From a virus: a stretch of 35,517 nt of DNA. Made by a program: the position numbers and the translations under genes. The notes under the pieces were generated by a model, which was not told the origin of the DNA, made no database searches, and saw only the letters and a program-made list of their open reading frames with translations. Of this stretch, positions 1 to 35,517 are shown piece after piece (the stretch's first letter is position 1; the number at the start of each line of letters is the position of its first letter). The stretch spans positions 1-35,517 of IMG/VR virus record IMGVR_UViG_3300030106_001997; one strand, 5' to 3'.

Positions 1-378
1 CCCATGACCTCACCGGCAACTTTACTAAACCGGCTCACAATCCACGGTGATATTGTCAGTTCACGGTAGACCAACATTGACGTTTCGTTGTCGCTGGTTT
101 TGTAACAGACGTAGTATCCGTATCCGCCATCATTGACGTTGAGGATTGTCGACTCTTGCAAGTTCACCATTTCTTGCGGTGCGTCTACGATCTTCCTTTC
201 CAAAACAGCGGGTAGATTCGCGTCAGGCCAGATCACTTTAATGTTTTCCGCTGCAACGCGCATCTTGCGGTACACATTTTCGACAGTGCCTTGCGGGCCT
301 TCCTCAAGCGCTACGAGGTATTGAGGAATTGACTGAAATCGTATTGGCTGCAAGTCATCGCCGGGTTGCACAAGCATA
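1..378. repeat. Diverged terminal overlap, left copy
   Basis: Bases 1-378 match 35140-35517 with 20 mismatches by eye (about 95% identity) and no gaps. Both copies encode the same stretch of portal protein. All differences are silent except one Asn/Lys change (DANLPAV here, DAKLPAV at the right end). The simplest reading is a circular or circularly permuted genome whose contig ends derive from two co-occurring strains. Confidence 0.9.
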
Positions 379-791
379 ATCCCGGTGCCGACACTCAGGT
401 CTAAAAGAAACTCGCCCATAGCGAGATCAAAATTCGTCTGCCGTAAGATGCTGAAAAACTTTCGCGAAATAACTTGCAAGCCTTCACGAACCTCTTGCTG
501 GCTCTCTGGCGGGATGTCAGTGCCAGGAAACAATTCCATCCAACTTTTATCAGGCGGGAAAAGGCCGGACTGTAAGCGGTTGGCGAATCGTTGCACGCCA
601 TGGACCGCAGTGGAGTCAAAAACCTGTAGGTTCTTTACGCGCCCGGATTGACCGTCTTCCCAATAGCCATCGTAGAGATTACGTTGCGGCAAAGCATACT
701 GATAGCACTGCTCATAGAGATTGCGCCAATTCTCTTTTCGTGACCAAGCAGCGTTATACCGCTTGGTCAACATGCCCGCCGACATCTTCAT
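1..791 (-). CDS. Portal (head-tail connector) protein, N-terminal part
   Basis: This is the amino-terminal 263 or so residues of a T7 gp8-type portal, the dodecameric ring through which DNA enters and leaves the capsid. The gene runs off the window at base 1 and continues at the other end (35517 down to 34365), giving about 521 residues in all, close to T7 gp8. I read it codon by codon from ATG at 791, which overlaps the stop of the upstream gene as TGATG. It opens MKMSAGMLTKRYNAAW and contains the family-like LYEQCYQYALPQRN and VFDSTAVHGVQRFANRLQSG segments. In-frame ATGs at 785 and 773 are alternative starts. Bases 1-378 duplicate 35140-35517 with about 20 mismatches, so this should be read as one gene, not two. 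Confidence 0.9.
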   Translation of the reverse strand, partial: MKMSAGMLTKRYNAAWSRKENWRNLYEQCYQYALPQRNLYDGYWEDGQSGRVKNLQVFDSTAVHGVQRFANRLQSGLFPPDKSWMELFPGTDIPPESQQEVREGLQVISRKFFSILRQTNFDLAMGEFLLDLSVGTGIMLVQPGDDLQPIRFQSIPQYLVALEEGPQGTVENVYRKMRVAAENIKVIWPDANLPAVLERKIVDAPQEMVNLQESTILNVNDGGYGYYVCYKTSDNETSMLVYRELTISPWIVSRFSKVAGEVM

Positions 792-1057
792 CAGACGTTA
801 ATTCCGGCCCTTGAGCGGCTATAGGTTGGGCCAAGCGTTTGTTGCGATGGCACGCCCATGAACGGATTGTCACGGTTTGCCAGAAGTAGCCTGTTCCCGC
901 CTGTCCGCCTTGCGCGTTTCCTTGATGCCAACTCTCGCTGGCTCTCGCGCTCCCGTGCCTCTAGCCGCTCCTCTTGCTCCCTCTGCGCTCTCAACATTTC
1001 GGGATCGGGACCGGGGGGAGGTGGCGGAGGTTTCGGTGCTGAGAATATGCCGCCCAT
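791..1057 (-). CDS. Small proline-rich phage protein upstream of portal
   Basis: 88 residues beginning MGGIFSAPKP, then a run of six prolines (PPPPPPGPDP), then a charged Glu/Arg-rich helix likely to form a coiled coil, and a C-terminal RLLLANRDNPF segment. Small proteins starting MGG(I/L)FSAPK are common next to portal genes in short-tailed phages, but I know of no established function. The start is supported by GAGG about six bases upstream, and the stop overlaps the portal start as TGATG. The first 188 bases of this gene are also read in another frame by the extended tail of the GNAT gene. It may be a virion or assembly factor, which is inference from position only. Confidence 0.7.
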   Translation of the reverse strand: MGGIFSAPKPPPPPPGPDPEMLRAQREQEERLEARERESQRELASRKRARRTGGNRLLLANRDNPFMGVPSQQTLGPTYSRSRAGINV

Positions 1058-1553
1058 CTTTTAACCTCGCAAATAAGTAAAAGTCTGCACCATCTGGCCC
1101 AAACTGCCGTGCGGTGCCTTCTTGCTCAAAGTACAGGGACTTTGCCCACTTGATAGCCCGGTCATTTTGCGAATGTATCCAGATTTGTATGCGAACCAGA
1201 GATAACTCTGACATATAAATGTCTAGCACCATCTTTGTGCATCGATGAAAAGTCCGCGCAGATGACGCCAAATTGACATCAGTGATCATCCAAAGCTCCG
1301 CAACCCCTGCCCACAACGGCACGCACCCAAACATGCACACAGGTCTGCCATTGGTGATGCCCATATGAGCGTGCCCAATCTCTGCATACCCGGCCAACAC
1401 GCCATGGAAATTTGGGATATTGTCAAAATACGTTCGATCTGTGCCGCGTGGTTCCAGCATCGGCAACAGGGCCGGTTCAAAATCTATAATCTTGTGCGGC
1501 GGCTTGATCTTAACGTGTTCGTTTAAACGCTCTATGTCTTCAAGCAAAGACAT
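870..1553 (-). CDS. GNAT-fold acetyltransferase-like protein with extended C-terminus
   Basis: 227 residues from ATG at 1553 (MSLLEDIERLNEHV), overlapping the end of the large terminase by 14 bases. Residues of roughly 60-170 have the GNAT pattern: a beta-rich ELWMITD segment, a helix, a strand (SLVRIQIWIHSQN), and the typical ending AIKWAKSLYFEQEGTARQFGPDGADFYLFARL. GNAT-like proteins sit between terminase and portal genes in several podoviruses, and T7 gp13 is a distant analogue. No substrate can be assigned. After the GNAT fold the frame does not stop. It runs about 60 more Arg/Ala/Glu-rich codons through the start of the next gene in a different frame, so the tail is either an overprinted extension or a recently lost stop. 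Confidence 0.7.
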   Translation of the reverse strand: MSLLEDIERLNEHVKIKPPHKIIDFEPALLPMLEPRGTDRTYFDNIPNFHGVLAGYAEIGHAHMGITNGRPVCMFGCVPLWAGVAELWMITDVNLASSARTFHRCTKMVLDIYMSELSLVRIQIWIHSQNDRAIKWAKSLYFEQEGTARQFGPDGADFYLFARLKDGRHILSTETSATSPRSRSRNVESAEGARGAARGTGAREPARVGIKETRKADRREQATSGKP

Positions 1554-3066
1554 TGAAATCACTACTCGCAACAGGAAGCTTCGTCCACGTTGCCGGGCGT
1601 CTGGTCATGCGCTTATGCTCACCACCACCCAGCACCAGATAACCATACGCGTCACCGATATGGCTATGTTCGTTTTTATTCGGCACATCGCGAAAGCGCT
1701 CTTGACCGCTGCCCATGCTGACACGGCTGAAGTGATACCCGCCAGCCAGCGCCTTACGGGTACGGTTGCATTTTTTGTCTACAAGCAATCCGGGTTTTTT
1801 GTCGATAAACCTAATCATGGGTGCCGCCATGGCTTCGCGGCGTGTCTTCCAATCGTTCGTTGCGGCGGGCCGCGCTAACATGCCAATGGTTTTGAGGAAA
1901 TCGAACGCGGTTACTTCATAAATCTGGTCACGTTGCTGACCAGCCGGATCGCCCCAAACCATTACGTCAGCTTTCGGAAACATCATTTCCAACTCAGCTT
2001 TGAGGCTATTGCAAAACCTTTCCAGGCCCATATCAAACGTCACCAGTTCATGCAGTATGCGCCATTGCCCGGATGGGTGCCGCTGCCCGAAACACGCGGC
2101 GGGCGTTAATCCAAAGTCCAAGCCAATCTGCACTGGCAGACTTGGATCGTATTGCAACCCGTCTACCGTCATCAGGTCATCATCGTATTCCGGCGTTATG
2201 CTCTTGCCCTCTTGAACGTATGTGTACTCGCCTTTTGCATAACAGCGAATCCAATCAAGGTTTTTGCCGCCGACAAGCTGTTCATAATAGCCATCAGGTA
2301 AATTGTGAATATTCTCTGCTACAGGGTTGGTCATCCACCACTTGCCCGCGCTCTGCACAAAGCCGTTAAACTCTGGCTGGTCAGGCAAATCCTCGCTTGA
2401 CGTTTCCAACACACCCGGCGGCTGCCGGAAAAACTGCCACGCATACTTTCCGCCTGGGGCTTCCTTGCCTTCCGCCAGCCTGTACCAGTAGTGATCTGAA
2501 TCCATGGGGTTGGTATCGGCCCATATGCCACGCCATGTTGCCCCGCCATCCGCTTGTGTCGGGTATCTGCCGACACGGTGCGATAGTCCATCGATAATTG
2601 CCTTGGGTAACTCGCGGCACTCGTTGATCCAAGCGCCGGTTAGTTCAAGGCTGAGTAACTTTCGTACATCCTTGGGCTGGTCGAGAGCCAGAAATATGAC
2701 TTCGCAATCCACGCCATGCGCGTCACCCCTCGACGGCAACTTGATGTGATGCGTGATAGGTGGCGACCAGTGCGCGTTGCCCCAGATGTTTTCTGGAAAA
2801 ATTTCCATCCACGTTTTCAGTGTCGTTGTCTTCAGCATCGGGTAACTGTTTCGGACTACGGCGAATCGCGTGTAACGAATACCATCACGCGGGCTAGGCT
2901 TTTGCCTGACGGCCCGCAGCATGATCTCCGCAGCACAAGCGTAACTCTTGCCGCTGCCCACTGGACCCATGATCCCACGCACGAAACTGTCATCACGCAA
3001 AAATTTCCAGACAGTCGGTGCTGTCGAGAAATCAAGGTTCAGACTTGCGGCTTCTAGATTACTCAT
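1540..3066 (-). CDS. terL: Terminase large subunit
   Basis: The DNA-packaging motor with ATPase and nuclease activities, 508 residues. The Walker A motif GPVGSGKS is at residues 34-41. A Walker B/catalytic region lies in LTGAWINECREL after the hydrophobic strand CEVIFLALD. The RNase H-like nuclease domain shows IGLDFG (around residue 315), VWGDPAG, and HIGDAYGY near the C-terminus, which supply the acidic metal ligands. Length and layout fit podoviral and HK97-type large terminases. It lies just downstream of the small subunit, separated by a short doubtful ORF that carries a 22-base tandem repeat. Its 3' end overlaps the GNAT gene. Confidence 0.95.
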   Translation of the reverse strand: MSNLEAASLNLDFSTAPTVWKFLRDDSFVRGIMGPVGSGKSYACAAEIMLRAVRQKPSPRDGIRYTRFAVVRNSYPMLKTTTLKTWMEIFPENIWGNAHWSPPITHHIKLPSRGDAHGVDCEVIFLALDQPKDVRKLLSLELTGAWINECRELPKAIIDGLSHRVGRYPTQADGGATWRGIWADTNPMDSDHYWYRLAEGKEAPGGKYAWQFFRQPPGVLETSSEDLPDQPEFNGFVQSAGKWWMTNPVAENIHNLPDGYYEQLVGGKNLDWIRCYAKGEYTYVQEGKSITPEYDDDLMTVDGLQYDPSLPVQIGLDFGLTPAACFGQRHPSGQWRILHELVTFDMGLERFCNSLKAELEMMFPKADVMVWGDPAGQQRDQIYEVTAFDFLKTIGMLARPAATNDWKTRREAMAAPMIRFIDKKPGLLVDKKCNRTRKALAGGYHFSRVSMGSGQERFRDVPNKNEHSHIGDAYGYLVLGGGEHKRMTRRPATWTKLPVASSDFNVFA

Positions 3067-3310
3067 GGCTAAAATTCATAAATAATACTTCATCGCCGGA
3101 TGAAGCTATACGTTCTCTAAATGGGTTATTATGCCTAAGTTCTTCCCTAAGTTCGGGGATACTCCACTGCCCCCCCTGGTCCACTCCAGTTGCCCCCCTG
3201 GTCCACTGTAGTTGCCCCCCTGGTCCACTGTAGTTCCGGGGTGAGGCATAGGAATGAGAGGCCACCCAAGACCTAATTGAAAAACCCCTCATTCCCGTAT
3301 CGCGGCTCAT
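3059..3310 (-). CDS. Doubtful hypothetical ORF between terminase genes
   Basis: An 83-codon frame starting with ATG at 3310 in an ATGA overlap with the small terminase stop, and ending 8 bases inside the large terminase gene. In favour is this coupled geometry and a plausible charged C-terminal half (SIPELREELRHNNPF). Against it, the middle is made of three 22-base tandem repeats, which are read in all three phases because 22 is not a multiple of three. I recognise no family. It could be a real fast-evolving gene or a non-coding spacer holding a packaging signal. Confidence 0.35.
   Translation of the reverse strand: MSRDTGMRGFSIRSWVASHSYASPRNYSGPGGQLQWTRGATGVDQGGQWSIPELREELRHNNPFRERIASSGDEVLFMNFSHE
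3171..3236. repeat. Three tandem 22-base C-rich repeats between terS and terL
   Basis: Three head-to-tail copies of a unit beginning CCCCCCTGG and continuing TCCACTGTAGTTG lie at 3171-3192, 3193-3214 and 3215-3236. Copy 1 differs from copy 2 at two bases and copy 3 at one; a partial copy (TCCACTGC) precedes them. The period is two helical turns. The placement between the terminase subunit genes makes a terminase recognition or pac-type role conceivable, but no family signature confirms it. Confidence 0.85.
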
Positions 3311-3744
3311 TCCGCGACTTTTTCCTGTTGTTCTTGAACTTGCGTAACCTCTGGCCCAACCATCGTGATGCCAACAACGCTGGGCGTGTTCACATCCGCT
3401 TTGTGTTGTTCTAAGAGTCCCGCGCTCTTTGCCAGCACACGCAAGACGCTAATCTTGTCGTGCATTTCCAACTCCAGCGATGGCTCACCATTCTCTGACT
3501 TGGACACGCGAATCTTCTTGATGGCACTGGCTACGTTGTCCGGTATGTCGGCACTCGCCTTGACCTTCACGTTGCCCTCGGAATCCCAACTCAGCACATC
3601 CGTAATGTTGGCCCGCGCTATATCGATCAACGCTTGCGCGACACCTTCCTTGTTGTGCGCGATAACTTGGGACCGGCCTTTCAACCGGTCTTCAAGTTTA
3701 CGCACACCACCGAATCGACCTGTTGGGCTTGGGCTACCAGACAC
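3307..3744 (-). CDS. terS: Terminase small subunit
   Basis: 145 residues, MSGSPSPTGRFGGV onward. The C-terminal part (IARANITDVLSWD..., SADIPDNVASAIKKIRVSK..., MHDKISVLRVLAKSAGLL) matches the pattern of phage small terminases, in which a region rating predicted off-target peptides is followed by a helix containing D-K-x-x-x-L-x-x-L-x-K-x-x-G-L-L. Small terminase recognises the packaging site on phage DNA and loads the large subunit. Position directly upstream of the large subunit supports the call. The N-terminus is shorter than usual and I do not see a clear helix-turn-helix, so DNA binding may use a different element. The start overlaps the previous stop at 3744. Confidence 0.7.
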   Translation of the reverse strand: MSGSPSPTGRFGGVRKLEDRLKGRSQVIAHNKEGVAQALIDIARANITDVLSWDSEGNVKVKASADIPDNVASAIKKIRVSKSENGEPSLELEMHDKISVLRVLAKSAGLLEQHKADVNTPSVVGITMVGPEVTQVQEQQEKVAE

Positions 3745-3917
3745 TACTTCACCACCTTTGTTGCCAGAACGGCATGGGCCGCGTGATGCCCAATGTCTTT
3801 GTTGATGCGCCAGCCATTCGCGACATACGCATCAATCTCATGCCATCGAATATACCGGGCTGTCAATTCTTGCCAATCCCTTTTGGCTTCGTGACAGTCA
3901 TCAGAACGGAATGTCAT
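3744..3917 (-). CDS. Hypothetical small protein
   Basis: 57 residues from ATG at 3917 (MTFRSDDCHEAKRDW); a longer frame reaches 3944 but would overlap the upstream gene more. It contains ARYIRWHEIDAYVANGWRINKDIGHHAAHAVLATKV, a compact sequence with two histidine pairs. I do not recognise the family. It overlaps the upstream gene by 17 bases and its stop touches the small terminase start, so it is probably translated as part of the same leftward operon. Confidence 0.5.
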   Translation of the reverse strand: MTFRSDDCHEAKRDWQELTARYIRWHEIDAYVANGWRINKDIGHHAAHAVLATKVVK

Positions 3918-4131
3918 CTGTAAACGGCGCTTTGTTTTTGTCATACGGTTTAGAAACCATCAAAACGCATTCGAGTTCCCCGTTATCGTTCATCTTTGGC
4001 AACGGCACAGAATCCAAAACAATGTTAAACCCCTTACCTGACTTCCACGGGAACATTGCGCCTATCTTGTGGCCGCGCTCCTTACCTTCACGATCTTTCT
4101 TCATCGTCTTCACTTCAAAATATTCAGCCAT
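3901..4131 (-). CDS. Hypothetical small protein (possible nucleic-acid-related)
   Basis: 76 residues, MAEYFEVKTMKKDREGKE onward. It has a beta-rich pattern (GHKIGAMFPWKSGKGFNIVLDSVPLP, then ECVLMVSKPYDK) reminiscent of the small proteobacterial DUF736-like proteins, though the match is by eye only. The start ATGGCTGA overlaps the upstream stop by 8 bases, an overlap style seen repeatedly in this operon. Function unknown. Confidence 0.6.
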   Translation of the reverse strand: MAEYFEVKTMKKDREGKERGHKIGAMFPWKSGKGFNIVLDSVPLPKMNDNGELECVLMVSKPYDKNKAPFTDDIPF

Positions 4132-4321
4132 TAAATCGCTCCTTTAGTTTTTCTAGGTACAAGATTGCGTCCATCAATTCCTCTTGCGCGTCCTCGATCC
4201 ATTCGAGGACAGGCTTGTCAGCATCGGCCATGGACACACCGAATCGCTGCATTCCTTCGTCGCTGCGCCGGGTAAACTTTGCCAGCACGCGGTTGACTAC
4301 AGGGTCTTGAGTTTCACGCAC
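4124..4321 (-). CDS. Small MazG-like (all-alpha NTP pyrophosphatase-like) protein
   Basis: 65 residues starting with GTG at 4321 (8-base overlap with the upstream gene). The C-terminal helix EWIEDAQEELMDAILYLEKLK carries the E-E-x-x-D pattern and closely resembles short phage proteins usually annotated as nucleotide pyrophosphohydrolases, which end W-L-x-H-x-Q-E-E-L-M-D-A-x-L-Y-L-E. It lacks the second acidic helix of a full MazG, so hydrolysis of non-canonical dNTPs is possible but unproven. It lies in the replication and nucleotide part of the leftward operon. Confidence 0.55.
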   Translation of the reverse strand: MRETQDPVVNRVLAKFTRRSDEGMQRFGVSMADADKPVLEWIEDAQEELMDAILYLEKLKERFNG

Positions 4322-4823
4322 TGCGGATGCTCTGCATCTGCCGCTGGGTAATAGCGCGGTCTATTGCCACCAGCATCAATGTCCGCCGCTGGCACCGCCA
4401 CGCTATGGCATCGCGCATTTCCGCCCAGGCCGGAAACCACTCACAGGAATCCAAGAGGCTGTTTAAACCTTCCTCGACGGCATCTGCCGGGTACTGCCGC
4501 AATTTGTCTACATAACCGGCCAGCATCAGGTCCATGTGCGCGGCATCCAGATTGCGATGCTTCATCATCATCTGCATCTGCGCCAATAGCTGCACCAGCC
4601 GCCCTTCATCAGCGGGCTTAGTGGTCTGCAAGACGTAATCTCTGGCACGTTGTAAATCTGCCACGGTCATGTCAGCGGGTAGTTCGATGCCAACCAGATC
4701 GAACTCATTGGACAACTTTTCTTCGATCTTGAAACCGCTGTGCCGCTCCAATGATGTCACCGCGTCCCGGTCTAGGCTCAACGCGCTCTGCCGTGACTCC
4801 CTTGACTCGATTATCTGGTTCAT
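4314..4823 (-). CDS. Putative helicase loader-type replication protein
   Basis: 169 residues. The start at 4823 is supported by GAGAGGTGG a few bases upstream, even though it lies 119 bases inside the previous gene. There is no P-loop. The region of about residues 75-150 (LLAQMQMMMKHRN..., YVDKLRQYPADAVEEGLNSL..., WFPAWAEMRDAI) has the helical pattern of phage and DnaI/G39P-type helicase-loader N-domains: a Y-x-x-x-L-x-x-Y-P segment followed by W-F-P-x-x-x-E-x. The gene follows a DUF1376 replication protein, the same order as initiator and loader pairs in other phages. The role, delivering host DnaB to the origin, is inferred. Confidence 0.5.
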   Translation of the reverse strand: MNQIIESRESRQSALSLDRDAVTSLERHSGFKIEEKLSNEFDLVGIELPADMTVADLQRARDYVLQTTKPADEGRLVQLLAQMQMMMKHRNLDAAHMDLMLAGYVDKLRQYPADAVEEGLNSLLDSCEWFPAWAEMRDAIAWRCQRRTLMLVAIDRAITQRQMQSIRSA

Positions 4824-5463
4824 CTTGCCACCTCTCTTGGTTCAACCATGTCGCTGGGTGGCATGTGAAATCCGGGTCCGGGTTGTATCGGGCCAACCCA
4901 GCCATGATAATTCCGTGATCCACCTTTTTGATTGCCTTCTTGTACGCCTTGCGTGCTTCGCCCTTGGCAACACGCCGGGGATATTGCTTCCAAAATTCTT
5001 CAAACTTATCGGGGGGTTTATATAAAGATACGTTAGTATCTTTATCTATAGGTGTGGGTATGGGTGTGGGGGCATCCGTTTCGCATTGCTCCACAGATGC
5101 GTTCGCATTCTTGGTTTTCTTTGTTTTCCGTGACTTAGTGTAGTCCCTCTTGTGCGCGTTGGCTGAGTTTATCTTGGATCGGTTGACAACAAACGACCTC
5201 TCTTTAAGTAATCTTTTCTGCGTCCAGCAACCGTCCTCAAGCGTCCAAAACTCCATGACCGCATCCTTAACATTCTTCCATTGTCGCGGTCCCAGCCCTG
5301 CAAATCTTGCCAGCAACTTATCGTCATCAGGCAGATTACAATCAGGTCTTCGCCACGCCACCATCAGCAAAAGCAAATACGCGCCATGCTCCTGTGTAGA
5401 CAGATGCCGTGTGTCTGCGAGATACGCATCCGTCCACAGCGGCATACTTGGGTAACTAGCCAT
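4705..5463 (-). CDS. DUF1376 (YdaU-type) replication-associated protein
   Basis: 252 residues. The N-terminal 95 residues are a clear DUF1376 domain: YPSMPLWTDAYLADTRHLS, EHGAYLLLLMVAWRRPDCNLPDDD, LLARFAGLGPRQWKNV and DGCWTQKRLLKE. A lysine-rich linker follows (about 100-125), then a region resembling the C-terminus of phage replication proteins (KFEEFWKQYPRRVAKGEARKAYKKAIK, ending HPATWLNQERWQDE). Proteins of this type are found beside helicase loaders and are thought to act in replication initiation. The last 119 bases overlap the downstream loader-like gene in another frame. Start ATGGCTAG overlaps the upstream stop by 8 bases. Confidence 0.8.
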   Translation of the reverse strand: MASYPSMPLWTDAYLADTRHLSTQEHGAYLLLLMVAWRRPDCNLPDDDKLLARFAGLGPRQWKNVKDAVMEFWTLEDGCWTQKRLLKERSFVVNRSKINSANAHKRDYTKSRKTKKTKNANASVEQCETDAPTPIPTPIDKDTNVSLYKPPDKFEEFWKQYPRRVAKGEARKAYKKAIKKVDHGIIMAGLARYNPDPDFTCHPATWLNQERWQDEPDNRVKGVTAERVEPRPGRGDIIGAAQRFQDRRKVVQ

Positions 5464-5992
5464 GTTTCCACCTTCCTACTTCATCACCTATCGCGTCCCA
5501 GCCCGTGCGGGTGGTACGACTGAACAACTCCAAATACGGCCCCGGATATAACGCTTCGATGCGTTCATACACTTCGTCAGGCTTACGGCTATGTTCACGC
5601 CTAGGTGACATCACCACCTGATGCACACCACCACTGACACGCTTGGGCTTGCCTTTGGTTGCAATCAGGCAAAGCTCGACATTCTGCCGCGTGTGATAGC
5701 CTAGCCCCATGAACAAAGAACCGGATCGACGATTCGTCTTAACCCAGCAGAACCCAACCGTCTTAAACGTGAATCCCCAAGCATCAATAAGCTGCAAGCC
5801 TTGACTAAGCATCGAATTGAGAACCCACAGAAATAAAACACTGTCATCAGCGGCAACACGGCTAACAGACATACGATGAAGATCATCCTGTTCCATGACG
5901 TTATAATGGTTCTTCGCACTTCGACCTTCCCCCTTTGCACTCCGCGCCTTCCAACTCCACGGCGGGTCCGCCAGTATCACGCTGTAACTCAC
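5456..5992 (-). CDS. MT-A70 family adenine methyltransferase
   Basis: 178 residues from GTG at 5992, in a GTGA overlap with the upstream stop; a longer frame reaches 6040. The DPPW catalytic motif is at residues 9-12 (VSYSVILADPPWSW). It is followed by typical MT-A70 segments: DSVLFLWVLNSML, WGFTFKTVGFCWVK, HTRQNVELCLIATKG, SPRREHSRKPDEVYERIEALYPG and LELFSRTTRTGWDAIGDE. This family transfers a methyl group from S-adenosylmethionine to adenine N6, in phages usually on DNA. Target sequence unknown. Possible roles are protection from host restriction or methylation-dependent control. Confidence 0.9.
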   Translation of the reverse strand: MSYSVILADPPWSWKARSAKGEGRSAKNHYNVMEQDDLHRMSVSRVAADDSVLFLWVLNSMLSQGLQLIDAWGFTFKTVGFCWVKTNRRSGSLFMGLGYHTRQNVELCLIATKGKPKRVSGGVHQVVMSPRREHSRKPDEVYERIEALYPGPYLELFSRTTRTGWDAIGDEVGRWKHG

Positions 5993-6303
5993 CGGCTGGC
6001 TCCGTATTCCCACTCGCTGCGCTTCACACACACCGGGCAAATATCCCAGCCGCCAGGAATAAAATCCTCAAACACCTTGTCTTGCCTGACGCCAAACTCG
6101 TTCATAAACCCCTGCACAACACGGGTCTGCCATCGCTCGTCACGCCAGATCATGCCTGTGCCTCGGCATTCAAAGCAGTCAATGGTGTAACCATGACCAT
6201 CACGCCGTTCTGTACGGCTTCGCGGTCCCACCGCATGTGCAGATCGTGAACTAAGTGATCGTTCGTAATCGCGTTGATATGCTGAAGTGTGTCTAACAGG
6301 CAT
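5989..6303 (-). CDS. Small zinc-ribbon-like protein
   Basis: Up to 104 residues. It has two Cys pairs, CFECRGTG (a DnaJ-like C-x-x-C-x-G-x-G knuckle) and CPVC, which suggests one zinc site. The first ATG in the frame (6303) lies 222 bases inside... the frame overlaps the RusA gene by 154 bases, and the Arg/Ser-rich first 35 residues look like overprinted sequence, so the true start may be later with a rare start codon. No ATG follows before the first Cys pair. Its stop overlaps the methyltransferase start as GTGA. Function unknown. Confidence 0.5.
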   Translation of the reverse strand: MPVRHTSAYQRDYERSLSSRSAHAVGPRSRTERRDGHGYTIDCFECRGTGMIWRDERWQTRVVQGFMNEFGVRQDKVFEDFIPGGWDICPVCVKRSEWEYGASR

Positions 6304-6524
6304 TTCGCTAGGTTATCCAAGTCACGCACGCGCTTGTCGGGCGGTGCCGCCAAGATTTCGCACCGGACAGGCATGTCGAAAGGCGGCTCAAGCGTCTTGT
6401 GCAACGCTGCACATTCGTCCAGATACGCCCGGTACTGCTTCGTGCGGTAAACACCACGCGATGTGTAGCGCCACAGGCGATTGACAGACGGCGGATAGCG
6501 GAACAAATAAACGCGCTCATTCAT
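6150..6524 (-). CDS. rusA: RusA-family Holliday junction resolvase
   Basis: 124 residues with the RusA pattern: YPPSVNRLWRY near the N-terminus, the central APPDKRVRDLDNLAKCLLDTL carrying the catalytic acidic residues and the conserved Asn and Lys, and ITNDHLVHDL supplying a further Asp. RusA dimers cut four-way junctions. In a phage using exonuclease and ERF annealing this would resolve recombination intermediates before packaging. Start ATGA overlaps the stop of the upstream ribbon-helix-helix gene. Confidence 0.9.
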   Translation of the reverse strand: MNERVYLFRYPPSVNRLWRYTSRGVYRTKQYRAYLDECAALHKTLEPPFDMPVRCEILAAPPDKRVRDLDNLAKCLLDTLQHINAITNDHLVHDLHMRWDREAVQNGVMVMVTPLTALNAEAQA

Positions 6525-6721
6525 ATTTGCCCCGTTGCGCGAATAAGCCGCTTGAACTGGTTCAGACGGTCCTCATTCGATTCCTCGCGGACCTTCAACC
6601 CGTTCACGCACAGATCGATAATCAAGTTACCCATTGATCTGCGCTCCAAAGCGGCTTGCGCCTTCAATGCTGCGCGTAAATCGTCAGGTAAACGCACCGT
6701 TGTCTGGTGAAAGCTAGTCAT
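6521..6721 (-). CDS. Ribbon-helix-helix (Arc/MetJ-like) DNA-binding protein
   Basis: 66 residues. The segment TTVRLPDDLRAALKAQAALERRSMGNLIIDLCVNGL is the classic beta-strand, helix, helix of RHH repressors: T-V-R-L-P in the strand and N-L-I-I at the second helix. Such proteins bind as dimers to short palindromes and often control phage or toxin-antitoxin operons. No toxin-like partner is seen next to it, so a phage regulator role is more likely. It starts 8 bases inside the upstream gene and couples to rusA. Confidence 0.8.
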   Translation of the reverse strand: MTSFHQTTVRLPDDLRAALKAQAALERRSMGNLIIDLCVNGLKVREESNEDRLNQFKRLIRATGQI

Positions 6722-6920
6722 CGCACTCCTCCGCTGTGGCCCGTATCACTTCAGCTATATCAAGCTCGTCACGATCAGGTTGCTTTCGCGCATATCCAGC
6801 GCTGATGAGCTTGTCCATGCGTGCTGTAAGGCCCGCAAAGTGGACGAGAAGGGCTATGGCAACGGGTAAACGCTGGCTCTCCGGAAGCGCTTCGATTGCG
6901 CGGGTTGCGGCGGTTAGCAT
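6714..6920 (-). CDS. Hypothetical small helical protein
   Basis: 68 residues from ATG at 6920, chosen over 6959 because GAGG lies 8 bases before it. Sequence is helical (MLTAATRAIEALPESQRLPVAIALLVHFAGLTARMDKLI) with a moderately hydrophobic middle, and an acidic C-terminus. No recognised family. First gene after a 127-base gap, then coupled to the RHH gene by an 8-base overlap. Confidence 0.55.
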   Translation of the reverse strand: MLTAATRAIEALPESQRLPVAIALLVHFAGLTARMDKLISAGYARKQPDRDELDIAEVIRATAEECDD

Positions 6921-7047
6921 GGGAAACCTCGAAATATTTTTGTGAGAACCCCTATACATGACCGGCAGGGCCGGGGGGGCAAAAGGTGGGCCAAGTCATT
7001 GTAATTGCTGATCTTTTTTATCATCTGTCACATTTCCAATCGACCAT
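6921..7047. other. Intergenic gap with GC-rich tract
   Basis: 127 bases between the initiator-like gene and the next leftward gene. On the minus strand a TACAAT hexamer occurs in an A-rich stretch near 7001-7006, without a convincing -35 partner. A run of eight C beside a GGCC/GGCC-type short stem lies near 6965-6980. Nothing here can be called firmly. Confidence 0.3.
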
Positions 7048-7764
7048 TTAGCCTTGCGACGGCTGTTTAAACGCTGCCATTGTCGGCGGCGCTGACCGGC
7101 GCTTGTCGCGGCATTCTGATAGGGCCGCTATCGCTGCCGCTTTGCTGCTCTCAATGTCATGGCATTGGCTGGCGTCGGTGATAGCGCGTTCATTTACTAT
7201 GCGGACCTCGCCTGTTGTCGCGCTGACTTGATGAACAAACCAATGCGCTAAAGCATTAGCCTCAACTAGCCCCAACCCATCCCCTTCAATCCCATGCTTA
7301 CCTGTGTCGCTGGCAGCAGGAATCGGCTCCGCCGCCGCGATATCGTCTTCTATAATAGGTGCCGGATCATTTTTGTTGAGGTCGTCAATCAAATCATCTT
7401 GCGTTAATCGGCTGTCATATATGATCCGCCAAACCGCACCCATAACGTGACGCCATTTCGGGTGATCTCGATAAACTGACACTTTCTCTACATAGCCAAG
7501 GCGCTTTGCTTTAATAAGCATCCGCGCAACCGCGCCGCGATCAGTCCCGGCAACGTCAGCTATTGTCTGTTGATTGGGGTAAGCGAATCCCTGGTTATTC
7601 GCATACGCGCAAAGCATAGCGAATTGACGCAATTCACCCGGCGTGAATCCTTTTCCCTTCCCACGCGTTCCCTTGCTATCCCATATCACTCGCGTCGGAA
7701 TGCGCGTGTACAGCGATGGCGGCCCACCTTGTGCGGCCCCTATCACGGGTTCATTATCTGTCAT
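7048..7764 (-). CDS. Winged-helix replication initiator-like or regulatory protein
   Basis: 238 residues from ATG at 7764, preceded by TGAGTCAG, almost the same box as in the rightward early genes; a longer frame begins at 7827. Around residues 35-100 a helix-turn-helix region is evident: FTPGELRQFAMLCAYANNQGFAYPNQQTIADVAGTDRGAVARMLIKAKRLGYVEKV. This is the pattern of HTH_36-type replication proteins that open phage replication operons. The C-terminal half is low in recognisable motifs and acidic in the middle. As the first leftward gene it may initiate replication or regulate the divergent promoters. Confidence 0.65.
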   Translation of the reverse strand: MTDNEPVIGAAQGGPPSLYTRIPTRVIWDSKGTRGKGKGFTPGELRQFAMLCAYANNQGFAYPNQQTIADVAGTDRGAVARMLIKAKRLGYVEKVSVYRDHPKWRHVMGAVWRIIYDSRLTQDDLIDDLNKNDPAPIIEDDIAAAEPIPAASDTGKHGIEGDGLGLVEANALAHWFVHQVSATTGEVRIVNERAITDASQCHDIESSKAAAIAALSECRDKRRSAPPTMAAFKQPSQG

Positions 7765-7875
7765 AACTGACTCAACCGAATCATTTAGCCTATTGACACT
7801 TGGTAGCACATATGTCACAACACGCATACGAGATCATTTTACGATCTAAATGCACACTTAATAGGAGTCAGTATA
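7765..7875. promoter_or_regulatory. Divergent early control region
   Basis: The only place where leftward and rightward genes are back to back, so promoters for both should lie here. A perfect TTGACA hexamer (7793-7798, plus strand) is present, but no good -10 follows at standard spacing. Two inverted repeats are possible operators: AGATC-N7-GATCT at 7831-7847, and TGACA (7794-7798) facing TGTCA (about 7813-7817). Both gene starts carry the GAGTCAG box. Exact promoters cannot be fixed by eye. Confidence 0.5.
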
Positions 7876-8184
7876 ATGAACTGCACAACACGAAGCCTTG
7901 ACCGGCCCAAAACTTACAAAAGCCTTGATCGTCTACGCGCCTTCAATCGCACCAAACGGCCCGAACCATGGCAACCGCACGCCCGGCGTGCATTACAAGG
8001 CGCTGATCGCGATCTATGCCTTGCGGCATACATCGTCACCACGCTGCTATTTTGCGGGTTGACCGTCGCGCCATTCATCATGGGCGGTTTCATTGGCGAT
8101 GCGCTGAGTCATGCCATTCTGTGGCTGGTTTCATCCGCAATGATGCTTTTCTTTATGATTATGCTTTGCGTGGGGTGCGACTGA
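7876..8184 (+). CDS. Small membrane protein, first early gene
   Basis: 102 residues. The first 45 are basic (many Arg and Lys), followed by two hydrophobic stretches: LCLAAYIVTTLLFCGLTVAPFIMGG (about 47-71) and HAILWLVSSAMMLFFMIMLCVG (about 79-100). This suggests a hairpin inner-membrane protein with a cytoplasmic N-terminus. Start ATG at 7876 follows GGAGTCAG. As the first rightward gene it would be made earliest. Superinfection exclusion is one known job of such proteins, but nothing in the sequence proves it. Stop and next start overlap as TGATG. Confidence 0.65.
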   Translation: MNCTTRSLDRPKTYKSLDRLRAFNRTKRPEPWQPHARRALQGADRDLCLAAYIVTTLLFCGLTVAPFIMGGFIGDALSHAILWLVSSAMMLFFMIMLCVGCD

Positions 8185-8405
8185 TGGGCGTGCCAAAGAT
8201 TAACGTCGACGATTGTTTGCCGGAAATCCGCGAACAATTGCTGGCCGCTGCCGGTGTAACTGAACCGCGCAAACCGCGCACTAATACATTCCCCATTGAT
8301 CGCGTACGTAATGAATCAATCAAGGTGTTGGCCGTTATAGCGACTCTAACACCCGGACAACGCGAGCGCGTCTTAAAACATGCTTTGAAGATGAATGAGG
8401 TCTGA
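8184..8405 (+). CDS. Hypothetical early protein
   Basis: 73 residues from ATG at 8184, coupled to the previous gene by TGATG. It ends with a helical segment IKVLAVIATLTPGQRERVLKHALKMNEV, a pattern seen in many small phage proteins of unknown role. No motif for function. Confidence 0.6.
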   Translation: MGVPKINVDDCLPEIREQLLAAAGVTEPRKPRTNTFPIDRVRNESIKVLAVIATLTPGQRERVLKHALKMNEV

Positions 8406-8406
8406 C

Positions 8407-9003
8407 ATGGCTAACACATATGCAACCCGCGACGAATGGCTAACCGCCGCCGTCAACATGCTCAACGCTGACGTATTTGAACCCGCAGGCATAGAGCGTT
8501 TAAACGCATCATGGCGCATTGCCTGTTCATGGCCGGGCGGCGGCAGCGCTCGTAAGCGCATTGGCGAATGCTGGCCGTCCGGCTCCTCTGACGACGCAAC
8601 CCGCGAAATGTTCATAAGCCCGGCGGAGGACGATCCGCTCGAAGTGCTAGGCATCGTTGCGCATGAAATGATCCACGCTATTGACGATTGCGAGCATGGG
8701 CATCGCGGGCCATTCCGCACCATGGCACTTGCTATCGGACTCGAAGGCAAAATGACTGCAACAACAAGCGGCCCTGAATTGACCGTGAAGCTTGAAAAGA
8801 TATCGCAAGCGCTTGGCCCCTATCCCCACGCGAAGATTAACCTACAGGACCGCAAAAAACAGACCACGCGCATGATTAAGATCGTATGCCTGGACGATGA
8901 ATGCGGGTGCATCCTACGGGGATCACGCACGGCTCTGCTCAACACGGGACTCCCTACATGTGGGTGCGGGAGTCCAATGTGGTCAGACGTATTCGTGGGA
9001 TAA
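8407..9003 (+). CDS. SprT-like zinc metalloprotease domain protein
   Basis: 198 residues. The zinc protease motif HEMIH is at residues 86-90, followed by D-x-C-E-H-G-H-R-G-P-F, as in SprT/Spartan-type domains found in phages. The C-terminal part has Cys-rich C-L-D-D-E-C-G-C and GLPTCGCG segments, which could form a zinc ribbon. SprT-like proteins can cut DNA-protein crosslinks or other targets, but phage versions have no settled role. Start ATG 8407 is preceded by GAGGTCTGAC, a variant of the early box. It is part of the early block and could modify a host protein. Confidence 0.8.
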   Translation: MANTYATRDEWLTAAVNMLNADVFEPAGIERLNASWRIACSWPGGGSARKRIGECWPSGSSDDATREMFISPAEDDPLEVLGIVAHEMIHAIDDCEHGHRGPFRTMALAIGLEGKMTATTSGPELTVKLEKISQALGPYPHAKINLQDRKKQTTRMIKIVCLDDECGCILRGSRTALLNTGLPTCGCGSPMWSDVFVG

Positions 9004-9016
9004 CATCAACACCATC

Positions 9017-9057
9017 GCGCTATAGCGCCGGATGCCGGGGGATTATCCGCCCGGCAT
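9017..9057 (+). terminator. Intercistronic palindrome and stem-loop
   Basis: A perfect 12-base palindrome GCGCTATAGCGC (9017-9028) is followed by a stem ATGCCGGG (9032-9039) pairing with CCCGGCAT (9050-9057) around a 10-base loop, then only TTT. It is too poor in T to be a confident terminator and may be an attenuator or an RNA-stabilising hairpin between early genes. Confidence 0.45.
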
Positions 9058-9092
9058 TTCGGCTGAATGCACAACAAACTTTGGAGTCAGTT

Positions 9093-9272
9093 ATGACAGT
9101 TTTAAACAAGGCGCAACAACGCGCATTAAAGGCGGTTTATGACCGCGAGTGGAACAAGCCCGAATCCTATTTGCAATTCCGGCGCACGGTGCAACCCGGC
9201 TGGGATTGCGCCATGGTTGAATGGTGCGGCATGTGGCTAGGCATCGAAATTGACGGTTATACCCATTCATAG
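9093..9272 (+). CDS. Hypothetical early protein
   Basis: 59 residues from ATG at 9093, two bases after GGAGTCAG. Trp-rich for its size (DREWNKPESYLQFRR, QPGWDCAMVEWCGMWLGIEIDG). No recognised family. The uniform ribosome-binding box is the main support that it is a gene. Confidence 0.6.
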   Translation: MTVLNKAQQRALKAVYDREWNKPESYLQFRRTVQPGWDCAMVEWCGMWLGIEIDGYTHS

Positions 9273-9282
9273 GAGTCAGACA

Positions 9283-9804
9283 ATGCACATTGAATTAGTA
9301 GACGACGGCACACTCGACACGGTTTTTTCATATCGCGGGCGGCAGTACCGGTTCGATACCGAATATGTAAATGATCACGGTGGAGTCGATCAATTCCTAA
9401 AACATTGCGGTGATCGTGATATCCGCGACGAATGGCACGAAACCGTGCCCGAAGAAATGCGGGCCTCAATCAAGAAGGTTGAACACGTTGGACGCCACAG
9501 CGAGTCCATGGATGGCTGGGTTGACGTGTACGTAGCGCACATTGACGACGAAACCTTGTTCGATATGACCGGCGGCATCGATTGCGAAAGTATGGCAAAC
9601 GTTGCGACGGTCATTAGCGACAATGAACGCGAACGCATCCGCGATGTAATGTACGCGCTAGAATGGGCCGTTCATTGTGGACACGATTTCACAACCGGCC
9701 ATGACTGTTGCGGGCGGACGTTTTCGAGTCCTGCGGAAATTATCCACGTTGATGATATCTTCAAGCGCATCACGCTTGAGCATACCGTGCGGCGCAACGT
9801 ATAG
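9283..9804 (+). CDS. Hypothetical acidic early protein
   Basis: 173 residues from ATG at 9283, three bases after GGAGTCAG. Strongly acidic with many Asp, Glu and His (VDDGTLDTVFSYRGRQYRFD, DGWVDVYVAHIDDETLFD), and CGHDFTTGHDCC near the C-terminus. No family recognised. Acidic early phage proteins are sometimes DNA mimics, but that is only a suggestion from composition. Confidence 0.6.
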   Translation: MHIELVDDGTLDTVFSYRGRQYRFDTEYVNDHGGVDQFLKHCGDRDIRDEWHETVPEEMRASIKKVEHVGRHSESMDGWVDVYVAHIDDETLFDMTGGIDCESMANVATVISDNERERIRDVMYALEWAVHCGHDFTTGHDCCGRTFSSPAEIIHVDDIFKRITLEHTVRRNV

Positions 9805-9818
9805 AAACGGAGTCAGAC

Positions 9819-10082
9819 ATGAGAATCATCACAATAGAACCGGAAACCGTCGAGTCATTCCGCCGTGAATGGCCATGCCATAACTTGGCCGACGTTGACC
9901 ATATCGTCGCGGCATTTGCCGACAATGGCGATTTAGTGGACGTTGATTGCTGCGACATACATAGCGAACCCATGGAAGGTATAGGCGGCCCTTGCTTAGT
10001 CGCGCTGCTAGATAACGCGCAGCGTAAAGCACGCATGATCCCCACGCCACCCGGTATGATCGGCCCTGATTGGAAATACTAA
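9819..10082 (+). CDS. Hypothetical early protein
   Basis: 87 residues from ATG at 9819, two bases after GGAGTCAG. Acidic N-terminal two thirds (NLADVDHIVAAFADNGDLVDVDCCD) and a short basic stretch (NAQRKARMIPTPPG). No recognised family. Confidence 0.6.
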   Translation: MRIITIEPETVESFRREWPCHNLADVDHIVAAFADNGDLVDVDCCDIHSEPMEGIGGPCLVALLDNAQRKARMIPTPPGMIGPDWKY

Positions 10083-10186
10083 CAGCGTTTAAACATCGCG
10101 AGTCTATCGCCCATGCCCGGAGCCGGAAACGGTGGCCGGGCATTCGGGTGCCAGCGGCACGGCTGGCGTAACATGGAGTCAGTATA
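10083..10186 (+). other. Intercistronic region with two stem-loops and a GTTTAAAC site
   Basis: This 104-base gap holds one GTTTAAAC palindrome (10087-10094), a stem ATGCCCGG (10113-10120) with CCGGGCAT (10136-10143), and a second stem GCCAGC (10150-10155) with GCTGGC (10162-10167). It ends with the GGAGTCAG box before the GTG start at 10187. There is no T run, so these are not classic terminators. Confidence 0.6.
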
Positions 10187-10618
10187 GTGAAACTTAGAAC
10201 ATTCGAGGATAAATCCTATAACCCGAAACGAAACGCGCAGATTAATTTAATTGGGCGCACCCATTATGTGGACAATGAAACCCTCGCGTATTTTCATGCG
10301 CGAGTCGTCGCTAGTGGCAGCGAATGCAGCGGACTCATATTTTGGATAATCGAGTCGCATGCGGTTGATATGAACAATTCCAAGCGGGAATTTCGTTTCG
10401 TAGTTTTTGATGTTGGTGGTCACGTTTTAGAGCGTGCAGAAAATGGCAGCGGATACCGCACCCGTAGCGCAGCCCGCAAGGTATTGGATGCGTATCTGAA
10501 AACCATCGATGCGGAGAGCTTAACTTATGCGGCAATCGAGCGCGAGGTTCGTTGGTTAGAGCGCGAAGGGGAATGGTTGAAAACGCATATCGACCGCAAT
10601 CGAAAATCTGCCGCTTGA
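10187..10618 (+). CDS. Hypothetical early protein
   Basis: 143 residues with a GTG start at 10187 preceded by GGAGTCAG. Mixed alpha/beta composition: a strand-rich centre (KREFRFVVFDVGGHVLERAENGSGYR) and a helical, charged C-terminus (IEREVRWLEREGEWLKTHIDR). No recognised family. It is followed within 20 bases by a strong terminator. Confidence 0.6.
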   Translation: MKLRTFEDKSYNPKRNAQINLIGRTHYVDNETLAYFHARVVASGSECSGLIFWIIESHAVDMNNSKREFRFVVFDVGGHVLERAENGSGYRTRSAARKVLDAYLKTIDAESLTYAAIEREVRWLEREGEWLKTHIDRNRKSAA

Positions 10619-10632
10619 CGGTTGACGATTAG

Positions 10633-10657
10633 GCCCGGATTCACGTCCGGGCTTTTT
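10633..10657 (+). terminator. Rho-independent terminator
   Basis: Perfect 7-base stem GCCCGGA / TCCGGGC with a 6-base loop, immediately followed by TTTTT. It lies 15 bases after the stop at 10618, so it probably ends or attenuates the first early transcript. Confidence 0.85.
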
Positions 10658-10712
10658 CGCCAGCCGTTATTTGGTTGGGTGAAGATGTAGCAACGAAGCA
10701 AAGGAGTCAGTG

Positions 10713-10928
10713 ATGACAGATGAGAGATTTAATCAAATTTTTGAATCGCTACTTAACGAGGTGGAACTTTTAGCAGGCGAGGGCATTAGCACCCAAGATA
10801 TGGCAAGCGTGCTTTCGGTGTTTCTAGTAAAGCTCACGTTTGATTGTGCCCCATCGACGGACCATGCCATGCACTTGATTATGTCCGCAGTGATGGATCG
10901 CTTAGAGGAAAACATTACCGGCGACTAA
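10713..10928 (+). CDS. Hypothetical early protein
   Basis: 71 residues from ATG at 10713 (an in-frame GTG at 10710 is less likely) after GGAGTCAG. Helical and acidic: NQIFESLLNEVELLAGEGI, STQDMASVLSVFLVKLTF and HLIMSAVMDRLEENITGD. No recognised family. Confidence 0.6.
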   Translation: MTDERFNQIFESLLNEVELLAGEGISTQDMASVLSVFLVKLTFDCAPSTDHAMHLIMSAVMDRLEENITGD

Positions 10929-10935
10929 AACGAAT

Positions 10936-10976
10936 GGCGGGCCAGGGAATGCACGCCCGGACCCGCCGCTTGTTTT
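10936..10976 (+). terminator. Imperfect stem-loop with T-rich tail
   Basis: GGCGGG (10936-10941) pairs with CCCGCC (10962-10967), with an inner GGG/CCC pairing, followed by GCTTGTTTT. A weak or leaky terminator in front of the leader peptide and serine recombinase genes. Confidence 0.45.
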
Positions 10977-11000
10977 ATCATGTGCTAATTGGAGTCAGCA

Positions 11001-11054
11001 ATGATGGCCCTGTTTAGCGAAACGGAAGCAATGAAGCAAGGGAGTAGAAGGTGA
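11001..11054 (+). CDS. Short leader peptide ORF (17 codons)
   Basis: ATG at 11001, two bases after a perfect GGAGTCAG box, reads MMALFSETEAMKQGSRR and stops with TGA at 11052-11054, overlapping the next ATG (11054) as TGATG. The box and the coupling suggest it is translated, either as a leader that sets expression of the downstream gene or as the remnant of a longer gene. Confidence 0.5.
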   Translation: MMALFSETEAMKQGSRR

Positions 11055-11272
11055 TGCGATTTTACCAAGTGCAAGATGTAGGCCAACAAGACGGCGTTTT
11101 CGATTCAGCCGAATGGTTTACGACACGCCGCGAAGCGGAGAAACGGGCGCGGGAAATAGGCCGTGAAGATGGCACGGCTTATGTGAGAACATTTGACATC
11201 CCAACAACAAAGAAGGCGTTGCTGGCGTGGCTCAATCATTACGGCAACCCAAACGGCATGGGTTTTAATTAA
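11054..11272 (+). CDS. Hypothetical small protein
   Basis: 72 residues from ATG at 11054. The sequence FYQVQDVGQQDGVFDSAEWFTTRREAEKRAREI has the look of small phage proteins with a W-F-T-T-x-x-x-A-E strand-helix pattern. Family not certain. It is coupled to the 17-codon leader upstream and ends 7 bases before the serine recombinase. Confidence 0.6.
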   Translation: MRFYQVQDVGQQDGVFDSAEWFTTRREAEKRAREIGREDGTAYVRTFDIPTTKKALLAWLNHYGNPNGMGFN

Positions 11273-11279
11273 GGGGGAA

Positions 11280-12140
11280 ATGATGGCTAAACGGAAGCGA
11301 ACCCGCAGCAGCGGACCACCAGAACAGGCATTGGGCCTTGCGCGTGTGAGTACGGAAGAACAAGGCATCGACGGCCTGGGCATCCGGGCACAGAACGCAA
11401 CCATCCGCGCAAAGGCGGAAGAACTTGGGCTGGAACTGATCGAAATCTACAAGGAAGTCGAGTCAGGAACTAAGCCCGAAAGGCCGCAGCTTATCGCGGC
11501 CTTGGATGCAGCAGCGAAGTGTGATCCGCCCGGCGTTGTGATCGTTAGCGCCTTGACACGCCTGACGCGTAACTTTGACGTGATGTCCTACATCATGCGG
11601 AGAACGGAACGCGACGGCACTAAGCTGGTCGCGTGTGATATCCCAGAAATGTCGGACCCAAACCAGACACAATTCATCTGGCGGATCATGGCAGCGGTTG
11701 CGGAACTGGAAGTAAAGCGCATTCAAGCGCACACCAAAGACCGTTTAAACGTTGCCAAAACCGACCTTCAAGAGAAAGGGTATTATGACACCCGGCCTAA
11801 GAAGGATAAGCCCTCACGGCGGATTACACGCCTGGGCAATCCCAACGTGGAGAAGGCGGCACCGTTAGGTGGTGAAGCAATGAAGCGGAACACCCGCGCC
11901 TTTGCGCTGCGGACCTACCCGATAATCCAGAAGCTACAGAAAAAAGGCATCACGGGATTGCGTGCGCTGGCCCGCGAACTAAATAACCGCAACGGTCTTC
12001 ACGGTGAAGGCCGGGCAGTGTTGACTTATCAGGCACAACGGCAGCGGGAAAAGCTAGAGGACATCCGCGAGGAAGATTTGCCGCAATGGAGCGCTGAACA
12101 AGTCAAGCGGGTCATCGCCCAGGCAAAAAAGAAAAAATAA
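11280..12140 (+). CDS. Serine recombinase (resolvase/invertase family)
   Basis: 286 residues from ATG at 11280 (an ATGATG pair) after a GGGGG ribosome site. The N-terminal catalytic domain shows LGLARVSTEEQ with the nucleophile at Ser24, SALTRLTRN (the conserved S-x-L-x-R-x-x-R segment) and the long helix MAAVAELEVKRIQAHTKDRL. The C-terminal part is short and basic, ending QVKRVIAQAKKKK. It is much smaller than the large serine integrases of about 500 residues, so a resolvase, invertase or dimer-resolution role is more likely than integration. It sits just before the regulator and tyrosine integrase, so two unrelated site-specific recombinases are encoded side by side. It carries a GTTTAAAC site at 11743. 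Confidence 0.9.
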   Translation: MMAKRKRTRSSGPPEQALGLARVSTEEQGIDGLGIRAQNATIRAKAEELGLELIEIYKEVESGTKPERPQLIAALDAAAKCDPPGVVIVSALTRLTRNFDVMSYIMRRTERDGTKLVACDIPEMSDPNQTQFIWRIMAAVAELEVKRIQAHTKDRLNVAKTDLQEKGYYDTRPKKDKPSRRITRLGNPNVEKAAPLGGEAMKRNTRAFALRTYPIIQKLQKKGITGLRALARELNNRNGLHGEGRAVLTYQAQRQREKLEDIREEDLPQWSAEQVKRVIAQAKKKK

Positions 12141-12152
12141 TCCACAACCGAA

Positions 12153-12189
12153 ATGGTTTTTTACCACATCGAGAATGGTTTTTTACCAC
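12153..12189. promoter_or_regulatory. Operator pair upstream of the regulator gene
   Basis: Two identical 15-base sites, ATGGTTTTTTACCAC, at 12153-12167 and 12175-12189, spaced 22 bases (two DNA turns). Each is an inverted repeat TGGT-N5-ACCA. They lie just before the ribosome site and start (12207) of the MarR-like gene. The same site recurs inverted after that gene. Confidence 0.75.
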
Positions 12190-12206
12190 TCTTTTGGAGC
12201 AAAAAA

Positions 12207-12698
12207 ATGTTCAAGTTTAAAGCAATCGCAGAATCAAAACATCCCCGGACACGCGAATTTTCTGATGCGATGAGGCAGGGAGCGGTTCTGCATTTTACGA
12301 AATTCATTGACAGTTTCCAAAAACGGATTGGCGATTCGAGAAAATTTCCGGCGTTGAATTTTTTCCGCACAAGTTTGGCGCGGAGAGGATTGCTCTACAG
12401 CATTATGAAGGCGTACTGGACTGGCGAACAATTGAACGTCACTGCGGAGTGCAATGCGAAGGGCATAGATTATTCCAACGCTATGCGGACAATCAAATCG
12501 GCACAAGAAGCCGGTTTTCTTGATAAAGATTTGCGCCCAACCAAACAGCTTGAGGATGAATTTCATGCGGGCGTTATGGCTGTCCTCACGGACATCAATT
12601 TGCTGCACCTTGCACGATCTCTAGTAGGGTCGAACATGATGGCGAACATGACTCAGGCGGTCGAAGAAGCGGACAAAAAAAGTGGTAAAAAACCATAG
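12207..12698 (+). CDS. MarR-like winged-helix transcriptional regulator
   Basis: 163 residues from ATG at 12207, preceded by GGAG at 12196-12199. The frame extends to 12153, but that start falls inside an operator. Residues of about 65-115 resemble a winged helix: a first helix LLYSIMKAYWTGEQLNVT, a recognition-type helix around GIDYSNAMRTIKSAQEAGFLDK, then DLRPTKQLEDEF. This is the arrangement seen in MarR proteins (helix, recognition helix, G-F/L-hydrophobic, wing, then T-x-x-L). A basic N-terminus precedes it. Two operator pairs flank the gene, so it probably represses itself and the integrase; this is inference. It lacks the typical Cro/cI helix-turn-helix. Confidence 0.65.
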   Translation: MFKFKAIAESKHPRTREFSDAMRQGAVLHFTKFIDSFQKRIGDSRKFPALNFFRTSLARRGLLYSIMKAYWTGEQLNVTAECNAKGIDYSNAMRTIKSAQEAGFLDKDLRPTKQLEDEFHAGVMAVLTDINLLHLARSLVGSNMMANMTQAVEEADKKSGKKP

Positions 12699-12719
12699 TC
12701 GAATATGGGAATTTACCAT
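12682..12719. promoter_or_regulatory. Operator pair upstream of integrase
   Basis: GTGGTAAAAAACCAT at 12682-12696 is the exact reverse complement of the two sites in front of the regulator. A weaker copy, ATGGGAATTTACCAT (11 of 15 matching), lies at 12705-12719, 23 bases on. The pair overlaps the end of the regulator gene and precedes the integrase start at 12760, so the integrase is likely controlled by the same protein. Confidence 0.7.
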
Positions 12720-12759
12720 TTGGCGCACGCAAAACGAACGCAGTAAGGTCACAAATGAC

Positions 12760-13782
12760 ATGAGCTATAAAAATCTCAAACGGACAAAAGACGGCAAAAT
12801 CTATCTGCGGCCTACAGCCGCCCAAGCTCGACAAGGCAAGAAACTGATTCGGCTCTGGGCAGAAGAAGGCACAGAAACTTTCCGAAAGGAATATGACGAA
12901 GCCGTTGTTCTAATGAACGCGGGCATCAAGAAGCAAAGCGCCCACACACTAAACTGGTTGGTTATGATCTATCTACGAAGTCCAGAGTTTCAACGGCTAG
13001 GCGACAGCACCAAGAAAGTGCGCGAAAAATTACTGGCGCACGCTACGCTGCTGCATGGCACAAAGCCGTTTAAACAAATCCGCGTGAAGGATATGCGTGT
13101 GCTGCGCGACTCGATGGCGCACAAGCCAGAGGCAGCGAACGCACGCATCAAGGCCATGCGTCAAGTCTACAAGTGGGCGATAGCGTGTGACCTGTCGGAG
13201 ATCAACCCAGCGGCGAACGTGCCGTACCTTAAACCCAACAACCCGGACGGGTTTTACACTTGGAGCGAAGCTGACATTCAGCAATTCGAGGCCCGGCATG
13301 TCATGGGCAGCAAAGCACGGCTGGCGCAAGGGTTACTCATCTATACAGGCGTGCGCCGATCTGACGTTGTGCGATTAGGCCCGCCCATGGAGTCGAATGG
13401 TATCCTAGAATTTACGGAATCGAAGAACCGCGCTAATGCACCAAAGGAGCGCAGGATTCCGATTTTGCCGCCACTGCGAGAAATTATTGCGGCAACCAAA
13501 ACTGGCCCATTTGTGTACCTGATCACACAGACAGGCCAAGCGTACACTTCTAACGGTTTTGGTAACTGGTTTAAGCGGCGGTGCAAGGAAGCGGGTTTGC
13601 CGCAATGCTCCGCGCACGGGCTACGCAAGGCTGGCGCGGTACGCGCAGCTATGGCGGGCGCAACCACACGGCAGCTTATGGCTATGTTTGGATGGGAGTC
13701 AGCGAAACAAGCGGAACGCTATACCATGAAGGCAGAGCGTGACCGCTTGGCGATGGAAAATATGCACTTGTTAATCAAATGA
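12760..13782 (+). CDS. int: Tyrosine-family site-specific integrase
   Basis: 340 residues from ATG at 12760; the frame is open from 12682, but that GTG lies in an operator and within the regulator gene. An N-terminal SAM-like binding region spans about residues 45-150. The catalytic set is visible: Arg199 in YTGVRRSDVVRLG, His286 and Arg289 in SAHGLRKAGA, and the nucleophile Tyr321 in ESAKQAERYTMK, with the MFGW helix before it. This is the integrase layout common in alphaproteobacterial prophages. A candidate attP follows about 80 bases downstream. It should catalyse insertion into, and with a directionality factor excision from, the host chromosome. AAGG lies 11 bases before the start. Confidence 0.95.
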   Translation: MSYKNLKRTKDGKIYLRPTAAQARQGKKLIRLWAEEGTETFRKEYDEAVVLMNAGIKKQSAHTLNWLVMIYLRSPEFQRLGDSTKKVREKLLAHATLLHGTKPFKQIRVKDMRVLRDSMAHKPEAANARIKAMRQVYKWAIACDLSEINPAANVPYLKPNNPDGFYTWSEADIQQFEARHVMGSKARLAQGLLIYTGVRRSDVVRLGPPMESNGILEFTESKNRANAPKERRIPILPPLREIIAATKTGPFVYLITQTGQAYTSNGFGNWFKRRCKEAGLPQCSAHGLRKAGAVRAAMAGATTRQLMAMFGWESAKQAERYTMKAERDRLAMENMHLLIK

Positions 13783-13811
13783 GAAGGTTTTGCGAACATA
13801 ATCTGTCCCAG

Positions 13812-13965
13812 GAAGACAACCCAAGACGCTGAAGTCTTATAAAACAACGCCTTGAAAGGGTGGTGGTGCCCAGGGGCGTACTCGCTTAGTAGTTTAAAAA
13901 CAATGACTTAACTACAGGCGGGACAAAAACAAGACAGAAGCGTCTTCAACACAGGAGTGAAGACG
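13812..13965. other. attP: Candidate attP region with tRNA-like core and arm sites
   Basis: The core TGGTGCCCAGGGGCG (13864-13878) equals the reverse complement of a tRNA 3' end with its CCA (…CTGGGCACCA), of the alphaproteobacterial tRNA-Phe type as I recall it. Around it are six copies of AAGAC in either direction (starting near 13813, 13823, 13834, 13931, 13942 and 13960), five of them preceded by G or C, as expected for integrase arm sites. An inverted repeat GTAGTT (13889-13894) / AACTAC (13910-13915) lies beside the core. Confidence 0.6.
13941..13965 (+). promoter_or_regulatory. Perfect hairpin enclosing a ribosome-binding site
   Basis: CGTCTTCA (13941-13948) pairs with TGAAGACG (13958-13965), and AGGAG, the ribosome site for the small ORF at 13966, is in the 9-base loop. 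It could modulate translation of the recombination operon, or it could simply be a pair of integrase arm sites. Confidence 0.45.
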
Positions 13966-14061
13966 TTGAAAAAATATCTTACTTACGCCGCTGAATTTAT
14001 CACGGTTCTACTGATGTTTGGTTCTTTGTACGTCATGTCCCTCTGGGGGCTGGTATTATGA
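13966..14061 (+). CDS. Small single-pass membrane peptide (31 residues)
   Basis: A TTG start at 13966 with AGGAG 10 bases upstream gives MKKYLTYAAEF followed by a hydrophobic span ITVLLMFGSLYVMSLWGLVL; an in-frame GTG at 13957 is an alternative. The stop TGA (14059-14061) overlaps the exonuclease ATG (14058) as ATGA, like every junction further down this operon, which supports it being a real gene. Function unknown. Confidence 0.5.
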   Translation: MKKYLTYAAEFITVLLMFGSLYVMSLWGLVL

Positions 14062-15011
14062 AGCATAGCATCACCGGTCAAGAGTCTGGCGCGTCAGACG
14101 CGCCCATTATCACACCCATTAACGGCGAGTATCTAACGCCGTTTAAACTCACACCCAACGACATGCTTGCACGGCACAGAGCCGCACGCAATGGCGAAGA
14201 CACGAACAGCGCCACGCCCATTATGAAGCGGGGAAACTATTTCGAAAATGGAGCGCGGCAGTGGTTCGAAGATGAATTTAACGTGATCCTCGACCACCCG
14301 AAAATGGGATACGACAACGAACATTGCAATCTGGTTGCCTCACTCGATGGGTTTTTTGCAAACGATTGGGAGTATGAAAACTTACCCATACCCGAAGGAT
14401 CAGTGTGGGAATTGAAGCTGCCACGTTTTCCTGGCGATCCTACCGACAGCCTAGAGCGTGTCATTCAAGTGCAAGCCCAGCTTGATTGCGCCAACGCCGA
14501 CATCGGCGTGATTGCGGAACTAGCGCAAAGCGATTGCAAGTGGCGAATCGCAATCGTGCATCGACATGAACCAACCATCATGGCGATTCGTGAAGCAGTC
14601 AACATCTTCTGGCAGCACATGGAAGACGGCACGAATTATGCGCCGATCACACAAAGCGAGTATTCGAGCATGATCCCCGGCAACCGTAAACCGGGCATCC
14701 ATGACCTGACTGACGGGCCGTCTGAACTGATAATGAATGACGCCCGCCAAGACATGATCGACGCGGCGGAAACAATGGTTGCGTGCAACCGCACACTCGC
14801 GGCAACGAAGTCGATGCAAGAGTCATGCAAGATGCGGTTGAAGGCTGCAATGGGTGGCGTCGAAAAAGTGCTACTCCCCGGCGGCATACAAGTTTTCCAC
14901 TCGACTGTGGAGTACAAGGCGAAGCCGGAACGTACCACTGTTAAGAAGGCGGAACCTGCACGGACAGGACGTAGGTTTCAGCTTATCGAGCCGGAAGGAG
15001 AAGTGGCATGA
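14058..15011 (+). CDS. YqaJ-like viral exonuclease
   Basis: 317 residues of a PD-(D/E)XK nuclease related to lambda Exo and YqaJ. An early helix GNYFENGARQWFEDEF carries the first Glu. Asp97 is in VASLDGFF, the E-x-K motif is Glu118 and Lys120 in VWELKLPR, and a Gln-containing helix VIQVQAQLDCANAD follows. It digests one strand from double-strand ends to leave a single strand for an annealing protein, here the ERF protein four genes on. The C-terminal 60 residues are basic and helical. All junctions in this operon are 4-base overlaps, so translation is coupled. Confidence 0.85.
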   Translation: MKHSITGQESGASDAPIITPINGEYLTPFKLTPNDMLARHRAARNGEDTNSATPIMKRGNYFENGARQWFEDEFNVILDHPKMGYDNEHCNLVASLDGFFANDWEYENLPIPEGSVWELKLPRFPGDPTDSLERVIQVQAQLDCANADIGVIAELAQSDCKWRIAIVHRHEPTIMAIREAVNIFWQHMEDGTNYAPITQSEYSSMIPGNRKPGIHDLTDGPSELIMNDARQDMIDAAETMVACNRTLAATKSMQESCKMRLKAAMGGVEKVLLPGGIQVFHSTVEYKAKPERTTVKKAEPARTGRRFQLIEPEGEVA

Positions 15012-15307
15012 ACGATCTTTTCGGAACGGAAACATACAAGTTGGTGCGCCGGGAAAGCCCACCAACATCATACGAAGCAGCGGATAGCATCGACAGCACG
15101 AAGCTGGAGAAACTGGTGTTTGATACGATTCGCTCATTCGGTGCCAGCGGTTGCATCAGCGATGAAGTGCAAAGCCGGTTGCCTGATCTGGCCTATAGCA
15201 GCGTGACGGCACGGTTCAAAGCGCTGATCGACAAAGGGCTGGTCAACATTGATGGTAAACGAAAGGGGCGCAGTGGTCGAAACCAACGCGTCATGGTGGC
15301 GCGGTGA
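15008..15307 (+). CDS. Small winged-helix DNA-binding protein
   Basis: 99 residues. SPPTSYEAADSIDSTKLEKLVFDTIRSFG leads into GCISDEVQSRLPDLAYSSVTARFKALIDKGLVNIDGK, a winged-helix pattern (turn, recognition helix, hydrophobic wing). Proteins opening with P-x-T-S-x-E-A-A are common in phage replication and recombination operons. Probably regulates the operon or assists at DNA ends; target unknown. Coupled by ATGA and GTGA overlaps. Confidence 0.7.
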   Translation: MNDLFGTETYKLVRRESPPTSYEAADSIDSTKLEKLVFDTIRSFGASGCISDEVQSRLPDLAYSSVTARFKALIDKGLVNIDGKRKGRSGRNQRVMVAR

Positions 15308-15522
15308 ACTATCGCGCAGCAATCAAGCGTGAGCTACGCAAAGCGGGCCGGGTTCTATCCCGGCCTGAGTTGTTCCCCGATAGCCTCGTCAAATTATCCC
15401 ACAAGTGCATCGAATCGGCAGAGCGGCAAAACATTTATCTGAGTTCCGCGCCGTTTAAACGCACCTGTGCGGCATACGAGGCATCAGACAATATCATTCC
15501 ATTCCATAAGGTGACGACATGA
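15304..15522 (+). CDS. Hypothetical small protein
   Basis: 72 residues starting with GTG at 15304 in a 4-base overlap. Basic N-terminus (RAAIKRELRKAGRVLSRPELF). No recognised family. A GTTTAAAC site lies within it at 15453. The overlaps on both sides support its reality. Confidence 0.6.
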   Translation: MNYRAAIKRELRKAGRVLSRPELFPDSLVKLSHKCIESAERQNIYLSSAPFKRTCAAYEASDNIIPFHKVTT

Positions 15523-16325
15523 ACCAATCAGAACAGCTTGATAAGTTTGGCGCGGCGTTCGTAGCTGCCCAGGCGAACATGACAAACCCACACAAGAACG
15601 CTGACAACCCATTCCACAAGTCGAAGTACGCTTCACTTGAGGAATGCAACAAGCAAGCACACCAAGCACTGAACGCCCACGACATTGGCATCATTCAAGG
15701 CGTGCATGATAACAAGCTGCGAACCACGTTGATCCACAAATCCGGTCAGTGGATTTGTGATGAGGGTGTGCCGTTGGACGGCATCGAAAACGCCAAGAAC
15801 AAAATGCAAGCAGCGGGCAGCGCAATCACATACGCTAGAAGATACGGCGTGTGTGCTATGGTTGGGCTGGCGCAAACGGACGATGACGGAAACGCACTCA
15901 ATGATCCACCTTTGCGTCCAAAGCGTCCCAAGGCTAAACCATCTGGTAAGGATTTGGACGCTGCCTTCCCCGCAAACGGTGGTCAGAAGGCCGACACTGA
16001 TGCGTCTGGGGCCAAGGGTCCAGAAAAGGCAGATGCTTCTCCTGGGGCGTCTGACAGCAATACAGACGATGTTCTTATTATGATCTCACCAGATGGCAAG
16101 AATACCAAGGAATTTGGTTCCAGCTATGATTTTGTTGAGGCGTTTATGAGCCAGCTAGAACGGATGAAAGCTGATGTGAAGCTAAGTCCAGAGGATAGGA
16201 TGTCTGGTATGCGTGGTTTCGCAGAGCACAATGAGCCGACCATGGACTTGCTGCCAGAGGCCGCAGCACAAACCCTGCATGACGAAATCATACGTTTAAA
16301 CGATGAACTGGGAGCAATCAAATGA
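15519..16325 (+). CDS. erf: ERF-family single-strand annealing protein
   Basis: 268 residues. The ERF signature is clear in the first 135: NPFHKSKYASLEECNKQAHQALNAHDIGI, LRTTLIHKSGQWI, and AAGSAITYARRYGVCAMVGLAQTDDDGNA. This corresponds to the P22 Erf/ERF superfamily that anneals complementary single strands and forms rings. A low-complexity Lys/Asp/Ser linker follows (about 135-190), then a helical C-terminal domain. It works with the exonuclease upstream in recombination and probably genome circularisation. Coupled by 4-base overlaps. Confidence 0.9.
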   Translation: MNQSEQLDKFGAAFVAAQANMTNPHKNADNPFHKSKYASLEECNKQAHQALNAHDIGIIQGVHDNKLRTTLIHKSGQWICDEGVPLDGIENAKNKMQAAGSAITYARRYGVCAMVGLAQTDDDGNALNDPPLRPKRPKAKPSGKDLDAAFPANGGQKADTDASGAKGPEKADASPGASDSNTDDVLIMISPDGKNTKEFGSSYDFVEAFMSQLERMKADVKLSPEDRMSGMRGFAEHNEPTMDLLPEAAAQTLHDEIIRLNDELGAIK

Positions 16326-16558
16326 GTATACCAATGGGCATCACGCCGAAACAGATGTCGCTCCGCATGGCGATTGATGAGTTTATACAGGCGCATGGCT
16401 ACTCGCCTAGCGTTGCAGAGTTGGCGTCCATCCAAGGCACATGCAAATCTAACATTGTGCGGATGATGAATGACTTGGTGGATCGCGGCCACATCACACG
16501 CGAACACGGCAAACCGCGTAGCGTTTTGGTCGTACCTGTTAACACAAAGGAGAACTAG
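16322..16558 (+). CDS. LexA-type winged-helix DNA-binding protein
   Basis: 78 residues: MGITPKQMSLRMAIDEFIQAHGYSPSVAELA...GTCKSNIVRMMNDLVDRGHITREHGKPRSVLVV. This is the LexA N-domain pattern (Q-x-x-x-L-x-F-I-x-x-x-x-x-x-x-G-Y-x-P-S-x-x-E-I, then a recognition helix and wing) without the autoproteolytic domain. Likely a small transcription regulator of the recombination or lysogeny genes. Coupled by ATGA to erf. Confidence 0.75.
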   Translation: MSIPMGITPKQMSLRMAIDEFIQAHGYSPSVAELASIQGTCKSNIVRMMNDLVDRGHITREHGKPRSVLVVPVNTKEN

Positions 16559-16560
16559 TC

Positions 16561-16773
16561 ATGCCAAAGAAACGGACCACGCCAAGGATTCCAAAGAAAA
16601 AGCTGCACAAAGTGCAAGCGGAAGCGCAGCCTATGCAATCAGAGAAGGAACAAAGCCCTTTCATGCTGACGGCGGATGACAAGCCCCTTGAGGATGCGGC
16701 CCCCAGCACGTCGCCACTTTGGAAACTCATCTGCCGCCCCTTCAAAATCATTGCGCGAAAGTTTCATTTTTAA
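16561..16773 (+). CDS. Small basic protein, convergently overlapping lysozyme
   Basis: 70 residues from ATG at 16561, with AAGGAG about 9 bases upstream. It has a very basic N-terminus (MPKKRTTPRIPKKKLHKV), an acidic middle, and a C-terminal LWKLICRPFKIIARKFHF amphipathic tail. No family recognised. Its last 135 bases lie antisense to the conserved end of the lysozyme gene. The good ribosome site argues that it is a gene, but the overlap leaves some doubt. Confidence 0.5.
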   Translation: MPKKRTTPRIPKKKLHKVQAEAQPMQSEKEQSPFMLTADDKPLEDAAPSTSPLWKLICRPFKIIARKFHF

Positions 16774-17124
16774 ACTGGATCGAGCGAAGGCTCCTGATCC
16801 AATGTTGTAGGCGAGTGAGCAACAGGCGCTAAACTGGTTTTCGTTTAAACGCGTTTTGACAACGCGGTTAATTGTGTTTTCAACATGGCGCACTTCTCGC
16901 TTGAGGAGATGTTCGCCTTGCTCCTTCGTAATGCGAGGGTGGTGAAGGGTGACAGGATTGCCCTCATCATCCCAACAGCTACCCCATCCGATTGTTGGTC
17001 TTGCCGCAGCACAGAGGTATGGCTCTGATCGCCATCCCTCGAACTTCTTGATGATGTTCAGACCGGCTTGATTGCAGTGACCGTCCCATGCGTGCGCTGC
17101 CAGCAATGAGTCGTGCAGACTCAT
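16639..17124 (-). CDS. GH24 lysozyme-type endolysin
   Basis: 161 residues from ATG at 17124, in an ATGA overlap with the holin stop. A GH24 (T4-type) muramidase: Glu29 in FEGWRSEPY, Cys38 in YLCAAARP where T4 has Asp, and Thr44 in PTIGWGS, keeping the E-(9)-D/C-(6)-T spacing. The Cys in place of Asp is known from R21-like lysozymes. FSACCSLAYNIGSGAF and the terminal GLVIRRQHERALFLL are also typical. There is no signal or SAR anchor, so it must pass through the holin hole to cut peptidoglycan. The end of the gene is antisense to a small plus-strand gene. Confidence 0.9.
   Translation of the reverse strand: MSLHDSLLAAHAWDGHCNQAGLNIIKKFEGWRSEPYLCAAARPTIGWGSCWDDEGNPVTLHHPRITKEQGEHLLKREVRHVENTINRVVKTRLNENQFSACCSLAYNIGSGAFARSSLKMKLSRNDFEGAADEFPKWRRAGGRILKGLVIRRQHERALFLL
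16776..16801 (+). terminator. Hairpin just after the rightward operon
   Basis: TGGATC (16776-16781) pairs with GATCCA (16796-16801), and GAGC/GCTC pair inside around a GAAG loop with a two-base bulge. It starts three bases after the last rightward stop, but no T run follows. It may end rightward transcripts inside the convergent lysozyme gene. Confidence 0.35.
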
Positions 17125-17567
17125 GTCTGTGTCTTCCGCGCATAGGTACGGCTCCCGAACCAAAAAGAAACAACAGCCGCCCAAACGGCCTGGAACTCAT
17201 CGTTCCAAATCATATTATATTGAGCGGCGGTCATCCAATCCATGCTAACGCATAGGGTCAACACGCCGAACTCAATCGCAAGCAAATAGGTCAAAACCGG
17301 CCTGACACTCGCAGCCATATTGACAACCCAAGGACTAGCCTTGCTCTGCAAGCGCGACGAATGTTTCATCAACGCCTCGCCTTCGCGGATGTCCGCCTCG
17401 ACGTGCATGTGCTGTAGTTTAATTTCACCCAAGGCTTTTTGCTGATCGATTTGCTTTTCCATCAGCCTGAGTTCGTGGGCTTTGTCGGATTTGTCTTGAA
17501 AGTAATCCATCACTTTGGGAAGGAACGATGTGCCAAACCCCATCAGTGAACCAAGCAAAGATAACAT
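17121..17567 (-). CDS. Holin, GTA-type three-transmembrane family
   Basis: 148 residues from ATG at 17567 with AAGGAG upstream. An N-terminal hydrophobic segment (MLSLLGSLMGFGTSFLPKVMDYF) is followed by a charged helical linker (about 25-75). Two further membrane spans follow: VRPVLTYLLAIEFGVLTLCVS and FQAVWAAVVSFWFGSRTY. This fits the family 'holin of 3TMs, for gene-transfer release' found with alphaproteobacterial phages and gene transfer agents. It would open the inner membrane for the lysozyme encoded next, coupled by ATGA. Confidence 0.8.
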   Translation of the reverse strand: MLSLLGSLMGFGTSFLPKVMDYFQDKSDKAHELRLMEKQIDQQKALGEIKLQHMHVEADIREGEALMKHSSRLQSKASPWVVNMAASVRPVLTYLLAIEFGVLTLCVSMDWMTAAQYNMIWNDEFQAVWAAVVSFWFGSRTYARKTQT

Positions 17568-17568
17568 T

Positions 17569-17766
17569 CTAAATCTCCTTTCCTGGCTTGCTAAAATGCA
17601 CGGTGGTACACAGCGCTGCCCAGTGTTTAAACGCACCCAGCTTTTGGTGGTGATTGTAGTATTCTTCTGTGATGTCTTGTGGCGGACATGCACTCACCGG
17701 CATAGCGGTAACATCGTGCGCTCCGTCATTGGTGATAATGAAGACGACTAGCACTAACAGTTTCAT
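17569..17766 (-). CDS. Small secreted protein of lysis cassette, possible outer spanin
   Basis: 65 residues. A hydrophobic start MKLLVLVVFIITND followed by a possible lipobox VSAC (Cys27), then a polar segment PPQDITEEYYNHHQ. Position between a membrane-anchored coiled-coil protein and the holin, with an ATGA overlap, matches an outer-membrane spanin or Rz1-like lipoprotein. The stretch between hydrophobic core and Cys is longer and more polar than usual, so this is tentative. Confidence 0.5.
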   Translation of the reverse strand: MKLLVLVVFIITNDGAHDVTAMPVSACPPQDITEEYYNHHQKLGAFKHWAALCTTVHFSKPGKEI

Positions 17767-18116
17767 GTGTCCGTCCTTGGGTGCTTGCTGTTATGAATGT
17801 GCATTAGGTGTTCAGTCATTTGCCGCAAAACCTTGAGTTCAGCTTGCATGGTCGCTATCTCCCGGTTCCGCCGCTCCAAAGCGGACACGCTATTGATGTC
17901 TTTCAAGACATCGATTTGACTGCTGAAAACTGCACGTTGTGATTCGGCATCATCAAGCCGCGCATCGAAATTGCTTTTGAACTTGTCAAAATTTTTGTGG
18001 AAAACTTCGAGGTCTTCCATAACTCTTGCGAGGTTGCTTTTCACAACCGCGTATCCACCCGCGACAGTAGCGAGAAGCAATACGCCTTGGATTGCGTGCG
18101 ATGCTGTGAGTTCCAT
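17763..18116 (-). CDS. Membrane-anchored coiled-coil protein, possible inner spanin
   Basis: 117 residues from ATG at 18116, chosen over 18179 because it follows the upstream stop directly. One N-terminal membrane span (IQGVLLLATVAGGYAVV, about 10-26), then a long coiled-coil-like stretch (about 30-105; ARVMEDLEVFHKNFDKFK, RNREIATMQAELKVLRQM). This is the shape of an inner-membrane spanin, and the small secreted protein that follows would be its partner. Function inferred from topology and place. Confidence 0.55.
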   Translation of the reverse strand: MELTASHAIQGVLLLATVAGGYAVVKSNLARVMEDLEVFHKNFDKFKSNFDARLDDAESQRAVFSSQIDVLKDINSVSALERRNREIATMQAELKVLRQMTEHLMHIHNSKHPRTDT

Positions 18117-18117
18117 T

Positions 18118-18606
18118 TTATTTGATTGCCGGTCCAGAAGTTGCCGCCCAAAATAAAAACCAGCCAATGCCACCGGCAACCGCTGCCACTGCCAAACCCT
18201 TACCGATTTCGATTAGAACTTTTTGCCGCCGTTCAGCGCGTTCTTCTGCTTCAATTTTTTCTCGACGCTCACGTTCCTTTTTCTCAGCGATGCGCTTTTT
18301 ACGTTCATCGAGAATCAATTCCCACGTAGTTTTTTCCCCTGCCTTAGAAGGCCACTTGGAGTTAATCTCTGTCTTCAGATCGTCAAGTTGTTGTTGAAGC
18401 TGTTTCTCCTCAATGACCGCAGCGGCAGCAGAGGACATGGATGTCTCAGAGCCATCGTCGGCTGCACGTTTCTGAAGTATGGATTTGTTCTTTTTGCCGA
18501 TTGAACTACCGGCGTCATGTTCCTTATTTTGATCGTGTTGTTCTTTGGCATGGAACAAGCCATCGATGCCATGAGCGATTTCTTGGACGCCCCTAGCCGA
18601 TTTCAC
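18118..18606 (-). CDS. Helical phage protein with C-terminal membrane span; start uncertain
   Basis: At least 162 residues from GTG at 18606. The frame is open upstream to a TGA at 18660, and the in-frame sequence DPLTVAAAIAATKTLV before the GTG looks like the usual start (MDP-T-x-A…) of small phage proteins of this class. The codon before Asp is ATC (18654), with AGGTGAG just before it, so the natural start may be a rare ATC. A Lys/Glu-rich coiled coil (about 70-140) is followed by a final hydrophobic span (LAVAAVAGGIGWFLFWAA). Function unknown; lysis or virion role possible. Confidence 0.6.
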   Translation of the reverse strand: MKSARGVQEIAHGIDGLFHAKEQHDQNKEHDAGSSIGKKNKSILQKRAADDGSETSMSSAAAAVIEEKQLQQQLDDLKTEINSKWPSKAGEKTTWELILDERKKRIAEKKERERREKIEAEERAERRQKVLIEIGKGLAVAAVAGGIGWFLFWAATSGPAIK

Positions 18607-18666
18607 CAGCGTTTTTGTTGCTGCGATTGCTGCTGCTACTGTGAGAGGGTCGATATCTCACCTACC

Positions 18667-19668
18667 TTATGCCCAACGCAAGACCACGCCGCTTACGCGA
18701 ATCTCTTTATTATTGTGAGTCGTCACTTTGTATTTCATGCTGGTGCCAGAAGGCTGGCTACTTATGTCAACACTTCCTTCATAATTAATAAAATTGCTAT
18801 TTGTCGCACCGGCAGCGAGCGTCACCTCGCTATAATTGCTTCCCCCATCTCGCGAAATGAAAGCCTTCAAGTCGGTATTTACCGTCACCGAATCGACCGG
18901 GTCAGCTTGCACAGTAATGAAACCTGTCGATGGTGCGCTGGATGCCGTGAGCGCATTACTTATTAACGTCATGTTGTCTGTGGTCAGTTGCCGATAGAAT
19001 CGAACCCAAAGAATAGCTGTGTAGGTGCTTCCAGAGTACGCAGTTAAATTTAGTCGCCAATAACGGTGTGCTCCAGCACTGGAAAACGATTGATAGTAAT
19101 CGGCGCTTTGCGTGAAATTAAATGTTGCGGCGTCGGTCCAACTACTGCCGTTATCTGAGTGTTGCCATGATCCCGTTCGCGTTCCTGAGTAGCCGCCGTA
19201 TTGAAAGCCAGCTTTAATTATGTCCTGTTCATTCCCAGAACCAAAGTCAACTTGTAAAGTCCAAGCGCCAGTATTTGAGCCATTGCCAAGGGCCTCAGGA
19301 TTACGGTTCGTTGTCCCACCACTAAGCATGGCTGATGCCGTAGCCCATGTGGTACTGTCATCGGACACAAGGTCTTCAGCGTCGGGATTATGATAGTAAT
19401 CATCATCCGCCGAATAAGTTGCGTTGGTTTTTGTCGCTAATGTATCGCTATCGAACGGGTCAGCCGCACCATTGTTGAAGTTGAGCGCAGCACCTTTAAC
19501 ATCACTAACCTCAAGCGCCAGCGCCCTTATATCTTTGTCAGCGGGTAGACCAGATGTCTTAGCAGAAGTGACTGCCGCCGCCGCAATCTTCGATGTCGTG
19601 ATAGCCAAGTCATCGATGTGGGAGCTACCGACCAATCCACGGGCTGGGGATGATCCTAAATATGGCAT
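18667..19668 (-). CDS. Tail fibre/receptor-binding protein with discoidin-like domain
   Basis: 333 residues from ATG at 19668 (GGAG about 8 bases upstream). The N-terminus MPYLGSSPARGLVGSSHIDD... resembles that of the other fibre protein (MPFLGSQPAEAALSTGHLGDD at 20779), suggesting a shared attachment module. Residues of about 120-220 (GAWTLQVDFGSGNEQDIIKAG, SWQHSDNGSSWTDAATF, RYWRLNLTAYSG) look like a discoidin/F5-8 type C carbohydrate-binding domain. Ser/Thr/Gly-rich beta repeats follow. It likely binds host surface sugars. Confidence 0.75.
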   Translation of the reverse strand: MPYLGSSPARGLVGSSHIDDLAITTSKIAAAAVTSAKTSGLPADKDIRALALEVSDVKGAALNFNNGAADPFDSDTLATKTNATYSADDDYYHNPDAEDLVSDDSTTWATASAMLSGGTTNRNPEALGNGSNTGAWTLQVDFGSGNEQDIIKAGFQYGGYSGTRTGSWQHSDNGSSWTDAATFNFTQSADYYQSFSSAGAHRYWRLNLTAYSGSTYTAILWVRFYRQLTTDNMTLISNALTASSAPSTGFITVQADPVDSVTVNTDLKAFISRDGGSNYSEVTLAAGATNSNFINYEGSVDISSQPSGTSMKYKVTTHNNKEIRVSGVVLRWA

Positions 19669-19673
19669 ATCAA

Positions 19674-20015
19674 TTACTCCGGTTTTACGGGCCACGGATC
19701 GGACACGCCGTCCTTGCCTTGCTCAAATTCATTCCATTGGTTCTGAAAAGCCACAGGGTCCGACGTGTTTGCCGGTAAATCACGCAACGCAACGCGATAC
19801 GTTTTCATGTTGTCAGCAAGCGTCAAATCCGACAGAGCAAAATAATCTGTTTCAAAAAGACGACGATTGCGTTCTTCCCTAATTTTTTGCCAAGCACGAT
19901 CTGCCGCACCTTTCGCCCACTCCTCTTCCTGTGTAACGCAAGCGTCTATTTCTGACTCAGTGAGATCAACGCGCTCACCGTTGACTGTCCTGTGGGTATA
20001 GTCTGAACGTGCCAT
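19674..20015 (-). CDS. Tail fibre assembly chaperone-like protein
   Basis: 113 residues from ATG at 20015 (MARSDYTHRTVNGERV); a longer frame to 20123 lies inside the fibre gene. Residues of about 45-113 (REERNRRLFETDYFALSDLTLADNMKTYRVALRDLPAN... ending DPWPVKPE) match the short tail-fibre chaperone/XkdW-type pattern R-N-x-x-L-x-x-x-D, Y-R-x-A-L-R-D-L, W-P-x-K-P. It lies between two fibre genes and probably helps them fold. Confidence 0.75.
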   Translation of the reverse strand: MARSDYTHRTVNGERVDLTESEIDACVTQEEEWAKGAADRAWQKIREERNRRLFETDYFALSDLTLADNMKTYRVALRDLPANTSDPVAFQNQWNEFEQGKDGVSDPWPVKPE

Positions 20016-20017
20016 TG

Positions 20018-20779
20018 TTATGATCCCTTGAGTCCGTAGACGACTAGCTTGCCACCCGAAAGAGTGCCGGTGTCCGGCGTGACCTTGATGCCATCTAGCT
20101 CTGCAAAATCCGCGTCGGCCCACGTTGCCAAAAATGTGCTTTGACGTGTACCCCCTGTTAAAACATGAGTTCCGTAGCTAACTATAGTGGCGTACTTTGA
20201 AGGGTGAAGAATAACGTCAATTACCCAACTGTGCTGGTTTGCCGCCGCGGCCATGCCAGTGCCGCCGTCGAGCGGATGTGTTGAGTTAGCAGAATAATTC
20301 GCATAGCCTTGACCTGACGTTTGTAAACGGATTCCATGGCCGTCGTAAGACGTAACATAAGATCCATTATTGCGAAGTTGCAATCCGGGGCTTGCTGAGT
20401 TTGTGCCGGGTTGAAACGTAAAAAAACATTTATAACCCTCATACGTTGCGCTCGTCATTGACGCGCTCTCAATTGCAACTGATGCCGCACCAGATGAAAC
20501 GGCAGACTTTCCGATCAACTCAAGCGAACCTCCCGCCGCCGCTTGAAACGTCGGTGCCGCCCCTGCGCCATTCGATGTAAGAACGTGAGTCGCCGTACCC
20601 ACCGCAACCGTTGCCGGGTTCCCGCTGGCATCCCATGTTATCAGTTCACCGTCAGTGCCAGCTTTAAGCTCCGTCATACCGATTGCGTCAGGTGCCATCT
20701 TGGCTTCAGTGACGATGTCATCGCCCAGGTGACCGGTACTTAATGCAGCTTCGGCGGGTTGACTTCCTAAGAATGGCAT
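20018..20779 (-). CDS. Tail fibre/receptor-binding protein
   Basis: 253 residues. N-terminal module MPFLGSQPAEAALSTGHLGDDIVTEAK shared with the fibre at 19668, then a phage-tail repeat segment (GELITWDASGNPATVAVGTATHVLTSNGAGAAPTFQAA, common before fibre head domains). A beta-rich C-terminal domain of about 165 residues (GYKCFFTFQPGTNSA... LVVYGLKGS) is probably the receptor-binding or exposed tip. Start overlaps the upstream stop as TGATG. Confidence 0.75.
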   Translation of the reverse strand: MPFLGSQPAEAALSTGHLGDDIVTEAKMAPDAIGMTELKAGTDGELITWDASGNPATVAVGTATHVLTSNGAGAAPTFQAAAGGSLELIGKSAVSSGAASVAIESASMTSATYEGYKCFFTFQPGTNSASPGLQLRNNGSYVTSYDGHGIRLQTSGQGYANYSANSTHPLDGGTGMAAAANQHSWVIDVILHPSKYATIVSYGTHVLTGGTRQSTFLATWADADFAELDGIKVTPDTGTLSGGKLVVYGLKGS

Positions 20780-21114
20780 CAGGTAATCTCCATATAGAAC
20801 AAAGAGGCGTCGATGGACGACGCCGCACTCGCCAAAATTTTCATAGCATCCGTTGTCATCAAGACGTATTTCTGCCCCGCAAAAACCTCCAGCGTTGTAT
20901 CGCCAGGAATAGAAACTTCATTCAACAGCGTCACTGATGCGTTACTGTCTGAGCCATCAGTCCATGTGACCGTAACCGTTCGCGCAGCAGCATTTTTATT
21001 GGCAAGTGTTAAACCGAGGATAATTGACGTTGTCGCGCTTGGGACCGTGTAGATCGTCGCCGCTGACGAATTGGAAACGTCTACAGCTTTTTCGTTTTTG
21101 AATGTATTAGCCAT
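20779..21114 (-). CDS. Small structural protein in the fibre region
   Basis: 111 residues, MANTFKNEKAVDVSNSS onward, beta-rich and Thr/Ala-rich (TIYTVPSATTSIILGLTLANK, RTVTVTWTDGSDSNASVTLL, FAGQKYVLMTTDAMKILAS). Small proteins of this style occur between fibre genes of many podoviruses and may decorate the tail. An AAGGAG site precedes the ATG. Function not established. Confidence 0.6.
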   Translation of the reverse strand: MANTFKNEKAVDVSNSSAATIYTVPSATTSIILGLTLANKNAAARTVTVTWTDGSDSNASVTLLNEVSIPGDTTLEVFAGQKYVLMTTDAMKILASAASSIDASLFYMEIT

Positions 21115-21146
21115 AATTTAACTCCTTTCGGGGATGCTTCCCCCCA

Positions 21147-21884
21147 TCAACCCAACGCTATGGCTAACGCTACGGCTGTCGCCTCAGAAACTTCACCATC
21201 AGCACCATCAGAGCCATTAGAACCGGCGGCACCCGTCGCTCCGGTTGCACCGGCTGGAATACCAAAGGTAAACGCCAGGGCACCGCTTGATGCTGTAAAG
21301 CTGACGCTGACTGTCGGACTTGCCCCGGCGCTCAATCCGCTGGCTGTTGCGCTGGTGCTGACCACCCTGCCGTCTGTTGTTTCCAAGGCGGTGCCATTCG
21401 AGTCGAACGCAATCAGCTTGCTGGCGTTGTTTGATGCAGTGGCATCATATGGAAAAATTAGCGGTCCAGATGTGCCGGTGCCACTGGTTGTCCGCTTGGT
21501 TGTCGATGCTAACTGGATGTTACGGGATAGCTCTGTTTCGATCTGTTGATCGTTAATTGTCAGACGATCCAGCGCGTCATTGATCGATGCCGCCGTGAAG
21601 TCGCCGCCCGTGCTGTAGTCAGTCGTCCTGGCGATAGCTTGATCCGACTCGATTGTAACCAGTGTACCGGAAGCCGGTGCATTGCCGCTGGTGAACGTAA
21701 CGCTGCCGGTGCCGTCAGCGCTGTACGATGTGGTGTAGTGTGTCGTGACCGTCTTCAAAGTGTCATCGACGGAAACTTTAATGTCAGTCGCCGCCAGCAC
21801 TTTGAACGCAAAGCTGTACGGCCCCAAACTACCCGTCGAGGTGTACTGAACTTTACGATGGACTGCTTCTACTGTAATCGCCAT
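21147..21884 (-). CDS. Tail fibre with T7 gp17-like N-domain
   Basis: 245 residues. The first 130 fit the phage T7 tail fibre N-terminal domain, which anchors fibres to the tail: HRKVQYTSTGSLGPYSFAFKVL, DIKVSVDDTLKTVTTHYTTSY, VTFTSGNAPASGTLVTIESDQ and FTAASINDALDRLTINDQQIE. Near the end is a collagen-like stretch (GIPAGATGATGAAGSNGSDG). There is no receptor-binding domain of its own, so the fibres encoded downstream probably attach to it. Confidence 0.85.
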   Translation of the reverse strand: MAITVEAVHRKVQYTSTGSLGPYSFAFKVLAATDIKVSVDDTLKTVTTHYTTSYSADGTGSVTFTSGNAPASGTLVTIESDQAIARTTDYSTGGDFTAASINDALDRLTINDQQIETELSRNIQLASTTKRTTSGTGTSGPLIFPYDATASNNASKLIAFDSNGTALETTDGRVVSTSATASGLSAGASPTVSVSFTASSGALAFTFGIPAGATGATGAAGSNGSDGADGEVSEATAVALAIALG

Positions 21885-21934
21885 GGCTCAATCCTATAAC
21901 ACATCTTTAGCGTTGTTACATCTTCATCAAAAAA

Positions 21935-24900
21935 TTATTTGCCCACTGTGCTTTCCCAGGCTTTGCGTGCTTCCTCTGCCTTGTCGAGCATCTCATTACC
22001 CATAATGGCGTATCGGTGCATCATGGTGAGAACGTTATCTATATTGACCCGTTTCTCTGTCTTATCCATGGTGGGGTGTTTGTAAATCTCCCCAATCGTA
22101 GCGCTCATTTCAGACATATTCTTACGGACTTCACGAATCTCGTCTTCGATAGCTATATACACCCGTGCCTTGCCGCCTTCTGCATTCATAAGCTCTTTAA
22201 TTCTGTCTAAATCTAATTCACGCTCACGCTTCTTGTAACTGTTCACCCACTGCATCGCTTCATCACTGCGACGGTAGAAATCGATAGCTTGTTGGTTGTT
22301 ACGATCTGGGTGGCGAATGACAAACCCTTTAACAAAAGGAATATCGGCAAGTGTTTTTGCGGGCAAGTTTTCCTCTGGCAATACGCCCAACGCCTTACCT
22401 GTTGGCTCAACAATTAACTCAATAAATTTCCGGCCTAAACCACCGGTCCATTGCCCGATATAGTTCTCCACCTCAATGGGACTCATGTTCTCCAACACAG
22501 GAATCCCGGCACCACCAAACAGGTCACTTATCTTTTTCGCTGTTTCAGATGTGTAAAGCGTGTACCTATCTTGTGCTAGTGGTGCTGTCTGTGGGTCTGA
22601 TAGACTGCCCGGCTCCAGAGGACGGTTTCTGAAGAACGAATAATTCATCATTTGCTCTAAAACCGGCTGCGCGAACGTTGGCAGAATACTACTCGCCAAC
22701 GAGTAAGGGTCTAAGCCTACCGCTTTCACAAGGTCATGCGGTAAGTCCTCTATCTTACGGTTTCCCGCCCACGCGTCCAGTAACCGCTCTGGAACACTGC
22801 CATACAACACGCCAATCTCGAACGGTTTGGGGATGCGGGTATGTTCACCATCTTCGTTGATAACAACCCAAAACAAATTCTTCTGCCATTCCGGCACAGC
22901 GCGATATAGCTGTCTGCGCTCCTCTGTGGAATTGTTGTGCATCCACAAAAGGATTGATGGCGTTGTGATGAACATCGCGGCACGCGAGTTTGTCCGCACA
23001 GGATTGTTGACCATAGCCCTTACCATGCGGTCATAACCCTGCACCCTTGCGTTCAAGAATGCCGCTAACATATTCATGCCTTTTGTTGCTGCGCCACGGC
23101 GGGCAAAGTCCAGAGTAATCTCACGTGATTGGAAAGCGGCCTCTTGCATAGCCTCTTTGGTCTGTGGACCGTCTTTCATAGCGCGTTTAAACTCGCCTAT
23201 ACGGGTAGCGTTTTCTGCAAACTCTGTCGCGGCGCGTAAAATTTCCAATGGCGATCTAACGACATTCTTAACTGTCGTGTACATATCCGCACTGTCCATC
23301 AGCTTTTGTAAATTCTCGCGCAGATATTGACGGTCCATGGATACTAGCGTTGCCTGTGCGCCACCACCGTTCAGCCAATCTCTATAATGCTTGTCTTTCT
23401 TTGCCAGCGAAACAAACCCACTGGCGAAATCAGTGAGAAACGGTTTAAACCCGTTAGCGCTGTAGACCGCTGCCGTCACGTTATCGCGCATGGCATTTCG
23501 GACAAAAAATTCTGGATCAAGAACAGCGCCAGCCCGCAGCGTTTTAGCCGGGAGAGAGAATATCTTGGTCAACAAACTAACGGAGTCGTTGTCCATATCC
23601 TTCAACGCAACTGCAACATCCTCGTCAAGCTCAAGCGTTACGCGCTTCCCCTTGCTCATATAGGAAACAGTGTTGGCCCGATCCGGTGCCGCCATTGCAC
23701 GGAATATACTTATGTCATCCGGTAACACTTTCGCATCAGCGCCAGCGTATTGTTTAACTAAATCCAACAAATCACTTTCTGGATCAGCTTTCTTGATCGC
23801 GGTTTCTAGTTCTTCACCTTTGATCTTAATAGGCTTTGATTTGATGGGCACTACCTTGACAAGCTCCGCGCCTCGCGGGCTGGACTTGGCTAGATCGTGC
23901 AGGGATTTTATAACTTGGTTGCGCTCTGCTAATTGGACAAACGCGTAAGTGTTTTTGATGATGCTTTCCATTGGGTCGATGACATTGCGTTCCGACCCCT
24001 TAATCTTTCTCAACGGGTTGAAGACTTTTTTAGCAAGCCCCCCAGCCCCCGCAGCGCCTTCATCATCCATCAACCGGAAAAACGGCACATAGTCCTTATT
24101 GGCCTCTTGGATAGCCTTAACCATGTCCTTGCTTAATACACCGGAATCCTTGAGGTAGTTCAGCACATTGTTTTGATAATCAACAACGCCCCGGAAAATC
24201 GGCTCGAACCTCTCGCCGGTTTCCCTGACAACCTTTTCCAGCGCGGCCCGATCTGCTTCATATCCTGTCTTGATAGGCTTGGGCCGGTCCATCAACTCCA
24301 AAGCACGCTTTGCTACGGCATAGTTACTGAACTCTCGCAGCCCTTGTCCGTCGCCAGATAAAGGCTCCATAATCTTTTTTAGACCTGGGCCGACAACCTC
24401 GCCTGTGAGAAAATTGCGAACCTCATGTTCGAGAAACAAGTTCGCTTTGTTCATTGCGGAAACTTGCAACCGGGTTTGCTCGTAAGGACGCATGTTGATA
24501 GGCAACTCACGCCCAGCAGCAAGCTCATCTTGTAGCTTTTTGATAGGATTAAAGCGGTCTACAAAAAGCCGATACAACTCTGAAAATACCGGCGTGCCCT
24601 TACGCGCTTCACCGTCCCTAGAAACGCGGGCACCAATAACGCTGTGCGCGTCCATAAGGGATTGATCGTCTGCATTTCGCACCGTTGCGGGCGCTTCTGT
24701 GCCGCGCAAGCGAGTGTATAACGTATCTCTAAAGGCCTTCAACGACTCCTTGCCGGACTCCATAGCAATGCCAGCAACCTTCAACAGTCTGTCCGCTGCG
24801 ACAGAAAGTGGGATACCCCCAAGTGCAGTGACCGTTCGCGCTTTCAGATCGTCATACCCGCCATTTTCGGGATCAGTGGCCCACTCATCTATTACGTTCA

Positions 24901-25516
24901 CAATCTTATCGGCTGTGTCACCACCGTAACCGGATGGCAACGCATCAATAAGGTTAAGCATCCCTTTTGCAAGCTGTTCGTCACCAACTACAAAGTCACC
25001 AACAGCACCGCCTACTACGGTCTGGATGAACACGTTGGTAGCCCCCAACGTCTTAACCAGCTTCATAGCGGGGAACGCGCCCCACATAGTTTGCGTTATG
25101 CCGGACGTTACTTTGCCGGTTGTCGTTGTTGGCAATTCATACTCTGTGCCTATGTCGCCAACGGCAGCGCCCATGAAATCGGTAAGGTTTTCTACAGGCT
25201 GTTCATTGATTTCCATACTAGGCAACGGTACAAGCCGCCCGGCAGCATCAATGGCCCGCTGTGTCCCTTCCGCCAGCCCGCGCAACAATTCCATGCCGGT
25301 GCCGGGTTCTTCCGGCTCCGCTGTGGGTTGCGGTGCATCATCAGTTTCAGCCGGTTGTGGCGCTTCTGCCTCCGGTTCTTCCATTGGGGGATTGTCACGA
25401 ATAAACCGCTTGATGTGTTCCTCTGTCGCGCCGCCCGCTTGAAGCTGTTGAACCTCCATGCTTATGTGCGGCGGGATGCTGAACGCGCCTTCCTCTTGTG
25501 TGCGTATTTCACTCAT
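21935..25516 (-). CDS. Large internal virion protein with LPD38-like region (T7 gp16 position)
   Basis: 1193 residues, the largest gene. The N-terminal 75 residues are Pro/Glu-rich. The mid and C-terminal part (FVRNAMRDNVTAAVYSANGF, AATEFAENATRIGEFKRAM, FLNARVQGYDRMVRAM) resembles the large polyvalent-protein domain LPD38 seen in phage internal virion proteins. I see no lysozyme or transglycosylase motif, unlike T7 gp16. Located after two other internal virion-type genes, in the T7 order gp14, gp15, gp16, so it is probably ejected into the cell with the DNA. Start ATGA overlaps the upstream stop. Confidence 0.75.
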   Translation of the reverse strand: MSEIRTQEEGAFSIPPHISMEVQQLQAGGATEEHIKRFIRDNPPMEEPEAEAPQPAETDDAPQPTAEPEEPGTGMELLRGLAEGTQRAIDAAGRLVPLPSMEINEQPVENLTDFMGAAVGDIGTEYELPTTTTGKVTSGITQTMWGAFPAMKLVKTLGATNVFIQTVVGGAVGDFVVGDEQLAKGMLNLIDALPSGYGGDTADKIVNVIDEWATDPENGGYDDLKARTVTALGGIPLSVAADRLLKVAGIAMESGKESLKAFRDTLYTRLRGTEAPATVRNADDQSLMDAHSVIGARVSRDGEARKGTPVFSELYRLFVDRFNPIKKLQDELAAGRELPINMRPYEQTRLQVSAMNKANLFLEHEVRNFLTGEVVGPGLKKIMEPLSGDGQGLREFSNYAVAKRALELMDRPKPIKTGYEADRAALEKVVRETGERFEPIFRGVVDYQNNVLNYLKDSGVLSKDMVKAIQEANKDYVPFFRLMDDEGAAGAGGLAKKVFNPLRKIKGSERNVIDPMESIIKNTYAFVQLAERNQVIKSLHDLAKSSPRGAELVKVVPIKSKPIKIKGEELETAIKKADPESDLLDLVKQYAGADAKVLPDDISIFRAMAAPDRANTVSYMSKGKRVTLELDEDVAVALKDMDNDSVSLLTKIFSLPAKTLRAGAVLDPEFFVRNAMRDNVTAAVYSANGFKPFLTDFASGFVSLAKKDKHYRDWLNGGGAQATLVSMDRQYLRENLQKLMDSADMYTTVKNVVRSPLEILRAATEFAENATRIGEFKRAMKDGPQTKEAMQEAAFQSREITLDFARRGAATKGMNMLAAFLNARVQGYDRMVRAMVNNPVRTNSRAAMFITTPSILLWMHNNSTEERRQLYRAVPEWQKNLFWVVINEDGEHTRIPKPFEIGVLYGSVPERLLDAWAGNRKIEDLPHDLVKAVGLDPYSLASSILPTFAQPVLEQMMNYSFFRNRPLEPGSLSDPQTAPLAQDRYTLYTSETAKKISDLFGGAGIPVLENMSPIEVENYIGQWTGGLGRKFIELIVEPTGKALGVLPEENLPAKTLADIPFVKGFVIRHPDRNNQQAIDFYRRSDEAMQWVNSYKKRERELDLDRIKELMNAEGGKARVYIAIEDEIREVRKNMSEMSATIGEIYKHPTMDKTEKRVNIDNVLTMMHRYAIMGNEMLDKAEEARKAWESTVGK

Positions 25517-27402
25517 GGCCCATATACCGCTTCATAAAATTCTTTTGCCTGTTGTTCTGTAACTGTCCTATCCAGAACATTTCGCCCACTGAGGTATTTG
25601 GCAATCTTCTTATAGTCTCGCCCAAACACTCTTAGGTTTGTTTCAAACTCTTTAAACGGCACATTGTTGGGGGCCACAGGTGGAGAACCGACTAGTTTCT
25701 CTTCTATGTTTTCTAATCTTTGTTCTAACCCTTGGGTCTGTCCTTTGTAATAAGAAATAAAGGCTCTTTGTCTTTCACTGCCGTTTTTAAACAGAGGGTC
25801 TTCAAGCAGTTTATCCATATTCCCAAACTCAATTTCACTCTGGACAAGCCTTTCAAGATCGGCCACGGCATCCGCATACAGCATATCCGCCGCCTGATTT
25901 TTCGGTCCATACTCTCTTAACCCAACGGCGGCTTTAACTTGCCGTAACAGTATTTCTTTTAAATTCTTCAACGCATTTTCATCTGCGGTTTGATCTTCTT
26001 TGGCTAAATTCCTGAGAGTGGTCAGGTTTACTCCTTGATTGCCCGACACAGGCAAAATTGTAATGTCTAAATTCGCTATTTTTTCCGCCGTTAGACGGCG
26101 TGGGTCATTCGATGGCAGAAAAATTCTTCTCTTAAAATCTCTAAACTCTGATTTTTGCGGGAAGGTTGGGCCGGTTGATGCGGCGTCTGTCTTCTTGGCG
26201 TTTTCCATTTGGTTGATACGTGATAACAGCGAGTCCTTGCCATAATCGCCTTTCGGTAAAAGTCCGCTGGCGAGAATACGTTTCTTTAAATCTTCATAAT
26301 CGGGGTCTTTACTCCACACTTCATTTTGGAACTTATTGTAAAGTTCTATTTGCGCCGCTTTTTTAGCATCGTCGTCATCGCCTAACTGCTTTTTCATAGC
26401 TGTACCGGCGCTAAACAAATCCCCCAAAGATTTGCGCTTTTGCTCTGGCGTCAGCGAGTCAAAGATTTCCTGTCTGCTTCGATCCGCCAAATTGCCCTTC
26501 TTTAGCCGTTTGATCATCTCCATCACATCGGCTTGCGGGTCTGTCCCTGTCGCGTCATCAGACAAACGAACGATTGCGTTGATTTTATTGTCGATAACCA
26601 ACTTGTCATACCGGTCTAAAATCTTATCACGCGCAACAACCCCAACACCTTGCGTTTCTAACGAGGCTTCCAAGTTAGCGCGGTCTGAACGTATGGAAAC
26701 GTCAAGCGGCACTTGTGCCGTCGTTGCGTTGTACCCAGTGATTAAAGACGGCAACACTTTTTCTAAATGGTCATCAGCCGCAACAAGCGCACCATCGACC
26801 ATCTGTTTTTGCATACGGTTGGCATAGCTGCGGCTGAACTCGATATACTTGCTGTTCGCCATGATGCCCAGCTTGTTTGTCAGCTTTGCCGCACTGGCTG
26901 CATCAACCATGCCCAGCGACTTGGTGTATTCCGTAACAGCGGCTTGCATCTGCATTTGGACTTCTTGCGGCGTGATCGTCGCGTCGGCATCCGCTGCGAC
27001 GAATATGTCAGTCATAGCCTTCTGTGCTGCCGTCGCATAACGGGATTCCACTACAGCCATCGAACCGGCATATGCCGCTTGATCGAACACGCGCCCGGAA
27101 GTGGCATCGCCCGGCACTTCTACGGGCTGGCCTAGTTGTTTTGCTGACTCCACTTGCTCTAATGTCGGCGCGTTTTCAATCCCATATATTTCGCCCGCCG
27201 TCTTTGCTCTTTGCTCTGCGACTCCAAAAGCCTGTTGACTAAACGCGTTTAAACGTTGCGCTAGACTGTTGTAGCTGCGGGCTTCCATCTCCAACGCTGG
27301 GTTGCTCAATGGCACAGTAACGCCGCCACCAGACGCCGGGGCTACACCGCTGCGTAATGCGGTGCCAAGAAATGATGCGCGAGGGAGTGCGGGCCTAGCC
27401 AT
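25513..27402 (-). CDS. Internal virion protein (T7 gp15-like position)
   Basis: 629 residues, mostly helical and charged (SYNSLAQRLNAFSQQAFGVAEQRAK, QAAVTEYTKSLGMVDAASAAKL, ELYNKFQNEVWSKDPDYEDLKKRI). No membrane span or enzyme motif. The place between the gp14-like and gp16-like genes, and the helical character, suggest the ejection-channel protein corresponding to T7 gp15. Identity is by position more than by sequence. Confidence 0.65.
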   Translation of the reverse strand: MARPALPRASFLGTALRSGVAPASGGGVTVPLSNPALEMEARSYNSLAQRLNAFSQQAFGVAEQRAKTAGEIYGIENAPTLEQVESAKQLGQPVEVPGDATSGRVFDQAAYAGSMAVVESRYATAAQKAMTDIFVAADADATITPQEVQMQMQAAVTEYTKSLGMVDAASAAKLTNKLGIMANSKYIEFSRSYANRMQKQMVDGALVAADDHLEKVLPSLITGYNATTAQVPLDVSIRSDRANLEASLETQGVGVVARDKILDRYDKLVIDNKINAIVRLSDDATGTDPQADVMEMIKRLKKGNLADRSRQEIFDSLTPEQKRKSLGDLFSAGTAMKKQLGDDDDAKKAAQIELYNKFQNEVWSKDPDYEDLKKRILASGLLPKGDYGKDSLLSRINQMENAKKTDAASTGPTFPQKSEFRDFKRRIFLPSNDPRRLTAEKIANLDITILPVSGNQGVNLTTLRNLAKEDQTADENALKNLKEILLRQVKAAVGLREYGPKNQAADMLYADAVADLERLVQSEIEFGNMDKLLEDPLFKNGSERQRAFISYYKGQTQGLEQRLENIEEKLVGSPPVAPNNVPFKEFETNLRVFGRDYKKIAKYLSGRNVLDRTVTEQQAKEFYEAVYGP

Positions 27403-28059
27403 TTAAAGACCTATCATCCCAGGACCGACACGCTGCCCGTAATACAATGGTGCCATTGTTGGCGGCATTCCGAATGTGCCGGATACAGCTTGATTTATAG
27501 GCACGGCAGAAGTCGCAAACGCCCCGCTGCCACCAAATGCACCCGCGCCGGTAGTCGGCACTGTACTACCCATATTCGGAATCATTGTTGAATAAGACAT
27601 ATAAGCACCCGCTCCTAGCGTGAGCATCGCACCCATAATGCCGCTTGTCCGTGCGTGCCCTGCGGCTCTTCGTAGATTGGCAGCTTGGTAAAGCTGCATG
27701 TTGGCTTGAGCTTCTCCGGTCAAACGTGTAATCAATTCATTGCCCGCTGCCATGGCGAAATTTGTTCCGCCGACATCCAGCCCCCGCCGTTTCAGCCCGT
27801 CTACATTGCCCGTGAACGGGTTCATATTTCCCGCATAACCTACCGCGTTTAATGTGGCCAAATTGTTCAAAATTAACTCAAGCTGATCAACTGAGGTTTT
27901 CTTATGCTTCAGCGATTCCTGTTTGCCCTTGAAGCGCGTAAACTCAGATGCCACTTCTAAGCCTTGCGCCTGACTTTTAAAGTTCGCAGCCTGGGCTTGC
28001 CCAGCGCGAAACTGCATGAACGCTGATGCAGCCGATAATGCGAGTCCGATACCACTCAT
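27403..28059 (-). CDS. Internal virion protein (T7 gp14-like)
   Basis: 218 residues. The start MSGIGLALSAASAFMQFRAGQAQAANFKSQAQ, with Ala-rich helices and a Gly/Ala-rich, mildly hydrophobic C-terminal half (GIMGAMLTLGAGAYMSYST), is typical of T7 gp14-type proteins, which form the outer-membrane part of the ejection channel. Position between tail tube B and the gp15-like gene agrees. Confidence 0.75.
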   Translation of the reverse strand: MSGIGLALSAASAFMQFRAGQAQAANFKSQAQGLEVASEFTRFKGKQESLKHKKTSVDQLELILNNLATLNAVGYAGNMNPFTGNVDGLKRRGLDVGGTNFAMAAGNELITRLTGEAQANMQLYQAANLRRAAGHARTSGIMGAMLTLGAGAYMSYSTMIPNMGSTVPTTGAGAFGGSGAFATSAVPINQAVSGTFGMPPTMAPLYYGQRVGPGMIGL

Positions 28060-30674
28060 TAGTCTGTCGCCACACTGACGCGGTAGTCGAGATTCAACAG
28101 CGTCAGAAACATGGGTTGCGATTGCGTCACTTCGATTTGCCCTTTCAAATCATATCCAAGGAATGGCCCGATAGATTTTGTGCCCGTAAACTTATCAATG
28201 CCTTGATCCAAAAATGACGCGCCAAGCTGCCGGAACGGGATTTCTGATCCGTTGACCGTGCAGTTTTGCGTGTTGTCCAGAATGAGGTTAGCCTTAACGA
28301 TACGCTTTTTATTGCCGGTAATCGGCCCGCTGGGCAGACGCGTTTCCACTGGCATCGTGCGTATTAAGGGCGTTGTCTTCGTAGCATCATTAGCCAACGT
28401 GTCAGTAAAACTTGGGTACTCAAGCCCGATTTCCATAAATGTTGTGGCAACCCGATCCACTACCGCTTGGTTCGATGCGACTGTAACGTCAGACAACATA
28501 TTGTCGTCAGCAATGACCTTCACTGTGTAGTCTTCAAGAAAGTTTAGTGACCCGACAGTGGTAGAGGCCGGTAGATTGCCCGCTGTTGCCGTGTATTGGA
28601 TAGAGCAATCCGTAGTGTGATCAGCGCTGAACGACTCCAAATAGTACACTTGCGTATTTGTAAAATCCGTTGCCGTCAGGCGTGTTGTATCGGAAGACGT
28701 AACCGTCAGGTTTTCTTTGCCGATTGCCGCACGGGTCACTGTAACCGTCGCGGTTGACGCACTGGCTGAGAAAGAGGCATGACCGTTGATGGCAGCGGCG
28801 AGATTGGTAGCGGTCTGGTTATTGCTCGTCGTACTTTGCCATTGGCTGGTGCCCGCCGATCCGGCGCTGGTAAATGTCACCGACGTACCGGAAGAGGTCT
28901 TCAAAAAAATAGTGGAGCCAACAGCGATATTGGCGTAATCGGACACGACGATGGTGCAAGTGCTTTCGTTTGCTAAAGTGCGATTGACCACGGCATAAAT
29001 GACGGGCGCATCTGCATCCTCGACTTGGCAATCTTTGAACAATCCATCCGTTGTAAACAGGCTGGGCGCGACGACATTTTGCGAACGCAAGATTGAAAAC
29101 ACGGCAATAGACCCATCACCGCTATTCGTGACAAACATCAAATCACCCTCATCGACGTTCGTGCCACGCCGCATAGCCATACGGGTAGGGGTCTGCAAAA
29201 GGTGGCTGGATAACAGGCTAATGTCATTGGACACATAGCTGCCTTCGACATCGCTAAACAGAAACTCACGAATAGCTTTGCCGCCGCGCTGTAAGTACAA
29301 CGTGCCGCCCTCTGTACTAACCGGCTGGGTGCCGCCTTTCGATCCCCGCGTTGTCATGGGCTTGAAGATGAACGAGGTTGGCGTCAATGGTGATCCATCG
29401 TTTTGCGGGCATATGAACTCTGTGCCGGTTGTGAATATCTGAAGATCACGCCCGGAAAACACACCGACGATGGCGTTTACTTGGTTCGTGTCGATGGTTG
29501 CGCTCATGCCTTCGTCATCAAGTGCGCGGCCTTCATCGTAATCAAAGTAGTCACCAACGCGGCTACCCCACACGGTAGACGGCAACGATTGCGAACCACC
29601 AACAATCAAACGGCCTTCGTGGAATACAGCGCAGCGCGGCCACCCTCTGGTGCTAGACCACGCATCTTCATAGCCCGCTTCCAGGGTCCACGCGCCAGAC
29701 GCGATTGCATCAGTGTTGAAAAACCCGACAACAGTGGTTGCCTTGACTACAGTGCTACTCGTTATTCCTGTGATCTTGGCCCTGCCGAAATTATCGTTCG
29801 ACTCGATGTATTGGTTCACATGGGATTCGATTGTAAATGTCGTATCGCTGGCTGGTTGCGTCGTCCAGGCAACGGATACAGTGGCAACCTTTGAACTGCC
29901 GTCATAGTCGGAAATAGCACGCGTTTGGCCTGATCCTGTGCCGCCAGTGGTGCGGATAATAGACCCGTTAAAAATATCGTTGGTCGATGAGGCACCACTA
30001 TCTAACGTAATTGTATCGCTCCCACCCGCCTGGGCTGTGTTCGATCTGCCGTCATGGAACGCTGCCGCACTTGCGGTCAACGTGATCTCACCAGTAACAG
30101 CGGAAGGCGTTAGCGTAACGCCGGGGCTTGTCGCAGTAAGGGTGAACGCGTAGTAAGGCACATGCTCGAACGCAATGTCTGCAACAGTCCACGTTGCGTC
30201 CGTTGCTCCGCGCTGAATCTTTAGCGGCGTCATTGTTTCCTCAAACAACAACAGCGTGTCCGCACTTTGCGTGTACCACAGATTAGTTAGGCGGGCAGAA
30301 GTAACACCATCCGTTACACCGCTTACGCTAGACGATACGTCTAAGAAATCGTTGCCGGTGCCGTTTATGTTGGCGACTTGCACGCCTTGTTTAAACACCA
30401 TCATTCGCGTGCCTGAAAAAACCAGCATATACGTTTGCGTAGTGCTAAACGTAAACGGAACAAGGCGAACACCATTATCAGGCGATGCCGCATCAGGTAT
30501 CGTATAAATATACTTTAGCCCAGGCCGACGCTCGACACTGCCCTGCGGCTTGCAGATAACGTTACGCGCACGCTCCAGCGCACTTTCATATTGTTGCAGA
30601 TCAATACGCCCGCGTAGCTCCGGGTTGATCTCACCGACTGCAAAATTGGTTTGAACTTTCACAAACCGGCCCAT
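28059..30674 (-). CDS. Tail tubular protein B (T7 gp12-like nozzle)
   Basis: 871 residues. The N-terminus TNFAVGEINPELRGRIDLQQYESALERARNVICKPQGSVERRPGLKYI is the hallmark of podovirus tail nozzle proteins (G-E-[IL]-x-P-x-L-x-G-R-x-D, N-x-x-x-x-P-Q-G-x-x-x-R-P-G). GSRVGDYFDYDEG and GNKKRIVKANLILDNTQN are also family-like. A beta-rich Ser/Thr insertion (about 600-680) looks like an extra domain. It forms the conical tip of the short tail. Confidence 0.9.
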   Translation of the reverse strand: MGRFVKVQTNFAVGEINPELRGRIDLQQYESALERARNVICKPQGSVERRPGLKYIYTIPDAASPDNGVRLVPFTFSTTQTYMLVFSGTRMMVFKQGVQVANINGTGNDFLDVSSSVSGVTDGVTSARLTNLWYTQSADTLLLFEETMTPLKIQRGATDATWTVADIAFEHVPYYAFTLTATSPGVTLTPSAVTGEITLTASAAAFHDGRSNTAQAGGSDTITLDSGASSTNDIFNGSIIRTTGGTGSGQTRAISDYDGSSKVATVSVAWTTQPASDTTFTIESHVNQYIESNDNFGRAKITGITSSTVVKATTVVGFFNTDAIASGAWTLEAGYEDAWSSTRGWPRCAVFHEGRLIVGGSQSLPSTVWGSRVGDYFDYDEGRALDDEGMSATIDTNQVNAIVGVFSGRDLQIFTTGTEFICPQNDGSPLTPTSFIFKPMTTRGSKGGTQPVSTEGGTLYLQRGGKAIREFLFSDVEGSYVSNDISLLSSHLLQTPTRMAMRRGTNVDEGDLMFVTNSGDGSIAVFSILRSQNVVAPSLFTTDGLFKDCQVEDADAPVIYAVVNRTLANESTCTIVVSDYANIAVGSTIFLKTSSGTSVTFTSAGSAGTSQWQSTTSNNQTATNLAAAINGHASFSASASTATVTVTRAAIGKENLTVTSSDTTRLTATDFTNTQVYYLESFSADHTTDCSIQYTATAGNLPASTTVGSLNFLEDYTVKVIADDNMLSDVTVASNQAVVDRVATTFMEIGLEYPSFTDTLANDATKTTPLIRTMPVETRLPSGPITGNKKRIVKANLILDNTQNCTVNGSEIPFRQLGASFLDQGIDKFTGTKSIGPFLGYDLKGQIEVTQSQPMFLTLLNLDYRVSVATD

Positions 30675-30676
30675 GG

Positions 30677-31306
30677 CTAACTCAACGTCAAGCGTGTGTC
30701 TACAAGTGGGTAGTCACCTATGAAGGTGGTTCCAGCGCCCATGCCATCCGTTGCCGCAGCCTGTCTAAAATAACCACCGCGCCCGCCTTCCGCTGGGTTG
30801 CCGAAAGCGACACGCTCCCAATGCTGGGCTTTGTCTAATTGGTCTGTGACAGGATAGGCAATGTGCATTGCAACAACATATTTTAGCAGTTGCACAAAAT
30901 ATGACGGCATTTCTTCTTCAAGAGGTCGTTTCTGATAATCAATGGTGATGGTCGATTGATCTGTAAAAATGTTGCGCTCGTAAACTTCCCACCCGCCAGT
31001 TATCGGCGCGGCTCCCACAGCGCTTGAACTGAACACAGCGCGTGGAATGCTTGCCAATGAGTCGGAAGGCATCGGGTAGCTATAGGTCCACTCATTGATT
31101 GGCGCTGTTGAGGATTGCTGAAGGTCCACTTTTACAAGCGAAAAGCTCCAGGGGTACATGGTCAACACCATGTCACGGGTATCTGGATAAAGCTCTGAAC
31201 AAACGTTTGCTTGGACCGTCCCATCAGCAAAAGATGAGATCGTGTTTTCACCAAGCAGTTGGAGCGCGTGCGAACAAATTGTTACATCAGTGTCATTAGT
31301 CGCCAC
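30677..31306 (-). CDS. Tail tubular protein A (T7 gp11-like adaptor)
   Basis: 209 residues with a GTG start at 31306 (GGAG 8 bases upstream). ICSHALQLLGENTISSFADGT, CSELYPDTRDMVLTMYPWSFSLVKVDL and ITIDYQKRPLEEEMPSYFVQLL fit the gatekeeper/adaptor family that joins portal to nozzle. The Y-P-W-S-F motif is diagnostic. Next to the gp12-like gene, as in T7. Confidence 0.9.
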   Translation of the reverse strand: MATNDTDVTICSHALQLLGENTISSFADGTVQANVCSELYPDTRDMVLTMYPWSFSLVKVDLQQSSTAPINEWTYSYPMPSDSLASIPRAVFSSSAVGAAPITGGWEVYERNIFTDQSTITIDYQKRPLEEEMPSYFVQLLKYVVAMHIAYPVTDQLDKAQHWERVAFGNPAEGGRGGYFRQAAATDGMGAGTTFIGDYPLVDTRLTLS

Positions 31307-31336
31307 ATCGAATCTCCAACGGCAAAAAGGGGGAGA

Positions 31337-31354
31337 GGGGGGCGTTAGCCCCCC
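31337..31354 (-). terminator. Strong GC stem-loop after capsid genes
   Basis: GGGGGGC-TAAC-GCCCCCC is a perfect 7-base stem between the capsid decoration gene and tail tube A. Read leftward it is followed by TCTCCCCCTTTTT, so it may be a partial terminator or a processing site that makes capsid transcripts more abundant than tail transcripts. Confidence 0.55.
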
Positions 31355-31360
31355 GCTCGA

Positions 31361-31636
31361 TTAGTCGCTGTCGGTTTCTGTTACAGCGAGTCCGTCAGAC
31401 ACATCGACAACACCGGAAGCATTCGAGAGAACACTAACGATATGCGTTGTTGGTGTGTTGGAGTCGACCACAAAGATGATATCACGCACCTTCAACAGAT
31501 CAGACGCATTGTTAAAATACGCTGCCGTGTTGACCGTGGCGATTGCATCGGTGGACGTGTATGTCCAAACCTGTGGGGCAGCACCGGCTTTGCCGCCGCC
31601 ACCAATCAGGTTAAGACCATCAGCACTATAAGCCAT
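31361..31636 (-). CDS. Small capsid-associated (decoration-like) protein
   Basis: 91 residues. MAYSADGLNLIGGGGKAGAAPQVWTYTSTDAIATVNTAAYFNNASDLLKVRDIIFVV is a pattern I know from small structural proteins encoded just after podoviral capsid genes (W-x-Y-x-S-x-D-x-x-x-T-V-x-x-x-x-Y-F). Probably a capsid decoration or head fibre protein. A GGAGAAAG site precedes the ATG. Confidence 0.7.
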   Translation of the reverse strand: MAYSADGLNLIGGGGKAGAAPQVWTYTSTDAIATVNTAAYFNNASDLLKVRDIIFVVDSNTPTTHIVSVLSNASGVVDVSDGLAVTETDSD

Positions 31637-31647
31637 TCGCTTTCTCC

Positions 31648-32487
31648 TTACTCGCGGGCAGTGATAATCACGATTCCCTCTGCATCCACGGCAGTAGCCC
31701 CAGCAGAGAGAATTACGTTGGTGAGGTAGCTGACCCGCTCTGGCACATAGTTGATTTCGGTTTTCATCGAAATCCCTTCTGCATAGCCGACACTATCTTT
31801 ATGCCAAGCAAAGCATGTGCGGTCACTGGAGCCATCGATGGCAAGTCCGCCCTCGTCCATATCGCCAATCATCAACATGGAGAAACCGAGAAAGTTATCG
31901 ATTTTTCCATCAGTCATGGCTTTGTGGAGAACGTAGTCTTGCGATGCGGCTTTTTCTTCCGCCAGAAGGGCCGAAAGGCCGTCTGCCGAAATTGCCATGT
32001 AACGATCCGTTGCCGGAACATTCTTGGCGTTCAACAACCGGGCAGCTTCCAACACCTTCGCAACGTTGATATTGGTGTTCGATCCGCCGATTGAATTGGC
32101 AACCGTCAGCGATGAGCTTGAGTTCGCCAAAGCGTCGAGAATGATCTGGTCAGCGCGGCGTCCTATAGCCTTGCCGAGAGTTTCAACAAGTTCACGGCGC
32201 TCGTCATAGTTAACCTTTTGCTGGTCAAAGATGCTGGTGTACTCAGGTGCGGCGTAATCGCTGAGAGTCGCGGTTACGTTGCTGTGAGTGACATTTAGCG
32301 CGGTGACTTCTGACTGCGGCACATGCAGTTGCGCTTGTGCTTTAGCCATCTTAGGAAATTGGACAGTGGACCCTACAACACCCGTTCGCGTGCGCGTAGT
32401 TCCAGCCAGCTTCCTCTCGCCTTGATAGGCTTGCTTTACTTCAGCCTCAAAGAGCTTTGTAAAGTTGGTCGATAGAGAAGTTGCCAT
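31648..32487 (-). CDS. Major capsid protein
   Basis: 279 residues, MATSLSTNFTKLFEAEVKQAYQGERKLAGTTRTR onward. It has the segments of small podoviral capsid proteins: VQFPKMAKAQAQLHVPQS, YTSIFDQQKVNYDERRELVETLGKAIGRRADQIIL, and the end SYLTNVILSAGATAVDAEGIVII. HK97-like fold is expected. Flanked by scaffold and decoration genes. It has its own promoter upstream and AAGGA before ATG, consistent with the highest expression of the genome. Confidence 0.9.
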   Translation of the reverse strand: MATSLSTNFTKLFEAEVKQAYQGERKLAGTTRTRTGVVGSTVQFPKMAKAQAQLHVPQSEVTALNVTHSNVTATLSDYAAPEYTSIFDQQKVNYDERRELVETLGKAIGRRADQIILDALANSSSSLTVANSIGGSNTNINVAKVLEAARLLNAKNVPATDRYMAISADGLSALLAEEKAASQDYVLHKAMTDGKIDNFLGFSMLMIGDMDEGGLAIDGSSDRTCFAWHKDSVGYAEGISMKTEINYVPERVSYLTNVILSAGATAVDAEGIVIITARE

Positions 32488-32607
32488 GTTACTGGTTCCT
32501 TACATTGATGAAATACTAGCGGCATCAGTGTAGGGACCGGCTGGTCCGGCTGTGCCTAGGCTTCCGCCCGGAACAGACCGACCTCTAAAGAGGGTAGGGT
32601 CATTTCG

Positions 32608-32637
32608 TGTATATTCGCATATTGTGTAATCTGTCAA
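32608..32637 (-). promoter_or_regulatory. Sigma-70-type promoter for the capsid gene
   Basis: On the minus strand a perfect -35 TTGACA (32637-32632) and a -10-like TATACA (32613-32608), 18 bases apart, or ATATAC with 17. It lies right after a terminator and about 120 bases before the capsid ATG. Confidence 0.75.
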
Positions 32638-32667
32638 GTTTCTTAACACGTCATTTAGCTTATAGAC

Positions 32668-32692
32668 AAAAAAACCCCCGCCGTAGCGGGGG
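32668..32692 (-). terminator. Strong Rho-independent terminator after scaffold gene
   Basis: On the minus strand CCCCCGC-TACG-GCGGGGG followed by seven T. A textbook terminator about 30 bases after the scaffold stop, followed by the capsid promoter. Confidence 0.95.
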
Positions 32693-32723
32693 AAGTCTAG
32701 GAGGTTCACGTTTGGGGAGGTAA

Positions 32724-33545
32724 TTACATAATCTGCGGGCTATTAGGGTCTGAGCCGTATTTCCTGACGAACTGGTCTGCAACCTTACGCCGGAACGATG
32801 GGTCTTTGTTGTATTGCGGATCAGCAACCATGGCTTGCAATTCTTCCTCTGTCGGCATCGCCTCTGTATCAGGCGTTGCATCAACCGGAATAGTTTTCTC
32901 ACCGTAGTATTGGCGTAACCTGTTTAGCGCTCTAATACCGGCTGCGGTGCCGCCCATAAATTTAAACTCGTCAAAATCCTCTGCGGTCCAAGCTCCGTTA
33001 TTTACAAGTCCCTCTGCCCACTTAACCACGCCGTTGACAATGTTTTCGCCATTCGGGCCTAGCTTTGCAAACTCCGCTTCGCGGTCAAACTTCTGTTCCG
33101 GTTCTCCCACATCTTCCGGCATCGTTTCCATGACCAGCCCGACAATCTTTTCAAAATCGTCTTGTGACAATCCCCTGTCGGCAGCGACTTCTTTAAACTT
33201 ACCGAGAAGTTCATCGTCCTCTGCAATTCTTTCATTAACAAAACGTAGATCATACTCGCCGCCTTCCGGCACTTTATGCTTTCCGTTCCGCATCATCTTG
33301 TAGAGTTCGTTCTGGCTTTTCGCCAAACCCTCGTAATCGGCTTCGCCGCTATCTGAATCCCAAAATCTATCCGGCAACCATTCCGGCTTTTCTCCATCAC
33401 CACCCGGTTCGCGGTGGTCAATTTCGTCGTCTTCTGCCGCCTCGACGGCATCGGGATTAGGAGTTTCAACGTTGTCTAACAAGCCCGCTTCTGGCTCTGG
33501 TGCTGCTTCCGCAGTTTCGGTTGCTTCAACGTTTTCTTCAGCCAT
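32724..33545 (-). CDS. Scaffolding protein
   Basis: 273 residues from ATG at 33545 (8-base overlap with the upstream gene). Very acidic, Glu/Asp/Ala-rich N-terminus (about 1-60), then KPEWLPDRFWDSDSGEADYEGLAKSQNELYKMM, the pattern of podoviral scaffold proteins (P-D-x-F-W-D-x-x-x-G-x-x-x-Y-x-x-L-x-K-S-x-x-E-L). A helical middle and a basic-ended C-terminus (RRKVADQFVRKYG) would bind the capsid shell during assembly. Direct neighbour of capsid. Confidence 0.85.
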   Translation of the reverse strand: MAEENVEATETAEAAPEPEAGLLDNVETPNPDAVEAAEDDEIDHREPGGDGEKPEWLPDRFWDSDSGEADYEGLAKSQNELYKMMRNGKHKVPEGGEYDLRFVNERIAEDDELLGKFKEVAADRGLSQDDFEKIVGLVMETMPEDVGEPEQKFDREAEFAKLGPNGENIVNGVVKWAEGLVNNGAWTAEDFDEFKFMGGTAAGIRALNRLRQYYGEKTIPVDATPDTEAMPTEEELQAMVADPQYNKDPSFRRKVADQFVRKYGSDPNSPQIM

Positions 33546-33825
33546 TCTTTGCTCTCTCACTTCTCAATAAAATTTCACGAATCAATGTATTCTGGCCTTC
33601 GCGGAAAAATCCAAAGTCTGTGGAGTACCCCGGTGCCCATGTCGGTTGATGCAGAAATGCTCCGCACAACCAATCAATCATCGTTCGTCCATCATCACTT
33701 TCCATGATGCGGGCAATGGACCGGTCAAGCTCTGCCTGGAACCCTTCGCCTTCTTCCTCTGGCAGCGGGCTTTGCGCGTTAACGCCTTCCCACCCATCTG
33801 TATTGATGTCGATAATTTTTGCCAT
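33538..33825 (-). CDS. Bbp19-like small phage protein
   Basis: 95 residues from ATG at 33825 (TGATG overlap). IARIMESDDGRTMIDWLCGAFLHQPTWAPGYSTDFGFFREGQNTLIREILLRSERA fits the Bbp19-like phage domain found near portal and capsid genes: D-G-R-x-x-x-x-W-L, then a central gap and E-G-Q-x-x-L-I-x-x-I. Role in head assembly is likely but not established. Confidence 0.65.
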   Translation of the reverse strand: MAKIIDINTDGWEGVNAQSPLPEEEGEGFQAELDRSIARIMESDDGRTMIDWLCGAFLHQPTWAPGYSTDFGFFREGQNTLIREILLRSERAKNG

Positions 33826-33974
33826 CACTTTTTCTTTGCAGTTTTGGCGGAACGTTTAAACGCCTTCGCGGTTGGCGCACCTTTACTGCCGGGTTTTCTC
33901 ATGCGCTCACCAGAACCGGCTTTGATTCTAGCTTGCTTTCTACGGATGCGCTCGTAGAGACCAACTTTTGCCAT
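33825..33974 (-). CDS. Small basic head-region protein
   Basis: 49 residues from ATG at 33974 with GAGGAAA upstream: MAKVGLYERIRRKQARIKAGSGERMRKPGSKGAP... followed by a Lys-rich end. Short basic proteins with the G-L-Y-x-x-I-x-x-K-x-x-R-I-x-x-G-S-G-E-x-M-R-K-P-G-x-x-G-A-P pattern are common beside portal genes of marine phages. It may bind DNA or RNA; function unknown. Confidence 0.75.
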   Translation of the reverse strand: MAKVGLYERIRRKQARIKAGSGERMRKPGSKGAPTAKAFKRSAKTAKKK

Positions 33975-33976
33975 AG

Positions 33977-34228
33977 CTATTTCCTCGATGTCTTGCCGCT
34001 GCACTTCCATCTTTTGCGCGATAGGCGCAACGGACTATTTGGGTTTTTCGCTGCGGATGGATGTTTTTTCATCTGCCCTGCACTACGGGCGCAGTAGGCA
34101 TTACCCTTCGATGTGCCAGGACGAACACGCGGCCCGCCACCTTTAGCCTTGCCAGCTTGACCATAGGAAACACGCTTGCCGCTGCTCGTTACTTTGACAC
34201 GCGCTTTCCCTTTTGCTGGTCTAGCCAC
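33977..34228 (-). CDS. Small basic conserved phage protein
   Basis: 83 residues with a GTG start at 34228 in a TAGTG overlap. SSGKRVSYGQAGKAKGGGPRVRPGTSKGNAYCARSAGQMKK... and SPLRLSRKRWKCSGKTSRK are typical of a basic family seen in portal-linked operons (PRV-x-PGT-x-K-G-x-x-YCARS, then L-S-R-K-x-W-K-C-x-G). Two Cys might bind metal. Function unknown. Confidence 0.75.
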   Translation of the reverse strand: MARPAKGKARVKVTSSGKRVSYGQAGKAKGGGPRVRPGTSKGNAYCARSAGQMKKHPSAAKNPNSPLRLSRKRWKCSGKTSRK

Positions 34229-34350
34229 TACTTCTTGCCTTTGCGCGGCTTTGCCATTCTCATTGGCTTGCCGGATTTGGCGCTAGCTTTCTTTGCCGCC
34301 GCCATGCCTTTTTTGCCGTAGCCGTACTTCTTCCCACCAACGCTTGGCAT
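34228..34350 (-). CDS. Very small Lys-rich protein next to portal
   Basis: 40 residues read by hand: MPSVGGKKYGYGKKGMAAAKK, then a Lys-rich remainder ending KPRKGKK. AAGGAG lies 7 bases before ATG at 34350, and the stop overlaps the next GTG. The G-K-K-[YF]-x-Y-x-x-K-G start is frequent in tiny proteins beside podoviral portals. Unknown role, possibly head assembly. Confidence 0.7.
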   Translation of the reverse strand: MPSVGGKKYGYGKKGMAAAKKASAKSGKPMRMAKPRKGKK

Positions 34351-34364
34351 ATCATTCTCCTTGT

Positions 34365-35517
34365 TTAAACAGGTTGTTCCGGCGCGGCTTGCTCTGGCGA
34401 AGCTTGTCCCGCTGGAGCTTGCTGCATCATCTGCATCATCTGTTGTTCGACTTCTTGCCGTTCTTCGTCACTGGTCCGCAGACTTGTCGGCACGCCCAGC
34501 TTGTCGGCAACATAGTCGGCAACCGCATCTGCTTTGATCGTGCTTTGCGCTATCGGGCCAAGGCTCGAACTGATTTGCGCCCATTGCATGGCATCTTGGA
34601 TGTCATCGAGATGTTGGGCTTTGGCTAACGGGCTAACCGGGACGACACGCACCTCTAACCCGTTTACTCGCAACGGTAATGCAATCAAGCCCGCCTCGTT
34701 CATAATATACATTGACCGGCGAACTAGCGGCACCATGGTTTCCGTTATCAATCTGCCAAAAGCTGACCCCAGGTTTGTTGCAAGTTCACGCATCCGCTCT
34801 ACGATTTCCGTAGCGCTGCGGGCGCTCATGTTGTCAGGCGGCAACGAGTCATCAAGAAGCGTGCGCTTAATGTTCATGCGTAAATCTTGCAAGACGATTT
34901 GTGTAAGCTGTAAATCCCCGGCACGTTGCAACGGTTGTAAGGATGCGCCCCGCGCACCGCCGTTTGACGCCACAGGAATGACGGCACCGGGCACAATACG
35001 AATCGTTTGCGGGTTGAGGACGCCATCGTCTACGGCTGTGTAAACGCCGCTAATGTTTAGGCTGGCATTTTTGAGCAACAACTCCACAGCTTTGTTCAAC
35101 GTCAATATGTCGCCAAGCGCAGAAACAACCGGGCCTCTGCCCATGACCTCACCGGCAACTTTACTAAACCGGCTCACAATCCACGGTGATATTGTCAGTT
35201 CACGGTAGACCAACATCGACGTTTCGTTGTCGCTGGTCTTGTAACAAACGTAATATCCATATCCGCCATCATTGACGTTGAGGATTGTCGACTCTTGCAA
35301 GTTCACCATTTCTTGCGGTGCGTCTACGATCTTTCTTTCGAGAACAGCGGGCAGTTTTGCGTCAGGCCAAATCACTTTGATGTTTTCCGCTGCAACACGC
35401 ATTTTGCGGTAAACGTTTTCAACAGTGCCTTGCGGGCCTTCCTCAAGCGCTACGAGGTATTGAGGAATTGACTGAAACCGTATCGGCTGCAAGTCATCGC
35501 CGGGTTGCACAAGCATA
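34365..35517 (-). CDS. Portal protein, C-terminal part
   Basis: 384 codons continuing from the fragment at 791-1, through the circle junction. PQYLVALEEGPQGTVENVYRKMR, YVCYKTSDNETSMLVYRELT, VVSALGDILTLNKAVELLLKNAS and NMSARSATEIVERMRELATNLG are typical of the T7-like portal crown and wing. The C-terminus is Gln/Met/Pro-rich (EQQMMQMMQQAPAG). The stop codon TAA (34367-34365) lies in a GTTTAAAC site. The downstream 40-residue gene starts 15 bases later. Confidence 0.9.
   Translation of the reverse strand, partial: MLVQPGDDLQPIRFQSIPQYLVALEEGPQGTVENVYRKMRVAAENIKVIWPDAKLPAVLERKIVDAPQEMVNLQESTILNVNDGGYGYYVCYKTSDNETSMLVYRELTISPWIVSRFSKVAGEVMGRGPVVSALGDILTLNKAVELLLKNASLNISGVYTAVDDGVLNPQTIRIVPGAVIPVASNGGARGASLQPLQRAGDLQLTQIVLQDLRMNIKRTLLDDSLPPDNMSARSATEIVERMRELATNLGSAFGRLITETMVPLVRRSMYIMNEAGLIALPLRVNGLEVRVVPVSPLAKAQHLDDIQDAMQWAQISSSLGPIAQSTIKADAVADYVADKLGVPTSLRTSDEERQEVEQQMMQMMQQAPAGQASPEQAAPEQPV
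35140..35517. repeat. Diverged terminal overlap, right copy
   Basis: The right copy of the 378-base overlap described at 1-378. The two copies are collinear, so joining them closes the genome into a circle of about 35139 bases. The 20 differences mean that the ends were not read from identical molecules. Confidence 0.9.

Follow-up and report, generated by a model that had tools for sequence, protein, structure and literature searches.

What does a short gene do for its virus when it is bracketed by pairs of palindrome-type sites and lies directly before an integrase gene? This question is raised by one locus of the window, by which we mean the whole stretch of 35,517 nucleotides that was analysed and which is a whole IMG/VR viral record, from a marine phage. 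Matches to phage families were found for its terminase and for its head, connector and tail proteins. By terminase, the closest isolate is MEP301, a phage of Methylophilales (67%); tail protein B has further matches in HTVC010P and other pelagiphages. A reading made from the sequence alone (the sequence-only reading) had proposed a MarR-like protein and paired sites at both promoters, which together would form a lysogeny switch in place of a cI/Cro pair. The features of the locus are:

11283 to 12140, plus strand: serine recombinase (resolvase family, by family matches), upstream flank, outside the unit
12138 to 12722, plus strand: whole exchangeable unit of 585 bp (regulator gene and both site pairs), delimited by identity shifts at its edges and by its absence in the sister phage L132
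12138 to 12152, plus strand: left-edge motif TAATCCACAACCGAA, DnaA-box-like or -35-like, its first three bases being the resolvase stop codon
12153 to 12167, plus strand: site 1, palindrome-type ATGGTTTTTTACCAC, exact copy
12175 to 12189, plus strand: site 2, ATGGTTTTTTACCAC, exact copy, 22 bp from site 1
12207 to 12698, plus strand: P0001 gene, 163 aa, with a Shine-Dalgarno GGAG at about 12194
12682 to 12696, minus strand: site 3, exact reverse complement of ATGGTTTTTTACCAC, overlapping the last P0001 codons (..GKKP-stop)
12706 to 12718, plus strand: site 4, degenerate TGGGAATTTACCA, 23 bp from site 3
12760 to 13782, plus strand: tyrosine integrase (by family matches), downstream flank, outside the unit
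13863 to 13878, plus strand: putative attP core GTGGTGCCCAGGGGCG, about 1.1 kb from the sites, kept after the integrase in 8 of 8 phages compared

The three exact 15-mers and the degenerate fourth copy were confirmed around the gene as the sequence-only reading had placed them. The spacing is 22 bp in the left pair and 23 bp in the right pair, and sites 1 and 2 are inverted relative to site 3. None of 100 sequences generated from the window with a third-order Markov model had any 15-mer in three exact copies within 600 bp, and apart from these sites the window shows this only at a 22-bp tandem repeat near 3170. When one mismatch is allowed, the loose form TGGT-N5-ACCA was found 15 times in the window with 12 expected, which is not above chance, so the significance of the sites rests on the exact copies and on their conservation. 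Searched alone, the exact 15-mer matches more than 100 viral contigs, mostly by chance; a search by the pair of sites returned only two carriers of the gene and two contigs without it. Outside the cassette, neither the window nor any of the four other carrier genomes gave a further match to TGGTTTTTTACCA with at most one mismatch.

There are also other repeats in the window. The palindrome GTTTAAAC is found 18 times with 0.6 copies expected (positions 1521, 4461, 7065, 8498, 10087, 11743, 13068, 14141, 15453, 16294, 16843, 17625, 23185, 23443, 27247, 30389, 33854 and 34363), and elsewhere 17 times in the sister phage G001, once in G004 and not at all in MEP301, G005 and G006. Its sites are kept in 15 of 15 cases in L131/L132 (background 41-44%) and in 6 of 9 cases in L133/L136 (background 17-19%); they look functional because they are conserved above background. 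The repeat near 3170 consists of three tandem 22-bp copies containing AGTGGACCAGGGGGG (3170-3230), about 100 bp upstream of the start of the minus-strand terminase large subunit, and is a possible packaging or terminase-binding site. The two ends of the record (1-378 and 35140-35517) form a 378-bp direct repeat with 94.7% identity, which would reflect either an imperfect terminal redundancy or the assembly of a strain mix. An Rfam search gave no match.

P0001 has no match in Pfam, NCBIfam or PADLOC and none in PHROG at E 0.01 or better, so that neither a MarR model of Pfam, NCBIfam or PHROG nor a Rep family of Pfam or NCBIfam is among its matches. Its relatives have no PHROG MarR match, a sequence search against solved structures found no match, and defence-gene models gave no match. 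Two AlphaFold models of moderate confidence (pLDDT 66 and 67) have a winged helix with long terminal helices, and the structures that they matched are mostly MarR proteins. The best match of the first model is a domain of T4 MotA (Z 6.8) with MarR proteins tied at 6.5-6.6, and that of the second model is SlyA with a Z of 7.6, still below 8, and a rmsd of 5.5 over 122 residues. The MarR-like predicted fold spans residues 11-158. As in the MarR-family repressors SlyA, TcaR and MarR, it covers nearly the whole chain, and the palindromic sites beside the gene suggest a dimeric autoregulator. Unlike these repressors, P0001 has no detectable sequence membership and is an orphan phage family in only five other viral records. 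The earlier MarR-like label is supported by the predicted fold and has no sequence-family match behind it; P0001 is predicted to be MarR-like by fold, rather than being an established MarR member.

Within the gene, codons 118-129 and most codons up to 137 (12558-12617) are invariant in the window, L004 and L098, including the synonymous positions (permutation p 0.00065). This invariance does not extend to L131. The stretch contains the hairpin-like GTCCTCACGGAC, and either recent recombination or a hidden DNA or RNA element may account for it.

The five other viral records with the gene represent four phages, which are L131 (G001), L004 (G004), L098/L127 (G005) and L129 (G006, with the identical record L130). 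With the window itself, only five distinct carriers are known, and all were compared: the window, L004, L098, L131 and L129. Two further degenerate scans of IMG/VR gave no records beyond the same five. No relatives of P0001 were found in GenBank phages, plasmids and 84,980 prokaryote genomes; the genome-scan negatives are weak because the query stretches vary among the carriers (L131 breaks both).

Comparison of these genomes brought out the structure of the unit, the swap of its alleles, its absence in a sister, its three contexts and the conservation and confinement of its sites. In the near-identical sister L131, the P0001 allele lies in the same place and is 61% identical, whereas the other proteins are, almost without exception, 87-99.6% identical; in the DNA alignment, identity falls from about 88-96% outside the unit to about 65% inside. 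In the more distant G004, P0001 is 80% identical and the adjacent recombinase and integrase are 51-59% identical, and DNA identity rises from about 55% outside the unit to about 80% inside. P0001 is thus the outlier of the protein-by-protein comparisons in opposite directions. With L098, whose P0001 is 84% identical, the window has only two other stretches in common, and in L127/L098, otherwise unrelated to the window, the unit is an 83% identical DNA block. The P0001 of L129 is 57% identical, and nothing else is in common with the window. Moreover, the cassette has a GC content of 45-48% against 51-55% in the host genomes and is AT-richer than every host. Because the identity edges are sharp, P0001 is an outlier both ways and nearly or entirely the sole shared gene in G005 and G006, and the unit is AT-richer, we conclude from these alignments that a block of about 585 bp is exchanged horizontally between phages. 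The two other stretches shared with G005 are parts of the genes 17121-17693 and 18667-19695 (44% and 84% identity) and may be a further sign of exchange.

The conserved TWATYCACA motif (12138-12146) belongs to the unit at its left edge, and TWATYCACARSCRAA was found in all five carriers, including L098, although L098 has no upstream resolvase. L132, a second sister which was found like L131 through its integrase, has the integrase and lacks the unit; the left motif and one degenerate site remain in this partial record of 11.7 kb. Its CACAGGC left motif matches the units of L004 and L098, which would favour loss of the unit over its never having been gained.

All five carriers have sites at both ends of the unit with a spacing of 22-23 bp and variable spacer bases. 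In L004 and L098, which have the same site type as the window, all four sites recur, and site 4 has the same sequence in L004, L098 and L131. A symmetric weight matrix was built from the sites of the window, L004 and L098, with L129 left out. In L129, its top three hits in 7.9 kb are positions 1388, 1908 and 1931, at the unit ends, and in L131 the right pair gives the top two hits. The left sites of L131 deviate, being longer by one base, and in L129 the first left site is weak. The counterpart of site 3 in L129 lies downstream of the stop codon and outside the reading frame, so the conservation of site 3 is no coding effect. The sequence-only reading had named the absence of the sites from relatives that keep the gene as what would speak against it; they are present in all such relatives, and the paired, phased sites at both gene ends are real and retained by each relative that retains the gene. 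The sites appear to be kept by selection at the DNA level and to travel with the gene, as would be expected if P0001 binds them.

The surroundings of the unit differ between the carriers. In the window the order is serine recombinase, P0001, tyrosine integrase and then RecE/YqaJ-like and Erf-like genes, with P0001 and the integrase co-directional; in MEP301 the recombinase is directly followed by YqaJ and Erf. The gene after the unit is the integrase in the window, L004 and L131, and the gene order of L004 is that of the window. In L098 the unit is flanked by a divergent cI-like gene on one side and a Cro-like HTH gene on the other, and in L129 by an integrase and an HTH+S24 repressor. The right pair is therefore not specific in facing the integrase, since what follows the unit is a Cro-like gene in L098 and a repressor in L129, and the unit is also absent from the integrase-bearing L132. 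Among integrase relatives at a greater distance, L134 and L135 have another family of orphan proteins in this slot (L134:1118-1866 and L135:1872-2570); the two proteins are 36% identical to each other and show no detectable relation to P0001. They are followed by tandem repeats of 13 and 18 bp, which lie immediately ahead of the integrase gene. In L133, the integrase is preceded by another kind of palindrome pair with a spacing of 33 bp (25-76). From these contents, the pre-integrase position seems to host alternative regulator-plus-site sets, which is a lead only. Another regulator candidate in the window is a 78-aa LexA-N-terminal-like winged-helix protein (16322-16558), which is kept in L131, L132, L133, L136, L134 and L004.

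The proposal that P0001 is a stand-alone MarR-like repressor which maintains lysogeny and replaces cI/Cro as the switch of this phage is improbable in our judgement. No HTH_3 or S24 repressor was found at the profile level in the window, G001 and G004, so the window has no such repressor opposed to Cro at divergent promoters; the regulator lies directly before the integrase, and MEP301 has neither the cassette nor an annotated integrase. However, the sites are confined to the cassette, which leaves no operators at the lytic operon, the carriers L098 and L129 have cI-type genes beside the unit, the partial L132 record keeps the integrase without the cassette, and the LexA-type gene at 16322 is an alternative candidate. 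What stands of the proposal is that the window lineage has no detectable cI. A shade less probable again is a mobile DNA element with the site pairs as terminal repeats on which P0001 or another recombinase would act. Block movement with conserved ends, the inversion of sites 1 and 2 relative to site 3 and the left motif and degenerate site in the gene-free L132 agree with it. Several results speak against an insertion sequence or transposon: no transposase or recombinase family or fold was found for P0001, a single 163-aa MarR-like predicted protein, each of the three contexts is a lysogeny module, target duplication was not seen, and the search found no left-end pairs that carry other such cargo. 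Furthermore, homologous recombination in the flanks or the conserved ends accounts for the block exchange.

That P0001 is a recombination directionality factor (RDF, excisionase) and the sites are part of an attachment site is quite unlikely. Like the Apl/Cox/Xis-type factors, it is predicted to be a winged-helix protein, and it is encoded close to a tyrosine integrase gene and to repeated sites; an integrase gene adjoins the unit in four of the five carriers, winged-helix RDFs exist according to PMC11963761, and in some distant integrase relatives, read by eye, a small HTH gene appears to occupy that position. For RDFs, the sites are direct repeats about one turn (10-11 bp) apart at att (PMC7498355), whereas the sites here are palindromic and 22-23 bp apart. 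The putative attP core, whose reverse complement looks like the 3' end of a putative tRNA, lies 1.1 kb downstream; this distance and the geometry of the sites speak against an excisionase. Moreover, 163 aa is long for an RDF, and L132 lacks P0001. Least probable, and very unlikely, is a replication origin at which P0001 would be the initiator that binds 22-bp iterons beside a DnaA-box-like motif. The left edge does offer TWATYCACA, which is a perfect TTATCCACA in L098, and two sites 22 bp apart, but the motif varies in L129, there are only two repeats per side, P0001 matches no Rep family of the kind that goes with an iteron array, and L132 lacks the gene. The window also encodes other replication-initiation-type proteins (7048-7827 and 4705-5463), and its GC skew does not change sign at 12.1-12.7 kb.

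The reading that we prefer and consider probable, judging from the sequence comparisons, is a horizontally exchanged, self-regulating repressor-plus-operator cassette which would also control the next lysogeny gene. P0001, as a predicted MarR-like dimer, would bind each palindrome-type site, with two dimers two helical turns apart at each gene end. Bound at the left pair, it would control and repress its own expression, and bound at the right pair it would control transcription that reaches the gene downstream. In all known carriers, that gene belongs to lysogeny, being an integrase, a Cro-like gene or a repressor of cI/LexA type. We infer the dimers, their binding, the repression and the effect on the downstream gene. 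On the coding strand of the window, L004 and L129, no sigma-70-like promoter was found by a scan which assumes E. coli-like promoters; in L098, the E. coli-like model gave promoter candidates, one of them overlapping the left end of the unit. Because no sigma-70-like promoter stands out in most carriers, though such scans are weak evidence, the cassette may act as a repressor or roadblock on transcription that reads through from outside; this would account for its ability to sit in different surroundings. P0001 is likely a lysogeny-associated regulator, its role as the sole lysogeny switch is unproven, and its control is inessential to this integrase lineage, since L132 keeps the integrase without the gene.

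The exchange of a repressor together with its operators is a classical route by which temperate phages change immunity. As in the immunity regions of heteroimmune phages (lambda/434, Cluster A mycobacteriophages), regulator and sites diverge together here and are swapped as a block between otherwise near-identical phages (the window against L131 and L132), which suggests a specificity change of the immunity-region type. In contrast to these regions, the sites bracket the regulator gene and are confined there, no operator at a lytic promoter was found, and the unit also adjoins cI-type genes in unrelated phages. The stoperators of mycobacteriophage L5 are similar in being repressor sites away from promoters which could block elongation. 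They number 20-30, are asymmetric and dispersed, and are each bound by a monomer (PMC6550527), whereas here there are four palindrome-type paired sites in one place.

As a tentative possibility, the unit may be a portable control valve, in which an orphan MarR-like repressor has its gene bracketed by its own paired operators; such a promoterless block would fit different lysogeny modules, regulate itself, take over the next gene and be swapped as a specificity cassette. The block is tiny and self-contained, has no recognised family and turns up in lysogeny modules of three architectures, among them those of phages with a cI-type repressor of their own. If the unit does control any gene that follows it, it would be a regulatory part that is portable by nature, and uncultured aquatic phages would be seen to build their lysogeny control by plugging in small modules.
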